Of a DNA stretch of 64,000 nt, positions 1 through 64,000 are shown in pieces. The position numbers and the translations under genes were made by a program. Each line of letters opens with the position of its first letter. Within the stretch, counting starts at the first letter, position 1. The stretch lies in the NCBI RefSeq assembly GCF_900119165.1, contig NZ_FPJG01000006.1, forward strand, positions 5,704,001 through 5,768,000, read 5' to 3'. The notes under the pieces are model-generated. The model was given only the letters and a program-made list of their open reading frames with translations. It was not told the origin of the DNA and did not search any database. The DNA is from Amycolatopsis australiensis. Its GTDB lineage: Bacteria; Actinomycetota; Actinomycetes; Mycobacteriales; Pseudonocardiaceae.

Positions 1-268
1 CCTGGCGGACCTGGGCATGCCACGGCGCGCGCGGGTCGACCGCCTCGGAGATCCGCTGGATCATCGAGCGGTTCGCGTCGGCCAGCAGGGCGATCAGGCA
101 CTCTTCCCGGCCGGCGAAGTGCTCGTAGAACGTCCGGCGGGACGTGCGGGCGCGCCGGACGATGTCCGCGACGGTCGTGTCGCGGAAGCCGGTCTCGGTG
201 ATGGACGCGGCGAGCCCGTCGAGCAGCCGCTGCCGGTGCCGGCGGGTGTCGACGTCCACGGAAGTCAC
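1..268 (-). CDS. TetR-family transcriptional regulator, 5' part only
   Basis: The first 89 codons of a TetR repressor are present; the ligand-binding C-terminus lies beyond the window edge. Translation from a GTG at 268 gives an N-terminal helix, then a helix-turn-helix around residues 24-55 with the family pattern TTVADIVRRA...SRRTFYEHFAGREE. It diverges from the P450 operon, and the 95 bp between them hold a cluster of GGTAC/GTACC inverted repeats. It is therefore probably the local repressor of that operon. Its ligand cannot be guessed because the sensing domain is missing. Confidence 0.85.
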   Translation of the reverse strand, partial: MTSVDVDTRRHRQRLLDGLAASITETGFRDTTVADIVRRARTSRRTFYEHFAGREECLIALLADANRSMIQRISEAVDPRAPWHAQVRQ

Positions 269-306
269 GGTATACCCCTCGCTGCGGCCCGCTCTTGAAC
301 CTGGAT

Positions 307-346
307 GGTACACCGGCGTACCGTACCGACGGTACGCTCGCGTACC
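307..346. promoter_or_regulatory. Probable TetR operator: overlapping GGTAC/GTACC inverted repeats
   Basis: Five copies of GGTAC or GTACC lie at 307, 318, 323, 331 and 342. They form three nested inverted repeats: GGTAC-N6-GTACC (307-322), GTACC-GAC-GGTAC (323-335, with matching flanking C and G) and GGTACG-CTCG-CGTACC (331-346). The site is between a divergent tetR and the P450 start, the usual position of a TetR operator. Binding by the adjacent regulator is inferred from position and symmetry only. Confidence 0.6.
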
Positions 347-363
347 ACCTTCCGGGAGGGTCG

Positions 364-1656
364 ATGCCGACCATGACCAGCGCCGTGACGCTGCCGCCGG
401 GGCCGACGGCACCGCGCGCCGTCCAAGGCGCCTACGCACTGACGCAGCCCCTGCGCGGCCTGCGCCGCCTGCGCGACCGCTACGGGGACGCCTTCACGGT
501 GAACGTGCCGATCTTCGGCAACGCCGTCGTGATCAGCGATCCCGCCGAGATCAAGCAGCTGTTCACGTCCGGGCCCGAGCTGGTCGACAACCTGGAGGTC
601 AACCTCGGCCGGGTGCTCGGGCCGCGGTCGCTGTTCGCCTTGTCCGGCGAGGAGCACAAGCGGCAGCGCAAGCTCCTGGTCCCGCCGTTCCACGGCCGCC
701 GGCTGGCCGCCTACGAGAAGATCGTGGAAGCGGAGGCCGTGCGCGAGTTCGCGAGCTGGCCGGAAGAGCGCCCGTTCGCGACGCTGCCGTCGATGATGCG
801 GATCACGCTCAACGCCATCCTCCGCGCGGTGTTCGGCGCCGAAGGGGCCGAGTTCGCCGAGCTGCGCGAGCTCCTGCCGCCGTTCGTCACCCTCGGGTCC
901 CGCCTCGCCGTGCTGCCGATCCCGAAGAAGGGCCGCTTCAACCCGTGGCGCCGCTTCGAAGCAATGCGCCGCGAGTACGACGCGATCGTCGGCCGGCTGA
1001 TCGCGAAAGCCCGTCCGGACGGCGACGACGTCCTGTCGATGATGCTGCAGACCCGCTACGACGACGGATCGCGGCTGACCCGCGAGGAGATCTCCGACCA
1101 GCTCCTCACCCTGCTCACCGCCGGTCACGAAACCACCGCGACGACGCTGGCCTGGGCCGTCGAACGCCTGCGCCGCCACCCCGCGCTGCTGGCTGAACTG
1201 CAAGGCGACGACGGCACGCTCCTCGACGCCACGATCCTCGAGGTCCAGCGCACCCGCCCGGTCATCGACCTCACCGCCCGCCAGGTCAGGCAGGACGGCT
1301 TCCGGCTGGGTCGCTGGACGCTGCCGAAGGGGTACGCGGTACTCGTCAGCATCGCGCTGATCCACGACGACGACGCCGTCTTCCCGCACGCGGCCACCTT
1401 CGACCCGCACCGCTTCGCCGGCGCGCGCCCGGACCTCTACCAGTGGATCCCGTTCGGCGGCGGCACCCGCCGCTGCCTCGGCGCCGCCTTCGCGACCATG
1501 GAGATGACGGTCGTGCTGCGGACGCTCCTGCGGGAGTTCACCCTCGTCCCGGCCGCCGAGCCGGGCGAACGCTGGCATTCGCGGGGCGTGGCCTACGCCC
1601 CGGCCAAGGGCGGCCGCGCTGTCGTGCGCCGCCGGACCACCGGAGGAGCGCAGTGA
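364..1656 (+). CDS. Cytochrome P450 monooxygenase
   Basis: A 430-residue soluble bacterial P450. Visible family signatures are the I-helix oxygen-activation motif AGHETT (residues 253-258), the K-helix ExxR (E293-x-x-R296) and the haem-binding loop FGGGTRRCLG with the thiolate Cys at 371. The ATG at 364 is chosen because GGGAGGG lies just upstream; a longer in-frame start at 295 would run through the operator. It would hydroxylate or otherwise oxidise a lipophilic substrate using electrons from an unlinked ferredoxin, since no ferredoxin is encoded nearby. It is the first gene of a five-gene operon whose next start (GTG at 1653) overlaps its stop. The substrate is unknown. Confidence 0.95.
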   Translation: MPTMTSAVTLPPGPTAPRAVQGAYALTQPLRGLRRLRDRYGDAFTVNVPIFGNAVVISDPAEIKQLFTSGPELVDNLEVNLGRVLGPRSLFALSGEEHKRQRKLLVPPFHGRRLAAYEKIVEAEAVREFASWPEERPFATLPSMMRITLNAILRAVFGAEGAEFAELRELLPPFVTLGSRLAVLPIPKKGRFNPWRRFEAMRREYDAIVGRLIAKARPDGDDVLSMMLQTRYDDGSRLTREEISDQLLTLLTAGHETTATTLAWAVERLRRHPALLAELQGDDGTLLDATILEVQRTRPVIDLTARQVRQDGFRLGRWTLPKGYAVLVSIALIHDDDAVFPHAATFDPHRFAGARPDLYQWIPFGGGTRRCLGAAFATMEMTVVLRTLLREFTLVPAAEPGERWHSRGVAYAPAKGGRAVVRRRTTGGAQ

Positions 1657-2543
1657 CCGAAGAGATCGCCGACGTCGGCCGCGGAATTTCCCTGGCGTAC
1701 GAACGGATCGGGGACCGCGGCGCCGAGCCGCTGGTCCTCGTCGCCGGACTGGGCCAGCAGCTGCACAGCTGGCCGGACGCCTTCTGCGCGCAGCTGGCCG
1801 AGCGCGGCTTCGAGGTCATCCGGTTCGACAACCGCGACGCCGGGCGCTCGACACACCCGCGCTTCCGGCCGCCGAGCCTCTTCGGCATGCTCGCCGGCCG
1901 GTTCCCGCCGCAGCAGTACGACCTGAAGGACATGGCCGCCGACACCGCGGGCCTGCTCGACGCCCTGGCGCTGGAACGCGTCCACATCGCGGGCGTGTCG
2001 ATGGGCGGGATGATCTCCCAGACCGTCGCGGCGCTGTACCCGGACCGGGTCCGGACCCTGACGTCGATCATGTCGACGACCGGGTCGCGGCTGATCGGCC
2101 GTCCCGCGCTCTCGACGTGGCGGCTGATGGGCGCGAAACCGCCGAGCACGCGCGAAGAGGCGGTCGCAAGCGCGGTCCGGATGTTCCGGCACATCGGCTC
2201 GCACGGCTACCCGTTCGACGAGGCCTGGGTGCGCGAGACGGCCGGCAAGGGCTGGGACCGCGACCCGACGGCCGGCGGCGTGGGCCGCCAGCTCGCCGCG
2301 ATCCTCAAGTCCGGCAACCGGACCGCCCTGCTGCGGCGGATCACCGCGCCGACGCTGGTGATCCACGGCGACCGCGACCGGATGGTCCACCCGACCGGCG
2401 GCGCCGCCACCGCCCGCGCCATCCCCGGCGCCCGGCTCGAAACCGTCCGCGGCATGGGCCACGACCTGCCCGAAGGAGCCTGGCCCACGATCCTCGGCCT
2501 CATCGGCGAACACGCGAGGAGCAGCGATGTCACGGCCCCGTAG
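1653..2543 (+). CDS. Alpha/beta-fold hydrolase
   Basis: A 296-residue alpha/beta hydrolase starting at a GTG whose last bases overlap the P450 stop (GTGA), so the two are translationally coupled. The catalytic triad is visible: nucleophile Ser116 in GVSMGG, an acidic residue in HGDRD (Asp240 or Asp242) and His270 in GMGHD. An oxyanion strand motif VLVAGLGQ is near residue 30. In this operon it would suit opening of an ester or lactone made by the downstream Baeyer-Villiger-type enzyme, but it could be an esterase or epoxide hydrolase of other specificity. Identification of the fold is firm, the substrate is not. Confidence 0.9.
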   Translation: MTEEIADVGRGISLAYERIGDRGAEPLVLVAGLGQQLHSWPDAFCAQLAERGFEVIRFDNRDAGRSTHPRFRPPSLFGMLAGRFPPQQYDLKDMAADTAGLLDALALERVHIAGVSMGGMISQTVAALYPDRVRTLTSIMSTTGSRLIGRPALSTWRLMGAKPPSTREEAVASAVRMFRHIGSHGYPFDEAWVRETAGKGWDRDPTAGGVGRQLAAILKSGNRTALLRRITAPTLVIHGDRDRMVHPTGGAATARAIPGARLETVRGMGHDLPEGAWPTILGLIGEHARSSDVTAP

Positions 2544-3477
2544 TGCCGATCCGGCCGGAAGCGGGCGGAAACGGTCCGCAGCCGATCGGCTCGGGGCGGC
2601 GGTTTCCGCCGTGACCGCCGCCGGACCGGCGCCCAGGCGGCACAGCATCACCGGCCGCCCGGTGGTGATCACCGGCGCGGCGTCCGGCATCGGCCGGGCA
2701 CTGGCCACCCGGCTGTCCCGGCTCGGCTCCCCGGTCGCGCTCGCCGACGTCGACGAAGACGGGCTGAAGGCCACGGCGGCCGCGCTGCCCGGCCGCGTGC
2801 TGACGCGGGTGCTCGACGTCCGCGACGCGCGGGACCAGCGCCGGTTCGCCGGCGAGGTCCGCGAATGGCTCCCGGCTCCGCTGGCCGCGGTGTTCAACAA
2901 CGCCGGTGTCGCGCTCACCTCCACCGTCCTCGACGCGGTACCCGAGGACGACGACTGGCTGCACGACATCGACTTCCGCGGCGTCGTGCACGGGACGCGC
3001 GCGTTCCTGCCGATCCTCGTCGAGCAGGGCGAAGGCGCGATCGTGAACACCTCCAGCGTGTTCGGCCTGCTCGGCATGCCGTACCAGAGCGCGTACTGCG
3101 CGGCGAAGTTCGCCGTCCGCGGGTTCACCGAGTCCCTGCGCCAGGAGCTGCGCGGGACGGCGGTCCGCGCGGTCACCGTGCACCCGGGCGGCGTCACGAC
3201 GAACATCGCGCGCAACGCCCGGATGCGCCGGGACCCCGAAGGGCTGGGCCGCACGCGCGAAGAGATGGCGGCGCGGTTCGAGGCCATGACCATGACCTCG
3301 CCGGAGAAGGCGGCGGCGATCATCCACGCCGGCGTCGACCGCGGCAAGGCCCGCATCCTCGTCGGTCCCGACGCCTACCTGTTCGACGCGCTCGCCCGCA
3401 TCACCCCCACCCATTACCACGCCGTGCTTTCGCGCGTCATGAAACGCCCGCGGCGAACGGAGGCTGCCCTGCCATGA
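2527..3477 (+). CDS. Short-chain dehydrogenase/reductase (SDR)
   Basis: A 316-residue classical SDR. The cofactor motif TGAASGIG begins at residue 49, followed by NNAG, the catalytic Ser pair near 176-177, and YxxxK with Tyr190 and Lys194. The ATG at 2527 overlaps the hydrolase by 17 bp and has a GAGGA upstream; it adds about 40 low-complexity residues before the Rossmann fold, so initiation at a later GTG is possible. It would interconvert an alcohol and a ketone with NAD(P)H, feeding the monooxygenase that follows. The four-gene set P450, hydrolase, SDR and flavin monooxygenase resembles mycobacterial mymA-type loci in composition. Confidence 0.9.
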   Translation: MSRPRSADPAGSGRKRSAADRLGAAVSAVTAAGPAPRRHSITGRPVVITGAASGIGRALATRLSRLGSPVALADVDEDGLKATAAALPGRVLTRVLDVRDARDQRRFAGEVREWLPAPLAAVFNNAGVALTSTVLDAVPEDDDWLHDIDFRGVVHGTRAFLPILVEQGEGAIVNTSSVFGLLGMPYQSAYCAAKFAVRGFTESLRQELRGTAVRAVTVHPGGVTTNIARNARMRRDPEGLGRTREEMAARFEAMTMTSPEKAAAIIHAGVDRGKARILVGPDAYLFDALARITPTHYHAVLSRVMKRPRRTEAALP

Positions 3478-4949
3478 CCGAGCACGTCGACGTGCTGATC
3501 GTCGGCGCCGGGTTGTCCGGCGTCGGCGCGGCGCACCACCTGCGGACCGCCTTCCCGCGCAAGACGTACACGATCCTCGAGGCCCGGGACGCGATCGGCG
3601 GCACCTGGGACCTCTTCCGCTACCCGGGCGTCCGGTCCGACTCGGACATGCAGACCCTCGGCTACCGGTTCCGGCCGTGGACCGACGCGAAGGCCATCGC
3701 GGACGGACCGTCGATCCTGCGGTACGTCCGCGACACCGCCGCCGAGGCGGGGATCGACCGGCACATCCGCTTCGGGCACAAGGTCGTCCGCGCGTCCTGG
3801 TCCACAGTGGACGCATTGTGGACGGTCGAGGCCGTGCACGACGGCGAGCCCGTGCGGCTCACGGCGAAGTTCCTCTACCTCTGCAGCGGCTACTACGACT
3901 ACGAATCCGGCCACACGCCGGAGTTCCCGGGCATCGGGAACTTCCGCGGGACCGTCGTGCACCCGCAGCACTGGCCCGAAGACCTCGACTACACCGGCAA
4001 GAAGGTCGTCGTGATCGGCAGCGGGGCGACGGCGGTGACGCTCGTGCCGGCGATGACCGACCGCGCCGAGCACGTCACGATGCTGCAGCGCTCCCCCACG
4101 TACATCCTTTCGCTGCCTTCGGAAGACGCGCTGGCCAACCGGCTGCGCGGCCTGCTCGGCCCGCGGCTGGCGTACCCGCTCGCGCGCTGGAAGAACGTCG
4201 CGGTCAGCACGCTGATCTACCAGCTGAGCCGTCGGCGGCCGGGAGTGGTGAAGGCGCTGATCCGCAAGGCCGCGCTGAAGCAGCTGCCGCCCGGGTACGC
4301 CGTGGACACCCACTTCAAGCCGCGGTACCAGCCGTGGGACCAGCGGCTGTGCCTGGTGCCGGACGGCGACCTGTTCCGCGCGATCCGCCGCGGCCACGCC
4401 TCGGTCGTCACCGACCGGATCGCCACCTTCACCGAGACCGGGATCCGGCTGGCATCGGGGGAAGAGCTGGCGGCCGACGTCGTCGTCACCGCCACCGGGC
4501 TGCGCCTGCTGGCCTTCGGCGGCATCGGCCTGGCCGTCGACGGCGAGCCGGTCAAGCTGCCGGAAACCATGGCGTACAAGGGGATGATGCTCAGCGGCGT
4601 GCCGAACTTCGCGTTCACCATCGGGTACACGAACGCGTCGTGGACGCTCAAGGCCGACCTCGTCGCCGAGTACGTCGTCCGGCTGCTGCGCCACCTCGAC
4701 CGGCACGGCTACGACCAGTGCGTGCCGGTCAACGACGACCCGGCGGTCACCGAGCGGCCGCTGCTGGACTTCGACGCCGGGTACGTGCGGCGGTCGATCG
4801 ACGAGTTCCCCAAGGCCGGTTCGCGGGCGCCGTGGCAGCTGGGCATGAGCTACGCGCACGACCTGGTCAAGCTCCGGCACGGCCGGATCGACGACGGCGC
4901 GCTGCGCTTCTCGCGGCGGACGGCGGCAGCGGGCAGACTGAGCGCATGA
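3474..4949 (+). CDS. Flavin-containing Baeyer-Villiger-type monooxygenase (EthA-like)
   Basis: A 491-residue class B flavoprotein monooxygenase, about the length of mycobacterial EthA. Residues 9-18 carry the FAD Rossmann motif IVGAGLSGVG, a second Rossmann motif VIGSGATA near 180 would bind NADPH, and the Baeyer-Villiger fingerprint is present from F157-x-G to H163-x3-W167-P168. It inserts oxygen next to a ketone, giving an ester or lactone. The ATG at 3474 overlaps the SDR stop by 4 bp (ATGA). An ester product would be a substrate for the hydrolase two genes upstream. Confidence 0.93.
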   Translation: MTEHVDVLIVGAGLSGVGAAHHLRTAFPRKTYTILEARDAIGGTWDLFRYPGVRSDSDMQTLGYRFRPWTDAKAIADGPSILRYVRDTAAEAGIDRHIRFGHKVVRASWSTVDALWTVEAVHDGEPVRLTAKFLYLCSGYYDYESGHTPEFPGIGNFRGTVVHPQHWPEDLDYTGKKVVVIGSGATAVTLVPAMTDRAEHVTMLQRSPTYILSLPSEDALANRLRGLLGPRLAYPLARWKNVAVSTLIYQLSRRRPGVVKALIRKAALKQLPPGYAVDTHFKPRYQPWDQRLCLVPDGDLFRAIRRGHASVVTDRIATFTETGIRLASGEELAADVVVTATGLRLLAFGGIGLAVDGEPVKLPETMAYKGMMLSGVPNFAFTIGYTNASWTLKADLVAEYVVRLLRHLDRHGYDQCVPVNDDPAVTERPLLDFDAGYVRRSIDEFPKAGSRAPWQLGMSYAHDLVKLRHGRIDDGALRFSRRTAAAGRLSA

Positions 4950-4981
4950 CCCTCGCCACCGCGCCCGCCCGGAGCCGCTGA
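4946..4981 (+). CDS. Possible 11-codon coupling peptide between monooxygenase and NAD kinase
   Basis: An ATG overlaps the monooxygenase stop (ATGA) and opens a reading frame of eleven codons that ends at a TGA one base before the NAD kinase ATG. It may simply let terminating ribosomes re-initiate on the kinase. No conserved function is proposed; it could equally be chance. Confidence 0.25.
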   Translation: MTLATAPARSR

Positions 4982-4982
4982 C

Positions 4983-5849
4983 ATGCACTCCGCGGGACTC
5001 GTGCTGCACCCCCGCCGCGACTCCGCGGCCGCCGTCGAAGCCGTGCTCGGCTGGGCGGGCCACCGGAACATCGAGATCCTCGGCATCGCCGACGAGATCG
5101 TGCGGCTGAACTGCGCCGCGGTGGCGGTGACGCCCGAGGAGCTGGGCCGCCGGTCCGACCTGGTGGTCAGCCTCGGCGGCGACGGCACGATGCTGCGGGC
5201 CATGCGGCTGGCCGACGGGCAGCGCGCGCCGGTGCTCGGGGTGAACCTCGGCAAGCTCGGCTTCCTGGCCGAGGTCGACGTCCCGGACCTGCCCGGCGCG
5301 CTCTCGGCCATCGACGACCACCAGTTCACCGTCGAGCCGCGGCTGGCCGTCGACGCCGTGCTCGCGGGACGGCGGATCACCGCGTTCAACGACATCGCGG
5401 TGGTGCGCGTCCCGGGCGAGGGCAGCGCGGTCGTCGCGGTCCGCGTCGGCGGCCAGCCGTTCGTGAGCTACTCGGCGGACGCGGTGGTCGTGGCCACGCC
5501 GACCGGCTCGACGGCGTACAGCTTCTCGGCGGGCGGCCCGATCACCAGCCCGTCGGTGGAGGCGCTGCTGGTCACGCCCGCGGCCCCGCACTCGGCGTAC
5601 AGCCGGGGCGTGGTGCTCTCGGTGCACGACGAGGTGACGCTCGAGCTGCTGCCGGCCAGCGGCAGGCTCGCGGTCGAGGTCGACGGGCAGGTGGCGGGGT
5701 ACGTCGTCGCCGGCGACCGGCTCGACCTGCGCGCCCGGCCCAGCGCCGCGCGCGTCGTGCGCCTCGGGCGGACCACGTTCTTCCAGCGGGCGCGGCGCAA
5801 GCTGCGGCTGACCGACTCGGCGGAGATCCCGCAGGACGGCGACCACTAG
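4983..5849 (+). CDS. nadK: NAD kinase
   Basis: A 288-residue NAD kinase that phosphorylates NAD+ to NADP+ using ATP or polyphosphate. The diagnostic GGDGT motif is residues 65-69, followed by the glycine-rich LGVNLGKLGFLAEV segment, an FNDIAVVR motif near 137 and PTGSTAYSFSAGGP near 180. It starts 33 bp after the monooxygenase stop and lies in the same apparent operon. The chromosomal housekeeping copy in actinomycetes usually sits beside recN, which is absent here, so this may be a second NAD kinase dedicated to supplying NADPH to the oxidative genes upstream. Confidence 0.92.
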   Translation: MHSAGLVLHPRRDSAAAVEAVLGWAGHRNIEILGIADEIVRLNCAAVAVTPEELGRRSDLVVSLGGDGTMLRAMRLADGQRAPVLGVNLGKLGFLAEVDVPDLPGALSAIDDHQFTVEPRLAVDAVLAGRRITAFNDIAVVRVPGEGSAVVAVRVGGQPFVSYSADAVVVATPTGSTAYSFSAGGPITSPSVEALLVTPAAPHSAYSRGVVLSVHDEVTLELLPASGRLAVEVDGQVAGYVVAGDRLDLRARPSAARVVRLGRTTFFQRARRKLRLTDSAEIPQDGDH

Positions 5850-5945
5850 TGGTCCAGGTCACATCTCGGGCGTGTCGCGCACTGGTCACGGAAAGGTCAC
5901 GGGTAGCGTCCGCGGCTGCGCCTGAACCAGCCGAGCCGTCCGGGA

Positions 5946-6638
5946 GTGTCCCTCTTCATGCTGCTGCCCGCCCCTGCCCGTCCCCACCTGTGCGCCCGCC
6001 TGCTCGTGCCCGGCGCGCTGACCGCGCTGGCCGGCGCCGTCGTGCTGCTGGCCGTGCTGCACCTCGACCGGCGGCTGGCCCCGCTCGACCCGGTGAGCAC
6101 GATGCTCAGCGACTACGCGCTCAGCCCGGGCCGGTGGCTGTGGGCCGGGGCGCTGATCCTGACCAGCACGGGCTCGGCGCTGCTGCTGGTCGCGCTGCGG
6201 CGCCGCGGGCTGCTGGCCAACCCGGCACTGGTCGCGGGGAAGGCGTTGTGGTGCGTGAGCCTCGTGGCGGTCGCGATCTTCGCGAAAGACCCGCAGGGCG
6301 GGGCGATCACCGCGACGGGCAAGATCCACCTCTACGCGTCGGCGGTCACGTGCCTGAGCCTGCCGGTGGTCGGCTGGGCGCTGGGCCGGCGCCACCGCGA
6401 CGACCCGCGCTGGCGCCGGTCGGCCACCTGGTCCCGGCGGCTGGCGCTGGCGGCGATCCCGTTCTACCTGCCGTTCATCGTCCCGTTCGCGGCGAACGTC
6501 GTGTTCGGCGACCATCTCCCGACGGTCGCGACCGGCCTGGTCGAGCGGCTGATGATGGTGCTGGAGATCGCGCTGCTGGCCGTGCTCGGCCACTGGGCCC
6601 ACCGCGCGACCCGCACCGGCGCCGCGCTGCGAACCTGA
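5946..6638 (+). CDS. DUF998-type integral membrane protein
   Basis: A 230-residue polytopic membrane protein with about six hydrophobic segments. The second region contains PVSTMLSDYAL, typical of DUF998 proteins, whose role is unknown. A GTG at 5946 is taken as the start, though the ATG at 5958 is equally possible because neither has a strong ribosome site. The 96-bp gap after the NAD kinase suggests its own promoter. Confidence 0.75.
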   Translation: MSLFMLLPAPARPHLCARLLVPGALTALAGAVVLLAVLHLDRRLAPLDPVSTMLSDYALSPGRWLWAGALILTSTGSALLLVALRRRGLLANPALVAGKALWCVSLVAVAIFAKDPQGGAITATGKIHLYASAVTCLSLPVVGWALGRRHRDDPRWRRSATWSRRLALAAIPFYLPFIVPFAANVVFGDHLPTVATGLVERLMMVLEIALLAVLGHWAHRATRTGAALRT

Positions 6639-6657
6639 CCGGACCGCCCCGCCCGGG

Positions 6658-7005
6658 TCACGGCTGGTCGCGGGTGCGGTGCAGGAGCCAGTCGCGGGTG
6701 GTGCGGATCAGCGCGTAGCGCACCGGCTCGGCGCGGCCGTGCAGGGTGAACAGGATCCGCTTGGCCGTCCGGTCGTGCTCTTCCCACCAGCCCGTGTCCG
6801 CGATCTTCTTCGACTCGTCCTCGTAGGCGAGGTGCTCGAGCGCGTGGTCCGGGACGGCGACCGCGAGCCGGTCGGCTCCCGGGTCCGGCGGGAGGCCGCG
6901 CGGCACCGCCCACGACCGCAGCACGCCGTCCTCCTCCAGGCGGAGGTCGAAGTGGTGCCGCGGGCGCCAGTGCTCGTGCAGCACGAACGCCGGTCGATCG
7001 CTCAC
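6658..7005 (-). CDS. Stand-alone LigD-type 3'-phosphoesterase-like domain protein
   Basis: A 115-residue protein starting at a GTG at 7005. Residues 7-40 match the start of the 3'-phosphoesterase module of bacterial DNA ligase D: FVLHEH...HHFDLRLEEDGVLRSWAVPRG, including the His and Asp that bind the metal in that family. It is shorter than the usual module (about 160 residues): the segment that normally follows with a GYGAG motif is replaced by a Trp-rich EEHDRTAKRI stretch. It may be a minimal DNA end-processing enzyme or a related non-repair enzyme. It is convergent with the DUF998 gene. Confidence 0.75.
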   Translation of the reverse strand: MSDRPAFVLHEHWRPRHHFDLRLEEDGVLRSWAVPRGLPPDPGADRLAVAVPDHALEHLAYEDESKKIADTGWWEEHDRTAKRILFTLHGRAEPVRYALIRTTRDWLLHRTRDQP

Positions 7006-7076
7006 GCCACCACGATGCCAGATCCGCCCCCCGGGTACCTTGGGCGTGCGCACGGGCGCCGAACGAGGGAGGCCGG

Positions 7077-8054
7077 GTGAGCGTGCTGCCGGTCGCGGCC
7101 GCGGTGGCCCTCGTCGTGTTCGCCGTGCGGCTGGCCCGCGAGCCGCGGCGGCTCGGCAACGCCGTCTGGCTCGGCGTGGCGCTCCTGCTGAGCGCGTTGT
7201 GGCTGCTGCGCGCGGCGCTGCACCTGGATTGGCTGACACCGGTGCTGCCGGTGCTGCTCGGGACCGCCGCGGTGCTGGTCACGCTGGTGCTGCCGGCCGC
7301 GTTGCTGGTCAACGGCGTCCTGATGTGGCGGCGGGAAGGCCGCAGCCCCGGCAACCTGCTGTCCCTCGGCCTCGGCGCCGCCTTGATCGCCCTGGAGGTC
7401 CTGTTCTTCGTGCCGCTGGGCCGGTGGGGCTCGGCGCTGGTGGCCGCGGCGGCGGCGCTCGCCTGCTGCTTCGGGTTCGTGTTCCTGTCACTGCTGGTCT
7501 ATTCCGTGGTGTACAGCCGGATCGGCCGCCGCGGCGGGTTCGACGCGATCATCGTGCTCGGCTGCGGCCTCGACGGCGACCGCGTGCCGCCGCTGCTCGC
7601 CGCGCGTCTCGAGCGCGCGATCCGGCTCTCCGAACGGGAACCCGAGCCGCCGGTGCTGGTCGTCTCCGGCGGCCGGGGTGCCGGCGAAACGGTCAGCGAG
7701 GCCGACGCGATGCACGCCTACCTGCGGGAACGCGGAATCCCGGCCCACCGGATCCGGCGCGAGGACCGGGCCACGACGACCGAGGAGAACCTGCGCTTCT
7801 CGGCCGCGCTCCTGCCCGGCGACGCCCGCCGGGTGGTGGCGGTGACCAGCAATTACCACGTGTTCCGGGCGGCGGTCGAATGCCGGCGGCTGCACCTGCC
7901 GTTCCACGCCACCGGCTCGCCGACCGCGCGGTACTTCCTGCCCAGCGCCCTGCTGCGCGAGTTCGCCGCGCTGCTCCTGCACTACCGCCGCACGACGATC
8001 GCGGCCGGCGTGCTCGTCGCGGGCACGGTGCTGCTCCTGACGCTGCTCTCCTGA
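7077..8054 (+). CDS. YdcF/DUF218 family membrane protein
   Basis: A 325-residue protein starting at a GTG with GAGGGAGG upstream. Several N-terminal membrane segments (about residues 1-150) are followed by a cytoplasmic-type DUF218 domain beginning IIVLGCGLDGDRVPPLLAARLERAI, with VSGGRGAGE and TSNYHVFRA motifs, then a C-terminal hydrophobic helix. Members have been linked to cell-envelope metabolism and vancomycin sensitivity (SanA-like), but the reaction is not established. Its last 73 bp overlap the end of the opposite-strand regulator. Confidence 0.85.
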   Translation: MSVLPVAAAVALVVFAVRLAREPRRLGNAVWLGVALLLSALWLLRAALHLDWLTPVLPVLLGTAAVLVTLVLPAALLVNGVLMWRREGRSPGNLLSLGLGAALIALEVLFFVPLGRWGSALVAAAAALACCFGFVFLSLLVYSVVYSRIGRRGGFDAIIVLGCGLDGDRVPPLLAARLERAIRLSEREPEPPVLVVSGGRGAGETVSEADAMHAYLRERGIPAHRIRREDRATTTEENLRFSAALLPGDARRVVAVTSNYHVFRAAVECRRLHLPFHATGSPTARYFLPSALLREFAALLLHYRRTTIAAGVLVAGTVLLLTLLS

Positions 8055-8362
8055 GCGGACCGCTCGACCGCCGAGAGCAGGGCCCGCAACGCGGCCATCT
8101 CGGCGGCCAGCGCCCGCCGGCCCGCCGCGCTGATGGTGATCCACGTCCGGGGACGCTTGCCCTCGTAGCCCTTCTCGACGTCGATCAGCCCGGCCTCCTG
8201 CAGGATCGTGACGTGCCGGGACAGGTTCCCGGCCGTCATGTCCAGCGTGCGGCGCAGGTACCCGAAGTCCACCTTCCCGGCTTCGGCGGCGATGGTGAGG
8301 ATGCCGAGCCGGTGCCGCTGGTGCACCGTTTCGTCCAGGGCCGCCGCGGGATGCTCGCTCAC
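7982..8362 (-). CDS. Winged-helix transcriptional regulator (PadR/ArsR-like, HTH_34 type)
   Basis: A 126-residue one-domain regulator starting at a GTG at 8362. The DNA-binding core runs from RLGILTIAAEAGKVDF to about residue 75, with TAGNLSRHVTILQEAGLI as recognition helix region. The start overlaps the stop of the membrane-protein gene upstream by 4 bp (GTGA), so the two are co-translated. This pairing is common for regulators that work with a cognate membrane protein. The C-terminal 24 codons overlap the 3' end of the convergent YdcF gene. Confidence 0.85.
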   Translation of the reverse strand: MSEHPAAALDETVHQRHRLGILTIAAEAGKVDFGYLRRTLDMTAGNLSRHVTILQEAGLIDVEKGYEGKRPRTWITISAAGRRALAAEMAALRALLSAVERSAQESSVRSSTVPATSTPAAIVVRR

Positions 8363-9174
8363 GCGCGGGCCCGCCACTCGTGCCACGCCGCGAAGCCGCC
8401 GCCCGCGAGCAGGATCAGCCCTGGCAGCAATGTGTTCTCCAACGCCGTTGCCGCTTCGCCTTCGAAGCGCGTGAAGACGCCGAGGTGGAAGAACAGGCCG
8501 CCCATCAGCTTCAGGTTGGCGACCAGCGCGGCCGCCGCGAACAGTCCGCTGACCACGCCGAGCACGCGGCTGCGTTCCAGCCAGGCGAGCCCGATCAGGC
8601 CGAGCGCGACCGTCACGAGCGGCGCGTACGGCGCCGGGGCGAACCGCAGGTCGAGCATGGCCAGCCCGACGAACCCCGACACCGTCGCCCCGGCCGTGGC
8701 GGCGCGGCCGAGTTTCGCCCGCAGCGCCAGGAACGAGCCGAGCGCGAAGACCGCCCCGGCCAGTACCGGGATCGTGAAGGACGCCTGGGTGTACGGCGAC
8801 CGCGCCGACCGGTAGGCGAACGACTCGACGACCGGCACCCCGAACGAGATCGCGAGCACGCCCAGCACGCCGACGGCGAGGTAGCCGCGGATCGGCGTCC
8901 GCACGCCACGGCGACGCCCGCGGTGCACGTACCAGGCCGCCGTCGCCAGGAACCCGCCGACGACCGCGACCAGCCAGTAGAGCTGCAGCGGTGTGCCGAA
9001 CCACACGCCCGCGACGCCGAACCGCGGCGGCGCGCCACCGGCCCACAGTGGCGCGAGCAGCACCAGCACGCCGAACAGGAACAGCGGCGGGACGTAGGCG
9101 TGCCGGTCCGCCCGGGTGCGCGCCCGCAGCCGCGTCATCTCGTCGAGCAGGTCGGCCGCCGGGATGTCGCTCAT
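8359..9174 (-). CDS. Polytopic membrane protein, partner of winged-helix regulator
   Basis: A 271-residue protein with a short polar N-terminus (MSDIPAADLLDEMTRLRART) followed by about seven hydrophobic segments. The ATG at 9174 has a GGGGG run upstream. It is the first gene of a two-gene operon with the winged-helix regulator. I do not recognise a named family; operons of this type often encode sensory or stress-linked membrane proteins. Confidence 0.75.
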   Translation of the reverse strand: MSDIPAADLLDEMTRLRARTRADRHAYVPPLFLFGVLVLLAPLWAGGAPPRFGVAGVWFGTPLQLYWLVAVVGGFLATAAWYVHRGRRRGVRTPIRGYLAVGVLGVLAISFGVPVVESFAYRSARSPYTQASFTIPVLAGAVFALGSFLALRAKLGRAATAGATVSGFVGLAMLDLRFAPAPYAPLVTVALGLIGLAWLERSRVLGVVSGLFAAAALVANLKLMGGLFFHLGVFTRFEGEAATALENTLLPGLILLAGGGFAAWHEWRARA

Positions 9175-9181
9175 CGAACCC

Positions 9182-9220
9182 CCAGATCCGAAACTGGTTT
9201 ATTTGGCAAACAAGATCTGG
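9182..9220. promoter_or_regulatory. Nested inverted repeat upstream of the membrane protein-regulator operon
   Basis: CCAGATC at 9182-9188 pairs with GATCTGG at 9214-9220, and inside it GTTT at 9197 pairs with AAAC at 9208. The stretch is unusually AT-rich for this genome and lies just upstream of the operon start at 9174. It may be the operator of the winged-helix regulator; this is inferred from symmetry and position. Confidence 0.4.
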
Positions 9221-9277
9221 AAGTGAACCTATCGTACGGCCGGGCCGGCGCGGAAGCGGGTCTGCGATCATGGCGCC

Positions 9278-9682
9278 GTGAAGCCACGCCGCTGGAACCC
9301 GGACGCCGTCGCACCTCCTCTCGGGCGCTACAGCCACGTCGCCGAAGTGCCGGCCGGGCACCGGCTCGTCTTCCTCGCCGGCCAGCTCGGCGTGCGGCCG
9401 GACGGCAGCCTCGCCGGGCCGGACGCCGAGGCTCAGGCGCGGCAGATCTTCGCCAACGTCGAGGCGCTCCTCGCCGCGCAGGGCGCCGGCCCCGCCAACC
9501 TCGTCAAGCTGCTGGCGCTGGTCGCGAGCCCGGACGAGCTCGCCGGGTACCGCACCGCGCTCACCGATGTCTTCGCGAAGTGGTTCCCCGACGGCGACTT
9601 CCCGGCGCAGACGCTCGCCGTCGTGGCGGGCTTGGCGGCCCCGGAGTACGTCGTCGAGGTCGAAGCGATCGCCGCCGTATAG
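9278..9682 (+). CDS. RidA (YjgF/YER057c/UK114) family protein
   Basis: A 134-residue RidA-fold protein, usual length for the family, starting at a GTG. It has the conserved order SHVAEVPAGHRLVFLAGQLG, QARQIFANVEALLAAQGA, VKLLAL and PAQTLAVV. RidA enzymes hydrolyse reactive enamine/imine intermediates released by PLP enzymes. The Arg that binds the carboxylate in canonical RidA (in a CRV context) is not obvious, so it may belong to another subgroup with a different small substrate. Confidence 0.85.
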   Translation: MKPRRWNPDAVAPPLGRYSHVAEVPAGHRLVFLAGQLGVRPDGSLAGPDAEAQARQIFANVEALLAAQGAGPANLVKLLALVASPDELAGYRTALTDVFAKWFPDGDFPAQTLAVVAGLAAPEYVVEVEAIAAV

Positions 9683-9696
9683 GCCGTTATACAGCC

Positions 9697-10149
9697 TTAG
9701 TCGTTCTTGTCGTCGTAGGAGGTCCAGCCGCCGTGGCCTTCGGCGGCGGCCACGTCGGCGTCGGCGGTCGCGGCGTGGGTCATGGCCGCGACCGTGCGCT
9801 CCAGGCCCTGCTGCACCTCGTCGCCGCCGGCCTCGCGGACGCTGTGCAGGGTCACGGTGATCTCCGAGGACGCCGGGCCGTTCTCGGCGATCCGCAGCTC
9901 GCCGTGGTAGTCGTCGGGGCCTTCGGCGCCCCACGACAGCGAGCGGTTCGCCGGGTCGGTGTGCAGCCACGCCTCCCCCGCGACGCGCTGACCGTGGACC
10001 TCCGCTTCGACGTGCACGCTGTCGCCGCCTTTCGGCTCGGCGACCTTCATCTCCGGGAAGTACCGCGGCAGGTTCTCCGGGTGGCTCAGGAACGCGAACA
10101 GCTCGTCGGCGGGGACGTCGGCGGTCGCGGTGTGCCGGTACTCGGTCAT
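9697..10149 (-). CDS. SRPBCC (START/Bet v1-like) family protein
   Basis: A 150-residue single-domain SRPBCC protein: YRHTATADVPADELFAFLSHPENLPRYFPEM is the typical first strand and helices of a polyketide cyclase/dehydrase-like cavity protein. The ATG at 10149 follows a GAGGAG site. The C-terminus (HATAADADVAAAEGHGG...) is polar and probably disordered. It likely binds a hydrophobic ligand; no substrate is evident. It converges with the RidA gene with only 14 bp between stops. Confidence 0.8.
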   Translation of the reverse strand: MTEYRHTATADVPADELFAFLSHPENLPRYFPEMKVAEPKGGDSVHVEAEVHGQRVAGEAWLHTDPANRSLSWGAEGPDDYHGELRIAENGPASSEITVTLHSVREAGGDEVQQGLERTVAAMTHAATADADVAAAEGHGGWTSYDDKND

Positions 10150-10233
10150 GGTCGGCTCCTCGTCAGCGTGATTCGGGCGCGGTTACCCCGCGGCCGGTGC
10201 ATTAAAAGAGCGGGCGCGGGGAATCCGGGAAGC

Positions 10234-10668
10234 ATGACGACCACCGAACCCGGGACCCGGGTGCCGAGGCGGGGCCCCGCCCCCGTCCAGGGCATGGGCA
10301 TGCTCATCGGCCTGCTGTTCCTCGTGCTCGCCGCGCTGGAGCTGATGTCGGGGGTCACCACCGGCGGCGGTCCGCGCGAGCTGTTCGGCGTGGTCGCCGT
10401 CTCCGGGGTGTGGGCGCTGGTGCACCTGCTGACCGGGGCGTTGGCGGTGTTCTGCACCCGGTCGTCGCGCTGGGCCGCCTGGTTCCTGGTCGTCGCCGGC
10501 GCCGGCTACGCGCTGATCGGCCTCGCGGGACTGCTGCCGCTGCCCCGGCCGGTCACCGACGTGCTGCCGATGAACACCGCGGGTGTGTGCCTCGCGCTGG
10601 CCTTCGGCACGGCGATGCTCATCCTGGGAGCGGGCTGGCTCCGGCGCGGGCCGGCCCGGCGCCGCTGA
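10234..10668 (+). CDS. Small membrane protein, DUF4383-like
   Basis: A 144-residue protein with four hydrophobic segments at about residues 20-40, 55-75, 80-100 and 112-135. The pattern VHLLTGALAVFCTRSSRWAAWFLVVAGAGYALIGL resembles DUF4383 proteins, which have no known activity. Start ATG at 10234, preceded by an AT-rich TTAAAAGAG at 10202-10210. No operon partner is apparent. Confidence 0.65.
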   Translation: MTTTEPGTRVPRRGPAPVQGMGMLIGLLFLVLAALELMSGVTTGGGPRELFGVVAVSGVWALVHLLTGALAVFCTRSSRWAAWFLVVAGAGYALIGLAGLLPLPRPVTDVLPMNTAGVCLALAFGTAMLILGAGWLRRGPARRR

Positions 10669-10819
10669 GGGACGTCGCCGGTGCGCGGGAAGCGCACCCG
10701 CACCTCCGTGACCAGCAGAACAACCCCGGCCGTGATTAGCAAACAGCAAGACCACGGCGCCAGTCGCAGGCCCACCGGCTTCCTTCCGCGCCCCGCCGGC
10801 TTCCTGGCACGCTGACGCC

Positions 10820-12034
10820 ATGAGCTACGACGTGCAGACGATCCGCAAGCACTTCCCCGCCCTCGCCGCCGGAGCCGCCCACTTCGACGGGCCCGGCGGC
10901 TCGCAGGTTCCCGACGTGGTCGGCGAGGCGGTGGCCGGGACGCTGTGCGCCGCGATCGCCAACCGCGGGGTCGTGACCGCCGCCGAGCGGCGGGCGGGCA
11001 CGGTGGTCGCCGAGGCCCGGCAGGCCGTCGCCGACCTGCTGGCCGCCGATGCGGACGGCGTCGTCTTCGGGCGGAGCATGACGCAGCTGACGTACGACTT
11101 CTCGCGCACGCTCGCCAAGACCTGGGGCGCGGGCGACGAGGTCGTCGTCACCCGGCTCGACCACGACGCGAACATCCGGCCGTGGGTGCAGGCCGCCGCG
11201 GCCGCCGGTGCGACCGTGCGCTGGGCTTCGTTCGACCCGGCCACCGGGGTGCTGACGCCGTCCGACGTCACCGGGCTGCTGTCGCCGCGGACCCGGCTGG
11301 TCGCGGTCACGGCGGCGTCGAACCTGCTGGGAACCCGGCCGGACGTCCCGGCGATCGCGGCCGCGGTGCACGACGCCGGCGCGCTGCTGTACGTCGACGG
11401 TGTGCACCTCACCCCGCACGCCGCGGTCGACGTCACGGCGCTGGGAGCCGACTTCTACGCGTGCTCGCCGTACAAGTTCCTGGGACCGCACCTCGGGCTG
11501 GTCGCCGCCGCGCCCGCGCTGCTGGAGACGCTGCGCCCGGACAAGCTGCTGCCCTCGACCGACGCGGTCCCGGAACGCTTCGAGCTGGGCACGCTCCCGT
11601 ACGAGCTGCTGGCCGGGACGACCGCGGCGATCGACTTCCTCGCCGGTCTCGTGCCCGGCTCGGGTTCGCGCCGCTCGCGTCTGCGGGGTTCGCTGACGGC
11701 GCTGGCCGAGCACGAAGACGCGCTGCTGGCCCGGCTCGACGCGGGCTTGGCGGCGCTGCCCGGCGTGACCCGGTACGGCGCGCCCGACCGGCACCGGACC
11801 CCGACGGTACTGTTCTCCGTCGACGGCGTCGCGTCGCAGGCGGTGTACGAGCACCTCGGGACGCTGGGGGTGAACGCGCCGGCGGGCAGCTTCTACGCGA
11901 TCGAGTGCTCGCGGCACCTGGGCCTCGGCGACACGGGCGCGGTGCGGGCGGGCATCGCGCCCTACACGACGGAAGCCGACGTGGACCGGCTGCTCGCGGG
12001 CGTCGCGTCGGTCGTGAGCGGGAAACAGGGTTAG
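10820..12034 (+). CDS. Cysteine desulfurase-like PLP-dependent enzyme
   Basis: A 404-residue fold-type I PLP enzyme of the cysteine desulfurase-like family. It opens with IRKHFPALAAGAAHFDGPGGSQVP. It shows GRSMTQLT for phosphate contacts, HDANIRPW, the PLP-ring Asp in YVDGVHLTPH, and the Schiff-base Lys in CSPYKFLGPH near residue 219. Members of this group lack the long active-site Cys loop of IscS, so they may act on other amino acids. The gene ends inside a terminator hairpin. A PLP enzyme near a RidA gene is worth noting, but they are not in one operon. Confidence 0.85.
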   Translation: MSYDVQTIRKHFPALAAGAAHFDGPGGSQVPDVVGEAVAGTLCAAIANRGVVTAAERRAGTVVAEARQAVADLLAADADGVVFGRSMTQLTYDFSRTLAKTWGAGDEVVVTRLDHDANIRPWVQAAAAAGATVRWASFDPATGVLTPSDVTGLLSPRTRLVAVTAASNLLGTRPDVPAIAAAVHDAGALLYVDGVHLTPHAAVDVTALGADFYACSPYKFLGPHLGLVAAAPALLETLRPDKLLPSTDAVPERFELGTLPYELLAGTTAAIDFLAGLVPGSGSRRSRLRGSLTALAEHEDALLARLDAGLAALPGVTRYGAPDRHRTPTVLFSVDGVASQAVYEHLGTLGVNAPAGSFYAIECSRHLGLGDTGAVRAGIAPYTTEADVDRLLAGVASVVSGKQG

Positions 12035-12057
12035 CACCCCTGCTTCCCGCTCACGAC
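12011..12057. terminator. Bidirectional terminator hairpin between convergent genes
   Basis: Arms 12011-12030 and 12038-12057 pair over 20 positions with one mismatch (A at 12025), leaving a 7-nt loop that contains the stop codon of the upstream gene. It sits exactly between two convergent genes, so it can end transcription from both sides. The left arm is also the last coding segment of the cysteine desulfurase-like gene. Confidence 0.75.
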
Positions 12058-12059
12058 GG

Positions 12060-14006
12060 TTACGGCACCGGCGCGTAGCCCGACGGCCGGGCGGTGAACG
12101 TGCCGCAGCCCCGGGTCCGGCTCCGCAACCGGGTGGCGTAGCCGAACAGCTCCGCCACCGGCACCGTCGCCGTCACCACCGCGGTGCCCGCCCGGACCGC
12201 CGAACCCGTCACCCGGCCGCGCCGGGCGGCCAGGTCACCGAGCACGCCGCCGACCACGTCGCCGGGTACCGTCACGGCCACCTCGGCCACCGGTTCGAGC
12301 AGCCGCAGCTCGCACGCGCGCAGTGCCTCGCGCAGGCCGAGCCGTCCCGCCGTCCGGAACGCCAGATCCGACGAGTCCTTCGGGTGCGTGGCGCCGTCGG
12401 TGAGCACCACCCGCAGGCCCGTCACCGGGTACCCGCCGAGCGGTCCTTCGGCCAGGGCGTCCCGGCAGCCGGCTTCGACCGCGCGGACGTACTCGCGCGG
12501 CACCCGGCCGCCGGCGATCGCCGAGGCGAACTCGAAACCCTCCGCGGACGGCGAGACGTCGAGGACCACGTGCGCGAACTGGCCCGCGCCGCCGTCCTGC
12601 TTGACGTGCCGGTAGACCAGCCCGGACACGCCGCGCACGACGGTCTCGCGGTGGGCGACCGACGGACGGCCGGCGGCGACGTCGAGGCCACGCTCGCGCA
12701 GCTTCTCCACCGCCACCTCCAGGTGCAGCTCGCCGAGACCGGACAGCACCGTCTGCCCGGTCTCCGGGTCGGTGCGCACGACCAGCGAGGGGTCTTCCTC
12801 GGTCAGCCGCGCCAGCGCCGGCGTCAGCCGGTCGCCGTCGCCCGCCCGGCGCGCCTCGACGGCCACCGAGACCACCGGGTCGGCCGTCACCGGCGGCTCC
12901 AGCAGCACCTCCGCGCCGGGGGCGCAGAGCGTCGCGCCGACCCGCGCCGCCTTCGGCCCGGCCACCGCGACGATGTCGCCGGCCACCGCACTGTCCACTT
13001 CGGAGTACCGGTCGGCCTGCACGCGCAGGACGCGCGCGATGCGCTCGGTGCGGCCCGCGTCCGACACCTGGTCCCCCTTCCGCAGCGTTCCCGAGTACAC
13101 GCGCAGGTACGTCAGCCGTCCCGTGGCCGTCGCGACGACCTTGAACACCAGCGCGGCCACCGGCGCCGCCGGGTCGGCGGGCCGGTCGGGGCGCACCGGC
13201 GGCACGTCCGCCGGCGACGGCAGGTAGGCCACGACGGCGTCGAGCAGCTCCGTGATCCCGCGGTCGCGGTAGGCCGCGCCGCACAGCACGACGAGCCCGT
13301 CGCCGCTGAGCGTCAGCTCCCGCAACGCCTTCTCCAGCGTCTCCGCCGAGACGGTCCCGGTGGCGCAGAACTCCTCCAGCGCGAGCGGATGCAGCTCGGC
13401 GACGGCCTCTTCGAGCACGCGACGCCGTCGCCGCGCCTCGGCCAGGACGTCGTCCGGCACCTGGTCCAGGCGGAGCAGGTCGACGACACCGGTGAAGGCG
13501 CTTTCCCGCCCGATCGGCAGCTGCACCACCAGCGGTGCCGGGTGCAGCCGCGCGCGGATCGACGCGACGGCCGCGTCCAGGTCGGCACCCGCGCGGTCGA
13601 GCTTGTTGACGAAGGCGATGCGCGGGACGCCGTGCCGGTCGGCCTGGCGCCAGACGGTCTCGCTCTGCGGTTCGACGCCCGCGACGGCGTCGAACACGGC
13701 GATCGCGCCGTCGAGGACCCGCAGCGACCGCTCGACCTCGGCGGTGAAGTCGACGTGGCCGGGCGTGTCGATGAGGGTGAGCCGGTGGCCGGCCCACGTG
13801 CAGCCGACGGCCGCGGCGAAGATGGTGATGCCGCGGTCGCGTTCCTGCGGGTCGAAGTCGGTGACGGTGGTGCCGTCGTGGACCTCGCCCTGTTTGTGGG
13901 TCACTCCGGCGAGGTGGAGGACCCGTTCGGTGACGGTGGTCTTGCCCGCGTCGACGTGGGCGAGGATGCCGAGGTTGCGGACGGTGGTCAGGTCGTGGGT
14001 ACGCAC
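12060..14006 (-). CDS. Elongation factor G-like translational GTPase (EF-G paralogue)
   Basis: A 648-residue EF-G-fold GTPase. The G1 motif AHVDAGKTT, switch [10 protein letters not shown] and G4 NKLD are all present, as are domain II, III and IV segments ([29 protein letters not shown]). It is about 50 residues shorter than housekeeping EF-G and begins [14 protein letters not shown] chose the GTG at 14006 because AAGGA lies 7 nt upstream; a GTG at 14063 would add 19 residues. No str operon genes flank it, so it is a second copy. It might be a specialised factor or a ribosome-protection type protein related to Tet(M). Confidence 0.85.
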
Positions 14007-14279
14007 GGTGCGGTCCTTGGAGGAAGATCCGGGCAGGACAGCGCGATTCGCCGTGCCGGTCACTCCACAGTGGAGCGCGTCACGGCGTCCGGTGCGAGCC
14101 GCGCGGCAGGCACCGGGAAGGCGGAGACACGAGGATCACCTCGGACCGCGGCCGGGAAGCGGCAGGGACGTGGTGACGCACGGCCGGCTCCCCTCGTTCG
14201 ACGCGGCGGTGTGGGTTCCGGCGCAGCGTAGCGGCGCCCGCGCCGGCGGCCAACCGCTTTTCCCGGGGACGCCGGCCTG

Positions 14280-15905
14280 TCACGCGGGCGGCGCGACCAC
14301 CCGGAGCTGGAGCATCGCCGCGAAGCGGGCTTCCGGGTCGGTCATGTCGAAGCCGCCGACCTCCGCGAGCCGGCGCAGGCGGTACCGGAACGTGTTGGGG
14401 TGCACGTGGACCGCGGCCGAGGCGGCGATGACGTCGCCGAAGGCGTCGAGCCACGCCCGGAGCGTCTCGACGAGGTGCGCGTGGTGCTGTTCGTCGTACT
14501 CGAGCAGCCGCGCGACCGGCCCGGTCGGGCGGTCGCCGCGCGCGGCGACCAGGTCCTGCAGTTCCAGCAGCAGCGCCTCGACGTGCACGTCGGCCAGCAG
14601 CGCGACCCGGCGGCCCGCGCCGCTGCCCGAGCGCAGCACCCGCAGCGCGCGGTCCGCGCTCGCCCGCGCCTCCGGCAGCTCGGCCGCGCTGCGCGCCACC
14701 GGCCCGATGCCGACGACCGCCCGCACGCGGTCGCCCACCCGGTCCAGGAAGTCCTTCGCGATCCGCAGTGCCCGCCGTTCGCCGTCGGCGTCGCGGGTCA
14801 CCGGGACCAGCCCGTACGCCGTGTCGCCGACCAGCGCCGCGGCGCACCGCGGGTGCACCGCGCTCAGGTGCATGGCCAGGCCGTCGGCCAGCCGCTGCCG
14901 CTCGGTGGCCAGCTCGGCGTCGGCGGCGCCGTTCTCCAGCACCGCCAGCGCCAGCACGACGACCGGCTGGTCGGCCAGGCCCAGCCTGCTCAGCGCCTCC
15001 CGCGCCGCGGCTCCGCCTTCCAGCGCCGTGCTCAGCAGGTCCGCGCGCAGCCGGCGTTCGACGTCGGCTCCGGCCCGGACGCGCAGCAGGTGCAGCGCGA
15101 CCAGGCGCGCCGCGTCGCGCAGCGCCTGCGTCCGGTCCGGCGTCAGCGGTTCGCGCACCGCCGCCCAGATCGAGCCGAGGATCTCGTCGCCCGCGCGGAC
15201 CGCGACGGCGACCCGCGGGATCATGAACCCGTCGGGGCTCTCCGGCGGCCGGTCGACGTACACCGGCCGGTCGGTGCGGTACAGCTCGCGGAACACCCCG
15301 CGGTCGGCCAGCATCCGGGCGAACCGCTCGGGCACCTGCCGCCCGAGGATGGTCTCCACGCGCGACGGGTCGGCTTCGTCCTGCCGTCCCGAGAACGCCA
15401 GCACCCGCGACCGGCGGTCCTCGATCGTCACCGGCGCGTCGATCAGCGCCCCGATCGCGTTGGCCACGGCGAACAGGTCACCCGACGGCAGCCCGGCGAG
15501 GGTCTCGGGGCCGGCGTCGCCGACGTCGCCTTCGGCGAGCAGTGACCGCAGCATCGCCGCGAGCTGTGCCCACGACGCGCCGCGGGCCAGGCTCAGCAGC
15601 GCGACGCCGGTCTCCTCGACGGCGGCGGAGATCGCCTCGGTCACCGTGACCGGCGCGCGCAGCACGAGCCCGGCCGCGTCGTGCCGGGCCAGCGTCCGCA
15701 GCTGCCGGACCACCTCGTCCGGTTCCGCGAGGCCGACGCCGAGCACCAGGGCGTGCTGGGGCAGCGCGGGCTCGTCGAGCGGGTCGTGGATGGCGACGCC
15801 GCCGATGCCGCCGGGCCGGTCGCCGTCCCCGAGCACGAGGTCCAGGAGGGTGCCGCCCAGGTCGTCGAGGACGCGGCCGAGGCTGGCGTGCGGGCGCAGG
15901 TTCAC
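14280..15905 (-). CDS. PucR-family transcriptional regulator
   Basis: A 541-residue regulator with an N-terminal purine-catabolism-type domain, a GAF-like middle (LAFSGRQDE...RVAVAVRAGDEILGSIW near residues 190-250), and the C-terminal PucR helix-turn-helix marked by AAVHVHPNTFRYRLRRLAEV. The GTG at 15905 is preferred because GGGAGGT lies about 10 nt upstream; a GTG at 15917 overlaps that site. PucR proteins usually respond to a nitrogen or aromatic metabolite. No obvious target gene is adjacent: the neighbours are the EF-G paralogue downstream and a glycosidase upstream, both on the same strand. Confidence 0.88.
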   Translation of the reverse strand: MNLRPHASLGRVLDDLGGTLLDLVLGDGDRPGGIGGVAIHDPLDEPALPQHALVLGVGLAEPDEVVRQLRTLARHDAAGLVLRAPVTVTEAISAAVEETGVALLSLARGASWAQLAAMLRSLLAEGDVGDAGPETLAGLPSGDLFAVANAIGALIDAPVTIEDRRSRVLAFSGRQDEADPSRVETILGRQVPERFARMLADRGVFRELYRTDRPVYVDRPPESPDGFMIPRVAVAVRAGDEILGSIWAAVREPLTPDRTQALRDAARLVALHLLRVRAGADVERRLRADLLSTALEGGAAAREALSRLGLADQPVVVLALAVLENGAADAELATERQRLADGLAMHLSAVHPRCAAALVGDTAYGLVPVTRDADGERRALRIAKDFLDRVGDRVRAVVGIGPVARSAAELPEARASADRALRVLRSGSGAGRRVALLADVHVEALLLELQDLVAARGDRPTGPVARLLEYDEQHHAHLVETLRAWLDAFGDVIAASAAVHVHPNTFRYRLRRLAEVGGFDMTDPEARFAAMLQLRVVAPPA

Positions 15906-16003
15906 CGAAACGAGCACCTCCCGAAGCTAGGCGCGACACCGTCAGCCTAGTTCGTCGGAGGGCACGAAATCAGCCTCCGTTTTCGTCCACCCGGACCAAG
16001 GGG

Positions 16004-19000
16004 CTACGTCGTCAGCTTCGCCGCCACGTTGTAGGCCTCGACCAGCAGCCGGGCGCCCGGCACGCGCCGCCGTGGCTCGACGCGGACCGTGCGGCTCTCC
16101 CCCGGCAGCAGCCAGAAGTAGTTGTCGCCGTAGCGGGTGGGCAGCACGCGGTCGGCACCGTTGCGTTCCCGCAGCGACAGCCGGATCATCGCGGCGACCG
16201 TCGAGCCCTCGTTGCGGACGGTCGCGGTGTAGGCGTCGCCGTCGGGCCGCAGCGTCGTGGCCAGGCGGGCGCCCGGGAGCTGGTTGAGCGCGCGCATGGC
16301 GGTGTCGGTGCGGTAACGCCAGTACGTGTTCTCCGACAGCACCGCGCCGCTCGCGTCGGTCAGGGTGAGCCGCAGCAGGTGCAGGTCCGGCTGGCCGGCT
16401 TCGAACGGCACCGGGAAGGCGTCCGCGGCCACGTTCGCGGCGACGTCCACCTGCTGCCGGCGCGGCTGCCCGAGACTCGCGCCGTCGAGGCCGTGGAGCC
16501 GCGCCGTCACGGTCGCCCCGGTCAGCGCGTCCGGCGTGTGGTTCACGACGCGGACCTGCCAGGTGGTCAGGTCGGCCTGGACGTGCCGGGCCTCGCAGCC
16601 CTTGCGCGCGCCGTAGTAGCTGCCGTTGACGTCGAGGTCGTAGTCGTAGGTCTGCCAGACCGTGCTGTGCCACGCCGGGTGCGACATCCACAGCAGCACG
16701 CCCGTGGCGTCGTTCCACAGCTTCGCGTTCCACGCCTCGAAGATCGCGCGCATGCTCTCGTAGTTGACGAACTGCGCCTTGCGGCAGAACTCCGCGAGGC
16801 TCGTCGAGGGCGCCAGCCGCGCGTCGATCGCCGCGAGGTAGCTCTGCGGTGACTGGTTGCCGGCGGTGGACCAGTCGTGCAGGAACCACGGCGCGCCGAT
16901 CGGCCAGCCCGGGTCGCCGGAGCCGACCAGGTTGCGCATGCTCTCGACGACCGACACCGTCGGGAGCCCGATTTCGCTCCAGAACCCGTACTTCCCGCCG
17001 GTCGCCTCGCCGGTGAAGTACCGCTTCGGGTCCTGCCAGAAGTAGGGTCCGTCGCCGGTGATCACGCCGCCGGCGGAGTTGCCCTGGTAGAGCAGGTCGG
17101 TGTTGGCCGTGACGATCTCGCGCAGCGCGTTGTCGATCACCGACGGCGGGGTGCCTTCGTTGCAGCCGAACCAGACCGTCGCGCACGCGTGGTGCCGGTA
17201 GCGCAGCACGGTGTCCTTCGCCTGCGCCAGGAAGATGTCGTGGTTGGCCGGGTCGGTCGACCAGCCGTCCCAGAACTCGTTCCACAGCAGGATGCCGTAC
17301 TTGTCGCAGGCGTCGAACAGCTCCTGCCGGTACGACGAGCCGACCCAGTTGCGGATCAGGGTGAAGTTCATGTCGCGGTGCATGGCGACGACGGCGTCGG
17401 CCCGCTCGGCCGGCATCCGGCGCAGCAGCTCGTCCCAGCCCCAGCTGCCGCCGCGGGCGAAGACCTTGACGCCGTTGACCAGCAGCGTCAGCGGCTTGGC
17501 GTTGTTGTCGACGGACGCGGCGCCGGTCCAGGTGTCACCGTCCTGCGACACCTGGATCTCGAACGTCGCCGCGTAGGCGGTCTCCCAGGTCAGCACGACG
17601 CGGTCGAACGCGGTCGCGGTGCCGAGGTCGACCTGCAGCCACTGGTTGTCGTCGTAGCTCGACGTCCAGCGTGTGTTCGGATCGCCGTCGAAGGCGCGTT
17701 CGGGCGGGTCGCCGTCGGCGACCGAGGACGACGTGGCCGGCTTGCCCTGCGCGAGGTCCGTGCCCGGGTTCGCGCTGTCGACGACCGCCATCGTCCAGAG
17801 CGAGAAGCCCCAGCCGGTGGCGCGCTTGCGGCCCTGCATGCGGACGAACCGGGCGTGCTGCGGGCCGAGGTCGACGGTCTGGGTGGCGCGGCCGTCGCTG
17901 ATCACGATCGGCAGGTCGTACCGGTAGCCCAGCTCGCGCAGGCCGATCTTGACCGTCCGGCGGTCGCTGACCGACGCCCCGATCGCCGCGGTGAGCGTCA
18001 GGTCGTAGAGGTCCGGGTCGCCATAGCCGTTGGGCCACCACAGCTTCGGGTCGCGCACCACCTGCTTCGGGAACGCGACGTCGGCGGTCTGGCCGGCCGG
18101 GACGGTGACCGTGCTCGACACACTGACCGGGCCGAAGGCGGCGGTGACCTTGACGCGCTGGGCGGTCGCGGCGGCGTTGCGCACCGGCACGGTCAGGGTC
18201 ACCTCGGCGGTGCCCGGATCCGGCACCTTGGTGTCGACGCGGACGTCGCCGAGCACGGCGGCGCCGGTGGAACGCAGGCGCACGTGGTCCCAGATGCCCG
18301 AGGCGCGGTCGCGGACCGCGGGCATCCAATCCCAGCCCGAGACCGCGAGGTAGGTCGGCGAGTTCTCGAACATCGTGCCGCCCGCGTCCACCCAGGAGCT
18401 GCCGTCGGACCCCTTGTCGCCGGGGCTGCCGGGCTTCGGCATCGGCGCGATCCGCACGGCCAGTACCTGCTCGCCGGTGCGGCGCAGGGCAGCGGTGACG
18501 TCGAAGACGCCGCGGCCGAACGGGTGGCTCTGCGCGCCGATTCCGGCGCCGTTGAGCCAGATGCGGGCTTCGTGGTTGACGCCGTCGAACTCGAGCCAGA
18601 CGTGCCGGCCGGGCGAGGTGTCGAGGCCACGCGGGAGCGAGAACCGGCGGCGGTACCACCACGCGTGGCGGGAAAGCGCTTCCGGGACGTGCAGGTTGTT
18701 CATCCCGGCCACCGGATCGGGCAGCTGCCCCTGCTCGACGAGCGAGGCGAGGACCGTGCCGGGAACGGTCGCGGGCAGCCATCCCCGGGTGTCCACAGTA
18801 GATCCGGAAAGGACGGTGCCGTCCCCGGTGGGCGCCCAGTCGTCCATGGTGAGGACCCAGCCGGACTCGAGCGGCACGGTGCCGTCGGCGGCGACGGCCA
18901 GAGCCGGCGGGTTGTCGTCCGGGCGGACCGGGAAGCTGGTCCAGCCGCGGACGGCGGGCCGGTGGCCGGTGCTGGTGCCGAAGACCTGGAAGCCGTTGAG

Positions 19001-19612
19001 GCCCAAGGGATTGCCCGTCGAGCGGCGAGCCGCGGTGAAGCGAACCCAGCGGGCGGTGACGGCCGGCAGCGGGATCGTCACGACGCCGCCGGTGCCGGAA
19101 TCGGTGTGGTGGACGGTGCGCCAGGCCTTGCCGTCGCCGGAGACGTCGAGGTCGAAGGCCGTCGCGTAGCTCGACTGGATCTCGAAGCCGCTGGTGTGGC
19201 TGCGGGAGGCGCCGGCGTCGAAGGCGGGATCTCCGGGCTGGCCTTCGAAGGTGAGCACGACGGAGTCGATCCGGCACGGCCCCTGCAGGTCGACGACGAT
19301 CCACTGCCCGTCGCCCTGGGCGGCACGCCAGCCGGAGCCCTTGACGCCGACCTGGGCGAGCCCGTCGACGGCGAACTCGGCCGGGGTGGCGGCGTAGTCG
19401 GTGGAGGAAACCCGCACCGGACGGAACAGGGCCAGATCGGTCTTCGCCGCCGGTGCGGCGGTGCCGGCTTCGGTTTCCGCGGAGGCCACGCCGGGCAGCA
19501 CGGCGCCGATCCCGAATCCGGCGAGCAACCCACCCCCGGCGGCGAGCACCCGCCGCCGCGACAGGGCGGCGACGTCGGCGGACGGGGAACCGATGCGGTG
19601 CTGGTCGGCCAT
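16004..19612 (-). CDS. Tat-exported GH2 exo-glycosidase (exo-beta-D-glucosaminidase/mannosidase-like) with two F5/8C domains
   Basis: A 1202-residue secreted glycoside hydrolase family 2 enzyme. A Tat signal is visible: SRRRVLAAGGG at residues 18-28, with a cleavage-like ASA near 46. A discoidin (F5/8 type C, CBM32-like) domain spans about 57-212. The GH2 sugar-binding and immunoglobulin-like domains follow. A second discoidin domain (about 610-705) is inserted just before the catalytic barrel. The probable acid/base is Glu819 in GCNEGTPP and the nucleophile Glu880 in SEIG. The layout and WNEFWDGW/CNEG context resemble exo-beta-glucosaminidases of Amycolatopsis, acting on chitosan oligomers, but beta-mannosidase activity is possible. 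The ATG at 19612 has a GGAG 5 nt upstream. Confidence 0.9.
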   Translation of the reverse strand: MADQHRIGSPSADVAALSRRRVLAAGGGLLAGFGIGAVLPGVASAETEAGTAAPAAKTDLALFRPVRVSSTDYAATPAEFAVDGLAQVGVKGSGWRAAQGDGQWIVVDLQGPCRIDSVVLTFEGQPGDPAFDAGASRSHTSGFEIQSSYATAFDLDVSGDGKAWRTVHHTDSGTGGVVTIPLPAVTARWVRFTAARRSTGNPLGLNGFQVFGTSTGHRPAVRGWTSFPVRPDDNPPALAVAADGTVPLESGWVLTMDDWAPTGDGTVLSGSTVDTRGWLPATVPGTVLASLVEQGQLPDPVAGMNNLHVPEALSRHAWWYRRRFSLPRGLDTSPGRHVWLEFDGVNHEARIWLNGAGIGAQSHPFGRGVFDVTAALRRTGEQVLAVRIAPMPKPGSPGDKGSDGSSWVDAGGTMFENSPTYLAVSGWDWMPAVRDRASGIWDHVRLRSTGAAVLGDVRVDTKVPDPGTAEVTLTVPVRNAAATAQRVKVTAAFGPVSVSSTVTVPAGQTADVAFPKQVVRDPKLWWPNGYGDPDLYDLTLTAAIGASVSDRRTVKIGLRELGYRYDLPIVISDGRATQTVDLGPQHARFVRMQGRKRATGWGFSLWTMAVVDSANPGTDLAQGKPATSSSVADGDPPERAFDGDPNTRWTSSYDDNQWLQVDLGTATAFDRVVLTWETAYAATFEIQVSQDGDTWTGAASVDNNAKPLTLLVNGVKVFARGGSWGWDELLRRMPAERADAVVAMHRDMNFTLIRNWVGSSYRQELFDACDKYGILLWNEFWDGWSTDPANHDIFLAQAKDTVLRYRHHACATVWFGCNEGTPPSVIDNALREIVTANTDLLYQGNSAGGVITGDGPYFWQDPKRYFTGEATGGKYGFWSEIGLPTVSVVESMRNLVGSGDPGWPIGAPWFLHDWSTAGNQSPQSYLAAIDARLAPSTSLAEFCRKAQFVNYESMRAIFEAWNAKLWNDATGVLLWMSHPAWHSTVWQTYDYDLDVNGSYYGARKGCEARHVQADLTTWQVRVVNHTPDALTGATVTARLHGLDGASLGQPRRQQVDVAANVAADAFPVPFEAGQPDLHLLRLTLTDASGAVLSENTYWRYRTDTAMRALNQLPGARLATTLRPDGDAYTATVRNEGSTVAAMIRLSLRERNGADRVLPTRYGDNYFWLLPGESRTVRVEPRRRVPGARLLVEAYNVAAKLTT

Positions 19613-19658
19613 CCGAACTCCGTTCTCCACCGGCGGCCGATGGGCGCCGGGTGCGGGG

Positions 19659-19672
19659 TGACAACGTTGCCA
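19659..19672. promoter_or_regulatory. LacI-type operator upstream of GH2 gene
   Basis: TGACAACGTTGCCA is palindromic in 12 of 14 positions around a central CG, the usual form of a LacI-family operator. It lies 47 bp upstream of the GH2 start. It closely resembles TTGACAACGCTGCC in the promoter of the lacI gene at 57171, raising the chance of shared control. Confidence 0.5.
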
Positions 19673-19763
19673 GGAAGCTTCCGCCGCCGCTGTCGGGAGC
19701 GTCAAGAAGACAAGGAAGACAAGAATTCCGAGACCTGACATCGATGTCTGGCAGCCGGCCGGC

Positions 19764-20642
19764 CTACGCCTCCGCGTGCGCGACCGCCAGCTCCACCGCC
19801 GACGCGAGGTCGTTCACCCGGGCGAAGCCGCGGTCGCCCAGGTGGTCCCAGCCCGGGCCCGCCGTGCCGACCGCCCGGCCCAGGTCTCTGACTCGCGCCG
19901 CCAGGAGGTCGTCCGCCGTCGGGGGCGCCAGCGACCACAGCAGCACCAGCACCGGGTCCAACCGGGCCGCCAGGTCCGCCAAGGTCTCCGCCGGGACCAG
20001 CTGGCCCGCGTACGCCACCGGCACGCCCGCCTCGGCCAGCGTCGCGCGCAACGCTTCCATCGGCAGCGAATGCCGCTCCGCCGGGCAGCACGCCAGCAGC
20101 ACCGGTCGGCCCGGCACCGCAGCCGGGAAACGGCGGCTGTAGCGCTCCAGCGCCAGGGAAATCTCGCTCGTCAGCACCCATTCCGTCGCGAAGCAGACGT
20201 CGCCGCGCTGCCAGCGGCCGCCCAGCCCGCGCAGGACCGGGGCCAGCACGTCGGTCCAGGCCGCCGCCGGGCCCAGCGTTCCCACCGTCTCGTCGAGCAA
20301 CCCGGCGACCGACGCCGGCCGCAGGTCCGCGGCCGCGTCCTCCAGCTCGCGCACCCGGTGGGCGGCCGGCACCACGGGGCCGCCGGCGGTGCCGCCGAAC
20401 GCCACGGCGGCCGCCTCCCGCACGGGCATCCCCCGCCCCACGAGCCGCTGCATGTGCTGCAGGCGCCGGACGTCCGCGTCGGAGTAACGGCGGTGCCGTC
20501 CCGCGCCGCCCGCCGACGGGCCGATCCCGTACCGCGCGCTCCAGCTGCGCAGGGTCACCGGCGAAACGCCGAGCAGCTCGGCGACCTTGCCCGGCGCCCA
20601 GGCACCCGCGCCGGGCGGCTCGTCGACGTTGTTCGGTTCCAC
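19764..20642 (-). CDS. MerR-family regulator with B12-binding-like C-terminal domain
   Basis: A 292-residue regulator starting at a GTG with AAGGGG upstream. Residues 15-85 form a MerR DNA-binding domain (GKVAELLGVSPVTLRSWSARYGI, GRHRRYSDADVRRL). The rest resembles the helical bundle plus Rossmann-like cobalamin domain of CarH/LitR proteins. The lower-ligand type His is kept in AERHSLP, but the EH pair that supplies the upper ligand in photoreceptor CarH reads EW here (FATEW). It could bind a cobalamin without light sensing, or have lost binding. It diverges from the STAS gene. Confidence 0.8.
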   Translation of the reverse strand: MEPNNVDEPPGAGAWAPGKVAELLGVSPVTLRSWSARYGIGPSAGGAGRHRRYSDADVRRLQHMQRLVGRGMPVREAAAVAFGGTAGGPVVPAAHRVRELEDAAADLRPASVAGLLDETVGTLGPAAAWTDVLAPVLRGLGGRWQRGDVCFATEWVLTSEISLALERYSRRFPAAVPGRPVLLACCPAERHSLPMEALRATLAEAGVPVAYAGQLVPAETLADLAARLDPVLVLLWSLAPPTADDLLAARVRDLGRAVGTAGPGWDHLGDRGFARVNDLASAVELAVAHAEA

Positions 20643-20760
20643 CGTTCCCCTTCGCCTCGCTGGCCCGCAGCTTAGCGACGCGCGGCCCGGGCCAGGCGCG
20701 TCGGCTCGCGCCGCCGTGGGTACCCCTTTCGCCGGGAGGACGATCAGGAGGGACTCACGC

Positions 20761-21135
20761 ATGACCGAGGAGCACTGCACGACGACGACCGACGCCGGAG
20801 TGGTGACCGTCCGCTGCGCCGGCGACCTCGACCAGGACATGGCCCCGCAGCTGCGGGACGCGCTGCTGGCGCCCGTCCGCCGAGGCGCCCGCGGGGTCGT
20901 GGCGGACCTGACGGCCGCGACGTTCTGCGACTCGACGGTCTTCAGCATCCTCGTCGAGGCGGACCGGGAAGCCCGAGCGCACGACGTCCCGTACGCCATC
21001 GCCGCGGCCCAGGCCGCGGTCACCCGGCCGCTCGAGATCCTCGGCCTCGACCACCTGCTGCCGCTGCACGGCGACGTCGCGGCCGCCCGGGCGGCGGTCA
21101 CCGAGACGCCGGACGCGCCCCGCCGCGTCTCCTGA
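20761..21135 (+). CDS. STAS-domain protein (anti-sigma factor antagonist type)
   Basis: A 124-residue single STAS domain. The phosphorylation-site region reads FCDSTVF, with the Asp-Ser pair seen in SpoIIAA-like antagonists, so regulated phosphorylation by an anti-sigma kinase is plausible. Start ATG 20761 with GGAGGG 8 nt upstream. It is divergent from the MerR-type regulator and convergent with the response-regulator gene, with only 4 bp between stops. No partner kinase is adjacent. Confidence 0.88.
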   Translation: MTEEHCTTTTDAGVVTVRCAGDLDQDMAPQLRDALLAPVRRGARGVVADLTAATFCDSTVFSILVEADREARAHDVPYAIAAAQAAVTRPLEILGLDHLLPLHGDVAAARAAVTETPDAPRRVS

Positions 21136-21139
21136 CCCG

Positions 21140-22624
21140 CTAGCCGGGGAAGTCGGGGTGCAGCACCTCGTCCACCACCGCGCGGTGCGTGCGCCGCAGC
21201 TCTTCGCCCGGCTCCACGCCCAGGTCCGCCGCCAGCCGGTCGCGGGTGCGGCCGTACACCGCGATCGCCTCCGCACGGCGGCCGGTCGCCTGCAGGGCAC
21301 GCATCAGCAGCGCCGCCAACGGCTCGCGCAGCGGCTCCAGCGCCAGCACCGCCGACAGCTCGTCCGCCACTGCGGCGTACCGGCCCAGCCGCAGCTGCAG
21401 CCGGGCCTTGCGGGTCCACAGCGCGCACCGCCGCTCGGACAGCCGCAGCCGCTGGCCCTCCGCGAACGGGCCCGGCAGCCCCGCGAGCGGCTCGCCGTGG
21501 AACAACGCGAGCGCCGCGGAACACGACGACACCGCGGCGGCCAGGTCACCCGCCTCCTCGGCCGCGCCGGCATCGGCGTCCAGCTGCGCCAGGCGGGCCG
21601 TGTCGATCCGGACGCCGGCCCCGTCGAACCGGTAGCCGCCGCGCGTGCGGCCGATGACCGAGTCCGGGGTCCGCTCGCCCGGCGCGCGCAGGCACTTGCG
21701 CAGCCGGTGCACGTACACCGGCAGGACGCGCCCGCCCGTTCCCGGTGGCTCCATCCCCCAGACGCCGTCCAGCAGCTCCCCCGGGCCGACCGTGACTCCG
21801 GGGCGGAGCACCAGCGCCGCCAGCAGCGCCTGCTGGCGCACCGGGCCCAGGTCCAGCGGGGTGCCGCCGCGCCACGCGCGCATCGGGCCCAGCACCGAAA
21901 ACCGCAGGCCCGGCACCGGTGCCGGCTCGGCGACCGACGGTGGCACCGGGGCATCGTCCACGACCGCCCCGGCGCGCGGGCTGACGATGCCGTGGTCGAA
22001 CGCGTAGACGACGGCCGCGGCCCGGTCGCGCAGCCCGAGCTTGGCGAAGATCCGGCTCAGGTGGCTCTTCACCGTCAGCTCCGAAACCACCAGCGCGGCG
22101 GCGATCTCGGCGTTGGTGAGCCCGCGCCCGGCCGCCCGCAGCACATCCAGCTCACGCGGCGTGAGCAGGCCCGGCGGCGGCCCCGCGGGTCCTTCGGCGG
22201 ACGCGCGCCGGTAGGTGGTGAGGACGCGCGCGGTGACGGCGGCGTCGAGCCACGCGTCGCCCGCGGCGACCGCCCGGACGGCCCGGATCAGGTCCTCGGC
22301 CGGCGAGTCCTTGAGGATGTAGCCGACCGCGCCCGCGCGCAGCACGCCGGCCAGCAGCTCGTCGTCGTCGAAGGTGGTGAGCGCCAGCACGGGCGTCCGG
22401 CCGCCGATCCGCCGGGTCGCCTCGATCCCGTCGACGTGCTTCATCCGCAGGTCCATCACGACGACGTCGACGCCGGTCGCGGCCAGCGCGGCGGGCACCT
22501 CGGCGCCGTCGGCGCACTCGCCCGCGATGACGAACCCGTCGCGACGGCGCAGGATCCGCCGCAGCCCCGACCGCACGAGCTCCTGGTCGTCGACGAGCAG
22601 GACCCGGATCTCGCCCGCGGTCAC
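21140..22624 (-). CDS. Response regulator (REC-LuxR HTH) fused to a SARP-type activator (winged helix-BTAD)
   Basis: A 494-residue protein with four recognisable modules in one uninterrupted frame. Residues 1-120 are a receiver domain with phospho-acceptor Asp58 and Lys105. Residues 153-212 are a NarL/LuxR helix-turn-helix (LTPRELDVLRAAGRGLTNAEIA). A proline-rich linker follows, then from about 239 an OmpR-type winged helix (RFSVLGPMRAW, LLDGVWG, GGYRF). Residues 340-494 form the bacterial transcriptional activator domain of SARPs. The GTG at 22624 overlaps the kinase stop by 4 bp, so kinase and regulator are a coupled two-component pair. Internal initiation at a GTG codon just before the SARP part could also release a separate SARP. 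Confidence 0.88.
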   Translation of the reverse strand: MTAGEIRVLLVDDQELVRSGLRRILRRRDGFVIAGECADGAEVPAALAATGVDVVVMDLRMKHVDGIEATRRIGGRTPVLALTTFDDDELLAGVLRAGAVGYILKDSPAEDLIRAVRAVAAGDAWLDAAVTARVLTTYRRASAEGPAGPPPGLLTPRELDVLRAAGRGLTNAEIAAALVVSELTVKSHLSRIFAKLGLRDRAAAVVYAFDHGIVSPRAGAVVDDAPVPPSVAEPAPVPGLRFSVLGPMRAWRGGTPLDLGPVRQQALLAALVLRPGVTVGPGELLDGVWGMEPPGTGGRVLPVYVHRLRKCLRAPGERTPDSVIGRTRGGYRFDGAGVRIDTARLAQLDADAGAAEEAGDLAAAVSSCSAALALFHGEPLAGLPGPFAEGQRLRLSERRCALWTRKARLQLRLGRYAAVADELSAVLALEPLREPLAALLMRALQATGRRAEAIAVYGRTRDRLAADLGVEPGEELRRTHRAVVDEVLHPDFPG

Positions 22625-23772
22625 GGCGTCCCACCCGCGGGCACGCTGACCGCCACCACCCAGTCCGTCCCCTCCGGTCCCGCGGTGAGCTCGGCGCCCA
22701 GCTGGCCGGCCCGCGCGAACATGCCCTTCAGTCCCGATCCGCCCGCACCCGGCGCGGCCGGCGCGCGAAGCCGGTTGCGGACGACCAGCCGTGCCTCCGC
22801 CGGGCCGACGTCGAGCCGCATCCGGGCGGGCGCGCCGCCGCCGTGCTTGGCGATGTTGGCCAGCGACTCCTGCGCGATCCGGTAGAGGCCGAGCCCGGCC
22901 AGGTCCGGCACCGCGGCCAGGTCGCCCTCCTGCTCGTAGCGGACCTCGAGCCCGGCCGCGCGGGTCCGCTCGACCAGCGCGGCGATGTCGCGGACGTCGG
23001 GCAGCGGGTGGGTCCCGGCCGGCGCCTCGGCGAGCAGCCCGACGGTCCGGCGGATGTCGGCCATCGCCGTCCGCCCGACGCGTTCGGCCTCCGCGAGCCC
23101 TTCGAGGGCCTCTTCGACGTCGCGGTCCTGCCGCAGGGCGTGCCGGGTACCGGTCAGGTGCAGCAGCGTGATGCTCAGCGAGTGCGCGACGACGTCGTGC
23201 ACCTCGCGGGCGATCCGCTGGCGTTCGGCGAGGACCGCCTGGTCGCGGACGGCGTCGCGGGCCGCGCGCTCGGCGTCCAGCGCGCGGACGTACCAGCGCA
23301 TCATCCAGCCGCCGGCCGCGCCCAGCAGCACCGCGGCGACGTAGACGGGGAAGCCGACCAGGCCCGCCAGGGCCGCGGCCACGCTCAGCGTGGCGACGCT
23401 CGCGGCGACGACGGCGAACGCCAACGCGGGCCGGGTGATCGACGCCGCCTCGGCGGCCAGCACCACCAGCACGACGGGCGCGAAGTCCGGCACGGCCGGG
23501 TGGGCCAGCAGGATCGCGACGGCGGCGAGGACGGTGGCCGCCTTCACCCACGGCGGCACGAGCACGCCGGTGCCGGCCCAGACGAGCGGGGTGACGACGG
23601 CGAGCAGCCCGGCGAGCGCGATCGGCGCGGGCGGGACCAGCGCTCCCCGCTGCGCCACCGCGGCGACCGCGAGCAGCGCGCCGAAGGTGGTCGAGCCCAC
23701 CGGCACCCACCACGGGAGCGCGATCCCGGCCCGGCTGAGGCTCGTCTCCAGCCGGGCCCGGATCCCCCTCAC
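22621..23772 (-). CDS. Two-component sensor histidine kinase (HisKA_3 type)
   Basis: A 383-residue membrane kinase. About five or six hydrophobic segments fill residues 15-145. The dimerisation/phosphotransfer motif ERQRIAREVHDVVAHSLS follows with its His, then an ATPase domain (RIAQESLANIAKHG, a degenerate GSGLKGM G-box). The GTG at 23772 is preferred because GGGGGAGGG precedes it; an ATG at 23823 adds 17 residues. The short extracellular loops suggest sensing within or near the membrane. It is the partner of the fused response regulator directly downstream. Confidence 0.88.
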   Translation of the reverse strand: MRGIRARLETSLSRAGIALPWWVPVGSTTFGALLAVAAVAQRGALVPPAPIALAGLLAVVTPLVWAGTGVLVPPWVKAATVLAAVAILLAHPAVPDFAPVVLVVLAAEAASITRPALAFAVVAASVATLSVAAALAGLVGFPVYVAAVLLGAAGGWMMRWYVRALDAERAARDAVRDQAVLAERQRIAREVHDVVAHSLSITLLHLTGTRHALRQDRDVEEALEGLAEAERVGRTAMADIRRTVGLLAEAPAGTHPLPDVRDIAALVERTRAAGLEVRYEQEGDLAAVPDLAGLGLYRIAQESLANIAKHGGGAPARMRLDVGPAEARLVVRNRLRAPAAPGAGGSGLKGMFARAGQLGAELTAGPEGTDWVVAVSVPAGGTP

Positions 23773-23898
23773 CGCCCTCCCCCGCACGCCGACCAGCCTA
23801 GGAAGCGGGCCGCGCGGGCGCATCCCGCCCCGGGTGGAAGCTGCGGTTCATCCGGATTTCATCGGCCCTGGTCCGTCCACTGTGGCCACCCGCAACGC

Positions 23899-23936
23899 CG
23901 TGAAGGCCACCTCGCGGAATCGAGGTGGCCTTCACG
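23899..23936. terminator. Perfect 16-bp stem hairpin downstream of hsp20
   Basis: Arms 23899-23914 and 23921-23936 are perfectly complementary with a 6-nt loop. The hairpin lies just past the hsp20 stop and so can act as its terminator. It starts with CGTGAAGGCC, similar to the hairpin at 39978-40043, and the two may belong to one family of dispersed intergenic hairpins. Confidence 0.7.
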
Positions 23937-23951
23937 AGGGGCGGGCGCGGG

Positions 23952-24383
23952 TCAGGCGGTGAGCTGCGCCTTGGCGTCGCCGGAGCCGACGGTGATCCGG
24001 CGGGCCTTGGCCCGCTCGGCGACCGGGATCCGCACGGTCAGCACGCCGGCGTCGTAACCGGCCTCGATGCGGTCGGTGTCCAGCGCGTCACCGAGGAAAA
24101 GCCGGCGGCTGAACACGCCGCGCGGCCGTTCGCCGACCAGGTACTCGGCGCCGTCCGGCGCGGTCGCGGCCCGCTCGGCCCGCACGGTCAGGACGTTGCG
24201 CTCGACGTCGAGGGTGATCGAGTCGGCGGTGACGCCGGGCAGGTCGAACCGGACGACGAACTCGCTCCCGTCGCGGTAGGCGTCCATCGGGACGGCGGCC
24301 GGGCGGCTCGCGGTGCCGGGGGCCCCGAAGAACTGCTGGGTCAGCCGGTCCAGCTCACGGAACGGGTCGGTGCGCATCAGCAT
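23952..24383 (-). CDS. Small heat-shock protein, Hsp20/alpha-crystallin family
   Basis: A 143-residue small heat-shock chaperone. The alpha-crystallin domain covers about residues 35-130 ([46 protein letters not shown]). The N-terminus [20 protein letters not shown] is typical of actinobacterial Hsp18-like proteins. The ATG at 24383 follows a textbook AAGGAG. The promoter region contains a HAIR-like repeat, so control by HspR is likely. It holds unfolding proteins in a refoldable state during heat or solvent stress. Confidence 0.93.
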
Positions 24384-24445
24384 GTCTGTCTCCTTCCCAC
24401 CAGGTGGTTCGTGGCCGGGGCGGTGGTGGTCACGCCCTCGCAGAG

Positions 24446-24464
24446 TTGACAACGACAGACTCAA
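24446..24464. promoter_or_regulatory. HAIR-like HspR operator upstream of hsp20
   Basis: TTGACA-N7-ACTCAA matches the inner part of the actinobacterial HAIR consensus (TTGAGT-N7-ACTCAA) in 10 of 12 defined positions with correct spacing. It is 63 bp upstream of the hsp20 ATG. HspR binding is inferred by consensus match alone. Confidence 0.5.
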
Positions 24465-24637
24465 TTTACTTGTTCCCGCACTGCTCAACATGCCACCGCG
24501 GCCAGGGCGATCACCCCCTCGGCCCTGCCCGGCCGGCCCCGCGGAGCGCTAGCTTGACGGGGATCGCAGTCTTCTGCGCCATCGCCGGGCGGCGCCGCGG
24601 GGAGCCGCCGGCCCGGCCACTTCCAGGGGGATACACC

Positions 24638-26032
24638 GTGTCCAGAACACCCCTGCGCGGGGTGAGACGGCTCTTCGCCGTGCTCGCCGCCGCGCTGACC
24701 GCCGGCGCGCTCACCGTGCCCGCCGCCCACGCCGACGGGCCGCAGCTGGTCATCACCGCGGCGGTCGATCCCGGGCCGCAGCTGGTCGGCAGGCCGTTCC
24801 CGATCACGCTGACGCTGACCAACACGACCGACCGGCCGCTGACCAAGGTCACGCTCTGGGACGAGCACGTCTCCGGCTCGTACCTGTCGATCCAGGACTG
24901 GGCCGGCCTCGGCGGCAGCCCGCAGGCGGGCGTCGACCTCGACGCCGGGGCCACCCGGTCGTTCACCGTCACCGCCGTCGTCTGGAGCTGGCGCCAGGAC
25001 GTGCCGCACGAGCGGTTCCGCGGTTCGTGGGACCAGCCCGGCGACCTCGTCGTCCCGCTGACGGACCCGACGACGACCCGCGGGTCCGCCTCGGGCGTCG
25101 TCTACGGCGACCGGAACGAGAACGGCGCCTTCGACGCGGGCGAGGGCCTCGCCGGCGCCGTCGCCTACCTCACCGGGAGCGGCTCGGGCAGCCCCATCGA
25201 GGTGACCACCGGCGCCGACGGGCAGTTCACCTTCACGGACCTGCCGGCCCAGCGCTACGGGATCTCGAGCTACCGCCTGCCGGACGGCTGGGTGTCCGAT
25301 GCCGGCGGCCCGCAGTACGTGGACGTCGACGGCAGCGTCCCGGGACCGCAGCGGAACCTGCGCGCGCTGCGGCCCCTGTCGGAGAAGCTGCACGCCACCG
25401 GCGCGTTCGACCGCGCCACCTACCAGGTCGGCGACCCCGTCCAGGTCACGTTCACGCTAACCAACGTCAGCGGCGCCCCGCTGCACGGCGTCGCGGTGGG
25501 CTGCGACCGGTTCGGCTCGGACGACCACCTGCTCGGCTGGGGCTCCTGGACCGACCTGTCCCCCGCGGCCGCCGTCGACCTCGCCCCGGGCGAGTCGCGG
25601 ACGTTCACCGAGTCCGGCACCGTCCCGTCCGCCGCGACCCAGTACGGCGGCTTCTACGCCGCCTGCGACTTCGGGAGCGACCCCGGCCCGATCGAAGGCC
25701 GGCCGCGGGTGAACCTCGACGCCCACGTCGCGGCGCCGCCCGGCACCACCGGCGGCGTGGTCTACCACGACGACAACGGCAACTACACGGCCGACCCGGG
25801 CGAGGCGATCACCGGCACCGCGGTCGACCTGGTCGACCGCGTCGACGGGACGGTCGCCGCGAGCGCCGTGTCCGACGCGCAGGGGCACGTGGCGTTCGGC
25901 ACGGTCCCGGCGGGCCGGTACACCGTCCGGGTCGCCGGCGGCTGGCGTCCGGCCGACGGCGACGACGGCGCCGTCGCGGTCGGGACCTGCTGGTCCTGCG
26001 GCGAGGAGTGGGCTCTGCGCTACCAGCGCTGA
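24638..26032 (+). CDS. Secreted protein with SdrD-B/CARDB-like beta-sandwich repeats
   Basis: A 464-residue exported protein starting at a GTG with CAGGGGG upstream. A Sec-type signal (RRLFAVLAAALTAGALTVPAAHA) ends near residue 32. Four beta-sandwich units follow in the order A-B-A-B. The A units carry NTTDRPLTKVTLWDE and NVSGAPLHGVAVGCD. The B units carry GVVYGDRNENGAFDAGEGLAGA and GVVYHDDNGNYTADPGEAITG, which are Ca-binding-like SdrD-B repeats. There is no LPxTG or C-terminal membrane anchor, so it is probably released or loosely held at the wall. A role in adhesion is possible but unproven. Confidence 0.8.
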   Translation: MSRTPLRGVRRLFAVLAAALTAGALTVPAAHADGPQLVITAAVDPGPQLVGRPFPITLTLTNTTDRPLTKVTLWDEHVSGSYLSIQDWAGLGGSPQAGVDLDAGATRSFTVTAVVWSWRQDVPHERFRGSWDQPGDLVVPLTDPTTTRGSASGVVYGDRNENGAFDAGEGLAGAVAYLTGSGSGSPIEVTTGADGQFTFTDLPAQRYGISSYRLPDGWVSDAGGPQYVDVDGSVPGPQRNLRALRPLSEKLHATGAFDRATYQVGDPVQVTFTLTNVSGAPLHGVAVGCDRFGSDDHLLGWGSWTDLSPAAAVDLAPGESRTFTESGTVPSAATQYGGFYAACDFGSDPGPIEGRPRVNLDAHVAAPPGTTGGVVYHDDNGNYTADPGEAITGTAVDLVDRVDGTVAASAVSDAQGHVAFGTVPAGRYTVRVAGGWRPADGDDGAVAVGTCWSCGEEWALRYQR

Positions 26033-26205
26033 GCACGCCTGTGGCCCGGCCGCCCGCCGGGCCACGGGCTTCACCGTCCACAGTGGAGCGTGCCACGCTG
26101 CGAGGTCCCGCCCGCCATGCCACGATCGGGTGAAGCCCCGGGGGACGGTGGCGATTACCGCGGTGTAGCACCGCCGTAACGAGCCGCCACTACGGTCCCC
26201 GGGGC

Positions 26206-27789
26206 ATGGTGACCGAGGAGCGGACGAGGGGTCCGCGGGGTGGACAGGTGCTGACGGAAACACGAGCGGAACGGGCGATGCCGGACCCGGCGAACGCGCG
26301 CGGCCGCAGCTGGTGGCTGCCGGCGTTCGGGGCGGTGCTCGGCGCGGCGGTCTTCCTCCTGGTGCGCGACAGCCTCACCGACGACGGCTACATCAGCCTC
26401 GCCTACGCGAAGAACCTCGCCGTGCACGGCGAATGGGGGCTGGTCCCGGGCTCGCCCGCGAACTCCGCGACGTCCCCGCTGAACGTCCTGCTGCTCGGCG
26501 CGCTGACGTTCGTGACGCGCGTCGCGGGCGGCCCGCACCCGGTGGTCGCGCTCGGCGTCCTCACGGTGTTCTGCGGCGGCGTGCTCGGCTGGGCGTGGCA
26601 GCGTTTCGGCCGCGTGCTGACGCTGCCGCCGGCGGCGGGCGTGCTCGGCGTCGCGCTGGTGCTGCTCAATCCGTTCGTGCTGTCCGCGGTCGGGCTCGAG
26701 GTGCTGCTGATCCCCGCCGTGCTGCTGGTGCTCACGGTGTTCGCGCTCGAAGGCCGTCCGCGGCTGTTCGGCGTGGCCGCCGGCCTCGCCGTCCTCACCC
26801 GGCTCGACCTCGTGGTGTTCGTCGTGGTGATCGCGCTGAGCACGCCCGCGATCCGGCGGCGTCCGTGGCCGGCCGCCGGCTGGGCGGTGCTGACGACGGC
26901 GCCGTGGTTCGCGGTCAGCTGGGTCGCCTTCGGCTCGTTCGTGCCGGACACGCTGGTCATCAAGCAGCTGCAGGCGGGCGTGTTCGCGCCGTGGAGCTTC
27001 AGCACCGGGCCGCTGATGTACTACCTCGGCTGGCCGGTGACGGTGCTCGTGTCGTTCCTCCCGGCGCTGCTGGGCGTGATCGCGCTGGCCGGCTGGGCCG
27101 CGGCCCGGTTCGGCGCCCGGTGGCCGGATTTCCCGGCGCTCGGCCCGCCGGCCGCGCTCGGCGCCGGCGGCATCCTGCACTACCTGGCGTATTCGTTCCT
27201 CGGGGTCGGCCCGTTCCACTGGTACTACGTCGCCCCGGTGACGGCGGCGGGCACGTTCGGCGTCGCGGCCTTCGGCGTCTGGTACGCCCAGGCACGGCAG
27301 CGGCGGGCGCTGCGGCCGGGGCCGCCGGTGCTGGCGCTGGGGCTGACGGGCGCGGTGCTGCTGTCGGGGGCGGCGGTCGACGTGGCGCAGGGCGTGCCGT
27401 GGCCGTCGCCGGTGGTGTTCGGCAACTGGGCGAGCGCCCGCGACTACGCGAGCGTCGGAACGCAGCTGGGCGCCCGCCTGGGCGGGGCGAGCGTCGCCGG
27501 CCCCGGCGAGATCGGCACCCTGGCGTACTTCTGCGACTGCGTGATCCTCGACGAGTTCTCCGACCGCGGCCAGGCGGTGGGCCTGGTCGAGAAGCGCATC
27601 GCGACGGCGGGCCCGCTGATGCGTCTCGCGCTGCGCATCAACTACCACTGGCTGGACCGCTCGATCCCGCCCCGCCGGGCGGACTACCGGCTGGTCTACG
27701 GCACCGGCCCGGCGACCGGACCGGACAGCTGGCAGGTCCAGTCCGCCGCCAAGGGCGTCGGCCACTTCACGCTCAGCCGCGTGCCGTGA
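26206..27789 (+). CDS. GT-C fold membrane glycosyltransferase-like protein
   Basis: A 527-residue integral membrane protein with about ten hydrophobic segments. After the first helix comes LTDDGYISLAYAKNLAVHGEWG...NSATSPLNVLLL. This acidic DD motif in the first external loop, with a downstream TSPL, is typical of GT-C polyprenyl-phosphate-dependent transferases such as mycobacterial AftB. It would add a pentose or hexose to a cell-wall polysaccharide or lipid outside the membrane. Start ATG 26206; an ATG at 26278 is also possible. Its last codons and stop form the beginning of the tandem repeat downstream. Confidence 0.75.
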   Translation: MVTEERTRGPRGGQVLTETRAERAMPDPANARGRSWWLPAFGAVLGAAVFLLVRDSLTDDGYISLAYAKNLAVHGEWGLVPGSPANSATSPLNVLLLGALTFVTRVAGGPHPVVALGVLTVFCGGVLGWAWQRFGRVLTLPPAAGVLGVALVLLNPFVLSAVGLEVLLIPAVLLVLTVFALEGRPRLFGVAAGLAVLTRLDLVVFVVVIALSTPAIRRRPWPAAGWAVLTTAPWFAVSWVAFGSFVPDTLVIKQLQAGVFAPWSFSTGPLMYYLGWPVTVLVSFLPALLGVIALAGWAAARFGARWPDFPALGPPAALGAGGILHYLAYSFLGVGPFHWYYVAPVTAAGTFGVAAFGVWYAQARQRRALRPGPPVLALGLTGAVLLSGAAVDVAQGVPWPSPVVFGNWASARDYASVGTQLGARLGGASVAGPGEIGTLAYFCDCVILDEFSDRGQAVGLVEKRIATAGPLMRLALRINYHWLDRSIPPRRADYRLVYGTGPATGPDSWQVQSAAKGVGHFTLSRVP

Positions 27790-28074
27790 TCTCCGCGCTC
27801 GACGGCGGGCCCCGGCCCGGCCCCGGCGGGCCACTTCACCTCACCCGCGTGCCCTGATCTCCGCGCTCGCCGAAAGCGCGTCGCCGGCGGCGGCCCCCGG
27901 CCCGGCACCTCCCCGCTTGCGGCACCCGCCCCGGCGGGCCACCCCGGCCGGGTGCCGTGATCCGCACGCTCGCCGAAAGCACGTCGCCGGCGGCGGCCCC
28001 CGGCCCGGCACCTCCCCGCTTGCGGCACCCGCCCCGGCGGGCCACCCCGGCCGGGTGCCGTGATCCGCACGCTC
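27781..28074. repeat. 103-bp GC-rich tandem repeat derived from the upstream gene's 3' end
   Basis: Units begin with GTGCCNTGAT at 27781 (68-bp short copy), 27849 (103 bp), 27952 (103 bp) and 28055 (20-bp partial). The two full copies are identical over their last 70 or so bases. The first unit starts at the final Val-Pro-stop codons of the glycosyltransferase gene, and each unit repeats the sequence around that stop. There is no gene in 27790-28157. Confidence 0.85.
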
Positions 28075-28157
28075 ATCTGAGCGGTACGGAAACTTCGTGA
28101 GATTTCCCCTGGGTGCCAGACTGCGCGCCATGCCCTTCAGGCCATAGGGTTTCGGTC

Positions 28158-29312
28158 ATGAAGGTCGGCCTGCTCACCCGGGAATACCCGCCGGAGGTCT
28201 ACGGCGGCGCCGGTGTCCATGTGGAGTTCCTCGCCCGGGAGTTGCGGCCGCTGGTCGACCTCGACGTGCACTGCTGGGGCGCGGACCGTCCCGGCGCCAC
28301 CGGGCACACCGATCCGCACGGCTACCGCCAGCCCGCGTTCACGACCATGGACATCGCCGTCTCGATGGCGAACGCCCTCGAAGGCCACGATCTGGCGCAC
28401 AGCCACACCTGGTACGCGAACCTGGCCGGGCACCTGGCGAAGCTGACGCACGGCATCCCGCACGTCGTCACCGCGCACTCGCTGGAACCGCTGCGGCCGT
28501 GGAAGGCCGAACAGCTCGGTGGTGGCTACCGCGTGTCGTCGTGGATCGAGCGCGAGGCCTACGAAGCGGCCGACGCCATCGTCGCGGTCAGCGGCGGCAT
28601 GCGCCGGGACGTGCTCGCCGCGTACCCGTCCGTCCCGCCCGAGCGGGTGCACGTGATCCACAACGGCATCGACACCACCCTCTACCGGCCCGCCCCGGGC
28701 ACCGAAGCGCTGGCGAAGCACGGCATCGACCCGGGCCGGCCGTACGTGCTGTTCGTCGGCCGGATCACGCGGCAGAAGGGTGTCCCGCACCTGGTCCGCG
28801 CGGGCGCGAAGCTCGATCCGGGCACCCAGCTGGTGCTGTGCGCGGGCGGCGCGGACACCCCCGAGCTGGACGCGGAGTTCCGCGGCCTGGTCGCCGAGCT
28901 GGAGAAGACGCGCACCGGCGTCCGCTGGATCCCGGAGATGCTGCCGCGCGAGGAGGTCGTGCAGCTGCTCACGCACGCCGCGGTGTTCGCCTGCCCGTCG
29001 GTCTACGAGCCGCTCGGCATCGTGAACCTGGAGGCGATGGCGTGCGGCACGCCGGTGGTGGCCAGCGACGTCGGCGGCATCCCGGAGGTCGTCGACGACG
29101 GCCGGACCGGCTTGCTCGTCCACTACGACGAGCGGGACGCCGAAGGGTTCGAGGCGGGCCTGGCCGCCGCGCTGAACGAGGTGGTCGGCTCCCCGGACCG
29201 GGCCGCCGCGATGGGTACCGCCGGCCGCGAGCGCGCGGTCGGCGAGTTCGGCTGGAAGGCGATCGCCGAGCGGACGGTCGCCCTCTACGAGGCGTGCGGG
29301 AGGTCGGCGTGA
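28158..29312 (+). CDS. glgM: Glycogen synthase, actinobacterial GlgA/GlgM (GT4) type
   Basis: A 384-residue GT-B glycosyltransferase of the GT4 family. N-terminal features are [20 protein letters not shown] and [12 protein letters not shown]-terminal nucleotide-sugar binding is shown by [10 protein letters not shown], the catalytic region [21 protein letters not shown] and DVGGIPEVV. The mycobacterial orthologue (Rv1212c) uses ADP-glucose and glucose-1-phosphate to make alpha-maltose-1-phosphate for the GlgE pathway. The ATG at 28158 is preceded by CATAGGGT, so the leader may be very short. glgC follows with a GTGA overlap and supplies its ADP-glucose. Confidence 0.92.
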
Positions 29313-30526
29313 ACGGCGAATGCCATGTCCTGGGCATCGTGCTCGCGGGCGGGGAGGGCAAGCGGCTGATGCCGCTGACCGCCGACCGCGCGAAACCGGC
29401 GGTGCCCTTCGGCGGCACGCACCGGCTGATCGACTTCGTGCTGTCGAACCTCGTGCACGGCGGCATCCGGCGGCTGTGCGTGCTGACGCAGTACAAGTCG
29501 CACTCCCTCGACCGGCACATCTCGACGACGTGGCGGCTGTCGTCGCTGACCGGCGAGTACGTCACGCCGGTGCCGGCCCAGCAGCGGCTCGGGCCGCGCT
29601 GGTACCAGGGCAGCGCCGACGCGATCCACCAGAGCCTCAACCTCGTCCACGACGAAAACCCCGAGTACATCGCGGTGTTCGGCGCGGACAACATCTACCG
29701 GATGGACCCGCGGCAGATGCTGGAGGCGCACATCTCCTCCGGCGCGGGCGTCACGGTGGCGGGGATCCGCGTGCCGCGGGCGGAGGCCGGCTCGTTCGGC
29801 GTCATCCGGACCACCGACGGGCTGATGATCGACGCGTTCATGGAGAAGCCGGAGGATCCGCCGGGCCTGCCGGACTCCCCCGACGAGTCGTACGTGTCGA
29901 TGGGCAACTACATGTTCACGACGAAGGTGATGCTGGAAGCGTTGTACGCCGACGCGGAGAACGCGGCCTCGCACCACGACATGGGCCGCGACATCATCCC
30001 GGCGCTGGTCAAGTCGGGCGAGGCAGCGGTCTACGACTTCAACACGAACGTGGTGCCGGGCGAGACCGAGCGCGACCACGGCTACTGGCGCGACGTCGGC
30101 ACGATCGACAGTTATTACGAGGCCCACACGGACCTGATCTCGACGCACCCGATCTTCAACCTCTACAACCGCAAGTGGCCGATCCTGGCCCACCCGGGCC
30201 AGCGCGCGGCGGCGAAGTTCGTGGAGGGCGGCTCGGCGAACCAGTCGATCGTCAGCAACGGCTGCATCATTTCGGGCGCCCAGGTGGTGGACTCGGTGCT
30301 GTCCCCGGACGTGCTCGTGGAGCAGGGCGCGGTGGTCCAGGGATCGGTGCTGCTGGACGGCGCGAGAGTGGGCCGCGGAGCGGTGGTGCGGCGGGCCATC
30401 CTCGACAAGAACGTCGTCGTGCCGCCGGGGGCGCACATCGGGGTGGACCTCGCTCGCGACCGGGGGCACTACCACGTGAGCGAAGGCGGGATCGTGGTGC
30501 TCGGCAAGGGAGAACGCGCGATCTGA
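29309..30526 (+). CDS. glgC: Glucose-1-phosphate adenylyltransferase (ADP-glucose pyrophosphorylase)
   Basis: A 405-residue GlgC. The nucleotidyltransferase domain shows [13 protein letters not shown], the [10 protein letters not shown] loop, [18 protein letters not shown] and MGNYMF; the C-terminal part is a left-handed beta-helix ([21 protein letters not shown]). It makes ADP-glucose from glucose-1-phosphate and ATP, the committed step to glycogen. The GTG at 29309 overlaps the glgM stop. In mycobacteria these two genes diverge; here they are tandem and translationally coupled, which fixes their ratio. Confidence 0.95.
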
Positions 30527-30543
30527 GGTCAGCCGCGCGGTGG

Positions 30544-30574
30544 CGGGCGGTGCCTTTTACGCGGGCACCGCCCG
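30544..30574 (+). terminator. Rho-independent-like hairpin after glgC
   Basis: Arms CGGGCGGTGCC (30544-30554) and GGCACCGCCCG (30564-30574) pair perfectly with a 9-nt loop containing TTTT. It starts 17 bp after the glgC stop. Confidence 0.65.
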
Positions 30575-30602
30575 TTCATCCTCGTGGCGCGGGAGCGGGG
30601 TC

Positions 30603-30857
30603 GGCGGCAGCGTGGTGAGGCCGGGCGCTCCGATTCCGCTGCGCGGTGGCAGCCGAGCCTGGCGGTGACGCCTGGCGCCCGCGCGGGCAAAGCGGGCGCC
30701 GCCGGTCATCCTCGCGATGCGGCGGAGGGCCGGGCGGCAGCGTGGTGAGGCCCCGGACGCCCCGATTGCCACCGAGCCTGGCGGCGGCCGCCCCGGGCGC
30801 CCGCGCGGGCAAAGCAGGCAACTCCGGTCTTTACCCGTGGCGCCGCCGCGGAGCGGA
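30603..30857. repeat. Degenerate ~130-bp tandem repeat downstream of glgC
   Basis: GGCGGCAGCGTGGTGAGGCC occurs at 30603 and again at 30733. The sequence between is repeated with mismatches and small deletions; both copies share CCGAGCCTGGCGG and GCCCGCGCGGGCAAAGC. A partial copy precedes the first (CATCCTCGTGGCG at 30577). The 344-bp gap after glgC contains only the terminator and these repeats; I see no gene in it. Confidence 0.75.
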
Positions 30858-30870
30858 ACCGGCAGGTGCG

Positions 30871-31002
30871 TCAGGAGCGGACAGCGGCCGAGATGCGTTC
30901 GACCACCTGGCGGGGGTCGATGCCCCAGCGCTCGGCCAGCTCCGAGATCGTGGCGCCCGCCGCGTACTCGGCGGCGATCATGCTGTTCACCACGCCTGCC
31001 AA
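30871..31002 (-). CDS. Small helix-turn-helix protein
   Basis: A 43-codon frame from a TTG at 31002 with GAGGAG 6 nt upstream; GTG codons at 30990 or 30987 are alternatives. The protein contains SMIAAEYAAGATISELAERWGI followed by DPRQVVERISAAVR, which reads as a short helix-turn-helix. An upstream TTGACG on the same strand could be a -35 box. I do not recognise a family; the composition differs from shadow frames because it is not Arg/Gly/Pro-dominated. Confidence 0.5.
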   Translation of the reverse strand: MAGVVNSMIAAEYAAGATISELAERWGIDPRQVVERISAAVRS

Positions 31003-31081
31003 CTTCCACTCCTCACCCGCGGATGCACGTGCACCGGAGATGCTACATCTTCGCCGCGTACGTCGAACTCTGTGCCACACG

Positions 31082-31261
31082 TCAACGGTGGAAGGCCGCG
31101 AAGCCGCACGCGATCGCCGCCGCCAGGAACACTGCCGCCAGCGCTGCCGCCCAGGCCACACCCGTCGTCGCCGCCAGATACGCCTGGGCCGCGGAGACCG
31201 CCGCGTACACCGCTGCCAGCCCGCGCCAAGCCCGGCCCTCGCCACGCCGAAAGCGATTCAC
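31082..31261 (-). CDS. Small membrane protein
   Basis: A 59-residue protein starting at a GTG that overlaps the stop of the next upstream small gene (GTGA). A basic N-terminus (VNRFRRGEGRAWRG) is followed by two hydrophobic helices at about residues 15-32 and 35-57. The overlap with the upstream ORF suggests co-translation. No family recognised. Confidence 0.5.
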   Translation of the reverse strand: MNRFRRGEGRAWRGLAAVYAAVSAAQAYLAATTGVAWAAALAAVFLAAAIACGFAAFHR

Positions 31262-31407
31262 CGCCCCGATTCGCCCGGCTCCTTCGGTGGATTCTGCGTA
31301 TTCGACCGCGCGCGCGTGGCGCTGAACACCGCGTCGAAGATCGGCGTCGGTTCGCCGTCGTCGCGCTTCGGCCGCTCGTCCCCCAGGCTGCGCTTTTCCT
31401 CTCCCAC
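31258..31407 (-). CDS. Small hydrophilic protein of unknown function
   Basis: A 49-residue charged protein from a GTG at 31407: EEKRSLGDERPKRDDGEPTPIFDAVFSATRARS. A GTG at 31431 would add 8 residues. The composition is natural-looking (Asp, Glu, Lys, Thr, Phe), unlike off-frame translations of this DNA. It overlaps the small membrane protein by 4 bp, so the two are probably a unit. No function assigned. Confidence 0.5.
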   Translation of the reverse strand: MGEEKRSLGDERPKRDDGEPTPIFDAVFSATRARSNTQNPPKEPGESGR

Positions 31408-31607
31408 GCGCCCAGTTTCTGCGACCCTCACCGGTTTCGCTCGGGCAGCTCCGAAAATCGCCCGCGCGGGGGATCACCCGCGTGGCACGCGTTTTCCGCA
31501 CCTTTCCCGACACGCGTAAAAACGGATGGCGCACGCTGCGGATTTACCGTCAGCTCATTTCGGCCACCGCCGGGAATAACCCCCGCCGCCGCCGGATTGC
31601 ATCCGGC

Positions 31608-32645
31608 ATGAAAGCAGTCGTCTACCGCCGCCACGGCGGACCCGAAGTGCTGGCACTGGCCGACCGGGACGTCCCCGATCCCGGCCCCGGCGAGGTCCGC
31701 GTGCGGGTCGTCGTGTCCGCCGTCAACCCCACCGACTGGAAGCAGCGCGCCGGCCGCGGCGCCGCGGCCGGCACCGAGGTTCCCGAATCCGTGCCCAACC
31801 AGGACGGCGCCGGCGTCGTCGACGCGGTCGGCCCCGGCGTCACCGGCTTCGCCCCCGGCGACCGCGTGTGGCTGGTCCTCGCGGCCACCCACGGGCCGGC
31901 CACCGGCACCGCGCAGGAGTACACCGTGCTCCCGGCGGCGCAGCTGGTGCACCTGCCCGGCACGGCCGGGTTCGACGAAGGCGCCGGGTTCGGCGTGCCC
32001 GGGCTGACCGCGCACCGGGCGCTCACCGTCGCCGAAGACGGGCCCGCCCGCCTCTCCCCCGGCGCGCTCGACGGCCGGACGGTCCTGGTCAGCGGCGGCG
32101 CCGGCGCGGTCGGCAACGCCACCATCCAGCTCGCCCGCTGGGCCGGCGCGACGGTGATCGCGACGGTCAGCAGCGACGAGAAGGCCACCCTCGCCCGCGC
32201 GGCCGGCGCCCAGCACGTCCTGCGCTACCCCGATCCGGAGCTGGCCGCCCGCGTCCGCGACGTCGCCCCGGACGGCGTCGACCTGGTCGCCGAGGTGGCC
32301 GCCGGGGTCAACGCCGGGCTGCACACGCAGGTCCTGCGCCCGCGCGGCACGGTCGCCGCCTACGGCGACGACCGCGGCACCGGGACCGTCAGCCTCGACT
32401 TCCGGGCGAATGTGTGGCTCAACGCGCGCTACCAGTTCCTGGTGCTCTACACCGTGGGCGCCGGCAAGCTCCGCGCCGGCGCCGAGGACATCACCGCGGC
32501 CATGGCCGACGGCGCGCTGCGCCTGGGCGAGGACCGCGGCGTCCCGGTCCACCGGTTCCCGCTGGCGGAGACCGCAGCCGCCCACACCGCTTCGGAGAAA
32601 GGCGCCACCGGGAAGGTGCTGATCGACGTCACTGCGGCGGAGTAG
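31608..32645 (+). CDS. NADPH:quinone reductase / zinc-free MDR oxidoreductase
   Basis: A 345-residue medium-chain reductase of the quinone oxidoreductase (QOR) branch. It begins MKAVVYRRHGGPEVLALADRD, has VVVSAVNPTDWKQRAG, and a cofactor Rossmann motif SGGAGAVGNATIQLARWAGA near residues 162-180. Structural zinc cysteines are absent, as expected for QOR. It would reduce a quinone or enone with NADPH. Monocistronic; followed by a strong hairpin. Confidence 0.9.
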   Translation: MKAVVYRRHGGPEVLALADRDVPDPGPGEVRVRVVVSAVNPTDWKQRAGRGAAAGTEVPESVPNQDGAGVVDAVGPGVTGFAPGDRVWLVLAATHGPATGTAQEYTVLPAAQLVHLPGTAGFDEGAGFGVPGLTAHRALTVAEDGPARLSPGALDGRTVLVSGGAGAVGNATIQLARWAGATVIATVSSDEKATLARAAGAQHVLRYPDPELAARVRDVAPDGVDLVAEVAAGVNAGLHTQVLRPRGTVAAYGDDRGTGTVSLDFRANVWLNARYQFLVLYTVGAGKLRAGAEDITAAMADGALRLGEDRGVPVHRFPLAETAAAHTASEKGATGKVLIDVTAAE

Positions 32646-32656
32646 CCCGCGGAGGA

Positions 32657-32691
32657 GCCGGGGAAGGCGCTGGTGAGCCGCCTTCCCCGGC
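32657..32691. terminator. Bidirectional terminator between convergent genes
   Basis: Arms GCCGGGGAAGGCG (32657-32669) and CGCCTTCCCCGGC (32679-32691) pair perfectly over 13 bp with a 9-nt loop. It fills the short gap between the reductase stop and the convergent esterase stop. Confidence 0.75.
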
Positions 32692-32697
32692 CGTGGC

Positions 32698-33648
32698 TCA
32701 GACGCGCAGCCCGCGGCGCAGGGCGTCGATCTCGTCGGCGAGCATCCGCCGGGAGATCTCCGCCGTCTCCACCATGGCCGAGCCGTGGAACGTGCCCGGG
32801 TAGTGACGCAGCTCGGTCGCCACGCCCGCGTGCGCGAGCCGCTGCGCGTACCGGATTCCCTCGTCGCGCAACGGGTCGAACTGGCACGTCGTCACGAACG
32901 CGGGCGGCAGCCCGGCCAGGTCGGTCGCCCGCGCCGGGGCGGCGTACGGCGAGACGTCGTCGCCGCCGGGTTCCGTGCCGAGGTAGCTGGTCCAGCTGAA
33001 CACCGCGTTCGGCTGGTTCCACAGCGGCGTGTCGGTGTACGCGCGCATCGACGGGGTGTCCAGGCGGTCGTCCAGCTCCGGGATGCCGAGGTACTGGAAG
33101 CACAGCGCCGGGCCGCCGCGGTCACGGGCCAGCAGCGCGACCGCCGCCGAGAGGCCACCGCCGGCGCTTTCGCCCGCGACGCCGAGCCGGGCCGGGTCGA
33201 TGCCGAGTTCGGCCGCCTTGGCCTCGATCCACTGCAGCGCCGCGTAGCAGTCCTCGACCGGCGCCGGGAACGGGTGCTCGGGCGCCAGCCGGTAGTCGAC
33301 CGACACGATCACGATCCCGAGCTCGTCGACCAGCCGCACCAGCTGCGCGTGGAACATGTCCAGGTCGCCGAGGACGAATCCGCCGCCGTGGATGTAGAGC
33401 AGCCCGGGCACCGCGCCGGTCCGGCCGGCCGGCGCGTAGACGCGCACCGGCACCTCCGGGGCATCGGACGGGCCGGGCACGGTCGTGTCGCGGACGTCGA
33501 CGGGATGCACCGGCTCGTAGGCGGGCAGCACGTCGCGCAGCTCGCCCATCGACGAGCGCGCGGCGACCAGGGCTTCGTAGTCGGTCAAGGTCACGGACGG
33601 CAGCATGTCCAGCCAGGGCAGCAGCTCGGGGTCGATCGCGTAGGTCAT
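32698..33648 (-). CDS. Hormone-sensitive-lipase-family alpha/beta hydrolase (carboxylesterase)
   Basis: A 316-residue HSL-type esterase. The oxyanion-hole motif YIHGGGFVLGD is near residue 85, the nucleophile motif GESAGGG near 160, an acidic triad residue in FDPLRDEG and the His in GTFHGS. Start ATG 33648. Typical substrates are short-chain acyl esters and lactones. Intracellular, as no signal peptide is present. Confidence 0.92.
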   Translation of the reverse strand: MTYAIDPELLPWLDMLPSVTLTDYEALVAARSSMGELRDVLPAYEPVHPVDVRDTTVPGPSDAPEVPVRVYAPAGRTGAVPGLLYIHGGGFVLGDLDMFHAQLVRLVDELGIVIVSVDYRLAPEHPFPAPVEDCYAALQWIEAKAAELGIDPARLGVAGESAGGGLSAAVALLARDRGGPALCFQYLGIPELDDRLDTPSMRAYTDTPLWNQPNAVFSWTSYLGTEPGGDDVSPYAAPARATDLAGLPPAFVTTCQFDPLRDEGIRYAQRLAHAGVATELRHYPGTFHGSAMVETAEISRRMLADEIDALRRGLRV

Positions 33649-33753
33649 GCCCCGATCTTGGGCCGCGGGACGCGGCCGGAGCCACCGCCACGCGGCGGGC
33701 GTTGCGCCGGGCGGACCTCGCCATCCGGCGGCGCGCGCGCCTATCGTGACGGC

Positions 33754-35010
33754 ATGAAGGGGCTGCTGCTGCGGCTGTCCGGGCTCGACGCCGACGCCGA
33801 GAACGCCGTGCGGGTGATCGGGTTCTTCGACCGCCTGATCACCGGTCACGCGGGCCCGGACGGGCTGGTCCGCAGCACGGCGGAGCTGGCGGGCTGCCCG
33901 GTGGGCGTGCACGCGCCGGGCCAGGGGCTGTCGCTGCGCGCGGAGCCGGGCGAGGACGTCACGACCCCGGGAGCACCGCCCCCGGGAGCGGCCACGCGCA
34001 CGCTCGAGGGCGGCATCCAGGTGTGGGTGGCCAGGGCCGGGGCCCCGATCCCCCTCGACGACATGCTGCTGGAGAGGTTCGCGATAGCGACGGCGATCCT
34101 CCTGGGCCAGGGCGGCGTGCCGCGTCCCGAGCTGGGCGACCCGGCGCTGGTGGAGCTGGTGCTGTCGGCGGACGCGGGCACCGCGGAGCGGTCGCGGGCG
34201 CTGCACCTGCTGGGCATCCCGCCGACGAGCCGCCTGCGCGTGCTGGCGGGGATCGGGCTCGAGGGAGCCGCCGGGCGGTCGGCCGAACTGGGCGGGGTGC
34301 GGGCGGTTCTGGCGGACGGGACGTCGGCGCGCGGCTGGATGCGCGACGGGGGCTCAGTGCAGCCCGGTGACGCGGTGGCCGGCGCGCTCGCCGACGGCCG
34401 CCCGGCGGGCCGCTCCGCGCAGCCCGGTGGCGCGGTGGCCCACCCGCTCACCAACGGCCGCTCGCCGCAACCGGACCGCGCGATGCCCACCCAACTCGCC
34501 AACGGGCCCGCAGTCCGCTCCCCGCTACCGGGCAGCGCCGTCTTCGGTGCGCTGCCCGAGGGCGCCCGCGTGGGCGTCGGGCCGGAGGTCGCGGCCATCG
34601 ATGCCGCGCGCTCGTGGGCCGGGGCACGGACCGCCTTGCGGTTCACCTCCGCCGCCGAGCCCGTCGTCTTCTCCGACCGGCTCGGCAGTCTCGCCGCCCT
34701 CGCCGGGAAGCTCACCACGGCCGACTTCGCCGAGCTGGCCGACGTCCACGCGCTCGACCGGCTCGCCGCCGAACCCCACGGCGCCGACACCCTCGCCGCC
34801 CTCGATGCCTTGTGTGCCACCGGTTCCGCGCGCAAGGCCGCCGCCGTCCTGCACCGGCACCACAGCACCATGCCCGCCCGGCTCGCCCGTGCCGAAGCCG
34901 TTCTCGGGTTCGAGGTCGACTCGCCCGGCGGGCGGTTCCGGCTGCACCTCGCGCTCATGCTGCGCCGGCTGCGGGACAACACCGTCCTCAATGGACACGA
35001 GTCTCGATGA
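33754..35010 (+). CDS. PucR C-terminal HTH-type regulator with repeat insertion
   Basis: A 418-residue protein with the general order of short PucR-like regulators: sensor-like N-terminus and a terminal helix-turn-helix (AAVLHRHHSTMPARLARAEAVLGFEVDSP...RLHLALMLRRLRDN). The middle (about residues 203-275) is a low-complexity insertion made of four degenerate repeats beginning QPGDAVA, QPGGAVA, QPDRAMP and LPGSAVF. The last 23 bp overlap the convergent LysR gene. Start ATG 33754. Probably a transcription factor; its target and signal are unknown. Confidence 0.75.
   Translation: MKGLLLRLSGLDADAENAVRVIGFFDRLITGHAGPDGLVRSTAELAGCPVGVHAPGQGLSLRAEPGEDVTTPGAPPPGAATRTLEGGIQVWVARAGAPIPLDDMLLERFAIATAILLGQGGVPRPELGDPALVELVLSADAGTAERSRALHLLGIPPTSRLRVLAGIGLEGAAGRSAELGGVRAVLADGTSARGWMRDGGSVQPGDAVAGALADGRPAGRSAQPGGAVAHPLTNGRSPQPDRAMPTQLANGPAVRSPLPGSAVFGALPEGARVGVGPEVAAIDAARSWAGARTALRFTSAAEPVVFSDRLGSLAALAGKLTTADFAELADVHALDRLAAEPHGADTLAALDALCATGSARKAAAVLHRHHSTMPARLARAEAVLGFEVDSPGGRFRLHLALMLRRLRDNTVLNGHESR
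34360..34565 (+). repeat. In-frame degenerate repeat inside the PucR-like gene
   Basis: Repeat starts fall at 34360, 34420, 34468 and 34525 (spacings 60, 48 and 57 bp, all multiples of three). The first two copies share CAGCCCGGTG and GCGGTGGCC; later copies are more diverged. It inserts about 70 extra residues rich in Ala, Gly and Pro. Confidence 0.65.
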
Positions 35011-35872
35011 GGTCGAGCAGCGTCCGCAGGGCACGGCTCGGTTCCTTCGACCCCGACGTGACGACGTTGAGCGGCCAGTCCAGTCCCGCGCCCGCCAGGG
35101 GCCGCACCACGACGTCCGGCTCGTCCGGCGCCGTCGTCTCCGGGACGACCGCGATGCCGAGCCCCGCCCGGACGTAACCGGGCACCGTGCGCAGGTCGGC
35201 CACCTCTACCGTGACCCGCCGCGGTGAGCCGAGCGCGTCGAACGCGCGGTCCATCGCCACCCGGTTGCCGAACCCTCGCGGCGTGTCGATGAACGACTCG
35301 CCGGCCAGGTCCGCCAGCCGCACCGCCCGCCGCGGCGCCAGCCGGTGGGTGGCCGGGAGCAGCGCGACGAACGGCCGCGTCTCCACCCGCAGCACCTCCA
35401 GGCCGGCCAGATCCGCCTCGGGCAGGCCCACCACCGCCAGGTCGAGCCGCCCCTGCCGCACCTCCTCGGCGAGCCCGGTCGACCCGGTGATCGACACCGT
35501 CACGTGGATGTCGACACGCGGGTGACGCCGGTGGAACGCGCCCAGCAGCGCGGGCAGGTCCACCCCGCCGATCGACGTCAGCGTGCCGATCCGCAGGCTG
35601 CCGCGCAGCCCTTGGGACGCCTCCTGGACGGTCGCGCGGGCACGTTCGAGAGCCTCGATCGCGCTCTTCGCTTCCGGCAGGAACGCCGCGCCGGCCGCCG
35701 ACAGGGCGACCCGGCGGGTCGAGCGGTCGAACAGCCGGGTGCCGAGCTCCGTCTCCAGGGCGCGGACGGCGGCCGACACCGTGGACTGGACGGCGAACAT
35801 CCGCTGCGCGGCCCGGGTGAAGCTGAGCTCCTCGGCCACGGCGACGAAGTACTCGAGCTGACGGGTCTCCAT
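34988..35872 (-). CDS. LysR-family transcriptional regulator
   Basis: A 294-residue LTTR. The winged helix-turn-helix covers residues 1-60 (LEYFVAVAEELSFTRAAQRMFAVQSTVSAAVRALETELGTRLFDR), followed by a substrate-binding domain. The second ATG (35872) is preferred because AGGA then sits 9 nt upstream; the first ATG (35878) lies inside a LysR box. It diverges from the MFS exporter gene and is likely its regulator. The 3' end overlaps the convergent PucR-like gene by 23 bp. Confidence 0.92.
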   Translation of the reverse strand: METRQLEYFVAVAEELSFTRAAQRMFAVQSTVSAAVRALETELGTRLFDRSTRRVALSAAGAAFLPEAKSAIEALERARATVQEASQGLRGSLRIGTLTSIGGVDLPALLGAFHRRHPRVDIHVTVSITGSTGLAEEVRQGRLDLAVVGLPEADLAGLEVLRVETRPFVALLPATHRLAPRRAVRLADLAGESFIDTPRGFGNRVAMDRAFDALGSPRRVTVEVADLRTVPGYVRAGLGIAVVPETTAPDEPDVVVRPLAGAGLDWPLNVVTSGSKEPSRALRTLLDLIETRVH

Positions 35873-35876
35873 ATCC

Positions 35877-35891
35877 ATCGATCCTAGCGAT
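35877..35891. promoter_or_regulatory. LysR box ATC-N9-GAT
   Basis: ATC at 35877-35879 and GAT at 35889-35891 flank nine bases, giving the T-N11-A palindrome of LysR-type binding sites. It lies directly upstream of the preferred lysR start and in the region shared with the divergent MFS gene, fitting autoregulation plus control of the exporter. Confidence 0.55.
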
Positions 35892-35979
35892 AACTCCGAC
35901 CACGACTTTTCGTTGGACGTGGTGAGTCGGCGGGGACATCGTGGTGGGCGGAAGATCCCTGCGGTCCCGGAAGGTCCCG

Positions 35980-37167
35980 ATGTCCCTCACCCTGTCCCCG
36001 GCGCGGTTCCGCGTGAGCCACGGCCTGGGTTTCCGCGTCGTCGCGGTCGCGTTCGCGACGGCGCTCGCGTTCTCCACCGTCCCGACGCCGCTCTACACGC
36101 TCTACCAGCAGCGCGACGGCTTCCCGGCCTTCCTCGTCACGGTGGTCTTCGCCGCGTACGCGGTCGGCGTGATGCTGAGCCTGTACCTGGCCGGGCACGT
36201 CAGCGACTGGCTGGGCCGCCGCCGCGTGCTCGTCGCCGGGCTGCTGGCCGAGGCGCTCTCGGCGGCGATGTTCCTGCTCTGGCCGGAGGTGCCGGGCCTG
36301 ATCGTCGCGCGGCTGGTGAGCGGCGCCGGGATCGGCGCGATCACGGCCACCGCGACCGCGCACCTGTCCGAGCTGCGGCCGCAGGGCCGGCCCGGCCTCG
36401 TCGCGACCGTGGTGAACGCCGGCGGCCTGGCACTCGGCCCGCTGGTGGGCGGGCTGTTCGCGCAGTACGCGGGCCTGCCGCTGCGAACACCGTTCGCCGT
36501 GTTCCTGGTGGTGCTGCTCGGCGAGGCGATCGTGGTGAGCCTGGTGCCGGAGACGGTCGAGCGGCGGGAGGAGCGTCCGGCGTACCGGCCGCAGCGGCTT
36601 TCCCTGCCGTCGGCCGCACGGGCGGAGTTCACCGGTGCCGCGACCGGCGCGTTCGCCGCGTTCGCCCTCAGCGGCCTGTTCATGGCGCTCTCCCCCGCCT
36701 TGCTGGCGCACGAACTGCACCAGCCGTCGCGGCTGCTCGCCGGGCTGGCGCCGTTCACCATGCTCGGCAGTGCCGCACTCGCCCAGCTCGGGTTCGCCCG
36801 GCTGGCGACGCGTCCGCAGCTGCGCTCCGGCTACGCGCTGATGGGCGCCGGCCTGGTGCTGCTGCCGGTGTCGGCGTTCGCCGGTTCGCTTCCGCTGTTC
36901 TTCGGCGCGAGCGTGCTCGCCGGCGCCGGGTTCGGGCTGGGTTTCCGGGCCGCGGTCGCCGCGGTGGCCGCGCTCGCGGACGAGGGCACCCGCGGGGAGG
37001 TGCTCGCCGCGCTGTTCCTGGCCGCGTACGCGGGTCTGGTGCTGCCGGTGCTGCTCATCGGCCTGGCCATGCTGGCCGCGTCCGGGCCGGTGGTGCTGGC
37101 CGGGTTCGCGGTCCTGGAACTGGCGCTGCTCGGCTGGTCGGCCCGCCGGACCCTCGGGCGGGCATAG
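35980..37167 (+). CDS. Major facilitator superfamily transporter
   Basis: A 395-residue MFS permease with twelve predicted membrane segments and the loop 2-3 signature GHVSDWLGRRRVLVAG. The ATG at 35980 is preferred (AAGG upstream) over a GTG at 35941. Divergence from a LysR gene suggests an inducible drug or metabolite exporter. The universal stress protein gene follows after 9 bp, so they may be co-transcribed. Confidence 0.9.
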   Translation: MSLTLSPARFRVSHGLGFRVVAVAFATALAFSTVPTPLYTLYQQRDGFPAFLVTVVFAAYAVGVMLSLYLAGHVSDWLGRRRVLVAGLLAEALSAAMFLLWPEVPGLIVARLVSGAGIGAITATATAHLSELRPQGRPGLVATVVNAGGLALGPLVGGLFAQYAGLPLRTPFAVFLVVLLGEAIVVSLVPETVERREERPAYRPQRLSLPSAARAEFTGAATGAFAAFALSGLFMALSPALLAHELHQPSRLLAGLAPFTMLGSAALAQLGFARLATRPQLRSGYALMGAGLVLLPVSAFAGSLPLFFGASVLAGAGFGLGFRAAVAAVAALADEGTRGEVLAALFLAAYAGLVLPVLLIGLAMLAASGPVVLAGFAVLELALLGWSARRTLGRA

Positions 37168-37176
37168 AGTCGGCCG

Positions 37177-38028
37177 ATGACCGCTGCAGCCGCGCCGATC
37201 GTCACCGGGGTGGACGGGTCGGCCGAGTCGCTCGACGCCGTCCGCTGGGCCGCCCGGACCGCCTGCCTGCGGGACGCGCCGCTCGAGATCGTGCACGCCC
37301 TCGACGTCCCGGCGCTCCTCGCGGGCGGCGTGGTTCCGCCGCCGGAGGAAATGGTCGACGCGCTGCGCGCCCGCGGGCGGCGGGCGTTGCGGACCGCGCG
37401 GGAACTGGCTGCCGCCCAAGGCGTTCCCGGCGCGGCGACCCGGCTCGACCCCGACCGCGCCGCCCAGGCGCTGATCGAAGCGTCCCGCACGGCGGCGCTG
37501 CTCGTCGTCGGCGCGGCCGGGCACGGCAGGCTCACCGGCCTGCTCGCCGGGTCGGTCGCCGCCGCCGTCGGAACGCACGCGCGGTGCGACACGGTGGTGG
37601 TCCGCGGCGACAGCTGGGACGAGCCCGGCGCCGTCGAGCGGCCGATCGTCACCGGCGTCGACGGCAGCGAAGCCGGCCGCCGGGTCCTCGCGGCCGCGCT
37701 CGCCGAAGCGCGATGGCGGCGGGCTCCCCTGGTCGTGCTGCACGCTTGGGCGGACACGCCGCCCCCGCACGCGGACCCGCGGTATGTCACCGAGGCGGGA
37801 CACCGGCTGCTCGGCGAGTGGCTGCCGGACACCGGCGACGTGGACGTCGAGCAGGTCGTCGTCCACGCGCACCCGCGGCGGGAGCTGATCGAGCGCAGCG
37901 GCGCGGCACAGCTGGTGGTGCTGGGCGACCGCGGCCGCGGCGGCTTTCCCGGGCTGCTGCTCGGCTCGACCGGCCAGGCCCTGCTGCACCACGCGGCGTG
38001 CCCGGTCCTGCTGGTCCGCACGAGGTGA
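37177..38028 (+). CDS. Universal stress protein, two UspA domains
   Basis: A 283-residue tandem UspA protein. Domain 1 (residues 1-140) begins PIVTGVDGSAESLDAVRWAART and ends with GAAGHGRLTGLLAGSVAAAV. Domain 2 (about 148-283) begins PIVTGVDGSEAGRRVLAAAL and ends with LGDRGRGGFPGLLLGSTGQALLHHAACPVLLV. G-2x-G-9x-G-S/T ATP-binding motifs are visible in both. Such proteins in actinomycetes respond to hypoxia and stationary phase. Start ATG 37177, 9 bp after the MFS gene. Confidence 0.93.
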   Translation: MTAAAAPIVTGVDGSAESLDAVRWAARTACLRDAPLEIVHALDVPALLAGGVVPPPEEMVDALRARGRRALRTARELAAAQGVPGAATRLDPDRAAQALIEASRTAALLVVGAAGHGRLTGLLAGSVAAAVGTHARCDTVVVRGDSWDEPGAVERPIVTGVDGSEAGRRVLAAALAEARWRRAPLVVLHAWADTPPPHADPRYVTEAGHRLLGEWLPDTGDVDVEQVVVHAHPRRELIERSGAAQLVVLGDRGRGGFPGLLLGSTGQALLHHAACPVLLVRTR

Positions 38029-38086
38029 GGGAAGCGGGACGGAAGCGGCACCGGGCAAGATGGCCCGGACCGACCGGGAGGAACCC

Positions 38087-38494
38087 ATGAAGACTGCGCT
38101 GCGGGCCGGGCTCGTCGCAATCCTGGCCACGGCCCTGGCGGCCCCGGCCGGGGCGGCGACCGTCAAGCAGGTGACGAACACCTGCCACGCCGGCGCCTTC
38201 ACCGGCGAGCTGACCCTGCGGTACGAAACAACGGCCGGCTACCACCACCCGCTGGGCGCGAGCACGGTGTCGGGCCCGTACATCGGCGGCTCGGGCACGC
38301 AGCTGCTGCGGATTTCGTACAGCGACGGCGGGCCGACGCACATGGTGTATTCGCGGACGAGCCCGGTGACGGACGGGGAGCACCAGGAGACGCTGCCTGC
38401 CGGGCCGGCGATCCCCGTGACCGCCCGTGGGACGGCATCGGCGAAGTTCGACAGCGGCACGGCTTCCTGCACGGCGGCGGTGCCGATCAGCTAG
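38087..38494 (+). CDS. Small secreted protein of unknown function
   Basis: A 135-residue exported protein. Signal peptide MKTALRAGLVAILATALAAPAGAA with cleavage near residue 23; the mature part is about 110 residues with two Cys (in TNTCHAG and TASCTAA) positioned to form a disulfide linking the ends. ATG 38087 with GGGAGGA upstream. No family recognised. Confidence 0.75.
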   Translation: MKTALRAGLVAILATALAAPAGAATVKQVTNTCHAGAFTGELTLRYETTAGYHHPLGASTVSGPYIGGSGTQLLRISYSDGGPTHMVYSRTSPVTDGEHQETLPAGPAIPVTARGTASAKFDSGTASCTAAVPIS

Positions 38495-38570
38495 CCGCAG
38501 TCGCCGGACGGGATCGCCGGGAGATCGGGTGGCGCCGGGTCGGCGGAACGGACGTCGAGCCAACCGGCGT

Positions 38571-38924
38571 TCACCGCGCCGCGAGCTCCGGCTCGTCGTT
38601 CACCACCTGGAACAGCGGGCCCACCGCCGCCAGGTCCAGCGCGCGCCGCACGATGCGGGACGGCTTCAGGACCAGGTCGATTCCCGCGTCCGCGCACTTC
38701 GCCCGCAGCCGGCCCAGCGCCGCCACCCCCGTGACGCCGCAGAAGCCCACTCCCAGCAGGTCCAGCTCCAGCCGTTCCGGTAGTTCCGCCACGATTTCGT
38801 CGAGCTTCGCGTCCAGGCGGGGCCGGGTGGTCATGTCGAGGTCGCCCGTCACGGTGACCCGCGCCGTGCCCCGCCGGGGGTGGGCGGTCGTCACGGTCAG
38901 CAGGAGGGCGGACAGGTCGGTCAT
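38571..38924 (-). CDS. STAS-domain protein with altered phosphorylation site
   Basis: A 117-residue STAS domain (ARVTVTGDLDMTTRPRLDAKLDEI, ERLELDLLGVGFCGVTGVAALGRL). In antagonists of the SpoIIAA type the segment reads D-S-S/T-G; here it reads G-V-T-G, so the regulatory Ser is missing. It may be constitutively active or bind a different partner. ATG 38924 with AAGGAG 7 nt upstream. It converges with the secreted-protein gene. Confidence 0.85.
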   Translation of the reverse strand: MTDLSALLLTVTTAHPRRGTARVTVTGDLDMTTRPRLDAKLDEIVAELPERLELDLLGVGFCGVTGVAALGRLRAKCADAGIDLVLKPSRIVRRALDLAAVGPLFQVVNDEPELAAR

Positions 38925-39106
38925 CGACGTTCTCCTTCCACGCGGGGTCACCGGCTGGTGATCGACTTCTACCCGATCGGCGCCGTCACCAAACCTGGCG
39001 GAAATCCCCGTTTCCGGGGTTAACGCCCCGGCGGCCGGGAATGCGCTGGCTTCCGGCCATCGGTTCCGCCCCGGGAACCACCGGCGCCGACGAAAGGGAC
39101 CACCGC

Positions 39107-39973
39107 GTGTTCCGACACACCAAGCTCCTGCAGTTCGAAGCCAAGCCAGAGAAGCCGGACCCCGTCTACGCGCACAAGCTCCAGGAACTCATCGGGGGCG
39201 CCTTCGGCGAGATGACGGTGACGATGCAGTACCTGTTCCAGGGCTGGAACTGCCGCATCGAAGGCAAGTACAAGGACCTCATCATGGACACCGCGACCGA
39301 GGAGATCGGGCACGTCGAAATGCTCGCCACCATGGTCGCCCGCCTCCTCGAAGGCGCACCGGCCACGGCCACGGCGGAAGCGGTGAAGGACCCGGTGATG
39401 GCGGCGGTGCTCGGCGGGATGGACCCGCAGCAGGCGATCGTCGCCGGCGGCGGGGCCCTGCCCGCCGACAGCAACGGCTATCCCTGGAACGGCAAGTACA
39501 TCGTCGCCTCCGGCAACCTCCTCGCCGACTTCCGCGCCAACGCCGCCGCCGAGGCGCAAGGCCGCCTGCAGACCGCCCGGCTGTACAACATGACCGACGA
39601 CCCGGGTGTCAAAGCGATGCTGAAGTTCAACCTCGCCCGCGACACCGTGCACCAGCGGCAGTGGCTGGCCGCGATCGAAGAACTGAAGGCCGACGGCCTC
39701 GAGGACGACGTCGCACCCAACGCCCTCCTCGACGAAGAAGACCAGACGCACAACCACACGATCTGGCACCTCTCCGACGGTCCCGACGGCGCCAAGGGCA
39801 CCAGCTGGACCACCGGCGCGGGCATCGAGTACCTCATGGACCCCCAGCCCCTCGGCGGCCCGGGCACCGCGCCGAAGCCCGACCCGGCGCTCTACGGCAC
39901 CTACGCGCCGCTGCAGGACGCCAAGGGCACCGCGAAAGGCAAGGCCAAGGAAGTCAAGAACAAGCTGACCTGA
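39107..39973 (+). CDS. Manganese catalase
   Basis: A 288-residue dimanganese catalase that disproportionates hydrogen peroxide. All five metal ligands can be placed: Glu35 (GGAFGE), Glu66 and His69 (EEIGHVE), Glu149 (AAAEAQG) and His182 (RDTVHQR), matching the spacing known for the Lactobacillus and Thermus enzymes. The C-terminus is a Lys-rich tail. Start GTG 39107 with GAAAGGGA upstream. Monocistronic, ended by a long hairpin. Confidence 0.95.
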   Translation: MFRHTKLLQFEAKPEKPDPVYAHKLQELIGGAFGEMTVTMQYLFQGWNCRIEGKYKDLIMDTATEEIGHVEMLATMVARLLEGAPATATAEAVKDPVMAAVLGGMDPQQAIVAGGGALPADSNGYPWNGKYIVASGNLLADFRANAAAEAQGRLQTARLYNMTDDPGVKAMLKFNLARDTVHQRQWLAAIEELKADGLEDDVAPNALLDEEDQTHNHTIWHLSDGPDGAKGTSWTTGAGIEYLMDPQPLGGPGTAPKPDPALYGTYAPLQDAKGTAKGKAKEVKNKLT

Positions 39974-39977
39974 CCCG

Positions 39978-40043
39978 CCGGAAATCCGTGAACGCCGCCT
40001 TCAGGGACACCAGGTCCCTGAAGGCGGCATTCACGGATTCCGG
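39978..40043. terminator. Long bidirectional hairpin between Mn-catalase and GH35 genes
   Basis: Arms 39978-40008 and 40014-40043 pair over about 30 positions with one extra A in the left arm, one mismatch and a 5-nt loop. The stop codon of the GH35 gene lies inside the right arm. It is much longer than needed for termination and looks like a dispersed element; compare 23899-23936. Confidence 0.75.
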
Positions 40044-42922
40044 AGCACCCGGACCGGCACGCCGCCGCGCGCGGAGCCCAGGTCGGTGAGCGTCACCTGC
40101 TCCAGGCCGTTGCCCGGGCCGCCGTCGCTGGTGACCGCGAGCGCGAGGGTGTTGCGGCCGCGCGGGTCGAGGATCCCGTCCGGCAGCGCGAACGTGTGCT
40201 GCGGCCCCACGTCGGCGACGTACTGGCCGGCATTCCAGCCGTTGACGAAGATCAGCACCCGGTACCGCCCGCCCGAGCGGGGCCGGGACGGGTCGCCGAT
40301 CGTCAGGCCCACCGAGGTGTCCTGCCCGGCCGGGATCCCGGGCGTGAACGTCGTGCGGTACCACGTCGTGCCGGGTGCCGCCGACGGCGCGGGCAGCGTG
40401 GCCGGGGCCCAGCTCCGGTCGGGAAAGCCCGGCAGGTGCCAGCCCGCGCGCTCCCCCGCGAGACCGCCGTTGTTCAGCGGGCCGCGCACCGGGTCCGGCG
40501 CCCCGCCCTGGATCTTCCACGCCACCCCGGTCAGGGACGCCGAGATCAGCCCGCGGCCCTCCTTGTGCGCGTCGTTGACGCCGCCGTCCTCGTTGTGGCC
40601 GTTGTCGCGCACCATCACCGACAGCACGTGCGGTCCCTCCCCGCGCAGTGCCGCGGGCACCGTGAACGTCGCCGTGCCCGTCGTCGGCGGGGACGCCAGC
40701 GCCGACGGCAGGACGTGGGAACCGAGGTACTGCCCGTCCAGCCACGCCTGCAGCATCCCGGCGCCACCGCCGCCGTAGCGCAGGCTGACCTGCTCCCCCG
40801 GCGAGCCCGCGAACCGCCCGCGATACCAGACGTCGCCGACGCCGAAGCCGTAGTCGTCCGCGGTCAGCACCGGCTGCCCGGCCGGCGGCGGGGTCGTGCT
40901 GTTCGTCGACGTCTTGTCCGCGGCCGCCCACGCCGAGTCGTCGTAGCCGGCATCGGTCTCCGGCGAGCCGGGTGCGGACCGCCAGCCGGTGAGCGACGGC
41001 AGCCGCGGGTCGGCCGGGCCCGGCAGCGGCCGGAGCGCGAGCAGGCTGCCCGACGCGGTCGGCCGGGCCGGCACCACGTCGCCGTTCCACCGCACCACCG
41101 GGCCGCGGGCGCCCCACACCTCGAGGTCCCGGCTCCCCTTGGTGTCCCCGGTCAGCGATACCCCGGACGGCGGAACGCCGGCCCGCGCGGTCCGCACCAG
41201 GTCCGGCCCGCGGACGAGCAGGCCCGAGGCCAGCCAGAACGTGTCGGCCGTGGCGTCGTCGGCGAGCAGCAGCGTGACCGGCGGACGGCCGCCGCCGCTG
41301 ATCCGGACGCGCGCGAGCCCGTCGTGCCGGTAGTCCAGGCGCAGGTCGTGTCCGGTCCAGGTGGCCCGGACGGCGCCGGCGAGCACGTCCACGCGCGGCC
41401 GGGACGCGAACCGCAGCACCGTCTCGCCGTCTTCGCCCGGCCTGCCGTGCAGCAGCACCGTCCCGGCGGCCTGGGCCATCAGCTCCGACGTCGAGTACAC
41501 CAGGTGCTGACCGGCGACGTCGAAGTTCGCCACCAGCTGCTTGGCGTCCTGGCCGTTCAGCCGCACCGGGACGGTGTAGGTACCGTCCGGTGTGGACAGC
41601 GGGAAGGTGAAGCTGTCGTCGGTGGTCGCACTCGACGGTGCGTGCATCGGCACGTACAGCTCGACGCCGGTGTCGGGGTTGACGTTGTGGTACACCTTCA
41701 CCGCCGCCGAGGACGGCACGACCGGCGTGCCCCGGTCCATTTCGGACACGTCCGGCACGGTGGCGAGGAAGTAGCCGAGCTCTTTCATCGTGAGCGCCTT
41801 CGGCCGCAGCTGGCGTCCTTCGTCGATCGCCGCGCCGTAGTCGTACGACGAATAGACCACCGGCGCCGGCAGCCAGCCCCACGACGTGCCGCCGAAGGTC
41901 ATGTAGAAGTTCTGGATGGTCAGCCCGTTCGCCAGGTTGGTCCCGTAGAACACGCGCTCGTACCCCGGGCCCTGCCGGACCGCGGTGCACGGGTAGGTGC
42001 CGTTGCTGCCCCAGTAGTCGAACCAGCCGCCGCCGAATTCGGCGGCGAAGCCCGGCGTGTCCGGGGACGCGCTCGCGCCGCCCTTCGCCCCGCCCGGCCC
42101 GTAGGTCCCCCAGTCCGGCGCCACGCTCGGGCTGCCCGGTGTCGCGTCGGCCCGGCAGGTGCCGCCCGGGTAGCCGTCGAAGGCGTACAGGTCCACCTTG
42201 CCCGGCACGGTACCGGGCACGCCCGGGTCCGCCGGCACCCAGATCCCGTTGCGGCCCTTGTCGTTGTGGAACACCGGGACCGTGATGCCGTCGGCGCGGA
42301 CCTTGTCGTGGAGGTGGGCGAGGTAGTCGCGCTGCGCGGTCCCGGTGGCGGCGAGCTCGTTCTCGATCTGGTAGAGGATCACCGGGCCGCGGCCGTCGGT
42401 GTACTGGTGCCGGGCGATGATCCGGTCGATCCGCGACAGCCACTCGTCGGCCGCGGCCAGGTAGTCCGGGGCGTCGCTGCGGGCCTTGCCCGCCTGGGTG
42501 CTCAGCCACGCGGGGAAGCCGCCGCCGGTGACCTCGGCGTTGATGTACGGCCCGGGCCGGGCGATCACGTACAGTCCGGCCTCGGCGGCGAGGTCGAGCA
42601 GGCGGTCCATGTCGCGGACGCCGGTGAAGTCGTACACCCCGGGCGCCGGCGAATGGTAGTTCCAGTCGAAGTAGACCGACACCGCCGTGTAGCCGGTGGC
42701 CTTCATCTTCTGCAGCACGTCCCGCCACAGGTCCGGGCTGGGCAGCCGGAACGGGTGGAATTCACCGGACCAGACGACCTGGCGCCGCCCGTCGAGCATC
42801 AGCGAGTACTTGTCGAACGTCACCCGGTGCTGCACCGCGGCCGGCCCGGCGGCCGACGCGGGCGCCGCGCACAGCCCGGCGGCGACGAGCAAAGCGAGGA
42901 AGAAAGCCGAGAACCGGTGCAT
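40031..42922 (-). CDS. Secreted GH35 beta-galactosidase
   Basis: A 963-residue GH35 enzyme with a Sec signal peptide (MHRFSAFFLALLVAAGLCAAPASA). The TIM barrel covers about residues 35-370: FHPFRLPSPDLWRDVLQKMKATGYTAVSVYFDWN, PGPYINAE, acid/base Glu189 in IENEL, nucleophile Glu295 in AAEFGGG. The C-terminal half has the beta-sandwich domains of large GH35 galactosidases. Outside the cell it would remove beta-galactosyl units from pectic galactan or arabinogalactan. It follows the GH43 gene by 64 bp in the same direction with GAAAGG upstream, so the two likely form one unit behind the operator at 44006. Confidence 0.94.
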   Translation of the reverse strand: MHRFSAFFLALLVAAGLCAAPASAAGPAAVQHRVTFDKYSLMLDGRRQVVWSGEFHPFRLPSPDLWRDVLQKMKATGYTAVSVYFDWNYHSPAPGVYDFTGVRDMDRLLDLAAEAGLYVIARPGPYINAEVTGGGFPAWLSTQAGKARSDAPDYLAAADEWLSRIDRIIARHQYTDGRGPVILYQIENELAATGTAQRDYLAHLHDKVRADGITVPVFHNDKGRNGIWVPADPGVPGTVPGKVDLYAFDGYPGGTCRADATPGSPSVAPDWGTYGPGGAKGGASASPDTPGFAAEFGGGWFDYWGSNGTYPCTAVRQGPGYERVFYGTNLANGLTIQNFYMTFGGTSWGWLPAPVVYSSYDYGAAIDEGRQLRPKALTMKELGYFLATVPDVSEMDRGTPVVPSSAAVKVYHNVNPDTGVELYVPMHAPSSATTDDSFTFPLSTPDGTYTVPVRLNGQDAKQLVANFDVAGQHLVYSTSELMAQAAGTVLLHGRPGEDGETVLRFASRPRVDVLAGAVRATWTGHDLRLDYRHDGLARVRISGGGRPPVTLLLADDATADTFWLASGLLVRGPDLVRTARAGVPPSGVSLTGDTKGSRDLEVWGARGPVVRWNGDVVPARPTASGSLLALRPLPGPADPRLPSLTGWRSAPGSPETDAGYDDSAWAAADKTSTNSTTPPPAGQPVLTADDYGFGVGDVWYRGRFAGSPGEQVSLRYGGGGAGMLQAWLDGQYLGSHVLPSALASPPTTGTATFTVPAALRGEGPHVLSVMVRDNGHNEDGGVNDAHKEGRGLISASLTGVAWKIQGGAPDPVRGPLNNGGLAGERAGWHLPGFPDRSWAPATLPAPSAAPGTTWYRTTFTPGIPAGQDTSVGLTIGDPSRPRSGGRYRVLIFVNGWNAGQYVADVGPQHTFALPDGILDPRGRNTLALAVTSDGGPGNGLEQVTLTDLGSARGGVPVRVLRNP

Positions 42923-42986
42923 GGAAAGCCTTTCAGGCGCGGCTGCGGACGACGGTGCGGAGGCTCCGGCGTGGTGGCCTCCCGGG

Positions 42987-43973
42987 TCAGTGGACGTAGG
43001 GCCAGCCGGCGCTGTCGTAGCCGACGAGGTTGATGCCGAGCTTGCCGGTCCGCGGCGTCGCGTCCGAGTAGTAGTAGTGGTAGACCAGCACGTCGGCGTC
43101 CGTGTCGTGCAGGACCGCGACGTGGCCGGGCCCGTGGACGTCGCCGTGGCTGGCCAGGATCTGCGTGCCGCCGCCCGCCGTCATCGGCACGCCGTCGCGG
43201 TCGGCGTACGGCCCGGTGATCGACGTCGAGCGGCCCACCATCACCCGGTAGGTGCTCTTCGTGCCCTGGCAGCACAGGTCCCACGAAACGAACAGGTAGT
43301 AGTAGCCGCCGTGCTGGACGATGTAGGGCGCTTCCTCGGCCGTCGTGGTGCCGGTTCGCTGGGCGATGCCGCGCAGGGCGGTGTCGGTGGTGCTGCGCAG
43401 GCCCGTGGCGGGGTCGAGCCGGATCAGCTTGATGCCGGTCCACCACGAGCCGAAGCTCAGCCACCACCGGCCCGCGGAGTCGACGAGCAGGTTCGGGTCG
43501 ATCGCGTTGTAGTCGTCGCTCGTCCCGGTCTGCACGACGATGCCCTGGTTGGTCCAGCTGCCCGGCAGTCCGGTGGGGCTGGTGGCCAGGAAGGTCGCCG
43601 AGTGGCGGGAGCCGAACGTCGAAGCGGCGTAGTAGAGGTAGTACCTGCCGTTGTGGAACGAGATGTCCGGGGCCCACAGGTACCCGGGGTTCGCCGGGTC
43701 GGTGAACGGCGCGGTCCACGGCGCGCCGTCCGGGAACACCGAGCCGATCTTCGTGAAGTGGATCCGGTCGGTGGAGCGGCGGACCTGCAGGTACTGGTCG
43801 GTGGAGTAGAGCAGGTAGCTGCCGTCGGCCGCGCGGATCATCGACGGGTCGTGGACCGCCGTGACGTCGCCGGTCACGTAACCGGGGTTCGGGTAGTCCG
43901 CGGCCTGGGCGGCGGGGGCGCCCAGCAGGGCGGCGGCCGCGGCGATGACGGCCGGAAGGCGGCGCAGTCTCAT
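42987..43973 (-). CDS. Secreted GH43 arabinanase (endo-1,5-alpha-L-arabinanase-like)
   Basis: A 328-residue GH43 enzyme with a signal peptide ending AAQA near residue 24. The five-bladed propeller shows the catalytic Asp in VHDPSMI, the transition-state Asp in WAPDISFHNGRYYLYYAAS, and the general acid Glu in AEEAPYIV. A C-terminal HGDVHGPGH motif is typical of arabinanases. It cleaves arabinan side chains of rhamnogalacturonan. It starts 33 bp from a perfect LacI-type palindrome. Confidence 0.92.
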   Translation of the reverse strand: MRLRRLPAVIAAAAALLGAPAAQAADYPNPGYVTGDVTAVHDPSMIRAADGSYLLYSTDQYLQVRRSTDRIHFTKIGSVFPDGAPWTAPFTDPANPGYLWAPDISFHNGRYYLYYAASTFGSRHSATFLATSPTGLPGSWTNQGIVVQTGTSDDYNAIDPNLLVDSAGRWWLSFGSWWTGIKLIRLDPATGLRSTTDTALRGIAQRTGTTTAEEAPYIVQHGGYYYLFVSWDLCCQGTKSTYRVMVGRSTSITGPYADRDGVPMTAGGGTQILASHGDVHGPGHVAVLHDTDADVLVYHYYYSDATPRTGKLGINLVGYDSAGWPYVH

Positions 43974-44005
43974 GGCGGGTCCTCGGGTCGACGGTGATCC
44001 TGGAC

Positions 44006-44019
44006 TGTTAGCGCTAACA
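44006..44019. promoter_or_regulatory. LacI-family operator TGTTAGCGCTAACA
   Basis: A perfect 14-bp palindrome with the central CG typical of LacI-family sites, 33 bp upstream of the GH43 start. It shares the AGCGCT core with the sites at 46028, 54514 and 55930 in this locus. Confidence 0.75.
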
Positions 44020-44122
44020 CTCAAGAGCGGCGGTACCGGTGGGCTGGTGGGCGGGTCCGTGCGATGGTCGTCGCGCGCCCGGCTCACGTCAAGAGCCGGC
44101 GGTCGGTTTCTTGCCGGCGGCA

Positions 44123-45139
44123 TCAGTGCACGGGGTTCCAGCCGTCGCCGCCCGCCAGGTAACGCCGGGCGGTGAACGTCGCGGCCTGGGCCGCGGTCAG
44201 CTGCGGCCGGTCGGCGCCGGTGCCGGCCCCGGGACCGCTGTTGCGGTACTCGGCGAACCGGGCGTCCCGCCACGAGAACCCGGACATGTCGGTCCACGGC
44301 GTCGCCGTGATCGCGGCGGGCAGCACGGTCTCGCGGACCACCACCTGCGCGATCGCGTCGGCGTCACCACCGGGGTGCCAGGGCCGGCCGAGGTAGAAGC
44401 TCGCGTTCGCCGCCGCGCTGACCACCCGGCTGCCGACGATCAGGAAGCCGTACGGGTTGCTCCGGCGGGTGCTCGCCGCGGTGAGGTAGCCGTCGGGGTT
44501 CGAGCCGCGGTCGAGCGCGGTGATCGTCGCCCGGTCGAACACCGCGCTCGCGCGGCCGAAGAGGAAGTCGACGTCCCCGCTGATCGCGCAGTTCCGGTAG
44601 TACTGGCGGCCGGCCGTGCCGACCGCCGCGGTGTCGGCGTAAAGCGTGTCCTGGTGGCCGAGGAACGTGACGTTGTCGAAGACCATCCGGTCGCCGGTGG
44701 TCTTGACCGCGACCGCCTGGGTGGCGGTGATCTCCGGATGCGCGGCGCGGTCGAAGGAGTTGCGGAAGGTCAGCGCGGTCGCGGTGAAGCCGTTCGCGGC
44801 GATCGTCGCGGTCGCGCTGCCCGACGTGCCGTACGTCGAGCCGTCGGGCTTCTTCGTGCCACTGGCGTTGTCGTAGTCGACGACGACGTCGGCCGCCTTG
44901 CCGGTCGTGCCGCGCAGGGTGATCCCGGTCTTGCCCGCGGGCACGGTGATCACCTCGTGGTAGGTGCCGGGCTTGACCGAGACGGTGCCGCCCGCGGACA
45001 CGGCGTCGATCCCGGCCTGCACGGTGGCGTAGGCGCCGGAGCCATCCTTCGCGACCACGACGTCGGCCGCCGCGGCGCCGGCCGGCGGGCACAGGAGCGC
45101 CCCGGTGAGCACGGGGGCGAGGAGCAGGGACTTGACCAT
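44123..45139 (-). CDS. Pectinesterase (CE8)
   Basis: A 338-residue secreted pectin methylesterase with signal peptide MVKSLLLAPVLTGALLCPPAGAAAA. The beta-helix carries all family signatures: VQAGIDAV, GHQDTLYAD, GDVDFLFGRASAVFD with the catalytic Asp pair, and YLGRPWHPGGDA with the substrate-binding Arg. It demethylates homogalacturonan, making it accessible to the pectate lyases encoded beside it. It lies downstream of the PL3 gene, separated by a strong hairpin. Confidence 0.93.
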   Translation of the reverse strand: MVKSLLLAPVLTGALLCPPAGAAAADVVVAKDGSGAYATVQAGIDAVSAGGTVSVKPGTYHEVITVPAGKTGITLRGTTGKAADVVVDYDNASGTKKPDGSTYGTSGSATATIAANGFTATALTFRNSFDRAAHPEITATQAVAVKTTGDRMVFDNVTFLGHQDTLYADTAAVGTAGRQYYRNCAISGDVDFLFGRASAVFDRATITALDRGSNPDGYLTAASTRRSNPYGFLIVGSRVVSAAANASFYLGRPWHPGGDADAIAQVVVRETVLPAAITATPWTDMSGFSWRDARFAEYRNSGPGAGTGADRPQLTAAQAATFTARRYLAGGDGWNPVH

Positions 45140-45155
45140 GGCACTCCCTGGGCAG

Positions 45156-45192
45156 CGCCGGGGGCACCGGACGGCGGGCGGTGCCCCCGGCG
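45156..45192 (-). terminator. Hairpin between PL3 and pectinesterase genes
   Basis: Arms 45156-45169 and 45179-45192 pair perfectly over 14 bp (CGCCGGGGGCACCG and its complement) with a 9-nt loop. It follows the PL3 stop by 5 bp and may partly terminate or protect the upstream message. Confidence 0.65.
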
Positions 45193-45197
45193 AGCCG

Positions 45198-45977
45198 TCA
45201 CTGGTAGGTGATGTCCGCGTTGGTGTAGAGGCAGTTCGTCGCGTCGGGCCCGCTGCCGATCTTCGTCGGCTCGCCGCTGGTGACGCCCTGGTACTTCAAG
45301 CAGGGCACGATCTTGCGGCTCGAATCGCCGACGATGGTGATCCGGGTCAGCTTCGCCGTGTCGCCGTAGTTGGTGTTGATCCCGACCAGTGCCTTGCCGG
45401 GCGCGGTGGCGGTGACGTTGTCGACGACGACGTTGCGCTTGTACTGCGTCTTGCAGTTGCCGCACGAGCGGTACAGCTTGCCGAAATCGCCGACCTGGAA
45501 ATTGCGGATGTACATGGTGCCGGGACCGTTGTGCTGGAACACCTTGTCCGACGCCTTGCGCGCACCGCCGCCGTCGATGGTCATCGTCTGCGCGGCGGAA
45601 GTGCCCTTGAAGGTCGCCGCGTCCTCGCCGACGTCCTCCCACCAGACGTTGAGCAGCGTGCAGGTGCCCAGGCAGTGCACGCCGTCGGCCGCCGGGCTGC
45701 CGAGGACGGCGTTCTCCAAGGTGGTGCCGTCGGACAGCTCGAAGATCGGGCCCTGGTCTTCGCTCTGCCCGCCGGTGCCGAGGGCGCCGGTGCCGTAGAA
45801 CCGCTTGAGGCCCCCGTCGTAGGTGCCGCCGGTGACCTTGATCGTCTGGCTCACCGGCACGCTCGTGCTCGGGTTCGGCCACGAGGCGGCCGACGCGGTC
45901 GCGCCGGTGCCGGCCGCGGCCGAGACCACGAGCGCGGCGACGGCCGCCACCCGGATCACCCGGGACATCGCAGACAT
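45198..45977 (-). CDS. Pectate lyase, PL3 family
   Basis: A 259-residue secreted pectate lyase. The ATG at 45977 is chosen because AAGGAG is 8 nt upstream; GTG/ATG codons at 45986/45983 lie too close to it. After a signal ending ATASA, the PL3 pattern is clear: GGTYDGGLKRFYGTG, EDQGPIFELSDGTTLENAVLGSPAADGVHC, NVWWEDVGEDAATFKG, and GKLYRSCGNCKTQYKRN with paired Cys. It cleaves polygalacturonate by beta-elimination using calcium. A LacI-type operator lies 51 bp upstream. Confidence 0.94.
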   Translation of the reverse strand: MSAMSRVIRVAAVAALVVSAAAGTGATASAASWPNPSTSVPVSQTIKVTGGTYDGGLKRFYGTGALGTGGQSEDQGPIFELSDGTTLENAVLGSPAADGVHCLGTCTLLNVWWEDVGEDAATFKGTSAAQTMTIDGGGARKASDKVFQHNGPGTMYIRNFQVGDFGKLYRSCGNCKTQYKRNVVVDNVTATAPGKALVGINTNYGDTAKLTRITIVGDSSRKIVPCLKYQGVTSGEPTKIGSGPDATNCLYTNADITYQ

Positions 45978-46027
45978 GTCCATCACTCCTTGGTCTTCCC
46001 TCTCGGGAAACGGTCCACACGAGTGCT

Positions 46028-46039
46028 GAAAGCGCTTTC
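46028..46039. promoter_or_regulatory. LacI-family operator GAAAGCGCTTTC
   Basis: A perfect 12-bp palindrome upstream of the PL3 gene, in the 151-bp gap that separates it from the long importer operon. Its AGCGCT core is shared with the other pectin-locus sites. Confidence 0.7.
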
Positions 46040-46128
46040 TCAGTTTCCCTTCGGCCGGTTCCCGGTGTCAATGTCACTCACCGCAGGAAGTGCGCCGTCG
46101 CCCGGATGGCCGCCGAACCCGTCGATTT

Positions 46129-47412
46129 TCAGAAAACCGGGCCGGCGCCGCACAGCACCCGCGCCGGCACGGCCCACGCCGGGTCGAGCCCGCTCACCAG
46201 CGCCGGTGTCCACCCCACGTCCGGCCCCAGGTCGGGGTCGTTCGCCGCGTTGTACTCGGCGAGCAGGTCGACCGGCCGCGGACGGCCCGCGTCGACCGAC
46301 ACCAGTGTCCCGGTCGCGTGCAGGACGGTGCCCTTCCAGTACTTCACCAGCTTGCCCGGCGGCACCGAAGCCGGAATCCGGAAGAAGTTGTTCTCCGCGT
46401 AGATCCGTGATTCGACACCGACGCCGAGGGAATAGGTGTATTCGGCCGGGTCGTTCACCGCGTACAGGTTGTCGTAGACGTGCACCTGCCCGTACCGCAC
46501 GCGCGGCGCCCGCTGCCCGACGTCGGAGAACAGGTTGTGGTGCACGGTGACCCGCAGCTTCCCGACGTCGTGGGTGGGCTTGTCGGTGTTGCCGATCAGC
46601 ATCGTCTTGTCGTGGTCGTGCAGGCGGTTGTAGGACACCGTGACCAGGTCCGAGCCGTTGACGATGTCCAGCAGGCCGTCGTGGACCTCGAACTTGCGCC
46701 CGAAGTACGTGGGCTGGGTGTCGTTGCCGCCGTCGCTGAACTCGTCGTGGTCCACCCAGACGTGCGTGGCTCCGGCGAGGTCGGCGTTGTCGTATTCGGA
46801 GTTCCAGTTGCCGTCGGCGCCGTCCAGCGGATCCCACTGCGGGAAGCAGTCGTGCGCGTCGGCGAAGCGCAGGTTCCGCAGGATCACGTTGTCGCCGGTG
46901 ACCCGCAGGGTCAGGCCGTGCAGCGTGGCGCCGCCGAGCCCGTAGACCGTCGTGTTCGAGCCGACGTCGAGCACCACCTGCGCGGCCTGGTTGGCCTGGG
47001 ACCGCGCCCGCGCTTCCTCCAGCGGCCCGGACACCGGGTTCCGGCCCCAGGTCGCCGGGTCGTACGCCGCCAGGTACGCGGGCAGGCTGTAGCCGGGATC
47101 GGTGAAGTCCGCGCAGCTCATCGGCCGGTCGCGAGCGTCCACATTGCCCTCGATGGTGCCGCGGACGTAGACGATCTTCGGCGCGCCCGGGTGGCCCGCC
47201 AGCGCGGCGGCGAGCTCCGAGCGCTTGGTCACGACGTGGACGTCACCGGGGGCGGCGGCCGCTCCCCCGGTCGTCCCGGTGGTCGCCGCGGCCCAGCCGT
47301 CGCGCGGGCCGAGCACGCCCCGGCCGGGATCGTGGCCGTGGGCTTGCGCGGGCGCGGCGGTGAGCGTGAGTCCGAGCAGGGCGAGACACCCCGCGAAGGC
47401 CTTCCAGCGCAT
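46129..47412 (-). CDS. Pectate lyase, PL1 family (PelB-like, larger form)
   Basis: A 427-residue secreted beta-helix lyase with a signal peptide ending PAQA. PL1 hallmarks: NTTVYGLGGATLHG, the calcium/catalytic region VWVDHDEFSDG...LLDIVNGSDLVTVSYNRLHDHDKTMLIG, and QRAPRVRYGQVHVYDN with the catalytic Arg in the RxPxxR-like segment. It is about 100 residues longer than the PL1 enzyme at 55968. It is the last gene of the importer operon, 11 bp after the DUF6807 gene. Confidence 0.93.
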   Translation of the reverse strand: MRWKAFAGCLALLGLTLTAAPAQAHGHDPGRGVLGPRDGWAAATTGTTGGAAAAPGDVHVVTKRSELAAALAGHPGAPKIVYVRGTIEGNVDARDRPMSCADFTDPGYSLPAYLAAYDPATWGRNPVSGPLEEARARSQANQAAQVVLDVGSNTTVYGLGGATLHGLTLRVTGDNVILRNLRFADAHDCFPQWDPLDGADGNWNSEYDNADLAGATHVWVDHDEFSDGGNDTQPTYFGRKFEVHDGLLDIVNGSDLVTVSYNRLHDHDKTMLIGNTDKPTHDVGKLRVTVHHNLFSDVGQRAPRVRYGQVHVYDNLYAVNDPAEYTYSLGVGVESRIYAENNFFRIPASVPPGKLVKYWKGTVLHATGTLVSVDAGRPRPVDLLAEYNAANDPDLGPDVGWTPALVSGLDPAWAVPARVLCGAGPVF

Positions 47413-47423
47413 GTCGGCTCCTT

Positions 47424-48344
47424 CTACTCGGCCGCCCGGGCGGCGAACTCGGCCAGCCGGGCGGGATCGGGATCGCCGTCGAGGACGACGACGTGGTGGG
47501 TCAGCGTGAGCTCTTCGCCCGGCTCGAGCCGCCACGGCCGGTGGTAGGTCGCGGCGAAGCTGACCACCGGGAACGGCTCGGCGCGGACGTACCAGGCCGT
47601 GGGGAAGCCCGGGTTTCCCGGGTGGTCGGCGAACAGCAGGGTCGAGGTCCGCAGGCTTTCGTCGTGCCGCCCGGTGTAGGCCAGCCACGGCGCGCGGTGG
47701 CCCATCGCGTCCGCGGCCGTCCGGCCGTCCGGCGTGCGGACCGTGCCGCCGACGAACGAGCGCGGACCGCGCCAGAACAGGCCGCCGTACCCGGCGGTGT
47801 CCCGCCCTTCGGTCACCGGGCTCCCCCAGCGCAGGTCACGGCCGCTCGTGTTGCGCAGCCGGCTCGACCAGGTGAGGGTCCAGCGGCCGGCGGCGACGTC
47901 GCCGAAGCGCAGGGTGCGGTGCTCGGTCAGCCATCGCAGGCCCGCCGCCGTGCGCCAGGCCAGCTCGTGCCGCAGCTCGCAGTGCCCGGCCGCGCAGACG
48001 ATGCTCTCCCAGCGCACGTGGCCGACGGTGCCGTTGTTGTCCAGCGGGGTGTAGCCGCGGCCGCGCACGTAGGTCCGGCCGCCCCAGAAGTTCTCCCCCG
48101 ACAGGTGGGCCATGGTGAACTGCAGGCCGTTGTGCCAGGTGTGGTCGTGCGGCCGGACCGCGGTCACCGTCTCCCCCGCGGTGGTGCGCAGCGGGTGCAG
48201 GTACGGCTTCGGCGAGTCCGCCGCCGGGGTCGCCGGGCTCACCACGTACTCGGCCAGGACGAGCTCGCCGAGCCGCACGCGCACCCGGCCGTCGTCGGCC
48301 TCGGCCAGCTCCAGCGTCCCGTCCCCCACCGCCGCCCGGCTCAC
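47424..48344 (-). CDS. DUF6807 (PmoA-like) family protein
   Basis: A 306-residue protein of the family once annotated as methane oxygenase PmoA, for which no enzymatic role is established. Signatures are YLHPLRTTAGETVTAVRPHDHTWHNGLQFTMAHLSGENFWGG and a C-terminal beta-sandwich. Such proteins commonly accompany Gfo/Idh/MocA dehydrogenases in sugar-catabolic clusters. The GTG at 48344 overlaps the stop of the upstream dehydrogenase by 4 bp. The His-rich HDHTWH segment might bind a metal. Confidence 0.85.
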   Translation of the reverse strand: MSRAAVGDGTLELAEADDGRVRVRLGELVLAEYVVSPATPAADSPKPYLHPLRTTAGETVTAVRPHDHTWHNGLQFTMAHLSGENFWGGRTYVRGRGYTPLDNNGTVGHVRWESIVCAAGHCELRHELAWRTAAGLRWLTEHRTLRFGDVAAGRWTLTWSSRLRNTSGRDLRWGSPVTEGRDTAGYGGLFWRGPRSFVGGTVRTPDGRTAADAMGHRAPWLAYTGRHDESLRTSTLLFADHPGNPGFPTAWYVRAEPFPVVSFAATYHRPWRLEPGEELTLTHHVVVLDGDPDPARLAEFAARAAE

Positions 48345-49567
48345 GCCCGTTCCCCGATTTCGCCGAGCAGCTCCGCCACCTCGACCGGACGGCCGGTGGC
48401 CAGCGACCGGTTCGCGGCCAGCCCGGTGAGCAGGGCCTGCAGGCCGGCGTCGTGGTCGGCGGCGCAGCCCAGCTCGTCGGGCTCGGCGGCACCGAGCAGC
48501 TCGGCGAGCATCCGCTCGTCCCCGCCGCCGTGCCCCTCGCCCAGCCGCTCGTCGAGCACCACTTCCGGCGGGGACCAGTGCCGCTGCACGGTCAGCCGCG
48601 CGCGGCCGGGCTCGGGCGACGGGAGCGCGCCGGCGGGGTGCTCGTTCTCCCGGACGTCCAGCTCGAGCCGGCCTTCGCGACCCGAGAACGCGACGCGGTA
48701 ACCCTCCCGCGGCGAGTAGGCGTGCAGGTGGTAGTTCAGCACCACCCCGCCGCGGTGCCGGACCAGCACCGACAGGTCGTCTTCAATGGTGACGCCCGGC
48801 CCGAACACGTCCTGGTCCCGCCGGTAGCCGTCCTCGTGCTCGGCGTCCCGGTACAGCGCCCGCAGCGGGGGCGAGGCTGCCAGGTCCACCTCGAACCGGC
48901 CGGCGGTACCGGTCCGGTCGCTCGCGTCGCCGTAGAAGAACAGCCTGCCGAAGGCGAACACGGTCTCGGGCCGGGTGCCGAGCCACCAGTTCACCAGGTC
49001 GAAGTGGTGGCCGGACTTGTGCACGAGCAGACCGCCGGAGTTCGCCTTGTCCCGGTGCCAGCGGCGGAAGTAGTCGGCGCCGTGCGCGGTGTCGAGCAAC
49101 CAGCCGAACTCGACCGAGCCGACCTCGCCGATCACCCCCTCGGCCAGCAGTTCGCGTACCCGGCGGTGCACCGGGTTGTACCGGTAGTTGAACGCGACCC
49201 GCACCGGGCGTCCCGTCTCGCGGCGGGCCGCCAGGATGCGGCGCGCGCCGTCGACGTCGGTCGTCATCGGTTTCTCGGTGACGACGTCGCAGCCCGCGTG
49301 CAGCGCGGCGACGACGTAGTCCGCGTGCGTGTGGTCGGGCGTGCAGACCACGACGACGTCGATGCGTTCCTTCGCCAGCATGGCGGTGAAGTCCGCGGGC
49401 CGGTAACCCGGCACCGACGCGCCCAGCCACTGGTTGTGGACCCGCATGCGGGTTTCGTTGTGGTCGCAGAAAGCCGCGAGCCCGGCCCGGGGCGAGCCGG
49501 CCAGTGCCCGGGCGAACAGCCGGGCCCGGGAGCCCAGCCCGACGATCGCGTAGCGGCGTAGCGCCAT
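48341..49567 (-). CDS. Gfo/Idh/MocA family oxidoreductase (1)
   Basis: A 408-residue NAD(P)-dependent sugar dehydrogenase-type protein. The Rossmann start YAIVGLGSRARLF is residues 6-18, the family motif EKPMTTDV near 98 has its Lys, and HKSGHHFDLVNWWLG gives the catalytic-region His residues. ATG 49567 follows AAAGGAG. It shows little resemblance to the other two Gfo/Idh proteins here beyond the fold. Probably oxidises or epimerises an unsaturated uronide, rhamnose or galacturonate derivative after import. Confidence 0.9.
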   Translation of the reverse strand: MALRRYAIVGLGSRARLFARALAGSPRAGLAAFCDHNETRMRVHNQWLGASVPGYRPADFTAMLAKERIDVVVVCTPDHTHADYVVAALHAGCDVVTEKPMTTDVDGARRILAARRETGRPVRVAFNYRYNPVHRRVRELLAEGVIGEVGSVEFGWLLDTAHGADYFRRWHRDKANSGGLLVHKSGHHFDLVNWWLGTRPETVFAFGRLFFYGDASDRTGTAGRFEVDLAASPPLRALYRDAEHEDGYRRDQDVFGPGVTIEDDLSVLVRHRGGVVLNYHLHAYSPREGYRVAFSGREGRLELDVRENEHPAGALPSPEPGRARLTVQRHWSPPEVVLDERLGEGHGGGDERMLAELLGAAEPDELGCAADHDAGLQALLTGLAANRSLATGRPVEVAELLGEIGERA

Positions 49568-49578
49568 GGCGTCTCCTT

Positions 49579-50703
49579 TCAGCCGCAGGCGCGGAACCCG
49601 GCGCCGGTCCAGGGCAGGGCCAGCTCGGAGAACAGCGCGAGCCGTTCGGCGGCGGTGTCGATCGTGCGGTCGATACCCGGCACCACGAACCGGCGCTCGG
49701 GCCCGGTCCCGGCGGTCCGGACCCAGTCCGGCGGCAGCGGCCGGGGCTCGGGCGCGTCGCGCACGGCCTCCACCAGCGCGGTGAACGCGCGGGTCTCGCC
49801 CAGCGGGGCCAGCAGCGGTACCGCGTCGCGGACGTGCTCGACGAGGTTTTCCAGCAGGTCGCGCGGTGGCCCGACCGGCACCGGCTCGCCGCCCGCGACG
49901 ACGAGGTCGGTCTTGTAGTGCCAGCGGATCCGTCCGTCCGTGCCGTGGATCAGGACGTACGGCTCGTGGTCGGCCTCGGCGTCGAGCGTCGCGGCGACGA
50001 CGACGTCCGGTGCCCCGGCGAACCGCAGGCGCGCGCACGCCGTGTCGTCGGACTCGATGTCGCGGGCGCGGTACAGCTCGACGGTGATGTGCTCGGGCTG
50101 GACGCCGGCGGTGCCGTTGACCAGCAGCGCCGTCGCGACGGCGTGGGCGAACGGGTTGGTCAGGGCGCCGTCCACGACCGGCAGCCCGCCGACGCGGCGG
50201 CGGCCGGCCCACTCGGCGCGCTGGAAGTACCGGTCCCGCCGGATCCACGCGCCCGCCGCGGCGATCCCGGTGACCGTCCCGATCTCGCCGCGGGCGAGCG
50301 CCGCACGGACCACGGGCACCGCGGCCGACCCGAAGCTCTGGAACCCGACCTGGCAGGCCCGGTCCCGCGCCAGGCGCTCCAGCTCGGCGAACGCCGCCAG
50401 GTCCAGCACCGGCGGCTTCTCCACGAGCAGGTGGCAGCCCGCGGCGAGGGCGAGCCGGGCCAGCGGCAGGTGGGTGTGCGGCGGGGTCGCCACGACGGCG
50501 ATGTCGGCCCCGGCCAGGACGTCGCCCGCGTCGCGGGTGACGACCGCGCCGTCGGGCAGCAGCGCCCGGGCTTCCGCCGGCGGCTCCCGGACGTCGCACG
50601 CGCCCGCGAGCACGATCTCGCCCCGGTCGTGCAGGGCACGGGCGCGGCGCAGGTGGGTCAGCGCGTGCCCGGCCGTGCCGAAGACGACCACCGACGGCCT
50701 CAT
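49579..50703 (-). CDS. Gfo/Idh/MocA family oxidoreductase (2), paralogue of the gene at 54575
   Basis: A 374-residue Gfo/Idh/MocA protein (VVVFGTAGHALTHLRRARALHD, VVATPPHTHLPL, EKPPVLDLAAF). It shares long conserved blocks with the protein encoded at 54575-55765, including FQSFGS, AAGAWIR, VVDGALTNPF, DIESDDTAC and VPLLAPL, so the two are close paralogues. The ATG overlaps the YesL stop (ATGA). Unusually, the motif normally holding catalytic His reads NPFAHAVATALL. Likely acts on a pectin-derived sugar. Confidence 0.9.
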   Translation of the reverse strand: MRPSVVVFGTAGHALTHLRRARALHDRGEIVLAGACDVREPPAEARALLPDGAVVTRDAGDVLAGADIAVVATPPHTHLPLARLALAAGCHLLVEKPPVLDLAAFAELERLARDRACQVGFQSFGSAAVPVVRAALARGEIGTVTGIAAAGAWIRRDRYFQRAEWAGRRRVGGLPVVDGALTNPFAHAVATALLVNGTAGVQPEHITVELYRARDIESDDTACARLRFAGAPDVVVAATLDAEADHEPYVLIHGTDGRIRWHYKTDLVVAGGEPVPVGPPRDLLENLVEHVRDAVPLLAPLGETRAFTALVEAVRDAPEPRPLPPDWVRTAGTGPERRFVVPGIDRTIDTAAERLALFSELALPWTGAGFRACG

Positions 50704-51257
50704 GCGCGGCCGCCGGTCGCGACCGCGGCCAGGGCCAGCGGCCCGGCCACGACGAGGGCCAGGATCGGCAGCATCCAGACGAGCACCACCGCGAGGCCGG
50801 CCGCTCCGGCCAGCAGCAGCGCGTGCCCCGGCGACGCCGCGGTTTCGCGCGCGGCCACGGCGATCGCCCGGCGCCATGACGGCTCCCCGGCGGCGAAGAC
50901 CGCGCACGTCCGCACAGCGACGACGGCGGCCGCCGCCGCGAGCAGCCACAGCGCGGTCCGCAGCACCCCCGCCCCCGCCATCGAGCCGGCCACCTCCAGG
51001 TCGACCGCGAACAGCACGGCCACCGCGAGACAGCCGAGCGCGAACGGCACCCCGCCGCGGGCGGCCTGCCGGAAGTCGGCCCAGAACGTCGTCCACAGTG
51101 GACGCGCGAGGCCGTGTCGCGCGCGGTCGAGGACCCGGCAGCCCGCGGCGAACGCCGGGGCCGCGGTCACCACCGGCGCCGACGCGAGCGCCACGAGCAG
51201 GCCCGCCAGCAGGCAGTCCGAGAAGTCGGTGAGCCCGGTTCGCCACCGGTTCCGCAT
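50700..51257 (-). CDS. YesL/DUF624-family membrane protein
   Basis: A 185-residue membrane protein with four or five hydrophobic helices. The N-terminal pattern LLAGLLVALASAPVVTAAPAFAAGCRVLDR...WTTFWADFRQAARGG matches DUF624; the Bacillus member YesL is encoded with the rhamnogalacturonan importer YesOPQ. The ATG at 51257 is preferred (AAGGGG 8 nt upstream); a GTG at 51266 overlaps the permease stop. It may assist the importer. Confidence 0.75.
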   Translation of the reverse strand: MRNRWRTGLTDFSDCLLAGLLVALASAPVVTAAPAFAAGCRVLDRARHGLARPLWTTFWADFRQAARGGVPFALGCLAVAVLFAVDLEVAGSMAGAGVLRTALWLLAAAAAVVAVRTCAVFAAGEPSWRRAIAVAARETAASPGHALLLAGAAGLAVVLVWMLPILALVVAGPLALAAVATGGRA

Positions 51258-51262
51258 GGTCG

Positions 51263-52108
51263 TCACCCCTTCAGGCCACTGGTGCTCACGCCTTCGACCA
51301 GCAGGCGCTGGAAGGCGAGGAAGAACAGCACGATCGGGACGAGCGCGAGCGCCGACATGGCGAACATCGCGCCGAAGTCCGATTCGCTGCTGGTGTCGAC
51401 GAACAGCCGCAGGCCGAGCGGCACGGTGAACTTCTCCGTGTCGTTCAGGTACACCATCTGCGTGAAGAAGTCGTTCCACGTCCAGATGAACGTGAAGATC
51501 GACGTCGTGACCAGCGCCGGTTTCGACAGCGGCAGCACGACGTGCCAGAACGTCCGGTAGACCGAGCAGCCGTCGATCGTCGCCGCCTCGTCGAGCTCGC
51601 GCGGGATCCCGCGCATGAACTGGACGATGAGGAACACGAAGAACGCCTCGGTGGCCAGCAGCTTCGGCAGGATCAGCGGGACGAACGTGTTGACGAGCCC
51701 GGCCTGCTGGAAGATGACGTACTGCGGGATGAGCGTGACGTGGTAGGGCAGCATCAGGGTCGTGATCATGAACGCGAACAGCGCCCCGCGGAAGCGGAAC
51801 TTCAGCCGCGCGAAGGCGAACGCGGCCAGCGAGCACGACAGCACGTTGGCGATCACCGACAGCCCGGCGACGAGCACCGAGTTGAGGAAGAACCGCCCGA
51901 ACCCGACGCCCGCGGCGCCTTCCCAGCCTTTCGTGTACCCGTCGGAGACGAACCGCGTCGGCAGCAGCGAAAGCCGCGAGAGGATCTCGTCCGGCGGCTT
52001 CACCGACGCGAACGCCAGCCACACCAGGGGATACAGCACGACGGCGACGCCGGCCAGGCACAGCACGTGCCAGCCGAGCGACCGGGCCGTGCGCGGCACG
52101 ACGGTCAT
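51263..52108 (-). CDS. Carbohydrate ABC transporter permease, MalG type
   Basis: A 281-residue inner-membrane permease with six segments. The EAA loop that contacts the ATPase reads DEAATIDGCSVYRTFWHVVLPL near residue 190. The C-terminus GVSTSGLKG is typical of the CUT1 MalG group. The ATG overlaps the preceding permease stop (ATGA). Works with the MalF-type permease and the lipoprotein upstream; the ATPase must come from elsewhere. Confidence 0.94.
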   Translation of the reverse strand: MTVVPRTARSLGWHVLCLAGVAVVLYPLVWLAFASVKPPDEILSRLSLLPTRFVSDGYTKGWEGAAGVGFGRFFLNSVLVAGLSVIANVLSCSLAAFAFARLKFRFRGALFAFMITTLMLPYHVTLIPQYVIFQQAGLVNTFVPLILPKLLATEAFFVFLIVQFMRGIPRELDEAATIDGCSVYRTFWHVVLPLSKPALVTTSIFTFIWTWNDFFTQMVYLNDTEKFTVPLGLRLFVDTSSESDFGAMFAMSALALVPIVLFFLAFQRLLVEGVSTSGLKG

Positions 52109-53079
52109 GACCGCTCCTCGGCGTCGTCGTAGAACACCCACAGCTTCGCGGTCTTGAACACGATCGCCGTGACGATCGCGATCACCGCCAGCAGCACCCA
52201 CGCCATCGCGGACGCGTAGCCCATGCGGAAGTCCTGGAAGCCGACCTCGAACAGGTAGAGCGTGTAGAACAGGTCCGCGTCGGCGGGCCCGCCGCGGCCG
52301 CCGCCGATGACGAACGCCGGCGTGAACGCCTGGAACGCGTGGATGGCCTCCATCACCAGGTTGAAGAAGATCACCGGGGACAGCATCGGCAGCGTGATGT
52401 GCCGGAACCGGCGCAGCGCGCCGGCGCCGTCGATCGCGGCCGCTTCGTGCAGCTCCGCCGGGATCTGCTTGAGCCCGGCCAGGAAGATCACCATCGGCGC
52501 GCCGAACTGCCACACGCCGAGCAGCACGATCGAGGCGAGGCTGAACTGCGGGTCGTCGACCCAGCTCGGGGTGTGCCAGCCCAAGAAGGCCAGCACCTCG
52601 TTGACCGGGCCGCCGCCGGTGAACAGCGCCCGCCACACCAGCGCCGCCGCGACACTCGCGCCGAGCAGCGAAGGCGCGTAGAACGCCGCGCGGTAGAAGC
52701 CGTTCGCGCCACGCCGGGTGTTGAGCAGCATGGCCACCAGCAGCGAGACGGTGAGCTTCACCGGCACCGAGACCAGGACGTAGATCGAGGTCACCTGCAC
52801 CGACTGCAGGTACCGGTCGTCGTCGGTGAACAGGTGCGTGAAGTTGCCGAATCCGACCCACTTCGGCGTCGTGAACAAGTCGTAGTCGGTGAAGGACAGG
52901 TACAGCGACACGACCATCGGGCCGACGGTCAGCGCCACCGCGCCCAGCAGCCACGGCGTGAGGAAGGCGAAGGCCGCCGGCTGTCCGTTCCGGCGGCGGC
53001 GGGCCGGCCGGTCCCGCCGCCGGACGCGGGTGGCCGCCTGCGGGGCGAGCGGCGGGTCCGGGGTGCGCACGGTCGTCAT
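52105..53079 (-). CDS. Carbohydrate ABC transporter permease, MalF type
   Basis: A 324-residue CUT1 permease. A basic N-terminal stretch (TRVRRRDRPARRRRNGQ) precedes six membrane segments; the EAA loop reads HEAAAIDGAGALRRFRHITLPML near residue 228. It starts 3 bp after the binding-protein stop. It forms the heterodimeric channel with the MalG-type protein. Confidence 0.94.
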   Translation of the reverse strand: MTTVRTPDPPLAPQAATRVRRRDRPARRRRNGQPAAFAFLTPWLLGAVALTVGPMVVSLYLSFTDYDLFTTPKWVGFGNFTHLFTDDDRYLQSVQVTSIYVLVSVPVKLTVSLLVAMLLNTRRGANGFYRAAFYAPSLLGASVAAALVWRALFTGGGPVNEVLAFLGWHTPSWVDDPQFSLASIVLLGVWQFGAPMVIFLAGLKQIPAELHEAAAIDGAGALRRFRHITLPMLSPVIFFNLVMEAIHAFQAFTPAFVIGGGRGGPADADLFYTLYLFEVGFQDFRMGYASAMAWVLLAVIAIVTAIVFKTAKLWVFYDDAEERS

Positions 53080-53082
53080 CGG

Positions 53083-54366
53083 CTAGGCCAGCCCCTTCTC
53101 GGCTTCCGCCATGAACCGGGTGACCGCGTCGTCGATGCCGAGCCGGCCGAACGCGACCTCCTCGTAGGTGCGCTGCAGCAGCTTCTGGATCGCACCCGCC
53201 CCCTTGGGCGGCACCGGCGGCGCGGCCCCGAGCTTCGGTTCGAGCGCGGCCTCGTAGTCGTAGAGCGTCTTGTCGGCGCCTGTCGCGGCCTTCGCCAGTT
53301 CGGCGCGGACCTTGAGGTTCGGCGCCAGCCCGCGGTCGGTCCCGGCGATCCGGCCCGCTTCGGGGTCGTTGACGAGGAAGTCGACGAGCTTCGCGGCGGC
53401 CTCCTGCTGCCGGCTGCGCGCGGACACCGCGAGGAACATCGACGGCCGCCGGTACTGCCCGGTGGTCCCGCTCGCGTCCGTCGGGTACGGCGCCACGTCC
53501 AGCGGCTTGCCGTTCGCCTTCCGGTAGGCGGGCAGCAGGTTGTCGTAGGCGAACTCGGAACCGGTCAGCTTCTTCCCGAGCGGCGACTGCTCGGGCGAGG
53601 TGTTGTAGGACGCGGTGACGTCGGCCGGTGACGCGCCCTCGCTGTCGCGGAACCGGCTCGCCAGCTGCCAGTACCGGCGCAGGTCGCCGGCGGTGAAGCC
53701 GAGCTTGCCGTCCGGGGTGTAGAACTGCTTGCCCTGCTGGCGCAGCCAGATTTCCAGCGTCGTGTCGAGGATGCCGAAGTCGGTCGTGCCGCGCGGACCG
53801 CCGGCGGCGCTCACCTTCCGCGTCGCGTCGGCGAACTGGTCCCAGGTCAGGCCCTTCGCCGGGTCCGCGCCGGCGGCCTGGAACGCGGCGGGGTCGTAGA
53901 GCATCGCGGGCGTGTTCTGTGCCCACGGCACCGCGTACCGCTTGCCCCGGTACACGCCGGTGGCCGCCAGCTCCGGGTTGACGTCGGCCAGCGAGATCGC
54001 CTTGCCCGCGCCCTGGTTCAGGTCGGCCAGCACGTTCCGCCCGCCGTACTCGGCGAGGTAGCGCGTGTCGACGTTGAGCACGTCCGGCGGGTTGCCGCCC
54101 GCCGTCTGCGTCGCCAGCTTCTCCCAGTAGGCCGCATACGCCGAGAACGACGTCTGGACCTTGATCTCCGGGTTCTTGCGCTGGAACAGCGCGACCGCCT
54201 TCTTCGTCAGGGTGGCGCGGCCATCACTGCCCCACCAGGCGAACGTGATGGTCACGTCCCCACCGCTGCCGCCGGATCCCGAGCCGCACGCGGCCACCCC
54301 GGTCAGCAGCAGCGGGACCACCGCGGCCAGCGCGACGAGAGTCCGTCTCTCCGTTGTCCGACGCAT
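53083..54366 (-). CDS. Extracellular sugar-binding lipoprotein of the ABC importer
   Basis: A 427-residue solute-binding lipoprotein. The lipobox LTGVAAC puts the lipidated Cys at residue 27, followed by a Gly/Ser linker and DVTITFAWWGSDGRATL, then the family-1 binding fold (NPPDVLNVDTRYLAEYGGRN). It captures the oligosaccharide and passes it to the two permeases. It is the first gene of an operon of eight closely spaced genes (54366 down to 46129). Two LacI-type sites lie 35 and 148 bp upstream. Confidence 0.94.
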   Translation of the reverse strand: MRRTTERRTLVALAAVVPLLLTGVAACGSGSGGSGGDVTITFAWWGSDGRATLTKKAVALFQRKNPEIKVQTSFSAYAAYWEKLATQTAGGNPPDVLNVDTRYLAEYGGRNVLADLNQGAGKAISLADVNPELAATGVYRGKRYAVPWAQNTPAMLYDPAAFQAAGADPAKGLTWDQFADATRKVSAAGGPRGTTDFGILDTTLEIWLRQQGKQFYTPDGKLGFTAGDLRRYWQLASRFRDSEGASPADVTASYNTSPEQSPLGKKLTGSEFAYDNLLPAYRKANGKPLDVAPYPTDASGTTGQYRRPSMFLAVSARSRQQEAAAKLVDFLVNDPEAGRIAGTDRGLAPNLKVRAELAKAATGADKTLYDYEAALEPKLGAAPPVPPKGAGAIQKLLQRTYEEVAFGRLGIDDAVTRFMAEAEKGLA

Positions 54367-54400
54367 CGAGCTCTCCGTTCTCAGCCGGTCAGCACTTTTC

Positions 54401-54413
54401 TGAAACGCTGTCA
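54401..54413. promoter_or_regulatory. Degenerate LacI-type site upstream of the importer operon
   Basis: TGAAACGCTGTCA has TGA/TCA ends around an imperfect A-CGCT core, like a weakened version of the TGAAAGCGCTTTCA-type sites in this locus. It lies 35 bp upstream of the binding-protein start. Confidence 0.4.
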
Positions 54414-54513
54414 GCGCGCTCACGGTAGGCAGTGCGGCTCGTCCGTGTCAACGATCGAAACGACGCTGCAACCCTTGTGCAGCAACGGTTTCCATGGTTT
54501 CCGGGCGCGTTGA

Positions 54514-54525
54514 GAAAGCGCTTAC
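54514..54525. promoter_or_regulatory. LacI-family operator GAAAGCGCTTAC
   Basis: Palindromic except for one pair, with the AGCGCT core. It is followed by CGAACCGG, so the stretch 54516-54533 repeats the right half of the 30-bp palindrome at 55930-55959 with one base missing. It lies about 150 bp upstream of the importer operon. Confidence 0.65.
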
Positions 54526-54574
54526 CGAACCGGTGCCGGATGGCGGGTCCGTCAGCGCGATGCACCGGAACGGG

Positions 54575-55765
54575 CTATCCGGTGCGTTCCGGCGCCGGGC
54601 CGCCGGGCCGCCCGGCACTCGCCCACGGGACGCCGATTTCCGAAAACAGCGCCAGCCGGTCCGCGGCGACGGCGACCTCTTCGCCGATCCCCCGCACCAC
54701 CGGATGCCGGCTCGCGCCTTCGCCCGCCGTGCGGATCCAGCCCGCCGGGATCCGCGACGGCGAGGGCGCGTCCCGCACGGCCTCGACCACCGAGGCGAAC
54801 GCGCGGGTGGCCGACAGCGGGGCGAGCAGTGGCACGTCCGCCGGATCCCGGTGGTGGGCCACCAGGTTGCGCAGCAGGTCGACCGGGGCACCGAGGTGGA
54901 CCCGCTCGTCGTCCAGTTCGAGCCGGTGGCTCTTGTACCAGAACTTCGCCCGCCCCTTCGACCCGTGCACGACGACGTAGGGCTCGTGGTCCTGCTCGGC
55001 GCACAGTGACGCGGCGACGACGATCTCCGGCCCGCGGTGGAACCGGATGCGCAGGCACGCCGTGTCGTCGGCTTCGATGTCCCGGGTGCCGTACAGCTCC
55101 AGGGCGATCTCCGCCGGGTCGCGCGCGGCGACCCCGCCCACCAGCAGTGCGGTGGCCACCGCGTGGGAGAACGGGTTGGTCAGCGCGCCGTCGACGACGG
55201 CTTCGCCGTCCAGCCACCGGCGGCCCGCCCACGGGTTGCGCCGGTAGTAGGCGTCGGTGCGGATCCACGCGCCGGCCGCGCCGACCCCGGCCACCTCGCC
55301 GAGCCGCCCCGCCGCGATCGCCGCCCGCAGCACCGGCAACGCCGGCGAGCCGAAGCTCTGGAACCCGGTCTGGCACGCCGATCCGTGCTCGGCAGCCAGC
55401 CGGGACAGCGTGGTGAACCCGGCGAGGTCGAGCACCGGCGGGGTCTCCAGCAGCAGGTCACTGCCCGCCCGCAGCACCGCGCCGCCGACGCCGACGTGCG
55501 CGTGCGGCGGGGTGGCGACCACGGTGATGTCGGGGCGGCAGCGGCGGAGCAGGTCGTCCACGCCGACGTGCGCCGTGCCGCCCTCGGGCAGCAGCGCGAC
55601 CGCGGCGGCCGAGGGCACCCGGATGTCGGCCATGCCGGCGAACCGCACGAGGCCTTCGTCGTGCAGGATGCGGGCGCGGTGCAGGTAGCTGAAGGCGTAG
55701 CCGGACGTGCCGACCACGGCCAGCTTCGGCCGGTCCGCGACGGCGCGGCGCCTGCTCCCCGACAT
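54575..55765 (-). CDS. Gfo/Idh/MocA family oxidoreductase (3), paralogue of the gene at 49579
   Basis: A 396-residue Gfo/Idh/MocA protein (LAVVGTSGYAFSYLHRARILHD, VVATPPHAHVGVG, ETPPVLDLAGF). The usual EKP lysine motif reads ETP here, whereas the paralogue at 49579 has EKP; the Lys is normally catalytic, so activity may differ or be lost. It shares long blocks with that paralogue. ATG 55765 is preferred over a GTG within the basic N-terminal extension. Transcribed separately, 209 bp upstream of the importer operon, with its own operator at 55930. Confidence 0.88.
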   Translation of the reverse strand: MSGSRRRAVADRPKLAVVGTSGYAFSYLHRARILHDEGLVRFAGMADIRVPSAAAVALLPEGGTAHVGVDDLLRRCRPDITVVATPPHAHVGVGGAVLRAGSDLLLETPPVLDLAGFTTLSRLAAEHGSACQTGFQSFGSPALPVLRAAIAAGRLGEVAGVGAAGAWIRTDAYYRRNPWAGRRWLDGEAVVDGALTNPFSHAVATALLVGGVAARDPAEIALELYGTRDIEADDTACLRIRFHRGPEIVVAASLCAEQDHEPYVVVHGSKGRAKFWYKSHRLELDDERVHLGAPVDLLRNLVAHHRDPADVPLLAPLSATRAFASVVEAVRDAPSPSRIPAGWIRTAGEGASRHPVVRGIGEEVAVAADRLALFSEIGVPWASAGRPGGPAPERTG

Positions 55766-55929
55766 GGGTCTCCGATCGGCGCGACCGGGCTGCGGCCGTG
55801 CGGGAACTGACGAATGGGCAGTTCGGGAGAAACTTCCGGTGGTCACGGTAGGGCGTTCGCGACAAGTGTGTCAATATCCGGGACACGCGGTCGAATTCGT
55901 CGAAGGCCGGATACTCCGAACGGCGGTGG

Positions 55930-55959
55930 CCGGTTCGAGTAAGCGCTTACTCGAACCGG
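55930..55959. promoter_or_regulatory. Perfect 30-bp palindrome with LacI-type core
   Basis: The sequence is perfectly self-complementary from 55930 to 55959, centred between 55944 and 55945, with the core GTAAGCGCTTAC and CCGG ends. It sits 165 bp upstream of the oxidoreductase gene and 8 bp past the PL1 stop. It could be a high-affinity operator, the PL1 terminator, or both. Confidence 0.7.
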
Positions 55960-55967
55960 TTCCTCAC

Positions 55968-56945
55968 TCAGATCCGGCCGGCGCCCGCGCCCGCGGTCAC
56001 GGTGGCCTTGACCGTGGAAGTCGGTTCCAGGGTGAAGGAATACGGCGCCGTGGTCATACTCCCGGTCCGCGTGATCTTGTTCGTGCAGCCGCCGAAGGAG
56101 TTGCCCGACTCGTTCAGGTAGCCGTCGACATCGCTGTCACCGGTCGTTTCGAGGCACACCTTCGTGCTTTCGAAGACGTTGTTCTGCGCGAGGAACTGCG
56201 CGCCCATGCGCGAATGCACGGCGGAATCGGCCACGCCGTGGAAATAGTTGTCGTAGGCGTGGCCGGTGCCGAACCGCAGGCTCGGCAGCCGCGAGTTCAC
56301 GTTCTCGAACCAGTTGTGGCTGTAGGTGACGTGCAGCTTGCCGGTGTCCTCGGCGGCGTTGCTGTCGCTGTGCCCGACGAGGGAGACCTTGTAGTGGTCG
56401 TGGAACTTGTTCCACGACACGGTGATCGCGTCGGCGCCGTGGGTGATGTCGAGCAGCCCGTCGTAGTAGTCCTTGCCGTGGTCGAGGTCGGAGGACAGGT
56501 CGTTGTGGTCGATCCACACGTGGTTCGCGCCGCGCAGGATCTGGATCGCGTCGGTGCCGACGGCCTTCGCGATCACGAGGTTGCGGATGATCACGTTCGA
56601 CGACTTGTCCACCGACAGCCCGCCGCCGGTGAACCCGGAGCCGGAGCCGACGCCGAGGATCGTCTTGTTCGACCCGATCTTCACCAGCGTCTTGGCCGGG
56701 AGGGCGAGCTTCCCGCTCACCTTGACCGTCCGCGCGGTGGCGTCCGCGACGGCACTGGTGAACGCCGACGCCGTCGACACGGTGACGGTCGCGCCGCCGG
56801 CACCGCCGGTCGTGCCGGCGCCGAAGCCGGCGGGGGAACTTTCGTAGGCCGCGTTGGCGATTCCCGCGGGGACGGCGACGGCCGTCGCCGCGGCGAGCGC
56901 GGCCGTGGCGAGCACGCGCAGGGAGAACTCGGCTTTCCTGGTCAT
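55968..56945 (-). CDS. Pectate lyase, PL1 family
   Basis: A 325-residue secreted PL1 lyase with signal peptide ending IANA. Signatures: NKTILGVGSGSGF, VWIDHNDLSSDLDHGKDYYDGLLDITHGADAITVSWNKFHDHYKVSLVG, and SRLPSLRFGTGHAYDNYF, holding the calcium Asp residues and the catalytic Arg. It diverges from the lacI gene, and the shared 225-bp region carries repeated operator-like motifs. It would cleave demethylated homogalacturonan. Confidence 0.94.
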   Translation of the reverse strand: MTRKAEFSLRVLATAALAAATAVAVPAGIANAAYESSPAGFGAGTTGGAGGATVTVSTASAFTSAVADATARTVKVSGKLALPAKTLVKIGSNKTILGVGSGSGFTGGGLSVDKSSNVIIRNLVIAKAVGTDAIQILRGANHVWIDHNDLSSDLDHGKDYYDGLLDITHGADAITVSWNKFHDHYKVSLVGHSDSNAAEDTGKLHVTYSHNWFENVNSRLPSLRFGTGHAYDNYFHGVADSAVHSRMGAQFLAQNNVFESTKVCLETTGDSDVDGYLNESGNSFGGCTNKITRTGSMTTAPYSFTLEPTSTVKATVTAGAGAGRI

Positions 56946-57008
56946 CAGGCACCTCGGAGGGGGGATGGACCCGTGGCCCGGAGCGGGTCACGGCGGAGAC
57001 TCCGTTGT

Positions 57009-57123
57009 ACGATTTGCAGCAAAACCCGGTCAACGATTTGCAGCGTTTTCAGCCCAAGCCCAGCCGAATGGCCGTGCGGCGGCGCGATCCCCGCCCGCGC
57101 AAGGCACTTCGTTGTTGACAACG
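57009..57123. promoter_or_regulatory. Shared regulatory region of PL1 lyase and lacI
   Basis: ACGATTTGCAGC occurs twice (57009-57020 and 57033-57044), 24 bp apart; the first is part of the near-palindrome TTTGCAGCAAA. Further along, CGTTGT-TG-ACAACG (57110-57123) is an inverted repeat and contains TTGACA, a -35-like hexamer for the lacI gene. The layout suggests autoregulation and cross-control. Confidence 0.5.
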
Positions 57124-57170
57124 CTGCCGCGCGTTTCCATGATGTGCAGCGACCCTGCCGAGGAGTTGCC

Positions 57171-58157
57171 GTGAGCGTGACCATTCACGACGTCGCCCGC
57201 CGGGCCAACGTGTCGATCTCGACCGTGTCGCGCGCGTTCACGTCACCGGACCTGGTCCGGCACCAGACCCGCACGCGGGTGCTGGCCGCGGCGAGCGAGC
57301 TCGGCTACCACGCCGCGGGCGCGCCGCAGCCGGAGCCCGCCGCGCGCACCGGCCATATCGGCATCGTCGTCTCGGACCTCGGCAACCCGTTCTTCACCGG
57401 CGTGCTCGACGGCGTGCAGGCCCGCGCGCGGCAGGACGACGTCGCCGTGCTGTTCGCCAGCAGCGACCAGGACCCGGCGACCGAGCAGAACCTCGTGCGC
57501 CGGATGGCCCGGCAGGTCGACGGCGTGGTGCTGGGCAGCCCGAGCATGACCGACGACCAGCTGCGCGCGCTCGCCGGGCAGACGACCCTGGTGCTGCTCA
57601 ACCGCGAGGTGCCCGGGATCCCGTCGATCGTGATGGACGCGGCGGACGGCATGCGGCAGGCGATCGCGCACCTGGCCGCGCTGGGCCACCGCCGCTGCGC
57701 CTACCTCGGCGGCCCGCGGGCGTCGTGGGCGAACCGGACCCGGCGCCAGGGCCTGGCCGAGGCGGCCGAGCGGCACGGGACGGAGATCGTCGAGTTCGGC
57801 CCGTTCCCGCCGGTGTTCGAAGGCGGGCTGCAGGGCGCGGACCTCGCGCTGGCGGCGGACGTGACGGCCATCGTGGCCTACAACGACCTGGTCGCCTTCG
57901 GCGCGCTGGCGCGGCTGAACGCCCGCGGTGTGCCGGTGCCGGACGAGATCAGTCTCGTGGGTTTCGACGACCTCGTCTTCGCGGCGATCTCGGCGCCCCC
58001 GCTGACGACGATCGCGATGCCGACGGAAGCGGCGGGCCGGGCGGCGGTCACGGTCCTGCTCGACCTCCTCGACGGCACCGCGGACGAGCACACGACCCAG
58101 GTCCTCGACACGTACCTGATCGTCCGAGCGACCACCGCGCCGCCGGGCGGCCGGTAA
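57171..58157 (+). CDS. LacI-family transcriptional regulator of the pectin locus
   Basis: A 328-residue LacI repressor. The HTH is residues 4-25 (IHDVARRANVSISTVSRAFTSP), followed by the hinge and a periplasmic-binding-type domain (HIGIVVSDLGNPFFTGVLDGVQ, GHRRCAYLGGP, AIVAYNDLVAFGALARL, DEISLVGFDDL). Start GTG 57171 with GAGGAG upstream. It diverges from the PL1 lyase and is the only regulator within the locus, so it is the best candidate to read the AGCGCT palindromes. The inducer is likely a pectin-derived oligomer. Confidence 0.94.
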   Translation: MSVTIHDVARRANVSISTVSRAFTSPDLVRHQTRTRVLAAASELGYHAAGAPQPEPAARTGHIGIVVSDLGNPFFTGVLDGVQARARQDDVAVLFASSDQDPATEQNLVRRMARQVDGVVLGSPSMTDDQLRALAGQTTLVLLNREVPGIPSIVMDAADGMRQAIAHLAALGHRRCAYLGGPRASWANRTRRQGLAEAAERHGTEIVEFGPFPPVFEGGLQGADLALAADVTAIVAYNDLVAFGALARLNARGVPVPDEISLVGFDDLVFAAISAPPLTTIAMPTEAAGRAAVTVLLDLLDGTADEHTTQVLDTYLIVRATTAPPGGR

Positions 58158-58197
58158 TTCGCTTGCCCCGGCCGGGGCCCGGCGGTGGACTGGCCCG

Positions 58198-59403
58198 GTG
58201 GAGATCCGGGACACGACCGACGAGGACTTCGGCGTCTTCGTCGACACGCTGTATGCCGCGTTCGGGCGCTTCCCGGAAACACCGGCCGAGGGTGGCGGGA
58301 TCTGCGCGGCCTACGAGATGGATCGCGCCCTGCTCGCCGTGGCGCCGGACGGGCGGCCGATCGGCACAGCGGCCGCGTACTCGTTCGAGCTGACCCTGCC
58401 CGGGGCGATCATCGTCCCGGCGGCCGGGGTCACCGCCGTCGGCGTCCTGCCCACGCACCGCCGCCGGGGCGTGCTGAGCGCGATGATGCGGCGCATGCTC
58501 GCGCGGCTGGACGCCCGCGGCGAATTCCTCTCCGTGCTGCTGGCCTCCGAAGCGGTGATCTACCGCAGGTTCGGCTACGGGCCGGCGACCACGACGCAGC
58601 GGCTGACGATCCCGCGGCACCGGGCGGCCTTCGCCGTGCCCCGGGCGGGCGGCGCCGCGGCGGACGGCTCGATCGAGCTGCTGCGCCGGGCCGAGTGCGG
58701 CGACCTGCCGGCGGAGATCTACGACCGGTACCGCCGGGCCCAGCCCGGCGCGCTGTCCCGGCCACACCACTGGTGGTCACGCGGCGCGGGTCAGCCGCCG
58801 GTCTCGTTCGCGCCGCGCTACCTCGCCGTCCACCGGGACGCGAGCGGCGTCGCGGACGGCTACGCGAGTTACCTGCTGGACTCCGGCACGCTGACCGTCG
58901 ACGAGGTCGTCGCGACCGACGACACCGTCTTCACGGCACTGGCCCGGTTCGCGCTCGGCCACGACCTGGCCACCGAGGTCGTCTTCAAGCACTGGCCACC
59001 CGACCACCCGCTGCGGTGGCAGCTGGCGGACGTGCGCGCGGCCCAGGTGCAGCCCGACCCGGACTGGCTGTGGGTCCGGCTGCTGGACGTCCCGCGCGCG
59101 CTGACCGCGCGCGGCTGGTTCGCCGACGGCGAGCTGGTCCTCGACGTCGACGACCCGTTCCGCGGCGAGCGCGGCCGGTACCTGCTGACCGTCCGCGAGG
59201 GCAAGGCCGAGTGCGTCCCGGCCGACCGGGCGCCGGACCTGACCCTGGACGTGTCCGACCTGGGGTCGCTGTACCTCGGCGGCGTCGCGCCGAGCACGCT
59301 GGTGCGGGCCGGGCACGTCCGGGCCCACGGCCCGGACGCGGCGTCCCGCGCCGACGCCCTCTTCCGCGTCGACCGGGCTCCGCACTGCCTGCACTGGTTC
59401 TGA
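58198..59403 (+). CDS. Eis-like GNAT N-acetyltransferase
   Basis: A 401-residue protein, the length of mycobacterial Eis (402). A GNAT domain at the N-terminus has the acetyl-CoA loop VGVLPTHRRRGVLSAMMRRML near residues 83-103. A second GNAT-like domain and a C-terminal SCP2-like domain follow, and the chain ends in Phe, whose carboxylate is catalytic in Eis. Such enzymes acetylate lysines or aminoglycosides at several positions. Start GTG 58198, 40 bp after lacI. Confidence 0.88.
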   Translation: MEIRDTTDEDFGVFVDTLYAAFGRFPETPAEGGGICAAYEMDRALLAVAPDGRPIGTAAAYSFELTLPGAIIVPAAGVTAVGVLPTHRRRGVLSAMMRRMLARLDARGEFLSVLLASEAVIYRRFGYGPATTTQRLTIPRHRAAFAVPRAGGAAADGSIELLRRAECGDLPAEIYDRYRRAQPGALSRPHHWWSRGAGQPPVSFAPRYLAVHRDASGVADGYASYLLDSGTLTVDEVVATDDTVFTALARFALGHDLATEVVFKHWPPDHPLRWQLADVRAAQVQPDPDWLWVRLLDVPRALTARGWFADGELVLDVDDPFRGERGRYLLTVREGKAECVPADRAPDLTLDVSDLGSLYLGGVAPSTLVRAGHVRAHGPDAASRADALFRVDRAPHCLHWF

Positions 59404-59409
59404 GCCGCG

Positions 59410-60648
59410 TCAGCCGCCGAAGACGTGGCGCTCCAGGAAGGGGTTCCGGAACTTGCCCCGCGGGTCGAGCCGTCCGGCCAGCGCGCGGAAGTCGGCCAGC
59501 CGCGGGTAGTCCCCGCGAACGCCGTGGAACAGCTTGCCCCAGTGCGGTCGCGCGCCGAACGGGGCCAGGCGCTCCTCGAGCAGCGGCAGCACCGCCTCGA
59601 CCTCGGCCTGGCGCGGCTGCCAGGTGAAGTGCAGGGCGACCCGGTCGCCGCCGTGGCAGGGGCTCAGCCACAGCTCGTCGCCCGCGATCGCGCGGATCTC
59701 CGAGACCAGCAGCACCGGCGCGACGACGTCGCCGATCTCCCGGACCGCCGCGATCGCCGCCGCCGCGTCCCGGTACGGCACGAAGTACTCCGACTGCAGC
59801 TCGTCCCCGACGCTCGGGGTGAACGCGAGCGCGAAGTGCGGCAGCCGCTCGTGCCACGGCCCGGGCACGCCCCGCTGCGGCGTGCAGTTGTCCGCGGCGA
59901 TGCCGGCGGCGTGCGCGGGATGGCGCGGCCCGTCGGCGGGGCGCGCACCGAACAGCGCGGTCCGCTCGGTGAACGCGCCGACGCGGCTTTTGACCCAGAC
60001 CTGGTCGATCGCGTCGTTCACCCAGTTCGTGAACATGCTGACGCTGTAGCCGGCGTCCTCGATCGCGTCGAAGTGCTCGAACGCGGCTTCCCACGGCAGG
60101 TCGTCGAAGACGTCCTGCCGGACGTCGAAGGCGGGGACGACGTCGAGCGTCAGCCGCGTGACGACACCCGCCGCGCCGAGCCCGACGACGAGCCCCGGGA
60201 ACTCGGCGTGCGCGCGGGTGAAGGTCCGCAGCTCACCGTTCGCGTCGACCAGCTCGATCGCCGAGACGGCGGCGGCGAGCCCCGGCTGCCGCCGCCCGGA
60301 GCCGTGGGTGCCGGTCGCGACGCTGCCGGCGACGGTGATGTGCGGCAGCGACGCCAGGTTCGGCAGCGCGAAACCCGCGGCGTGCAGCTGCTCCGCGAAG
60401 TCGCCGTAGCGCGCGGAGCCGCCGACCGTCACGGTGCCGTCGCCGATTTCGACCGGCACGTCGAGCGCCTGCAGGTCGAGCAGCACACCGCCCGGCGAGT
60501 CGGCGATGTCGTTGAAGCAGTGGCGGCTGCCGAGGGCCTTGACCCGCGACGCACCCGCGACGGCTTCGCGGACCTCGTCGACCGACCGCGGGGTCACCAC
60601 CGCGTCCGCGGCGTACGCGTGGTTCCCGGCCCAGTTCGACTCGCCCAC
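59410..60648 (-). CDS. FAD-dependent alditol/xylitol oxidase-like protein
   Basis: A 412-residue VAO-family flavoenzyme. The FAD domain begins VVTPRSVDEVREAV and includes ALGSRHCFND with His43 in the position of the covalent FAD ligand of Streptomyces AldO; LPHITVAGSVATGTHGSG is the second flavin-binding segment. The C-terminal HWGKLFHG and FRNPFLERHV are typical of the D-arabinono-lactone/alditol oxidase group. It would oxidise a sugar alcohol to an aldose with release of peroxide. GTG 60648 follows AAGGAAG. Its location beside the pectin locus may be chance. Confidence 0.88.
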   Translation of the reverse strand: MGESNWAGNHAYAADAVVTPRSVDEVREAVAGASRVKALGSRHCFNDIADSPGGVLLDLQALDVPVEIGDGTVTVGGSARYGDFAEQLHAAGFALPNLASLPHITVAGSVATGTHGSGRRQPGLAAAVSAIELVDANGELRTFTRAHAEFPGLVVGLGAAGVVTRLTLDVVPAFDVRQDVFDDLPWEAAFEHFDAIEDAGYSVSMFTNWVNDAIDQVWVKSRVGAFTERTALFGARPADGPRHPAHAAGIAADNCTPQRGVPGPWHERLPHFALAFTPSVGDELQSEYFVPYRDAAAAIAAVREIGDVVAPVLLVSEIRAIAGDELWLSPCHGGDRVALHFTWQPRQAEVEAVLPLLEERLAPFGARPHWGKLFHGVRGDYPRLADFRALAGRLDPRGKFRNPFLERHVFGG

Positions 60649-61030
60649 CAGAACTTCCTTCCCGCGTCACGGATCCCCCGATCCGACCCTACGTCAGCGA
60701 GCGGTGGTGATCAGCCGGCGGGTGACGGCCGTGGCCGGACTGGGCGAGCCTGATCCCGGCCCCGGCCGAAGACCCTCGCCGTCACGTCGCCGGCGGTGCT
60801 GTTCCGGGTGGTCGTCCGCCGGCCGCTCCTGGAGCGGGCCCGCGAGCAGGCGGAGATGGGGCTCGCCGGATCGATGGAGGGCCACGCGGCGATGCACATG
60901 TCCCTCCAGGGGCCGGGGACGTTCCGGCGCGGTCGCGCTGGTGACGCGGTTCGCGCGCACGGGCGGCCTCGGGATGCTGCGGATGATGGCGGCTCCCCTG
61001 GCCGACAGGCGAGTTGCGCGCCGAACCAGA
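60649..61030. other. Gene-poor stretch, possible degraded coding remnant
   Basis: No intact gene is seen. On the plus strand, protein-like sequence (RRPLLERAREQAEMGLAGSMEGHAAMHMS) is readable near 60815-60905. It continues in another frame as ALVTRFARTGGLGMLRMMAAPLADRR up to about 61020, as if a frameshift near 60930 broke one gene. Family not recognised; it might also be chance in GC-rich DNA. Confidence 0.3.
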
Positions 61031-61050
61031 GTGAGTGTACAGTCACTCAC
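61031..61050. promoter_or_regulatory. TetR operator GTGAGTG-N6-CACTCAC at the tetR start
   Basis: A perfect inverted repeat with 7-bp arms and a 6-bp spacer, ending exactly at the tetR ATG. Similar sites occur at 61653 and 62714. Binding here would give autorepression, and the tetR message probably has almost no leader. Confidence 0.7.
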
Positions 61051-61620
61051 ATGACGAAGCGCGGTGCCACCCTCTCCACCTCCGACGCCCGGCGGGACGT
61101 CGTCGTCGACGCTGCCATCACGGAGTTCGCACGCGCCGGCTACCACAGCACGCCGATCAGCGCGGTGGCCGCGCGGGCCGACATCTCCCCCGCCTACGTC
61201 TTCAAGTTGTTCCCCAGCAAGGTTTCCCTCTTCGTCGCCGCGCTCGACCGGTGCTACGAACTGGTCGCGCACGCGCTTTCGAACGGCGCCGCCCGCGCCG
61301 GCGACGCCGGCCCCGAGACGATCCTGGACGAAATGGGCGGCGCCTACGCCGAGCTCATCGCCGACCGGAACCTGCTGATGCTGCAGGTGCACGCCCAGTC
61401 CGCCGCCGACACGCCCGAGATCGCCGACGCCGTGCGCCGCGGCCTCGCGAAGGTCACCGACCTCGCCCGGTCGCGGTCCGGGGCCGCCGACGAGCACGTC
61501 CAGCGGTTCGTCGCCTACGGCCAGCTCTGCCACCTCGTCGCGACCCTCGACCTCGACGAGCACGCCGGCGACTGGGCCGCCGTGCTCTCCGCCGGCATCC
61601 GGCACCCCGGCAAGAACTGA
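61051..61620 (+). CDS. TetR-family transcriptional regulator
   Basis: A 189-residue TetR protein. HTH at about residues 20-60: VVVDAAITEFARAGYHSTPISAVAARADISPAYVFKLFPSKVSLFVAAL. The C-terminal ligand domain is all helical. The ATG at 61051 abuts an inverted-repeat operator. It probably represses itself and the quinone-reductase-like gene 69 bp downstream, which has a related operator in front. Confidence 0.93.
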   Translation: MTKRGATLSTSDARRDVVVDAAITEFARAGYHSTPISAVAARADISPAYVFKLFPSKVSLFVAALDRCYELVAHALSNGAARAGDAGPETILDEMGGAYAELIADRNLLMLQVHAQSAADTPEIADAVRRGLAKVTDLARSRSGAADEHVQRFVAYGQLCHLVATLDLDEHAGDWAAVLSAGIRHPGKN

Positions 61621-61652
61621 ACCCGGCCCATCGGGCTTTTCCACGCCCAGAC

Positions 61653-61670
61653 AGTGATTGACCAATCACT
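61653..61670. promoter_or_regulatory. TetR operator AGTGATTG-AC-CAATCACT
   Basis: A perfect inverted repeat with 8-bp arms and a 2-bp spacer, between tetR and the reductase gene and 20 bp before the latter's ATG. The outer GTGA...TCAC bases match the site at 61031. Confidence 0.7.
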
Positions 61671-61689
61671 CACAACGGAAGGAAGCACC

Positions 61690-62697
61690 ATGACCGCCAC
61701 CGAGATCGTCCTCCCCGGCCTGGTCGAGCCCGACGGCCTGCGCGTCGAGCACCGCGAGCTGCCGCGGCCGGGCGACGGCGAGGCGCTCGTGCGCGTCGAG
61801 GCCAGCGGGGTGTCGTTCGCCGAGCAGCAGATGCGGCGCGGGAAGTACTACGACCAGCCGCCGTTCCCGTTCGTGCCCGGCTACGACGTCGTCGGCACGG
61901 TGGTCGAAGCCGCCGATCCCGCGCTCGCCGGGCGCCGGGTCTCCGCCCTGACGAAGACCGGCGGCTGGCGCAGCCACGTCGTGCTGCCGGTCGCCGACCT
62001 GGTCCCGGTGCCCGACGGGCTGGACCCGGCCGAAGCCGAGACCTTCGTGGTCAACGGGATCACCGCGTGGCAGATGCTGCACCGGATCGCCCGGGTGCGG
62101 CCCGGGGCGACGATCCTCGTCCACGGCGCGAGCGGCGGCGTCGGCTCGACGCTCGTGCAGCTGGCCCGCGCGGCCGGGATCGAGGTCATCGGCACGGCGT
62201 CGGCCCGCAACGCCGAGGTCGTCACCTCGCTCGGCGCCACACACGTCGACTACCGCGGCGACGTGCCGTCGCGGGTCCGCGCGCTGGCGCCGGGCGGCGT
62301 CGACGCCGTGTTCGACCACGTCGGCGGGCCCGGGATCGTCGAGTCGTTCCGGCTGCTCGCGCCCGGCGGCACGCTGGTCGCCTACGGCAGCGCGTCCACC
62401 AAGGACGAGCCCGGCAACTCGCGGCTGCCGGTGCTGAAGCTGTTCGCGCGGCTGCTGTGGTGGAACGCGCTGCCGAACCGCCGCCGGGCCCACTTCTACA
62501 ACGTCTGGGGCGGCAAGCGGAACCTCCCCCGGTTCCGCGCCCGGCTGGCCGAAGACCTCGGCGCGGTGTTCGACCTCGCCGTCACCGGCACGGTGAAGGC
62601 CCAGGTCGCCGCGCGGATTCCGCTGACCGAAGCCGCGCGGGCCCTGGCGCTGGCCGAATCCGGCACCGTCGCCGGCAAGGTCGTGCTCGTCCCCTGA
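61690..62697 (+). CDS. Zinc-free MDR oxidoreductase (quinone/enoyl reductase-like)
   Basis: A 335-residue medium-chain reductase: VRVEASGVSFAEQQMRRGKYYDQPPFPFVPGYDVVGTV, cofactor motif HGASGGVGSTLVQLARAAG near residues 147-165, and LLAPGGTLVAYGS. No zinc-binding Cys set is present. AAGGAAG precedes the ATG at 61690. It is probably the detoxification target of the adjacent TetR, reducing a quinone or unsaturated carbonyl. Confidence 0.92.
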   Translation: MTATEIVLPGLVEPDGLRVEHRELPRPGDGEALVRVEASGVSFAEQQMRRGKYYDQPPFPFVPGYDVVGTVVEAADPALAGRRVSALTKTGGWRSHVVLPVADLVPVPDGLDPAEAETFVVNGITAWQMLHRIARVRPGATILVHGASGGVGSTLVQLARAAGIEVIGTASARNAEVVTSLGATHVDYRGDVPSRVRALAPGGVDAVFDHVGGPGIVESFRLLAPGGTLVAYGSASTKDEPGNSRLPVLKLFARLLWWNALPNRRRAHFYNVWGGKRNLPRFRARLAEDLGAVFDLAVTGTVKAQVAARIPLTEAARALALAESGTVAGKVVLVP

Positions 62698-62713
62698 ATT
62701 TCCGGCCGTTCGG

Positions 62714-62737
62714 GTGAGTGACCAGTCACGCACTCAC
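62714..62737. promoter_or_regulatory. Third TetR-like inverted repeat GTGAGTG-N10-CACTCAC
   Basis: Arms at 62714-62720 and 62731-62737 are identical to those of the site at 61031, but the spacer is 10 bp; it also contains GTGAC-CA-GTCAC. It lies 16 bp after the reductase stop, where no plus-strand gene follows, so its role is unclear. Confidence 0.5.
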
Positions 62738-62899
62738 GGCCGCACTCCGCGGGCCGCTCGCGCCCGGCACCCGGTTCCGCTGACGGGTCGCGGGGATGAC
62801 GATCGATTCGACCGTCTCCGCGGTGCGGGCCCCGCACCGGATTCTCTGGGGCCCGGCCCGCGGCATCACCCGGATAACCGCCGCCGAAGCGTGCCGAGC

Positions 62900-62933
62900 G
62901 GAAGAGGGCCCGGTCGTGGCCGGGCCCTCTTCC
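62900..62933. terminator. Terminator hairpin after argG
   Basis: Arms 62900-62913 and 62920-62933 pair perfectly over 14 bp with a 6-nt loop, 4 bp past the argG stop on the minus strand. Confidence 0.75.
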
Positions 62934-62937
62934 GGCG

Positions 62938-64000
<1,063 letters not shown>

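Follow-up and report, generated by a model that had tools for sequence, protein, structure and literature searches.

A two-component response regulator fused in frame to a tail-less SARP core in Amycolatopsis australiensis, with predicted binding sites before its own operon and genes of exported proteins

Introduction

The large SARPs exemplified by AfsR (8hvr, 8jke, 8k60; treated in part of PMC10936776) have the same SARP core as the regulator studied here, with many contacts to DNA and RNA polymerase (RNAP). AfsR also has a similar 11-bp direct-repeat box, which a section of PMC10972967 gives as CGTT(T/C)ATCGNN. AfsR is restrained by a C-terminal NOD/TPR region: as described in part of PMC10936776, this tail inhibits the SARP and ATP binding relieves the inhibition. 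In contrast, the regulator studied here has no such tail and carries an N-terminal receiver (REC) and a GerE domain. These two domains, an adjacent HisKA_3 kinase and an intact pocket are shared with NarL/FixJ regulators such as LiaR/VraR, DevR, and NarL, which contain no SARP, whereas a SARP is appended in our protein. Plain NarL-type relatives possess a probable palindromic operator, which is degenerate or missing at most of the fused loci.

Other relatives present only some of these parts. A split operon composed of a histidine kinase, a NarL-type response regulator (RR) and an AfsR-like SARP is found in other Amycolatopsis, such as A. anabasis and A. decaplanina. Its kinase and regulator are orthologous to ours and its SARP belongs to the same subfamily with the same box, but regulator and SARP are two separate genes and the SARP carries a C-terminal tail of ~710 aa, which in A. 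anabasis consists of NB-ARC and TPR according to Pfam. The SARP core is also present in EmbR of Mycobacterium tuberculosis (2fez), which carries a C-terminal FHA domain instead of a receiver and whose partner is a Ser/Thr kinase instead of a histidine kinase. The REC-less LuxR-SARP proteins of Streptomyces, Kitasatospora, and Amycolatopsis share the order GerE-winged helix-BTAD and a near-identical LGLRDRAAAIVYAFDHGIV stretch with our regulator, but they have no receiver and their GerE recognition helix is largely degenerate. REC-SARP proteins are annotated in Firmicutes. BTAD was counted in 0.6% of the response regulators of biosynthetic clusters in a section of PMC10663231, so REC plus BTAD as such has already been seen. 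Among the open-access titles and abstract openings that were listed, we found no description of a REC-GerE-SARP protein or of a SARP controlling type VII genes.

Results

We analysed a 64,000-nt stretch of the A. australiensis genome, hereafter called the window. The preliminary description had read one 494-codon frame as a receiver, a LuxR-type domain, an OmpR-type winged helix and a BTAD. This reading was borne out by Pfam, where all four domains exceeded their cut-offs; the frame itself stands, and its strand was corrected to minus. The features of the gene are as follows.

21140..22624, minus strand: fused response regulator REC-GerE-winged helix-BTAD, 494 aa, GTG start at 22624
22274..22603, minus strand: receiver domain, residues 8-117, with D12, D13, D58, T84, and K105 all there (Pfam Response_reg, 80.9 bits, and alignments)
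22001..22165, minus strand: GerE/LuxR-type DNA-binding domain, residues 154-208, recognition helix SELTVKSHLSRIFAKL intact (Pfam, 59.9 bits)
21908..21982, minus strand: GerE-SARP linker, residues 215-239 (model confidence <50 at 215-237)
21626..21838, minus strand: SARP winged-helix DNA-binding domain, Trans_reg_C, residues 263-333 (Pfam, 38.9 bits; AfsR alignment)
21176..21607, minus strand: BTAD, residues 340-483 (Pfam, 123.5 bits)

REC and GerE with the Asp/Thr/Lys pocket constitute the layout of NarL/FixJ response regulators, to which the adjacent HisKA_3 kinase also conforms, and the OmpR-type winged helix followed by BTAD is the layout of the SARP family (Pfam; Foldseek to AfsR). The protein ends 11 residues past the BTAD and presented no NB-ARC/TPR tail by Pfam, which departs from the layout of AfsR-type large SARPs. 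NCBIfam cut-offs were not reached for MadR (135.6 vs 300 bits) or for the AfsR model (189.4 vs 1430). The structure model (mean pLDDT 81.6, pTM 0.51) is confident for each domain singly but not for their mutual arrangement. Its top Foldseek match was AfsR, with a TM-score by target of 0.87 and 44% identity. GC by codon position remained coding-like through the joint (0.92/0.68/0.88 in the linker).

Fused frames might result from a sequencing or assembly error joining two adjacent genes. Among the 120 listed of 366 homologues found, 48 were classed by BLAST as REC-LuxR-SARP (one of them, P0057, a truncated 294-aa entry), 64 were LuxR-SARP proteins without receiver, three were REC-SARP proteins without GerE, three were SARPs and two were REC-LuxR proteins. 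Across 36 genomes of the genus (our own and 35 others), 11 carried the fused gene and 14 the split form, in which a NarL-type gene is followed directly downstream by a SARP gene in another frame. Neither form was found in the 11 others, of which four have a SARP or LuxR-SARP relative elsewhere. The kinase lies directly ahead in 10/10 fused congeners, and kinase, regulator and SARP stand in series in 13/14 split congeners, the fourteenth (G007) being ended by the contig edge. A scan of the genomes of 84,980 species yielded 417 relatives. Of these, 80 loci were kept: 14 fused (L100-L113; 12 Amycolatopsis, one Kutzneria and one Pseudonocardiaceae bacterium), 10 split (L114-L122, L125) and 56 matching the regulator part alone. 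Gene calls came from our own codon-position scorer, which merged two genes in at least L108.

The fused frame thus recurs in 10 other congeners and in 14 named records, although these records partly repeat the sampled genomes (at least three are apparently the same contigs as G010, G024, and G035). This rules out the joining error, and a lost stop or frameshift is excluded for the window assembly by the same fused copies. Split orthologues do exist, and the database proteins P0049 and P0056 resemble the two halves of one nearly identical fused gene; even so, we regard an artefact as exceedingly improbable. The suspicion that orthologues would always be split fails, since fused and split orthologues are both present.

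The C-terminal tail of the split SARPs runs 707-716 residues beyond the BTAD. The one tail that was scanned, from A. anabasis (L066), contains NB-ARC and TPR by Pfam. This locus has a cytochrome P450 gene (PF00067) and a small gene on one side, as do the plain kinase-regulator pairs of other genera, and the SARP and an ESX block on the other, and in this it resembles an intermediate. Plain pairs (L123, L124, L126, L128, L132, L134, L142, and others) are divergent from a cytochrome P450 gene and a conserved gene of ~105 aa with no Pfam match (scanned in L066), and in several mycobacteria the divergent gene encodes an MMPL transporter (scanned in L131). We also considered the window's neighbouring Hsp20, STAS, MerR/B12, and glycoside hydrolase genes as targets. 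In the compared loci they do not lie beside the operon outside the window's lineage, and no function was read from them because their adjacency is confined to that lineage. The glycoside hydrolase (16004-19612) is a 1202-aa family 2 protein with an exo-beta-D-glucosaminidase Ig fold and F5/8 type C domains, found near the operon only in the window's lineage among the compared loci.

The kinase gene was said to overlap the regulator gene by 4 bp, and we indeed found its stop overlapping the regulator start. The kinase and its promoter comprise the following features.

22621..23787, minus strand: membrane histidine kinase HisKA_3, 388 aa from GTG 23787, 4-bp overlap with the regulator (Pfam HisKA_3, 53.4 bits; relatives)
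23795..23800, minus strand: TAGGCT, conserved -10-like hexamer 8-13 nt ahead of the kinase start codon
23823..23838, minus strand: degenerate NarL-type palindrome TCCACCCGGGGCGGGA, 4 mismatches to TCCTACCNNGGTAGGA, predicted GerE site
23846..23863, plus strand: predicted SARP box in the form of an 11-bp direct repeat, GTTCATCCGGATTTCATC, with 1 mismatch; its orientation is opposite to that of the kinase gene

GTG 23787 rather than ATG 23823 is the probable start of the kinase, because the 388-aa form is also called in many relatives and the conserved TAGGCT lies just upstream. The kinase-regulator mRNA is probably leaderless. HATPase_c was not detected in this kinase by Pfam, even at E 1, and two relatives gave sub-threshold matches only. 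In the window promoter, the palindrome lies at ~-51 and the repeat at ~-76 with 7 bp between them; both stretches are largely conserved in the five-locus lineage. One SARP site was found at the operon against 0.04 expected, and the palindrome, with its four mismatches, reaches a level that was met by 14/220 shuffles.

At ≤2 mismatches, TCCTACCNNGGTAGGA was detected in 44/51 plain kinase promoters (shuffles 0/510) and in 17/17 distinct split kinase promoters (shuffles 1/170), compared to 1/22 fused ones. In plain promoters from Nocardioides to Mycolicibacterium (L123-L179) it mostly lies ~75 bp ahead of the kinase gene, and the SARP repeat was absent from every plain promoter, even at 4 mismatches. 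The palindrome of the plain promoters is probably the operator of a two-component system. Across 21 distinct fused loci with a readable promoter, which belong to few lineages, the palindrome (≤4 mismatches) was present in 7/7 loci whose GerE helix has K/R186 and H188 and in 1/14 loci without this pair, there at -143. From such co-occurrence, we infer that the palindrome is the GerE site and the repeat the SARP site. In the window's lineage the GerE domain is intact and the palindrome adjoins the SARP box ahead of the operon itself, an arrangement suggestive of autoregulation through a composite operator.

The repeat TTTCATCGNNATTTCATCG was first seen ahead of the ESX block, both at fused loci and at that of A. 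anabasis. It also occurs in L063, and the copy in L062 differs at its last base. The TTTCATCNNNATTTCATC-type 11-bp direct repeat resembles the AfsR box. Exact TTTCATCNNNATTTCATC was found at 44 sites in 24/60 genomes, while the reversed-pattern control yielded none. Carriers of the fused or split operon presented the exact box in 22/25 cases, the other three (G003, G005, and G006) having 1-mismatch sites only. It was also found in 2/4 members of the genus that have no more than a SARP or LuxR-SARP relative, in 0/7 with none and in none of the 24 genomes of other families. In a family sample (n = 249), the exact box was present in 17/36 genomes with a close SARP core (E 1e-60), in 0/15 with the regulator only and in 1/198 with no match. 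Comparing 17/36 to 1/213 others (hand count) gave a Fisher p of 1.6e-15, with kinship ignored. The 19/36 SARP-core carriers without the exact box, however, count against our preferred explanation. The sole exact repeat in this sample without a close SARP-core match (G260:C9 172690) has no convincing gene downstream. Overall, the co-occurrence of motif and SARP core makes the repeat a likely SARP operator. In two other genera (L256-L259), an ESX-block gene follows the repeat, whose coordinates fall directly beyond a big SARP, and these genomes gave no regulator match at that threshold. Since repeat and SARP occur there with no such match, the SARP-ESX link may be older than the two-component link.

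We then considered the genes that follow the boxes. For all 44 exact sites only the next gene was read, and secretion signals and the descriptions "hydrolase-like" and, for Pfam-less proteins, "membrane protein" were assigned by eye. At ten sites the next gene encodes a hydrolase-like protein (245-247 aa) that, by eye, bears a signal peptide; the single copy scanned gave no Pfam match. Ten further sites precede the first gene of the ESX block, one of them in G033, which has a LuxR-SARP only, and ten precede the operon's own kinase. One site lies before a PE-PPE esterase of the window's genome (PF08237, 32 bits), 11 before other genes, mostly exported-looking or lipoprotein, and two are unclear (L214, L220). 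A TA at the AfsR-like -10 distance, which was picked after inspecting the sites, is found at 20/21 hydrolase, ESX, and esterase sites and at 12/13 other non-kinase sites (32/34 in total), compared to 0/10 boxes before the kinase in split genomes. At the reversed box before the window kinase, no TANNNT was found at this distance. Because TANNNT is lacking at the AfsR-like distance, the boxes in front of the kinase do not appear to be AfsR-type activating sites.

At ≤2 mismatches, the window's genome presented three sites and the control none. One is the box of the operon; the two others are the following.

C6:2482763: exact SARP box before a secreted PE-PPE/cutinase-like esterase
C6:7846658: 1-mismatch SARP box before a protein without Pfam match, membrane-bound in appearance by eye

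The esterase is suggested as the best target candidate in this genome because the only exact SARP box precedes it. An orthologue was found in 3/4 close genomes, one of them interrupted, and the box stands 53 nt before the start in 3/3 (two exact, one with 1 mismatch). The interrupted orthologue is that of A. iheyensis (G299:C11 537946-541121), where the box persists with 1 mismatch. The operon box is kept in 4/4 close genomes at 1-2 mismatches. In these four genomes, 20 sites were found at 2 mismatches against 2 matches of the control pattern, which weighs against our preferred explanation. Their further boxes precede, for example, penicillin-amidase-like and PknH_C-like proteins (by eye, BLAST to L245).

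An ESX-type block (EspG, YbaB, EspC/WXG100-like) with the repeat in its promoter adjoins many fused operons and one split operon, at the following loci.

L066 9523-13503: ESX-type block of A. anabasis, beside the split operon
L056-L063, L103, L105-L107, L109-L111: further loci with an ESX-type block

In A. anabasis, the block is made up of EspG (112 bits), YbaB, one EspC/WXG100-like protein, two larger proteins whose WXG100 matches stay below threshold, and a protein that matched nothing. The block and its EspG subfamily are missing from the window's genome, where the best EspG match had 28.7 bits. In L065, two small genes in succession lie shortly before the kinase, each preceded by a 1-mismatch repeat (5344 and 6089), and the one nearer to the second repeat is cutinase-like (PF01083).

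In all 65 distinct fused sequences, window included, D12, D13, D58, T84, and K105 of the receiver are invariant, although such distinct sequences still include near copies and differing start calls. K186 of the GerE domain is kept in 58/58 plain, 17/17 split, 42/65 fused, and 4/65 REC-less LuxR-SARP sequences, and H188 in 51/65 fused sequences. The window protein keeps TVKSH, as do all five loci of its lineage. The preliminary description had two DNA-binding domains in one protein, which holds for the window protein and varies elsewhere, the K/R186 and H188 pair being missing from the GerE helix in 14/21 distinct fused loci with a readable promoter. On the regulator tree, K186 needs seven changes, of which the starred branches force only two.

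Median dN/dS was computed from 105 fused, 135 split, and 447 plain pairs, which are not independent. For the recognition helix, it was 0.38 in fused, 0.00 in split, and 0.07 in plain sequences. For the whole GerE domain it was 0.25, 0.07, and 0.26, so that fused proteins do not exceed plain ones, and for REC 0.12, 0.10, and 0.17. The SARP winged helix gave 0.13, BTAD 0.23 and the linker 0.82. When the AfsR contacts were mapped onto the window protein, 18/32 were identical and 14 differed, two of them by D/E swaps; L263 was unmapped. The identical contacts are W74, P79, R92, R94, and K95 to DNA and R59, T63, E68, D71, E77, R173, E176, L211, E213, L243, L247, V249, and R240 to RNAP. Those that differ are S46, Q48, S80, Q81, R87, T88, S91, R62, E76, V172, E246 (D here), R252, D245, and D250 (E here).

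A tree of 63 thinned rows of the RR half, 43 of them fused, allows a single origin of the fusion (support 77, not starred), and the fuller RR tree needs two changes. The SARP half rejects a single fused clade (93 rows, 50 fused; AU p 1.8e-58). A single origin as one clade was thus allowed by one half and rejected by the other, and either one fusion with later domain losses or several fusions may fit.

Discussion

Our results support a true in-frame fusion. Its gene is translationally coupled to that of the kinase, its phosphorylation pocket is intact and its SARP core retains many AfsR contacts. The explanation that we consider probable is a two-component response regulator whose main output is the fused, tail-less SARP activator. 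The membrane HisKA_3 kinase would phosphorylate D58 of the receiver, which would lead to dimerisation or to release of the SARP core. SARP cores would then attach to paired 11-bp repeats and, in the manner of AfsR, bring RNA polymerase to genes of exported proteins. In front of the operon itself, GerE and SARP may share a composite site. Since this site lies outside the AfsR-like position for activation, repression or modulation is no less likely there than activation. Relative to the split form, the fusion would in effect have exchanged an ATPase/TPR switch for a phospho-receiver, since the split SARP has a long C-terminal tail (NB-ARC and TPR in the one scanned) and no receiver and the fused protein has a receiver and no tail.

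The main competing possibility concerns the GerE domain. The SARP might be the sole DNA-binding output, with GerE reduced, also in the window protein, to a spacer for dimerisation. The loss of K186 in many fused and nearly all REC-less LuxR-SARP proteins compared to its full retention in plain and split regulators, the elevated dN/dS of the fused recognition helix and the three REC-SARP proteins that dispense with GerE all point this way. Yet the whole domain evolves no faster than in plain regulators, and the window's lineage keeps TVKSH in all five loci together with a palindrome beside its SARP box, which makes a spacer unlikely in our assessment. The converse, in which GerE would provide the output, as it did in the ancestral NarL-type regulator, with the SARP part as a passenger, would agree with the GerE domain and degenerate palindrome of the window. 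It is very improbable given that constraint on the SARP winged helix matches that on REC, that many AfsR contacts are kept and that SARP boxes are conserved before operon and esterase.

The two other possibilities bear on the activity of the SARP, which we consider here as the main output. A second product, a free SARP made besides the full-length protein, might start at one of the in-frame GTG codons of the linker (aa 222, 227, and 237), but no clear ribosome-binding site was seen by eye near them and the linker is hardly constrained; we give this little credence. SARPs in general, and the review PMC10972967 in the part concerned, would favour activation of a secondary-metabolite cluster, and the preliminary description also pointed to antibiotic clusters. 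This classical role is not supported so far and seems quite improbable: reading the next gene only, the three boxes of the window's genome lead to the operon's neighbourhood, the esterase and the Pfam-less protein, and in relatives the genes next to the predicted sites are those of the operon, of ESX or mostly of exported proteins.

SARPs are widely used to awaken antibiotic clusters, and how they are switched is poorly known. The locus described here offers a natural SARP that is probably under a phosphorelay, with the split form of sister species as a control and with a predicted operator and a predicted target in the same genome. It would also constitute a natural experiment in how a regulator changes its DNA-binding domain and operator together. 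Based on sequence comparison, we see about an even chance that fusion of the RR to the SARP rewired a two-component system to a new regulon and put a phospho-receiver in place of an ATPase/TPR switch. In several lineages the former DNA-binding domain and its operator would then have degenerated in parallel, whereas that of the window would have retained both domain-operator pairs on a composite operator. Its regulon would consist of exported and type VII proteins, a role for SARPs outside antibiotic clusters. The locus also points to a SARP subfamily with predicted sites before secreted and type VII genes, not antibiotic genes.
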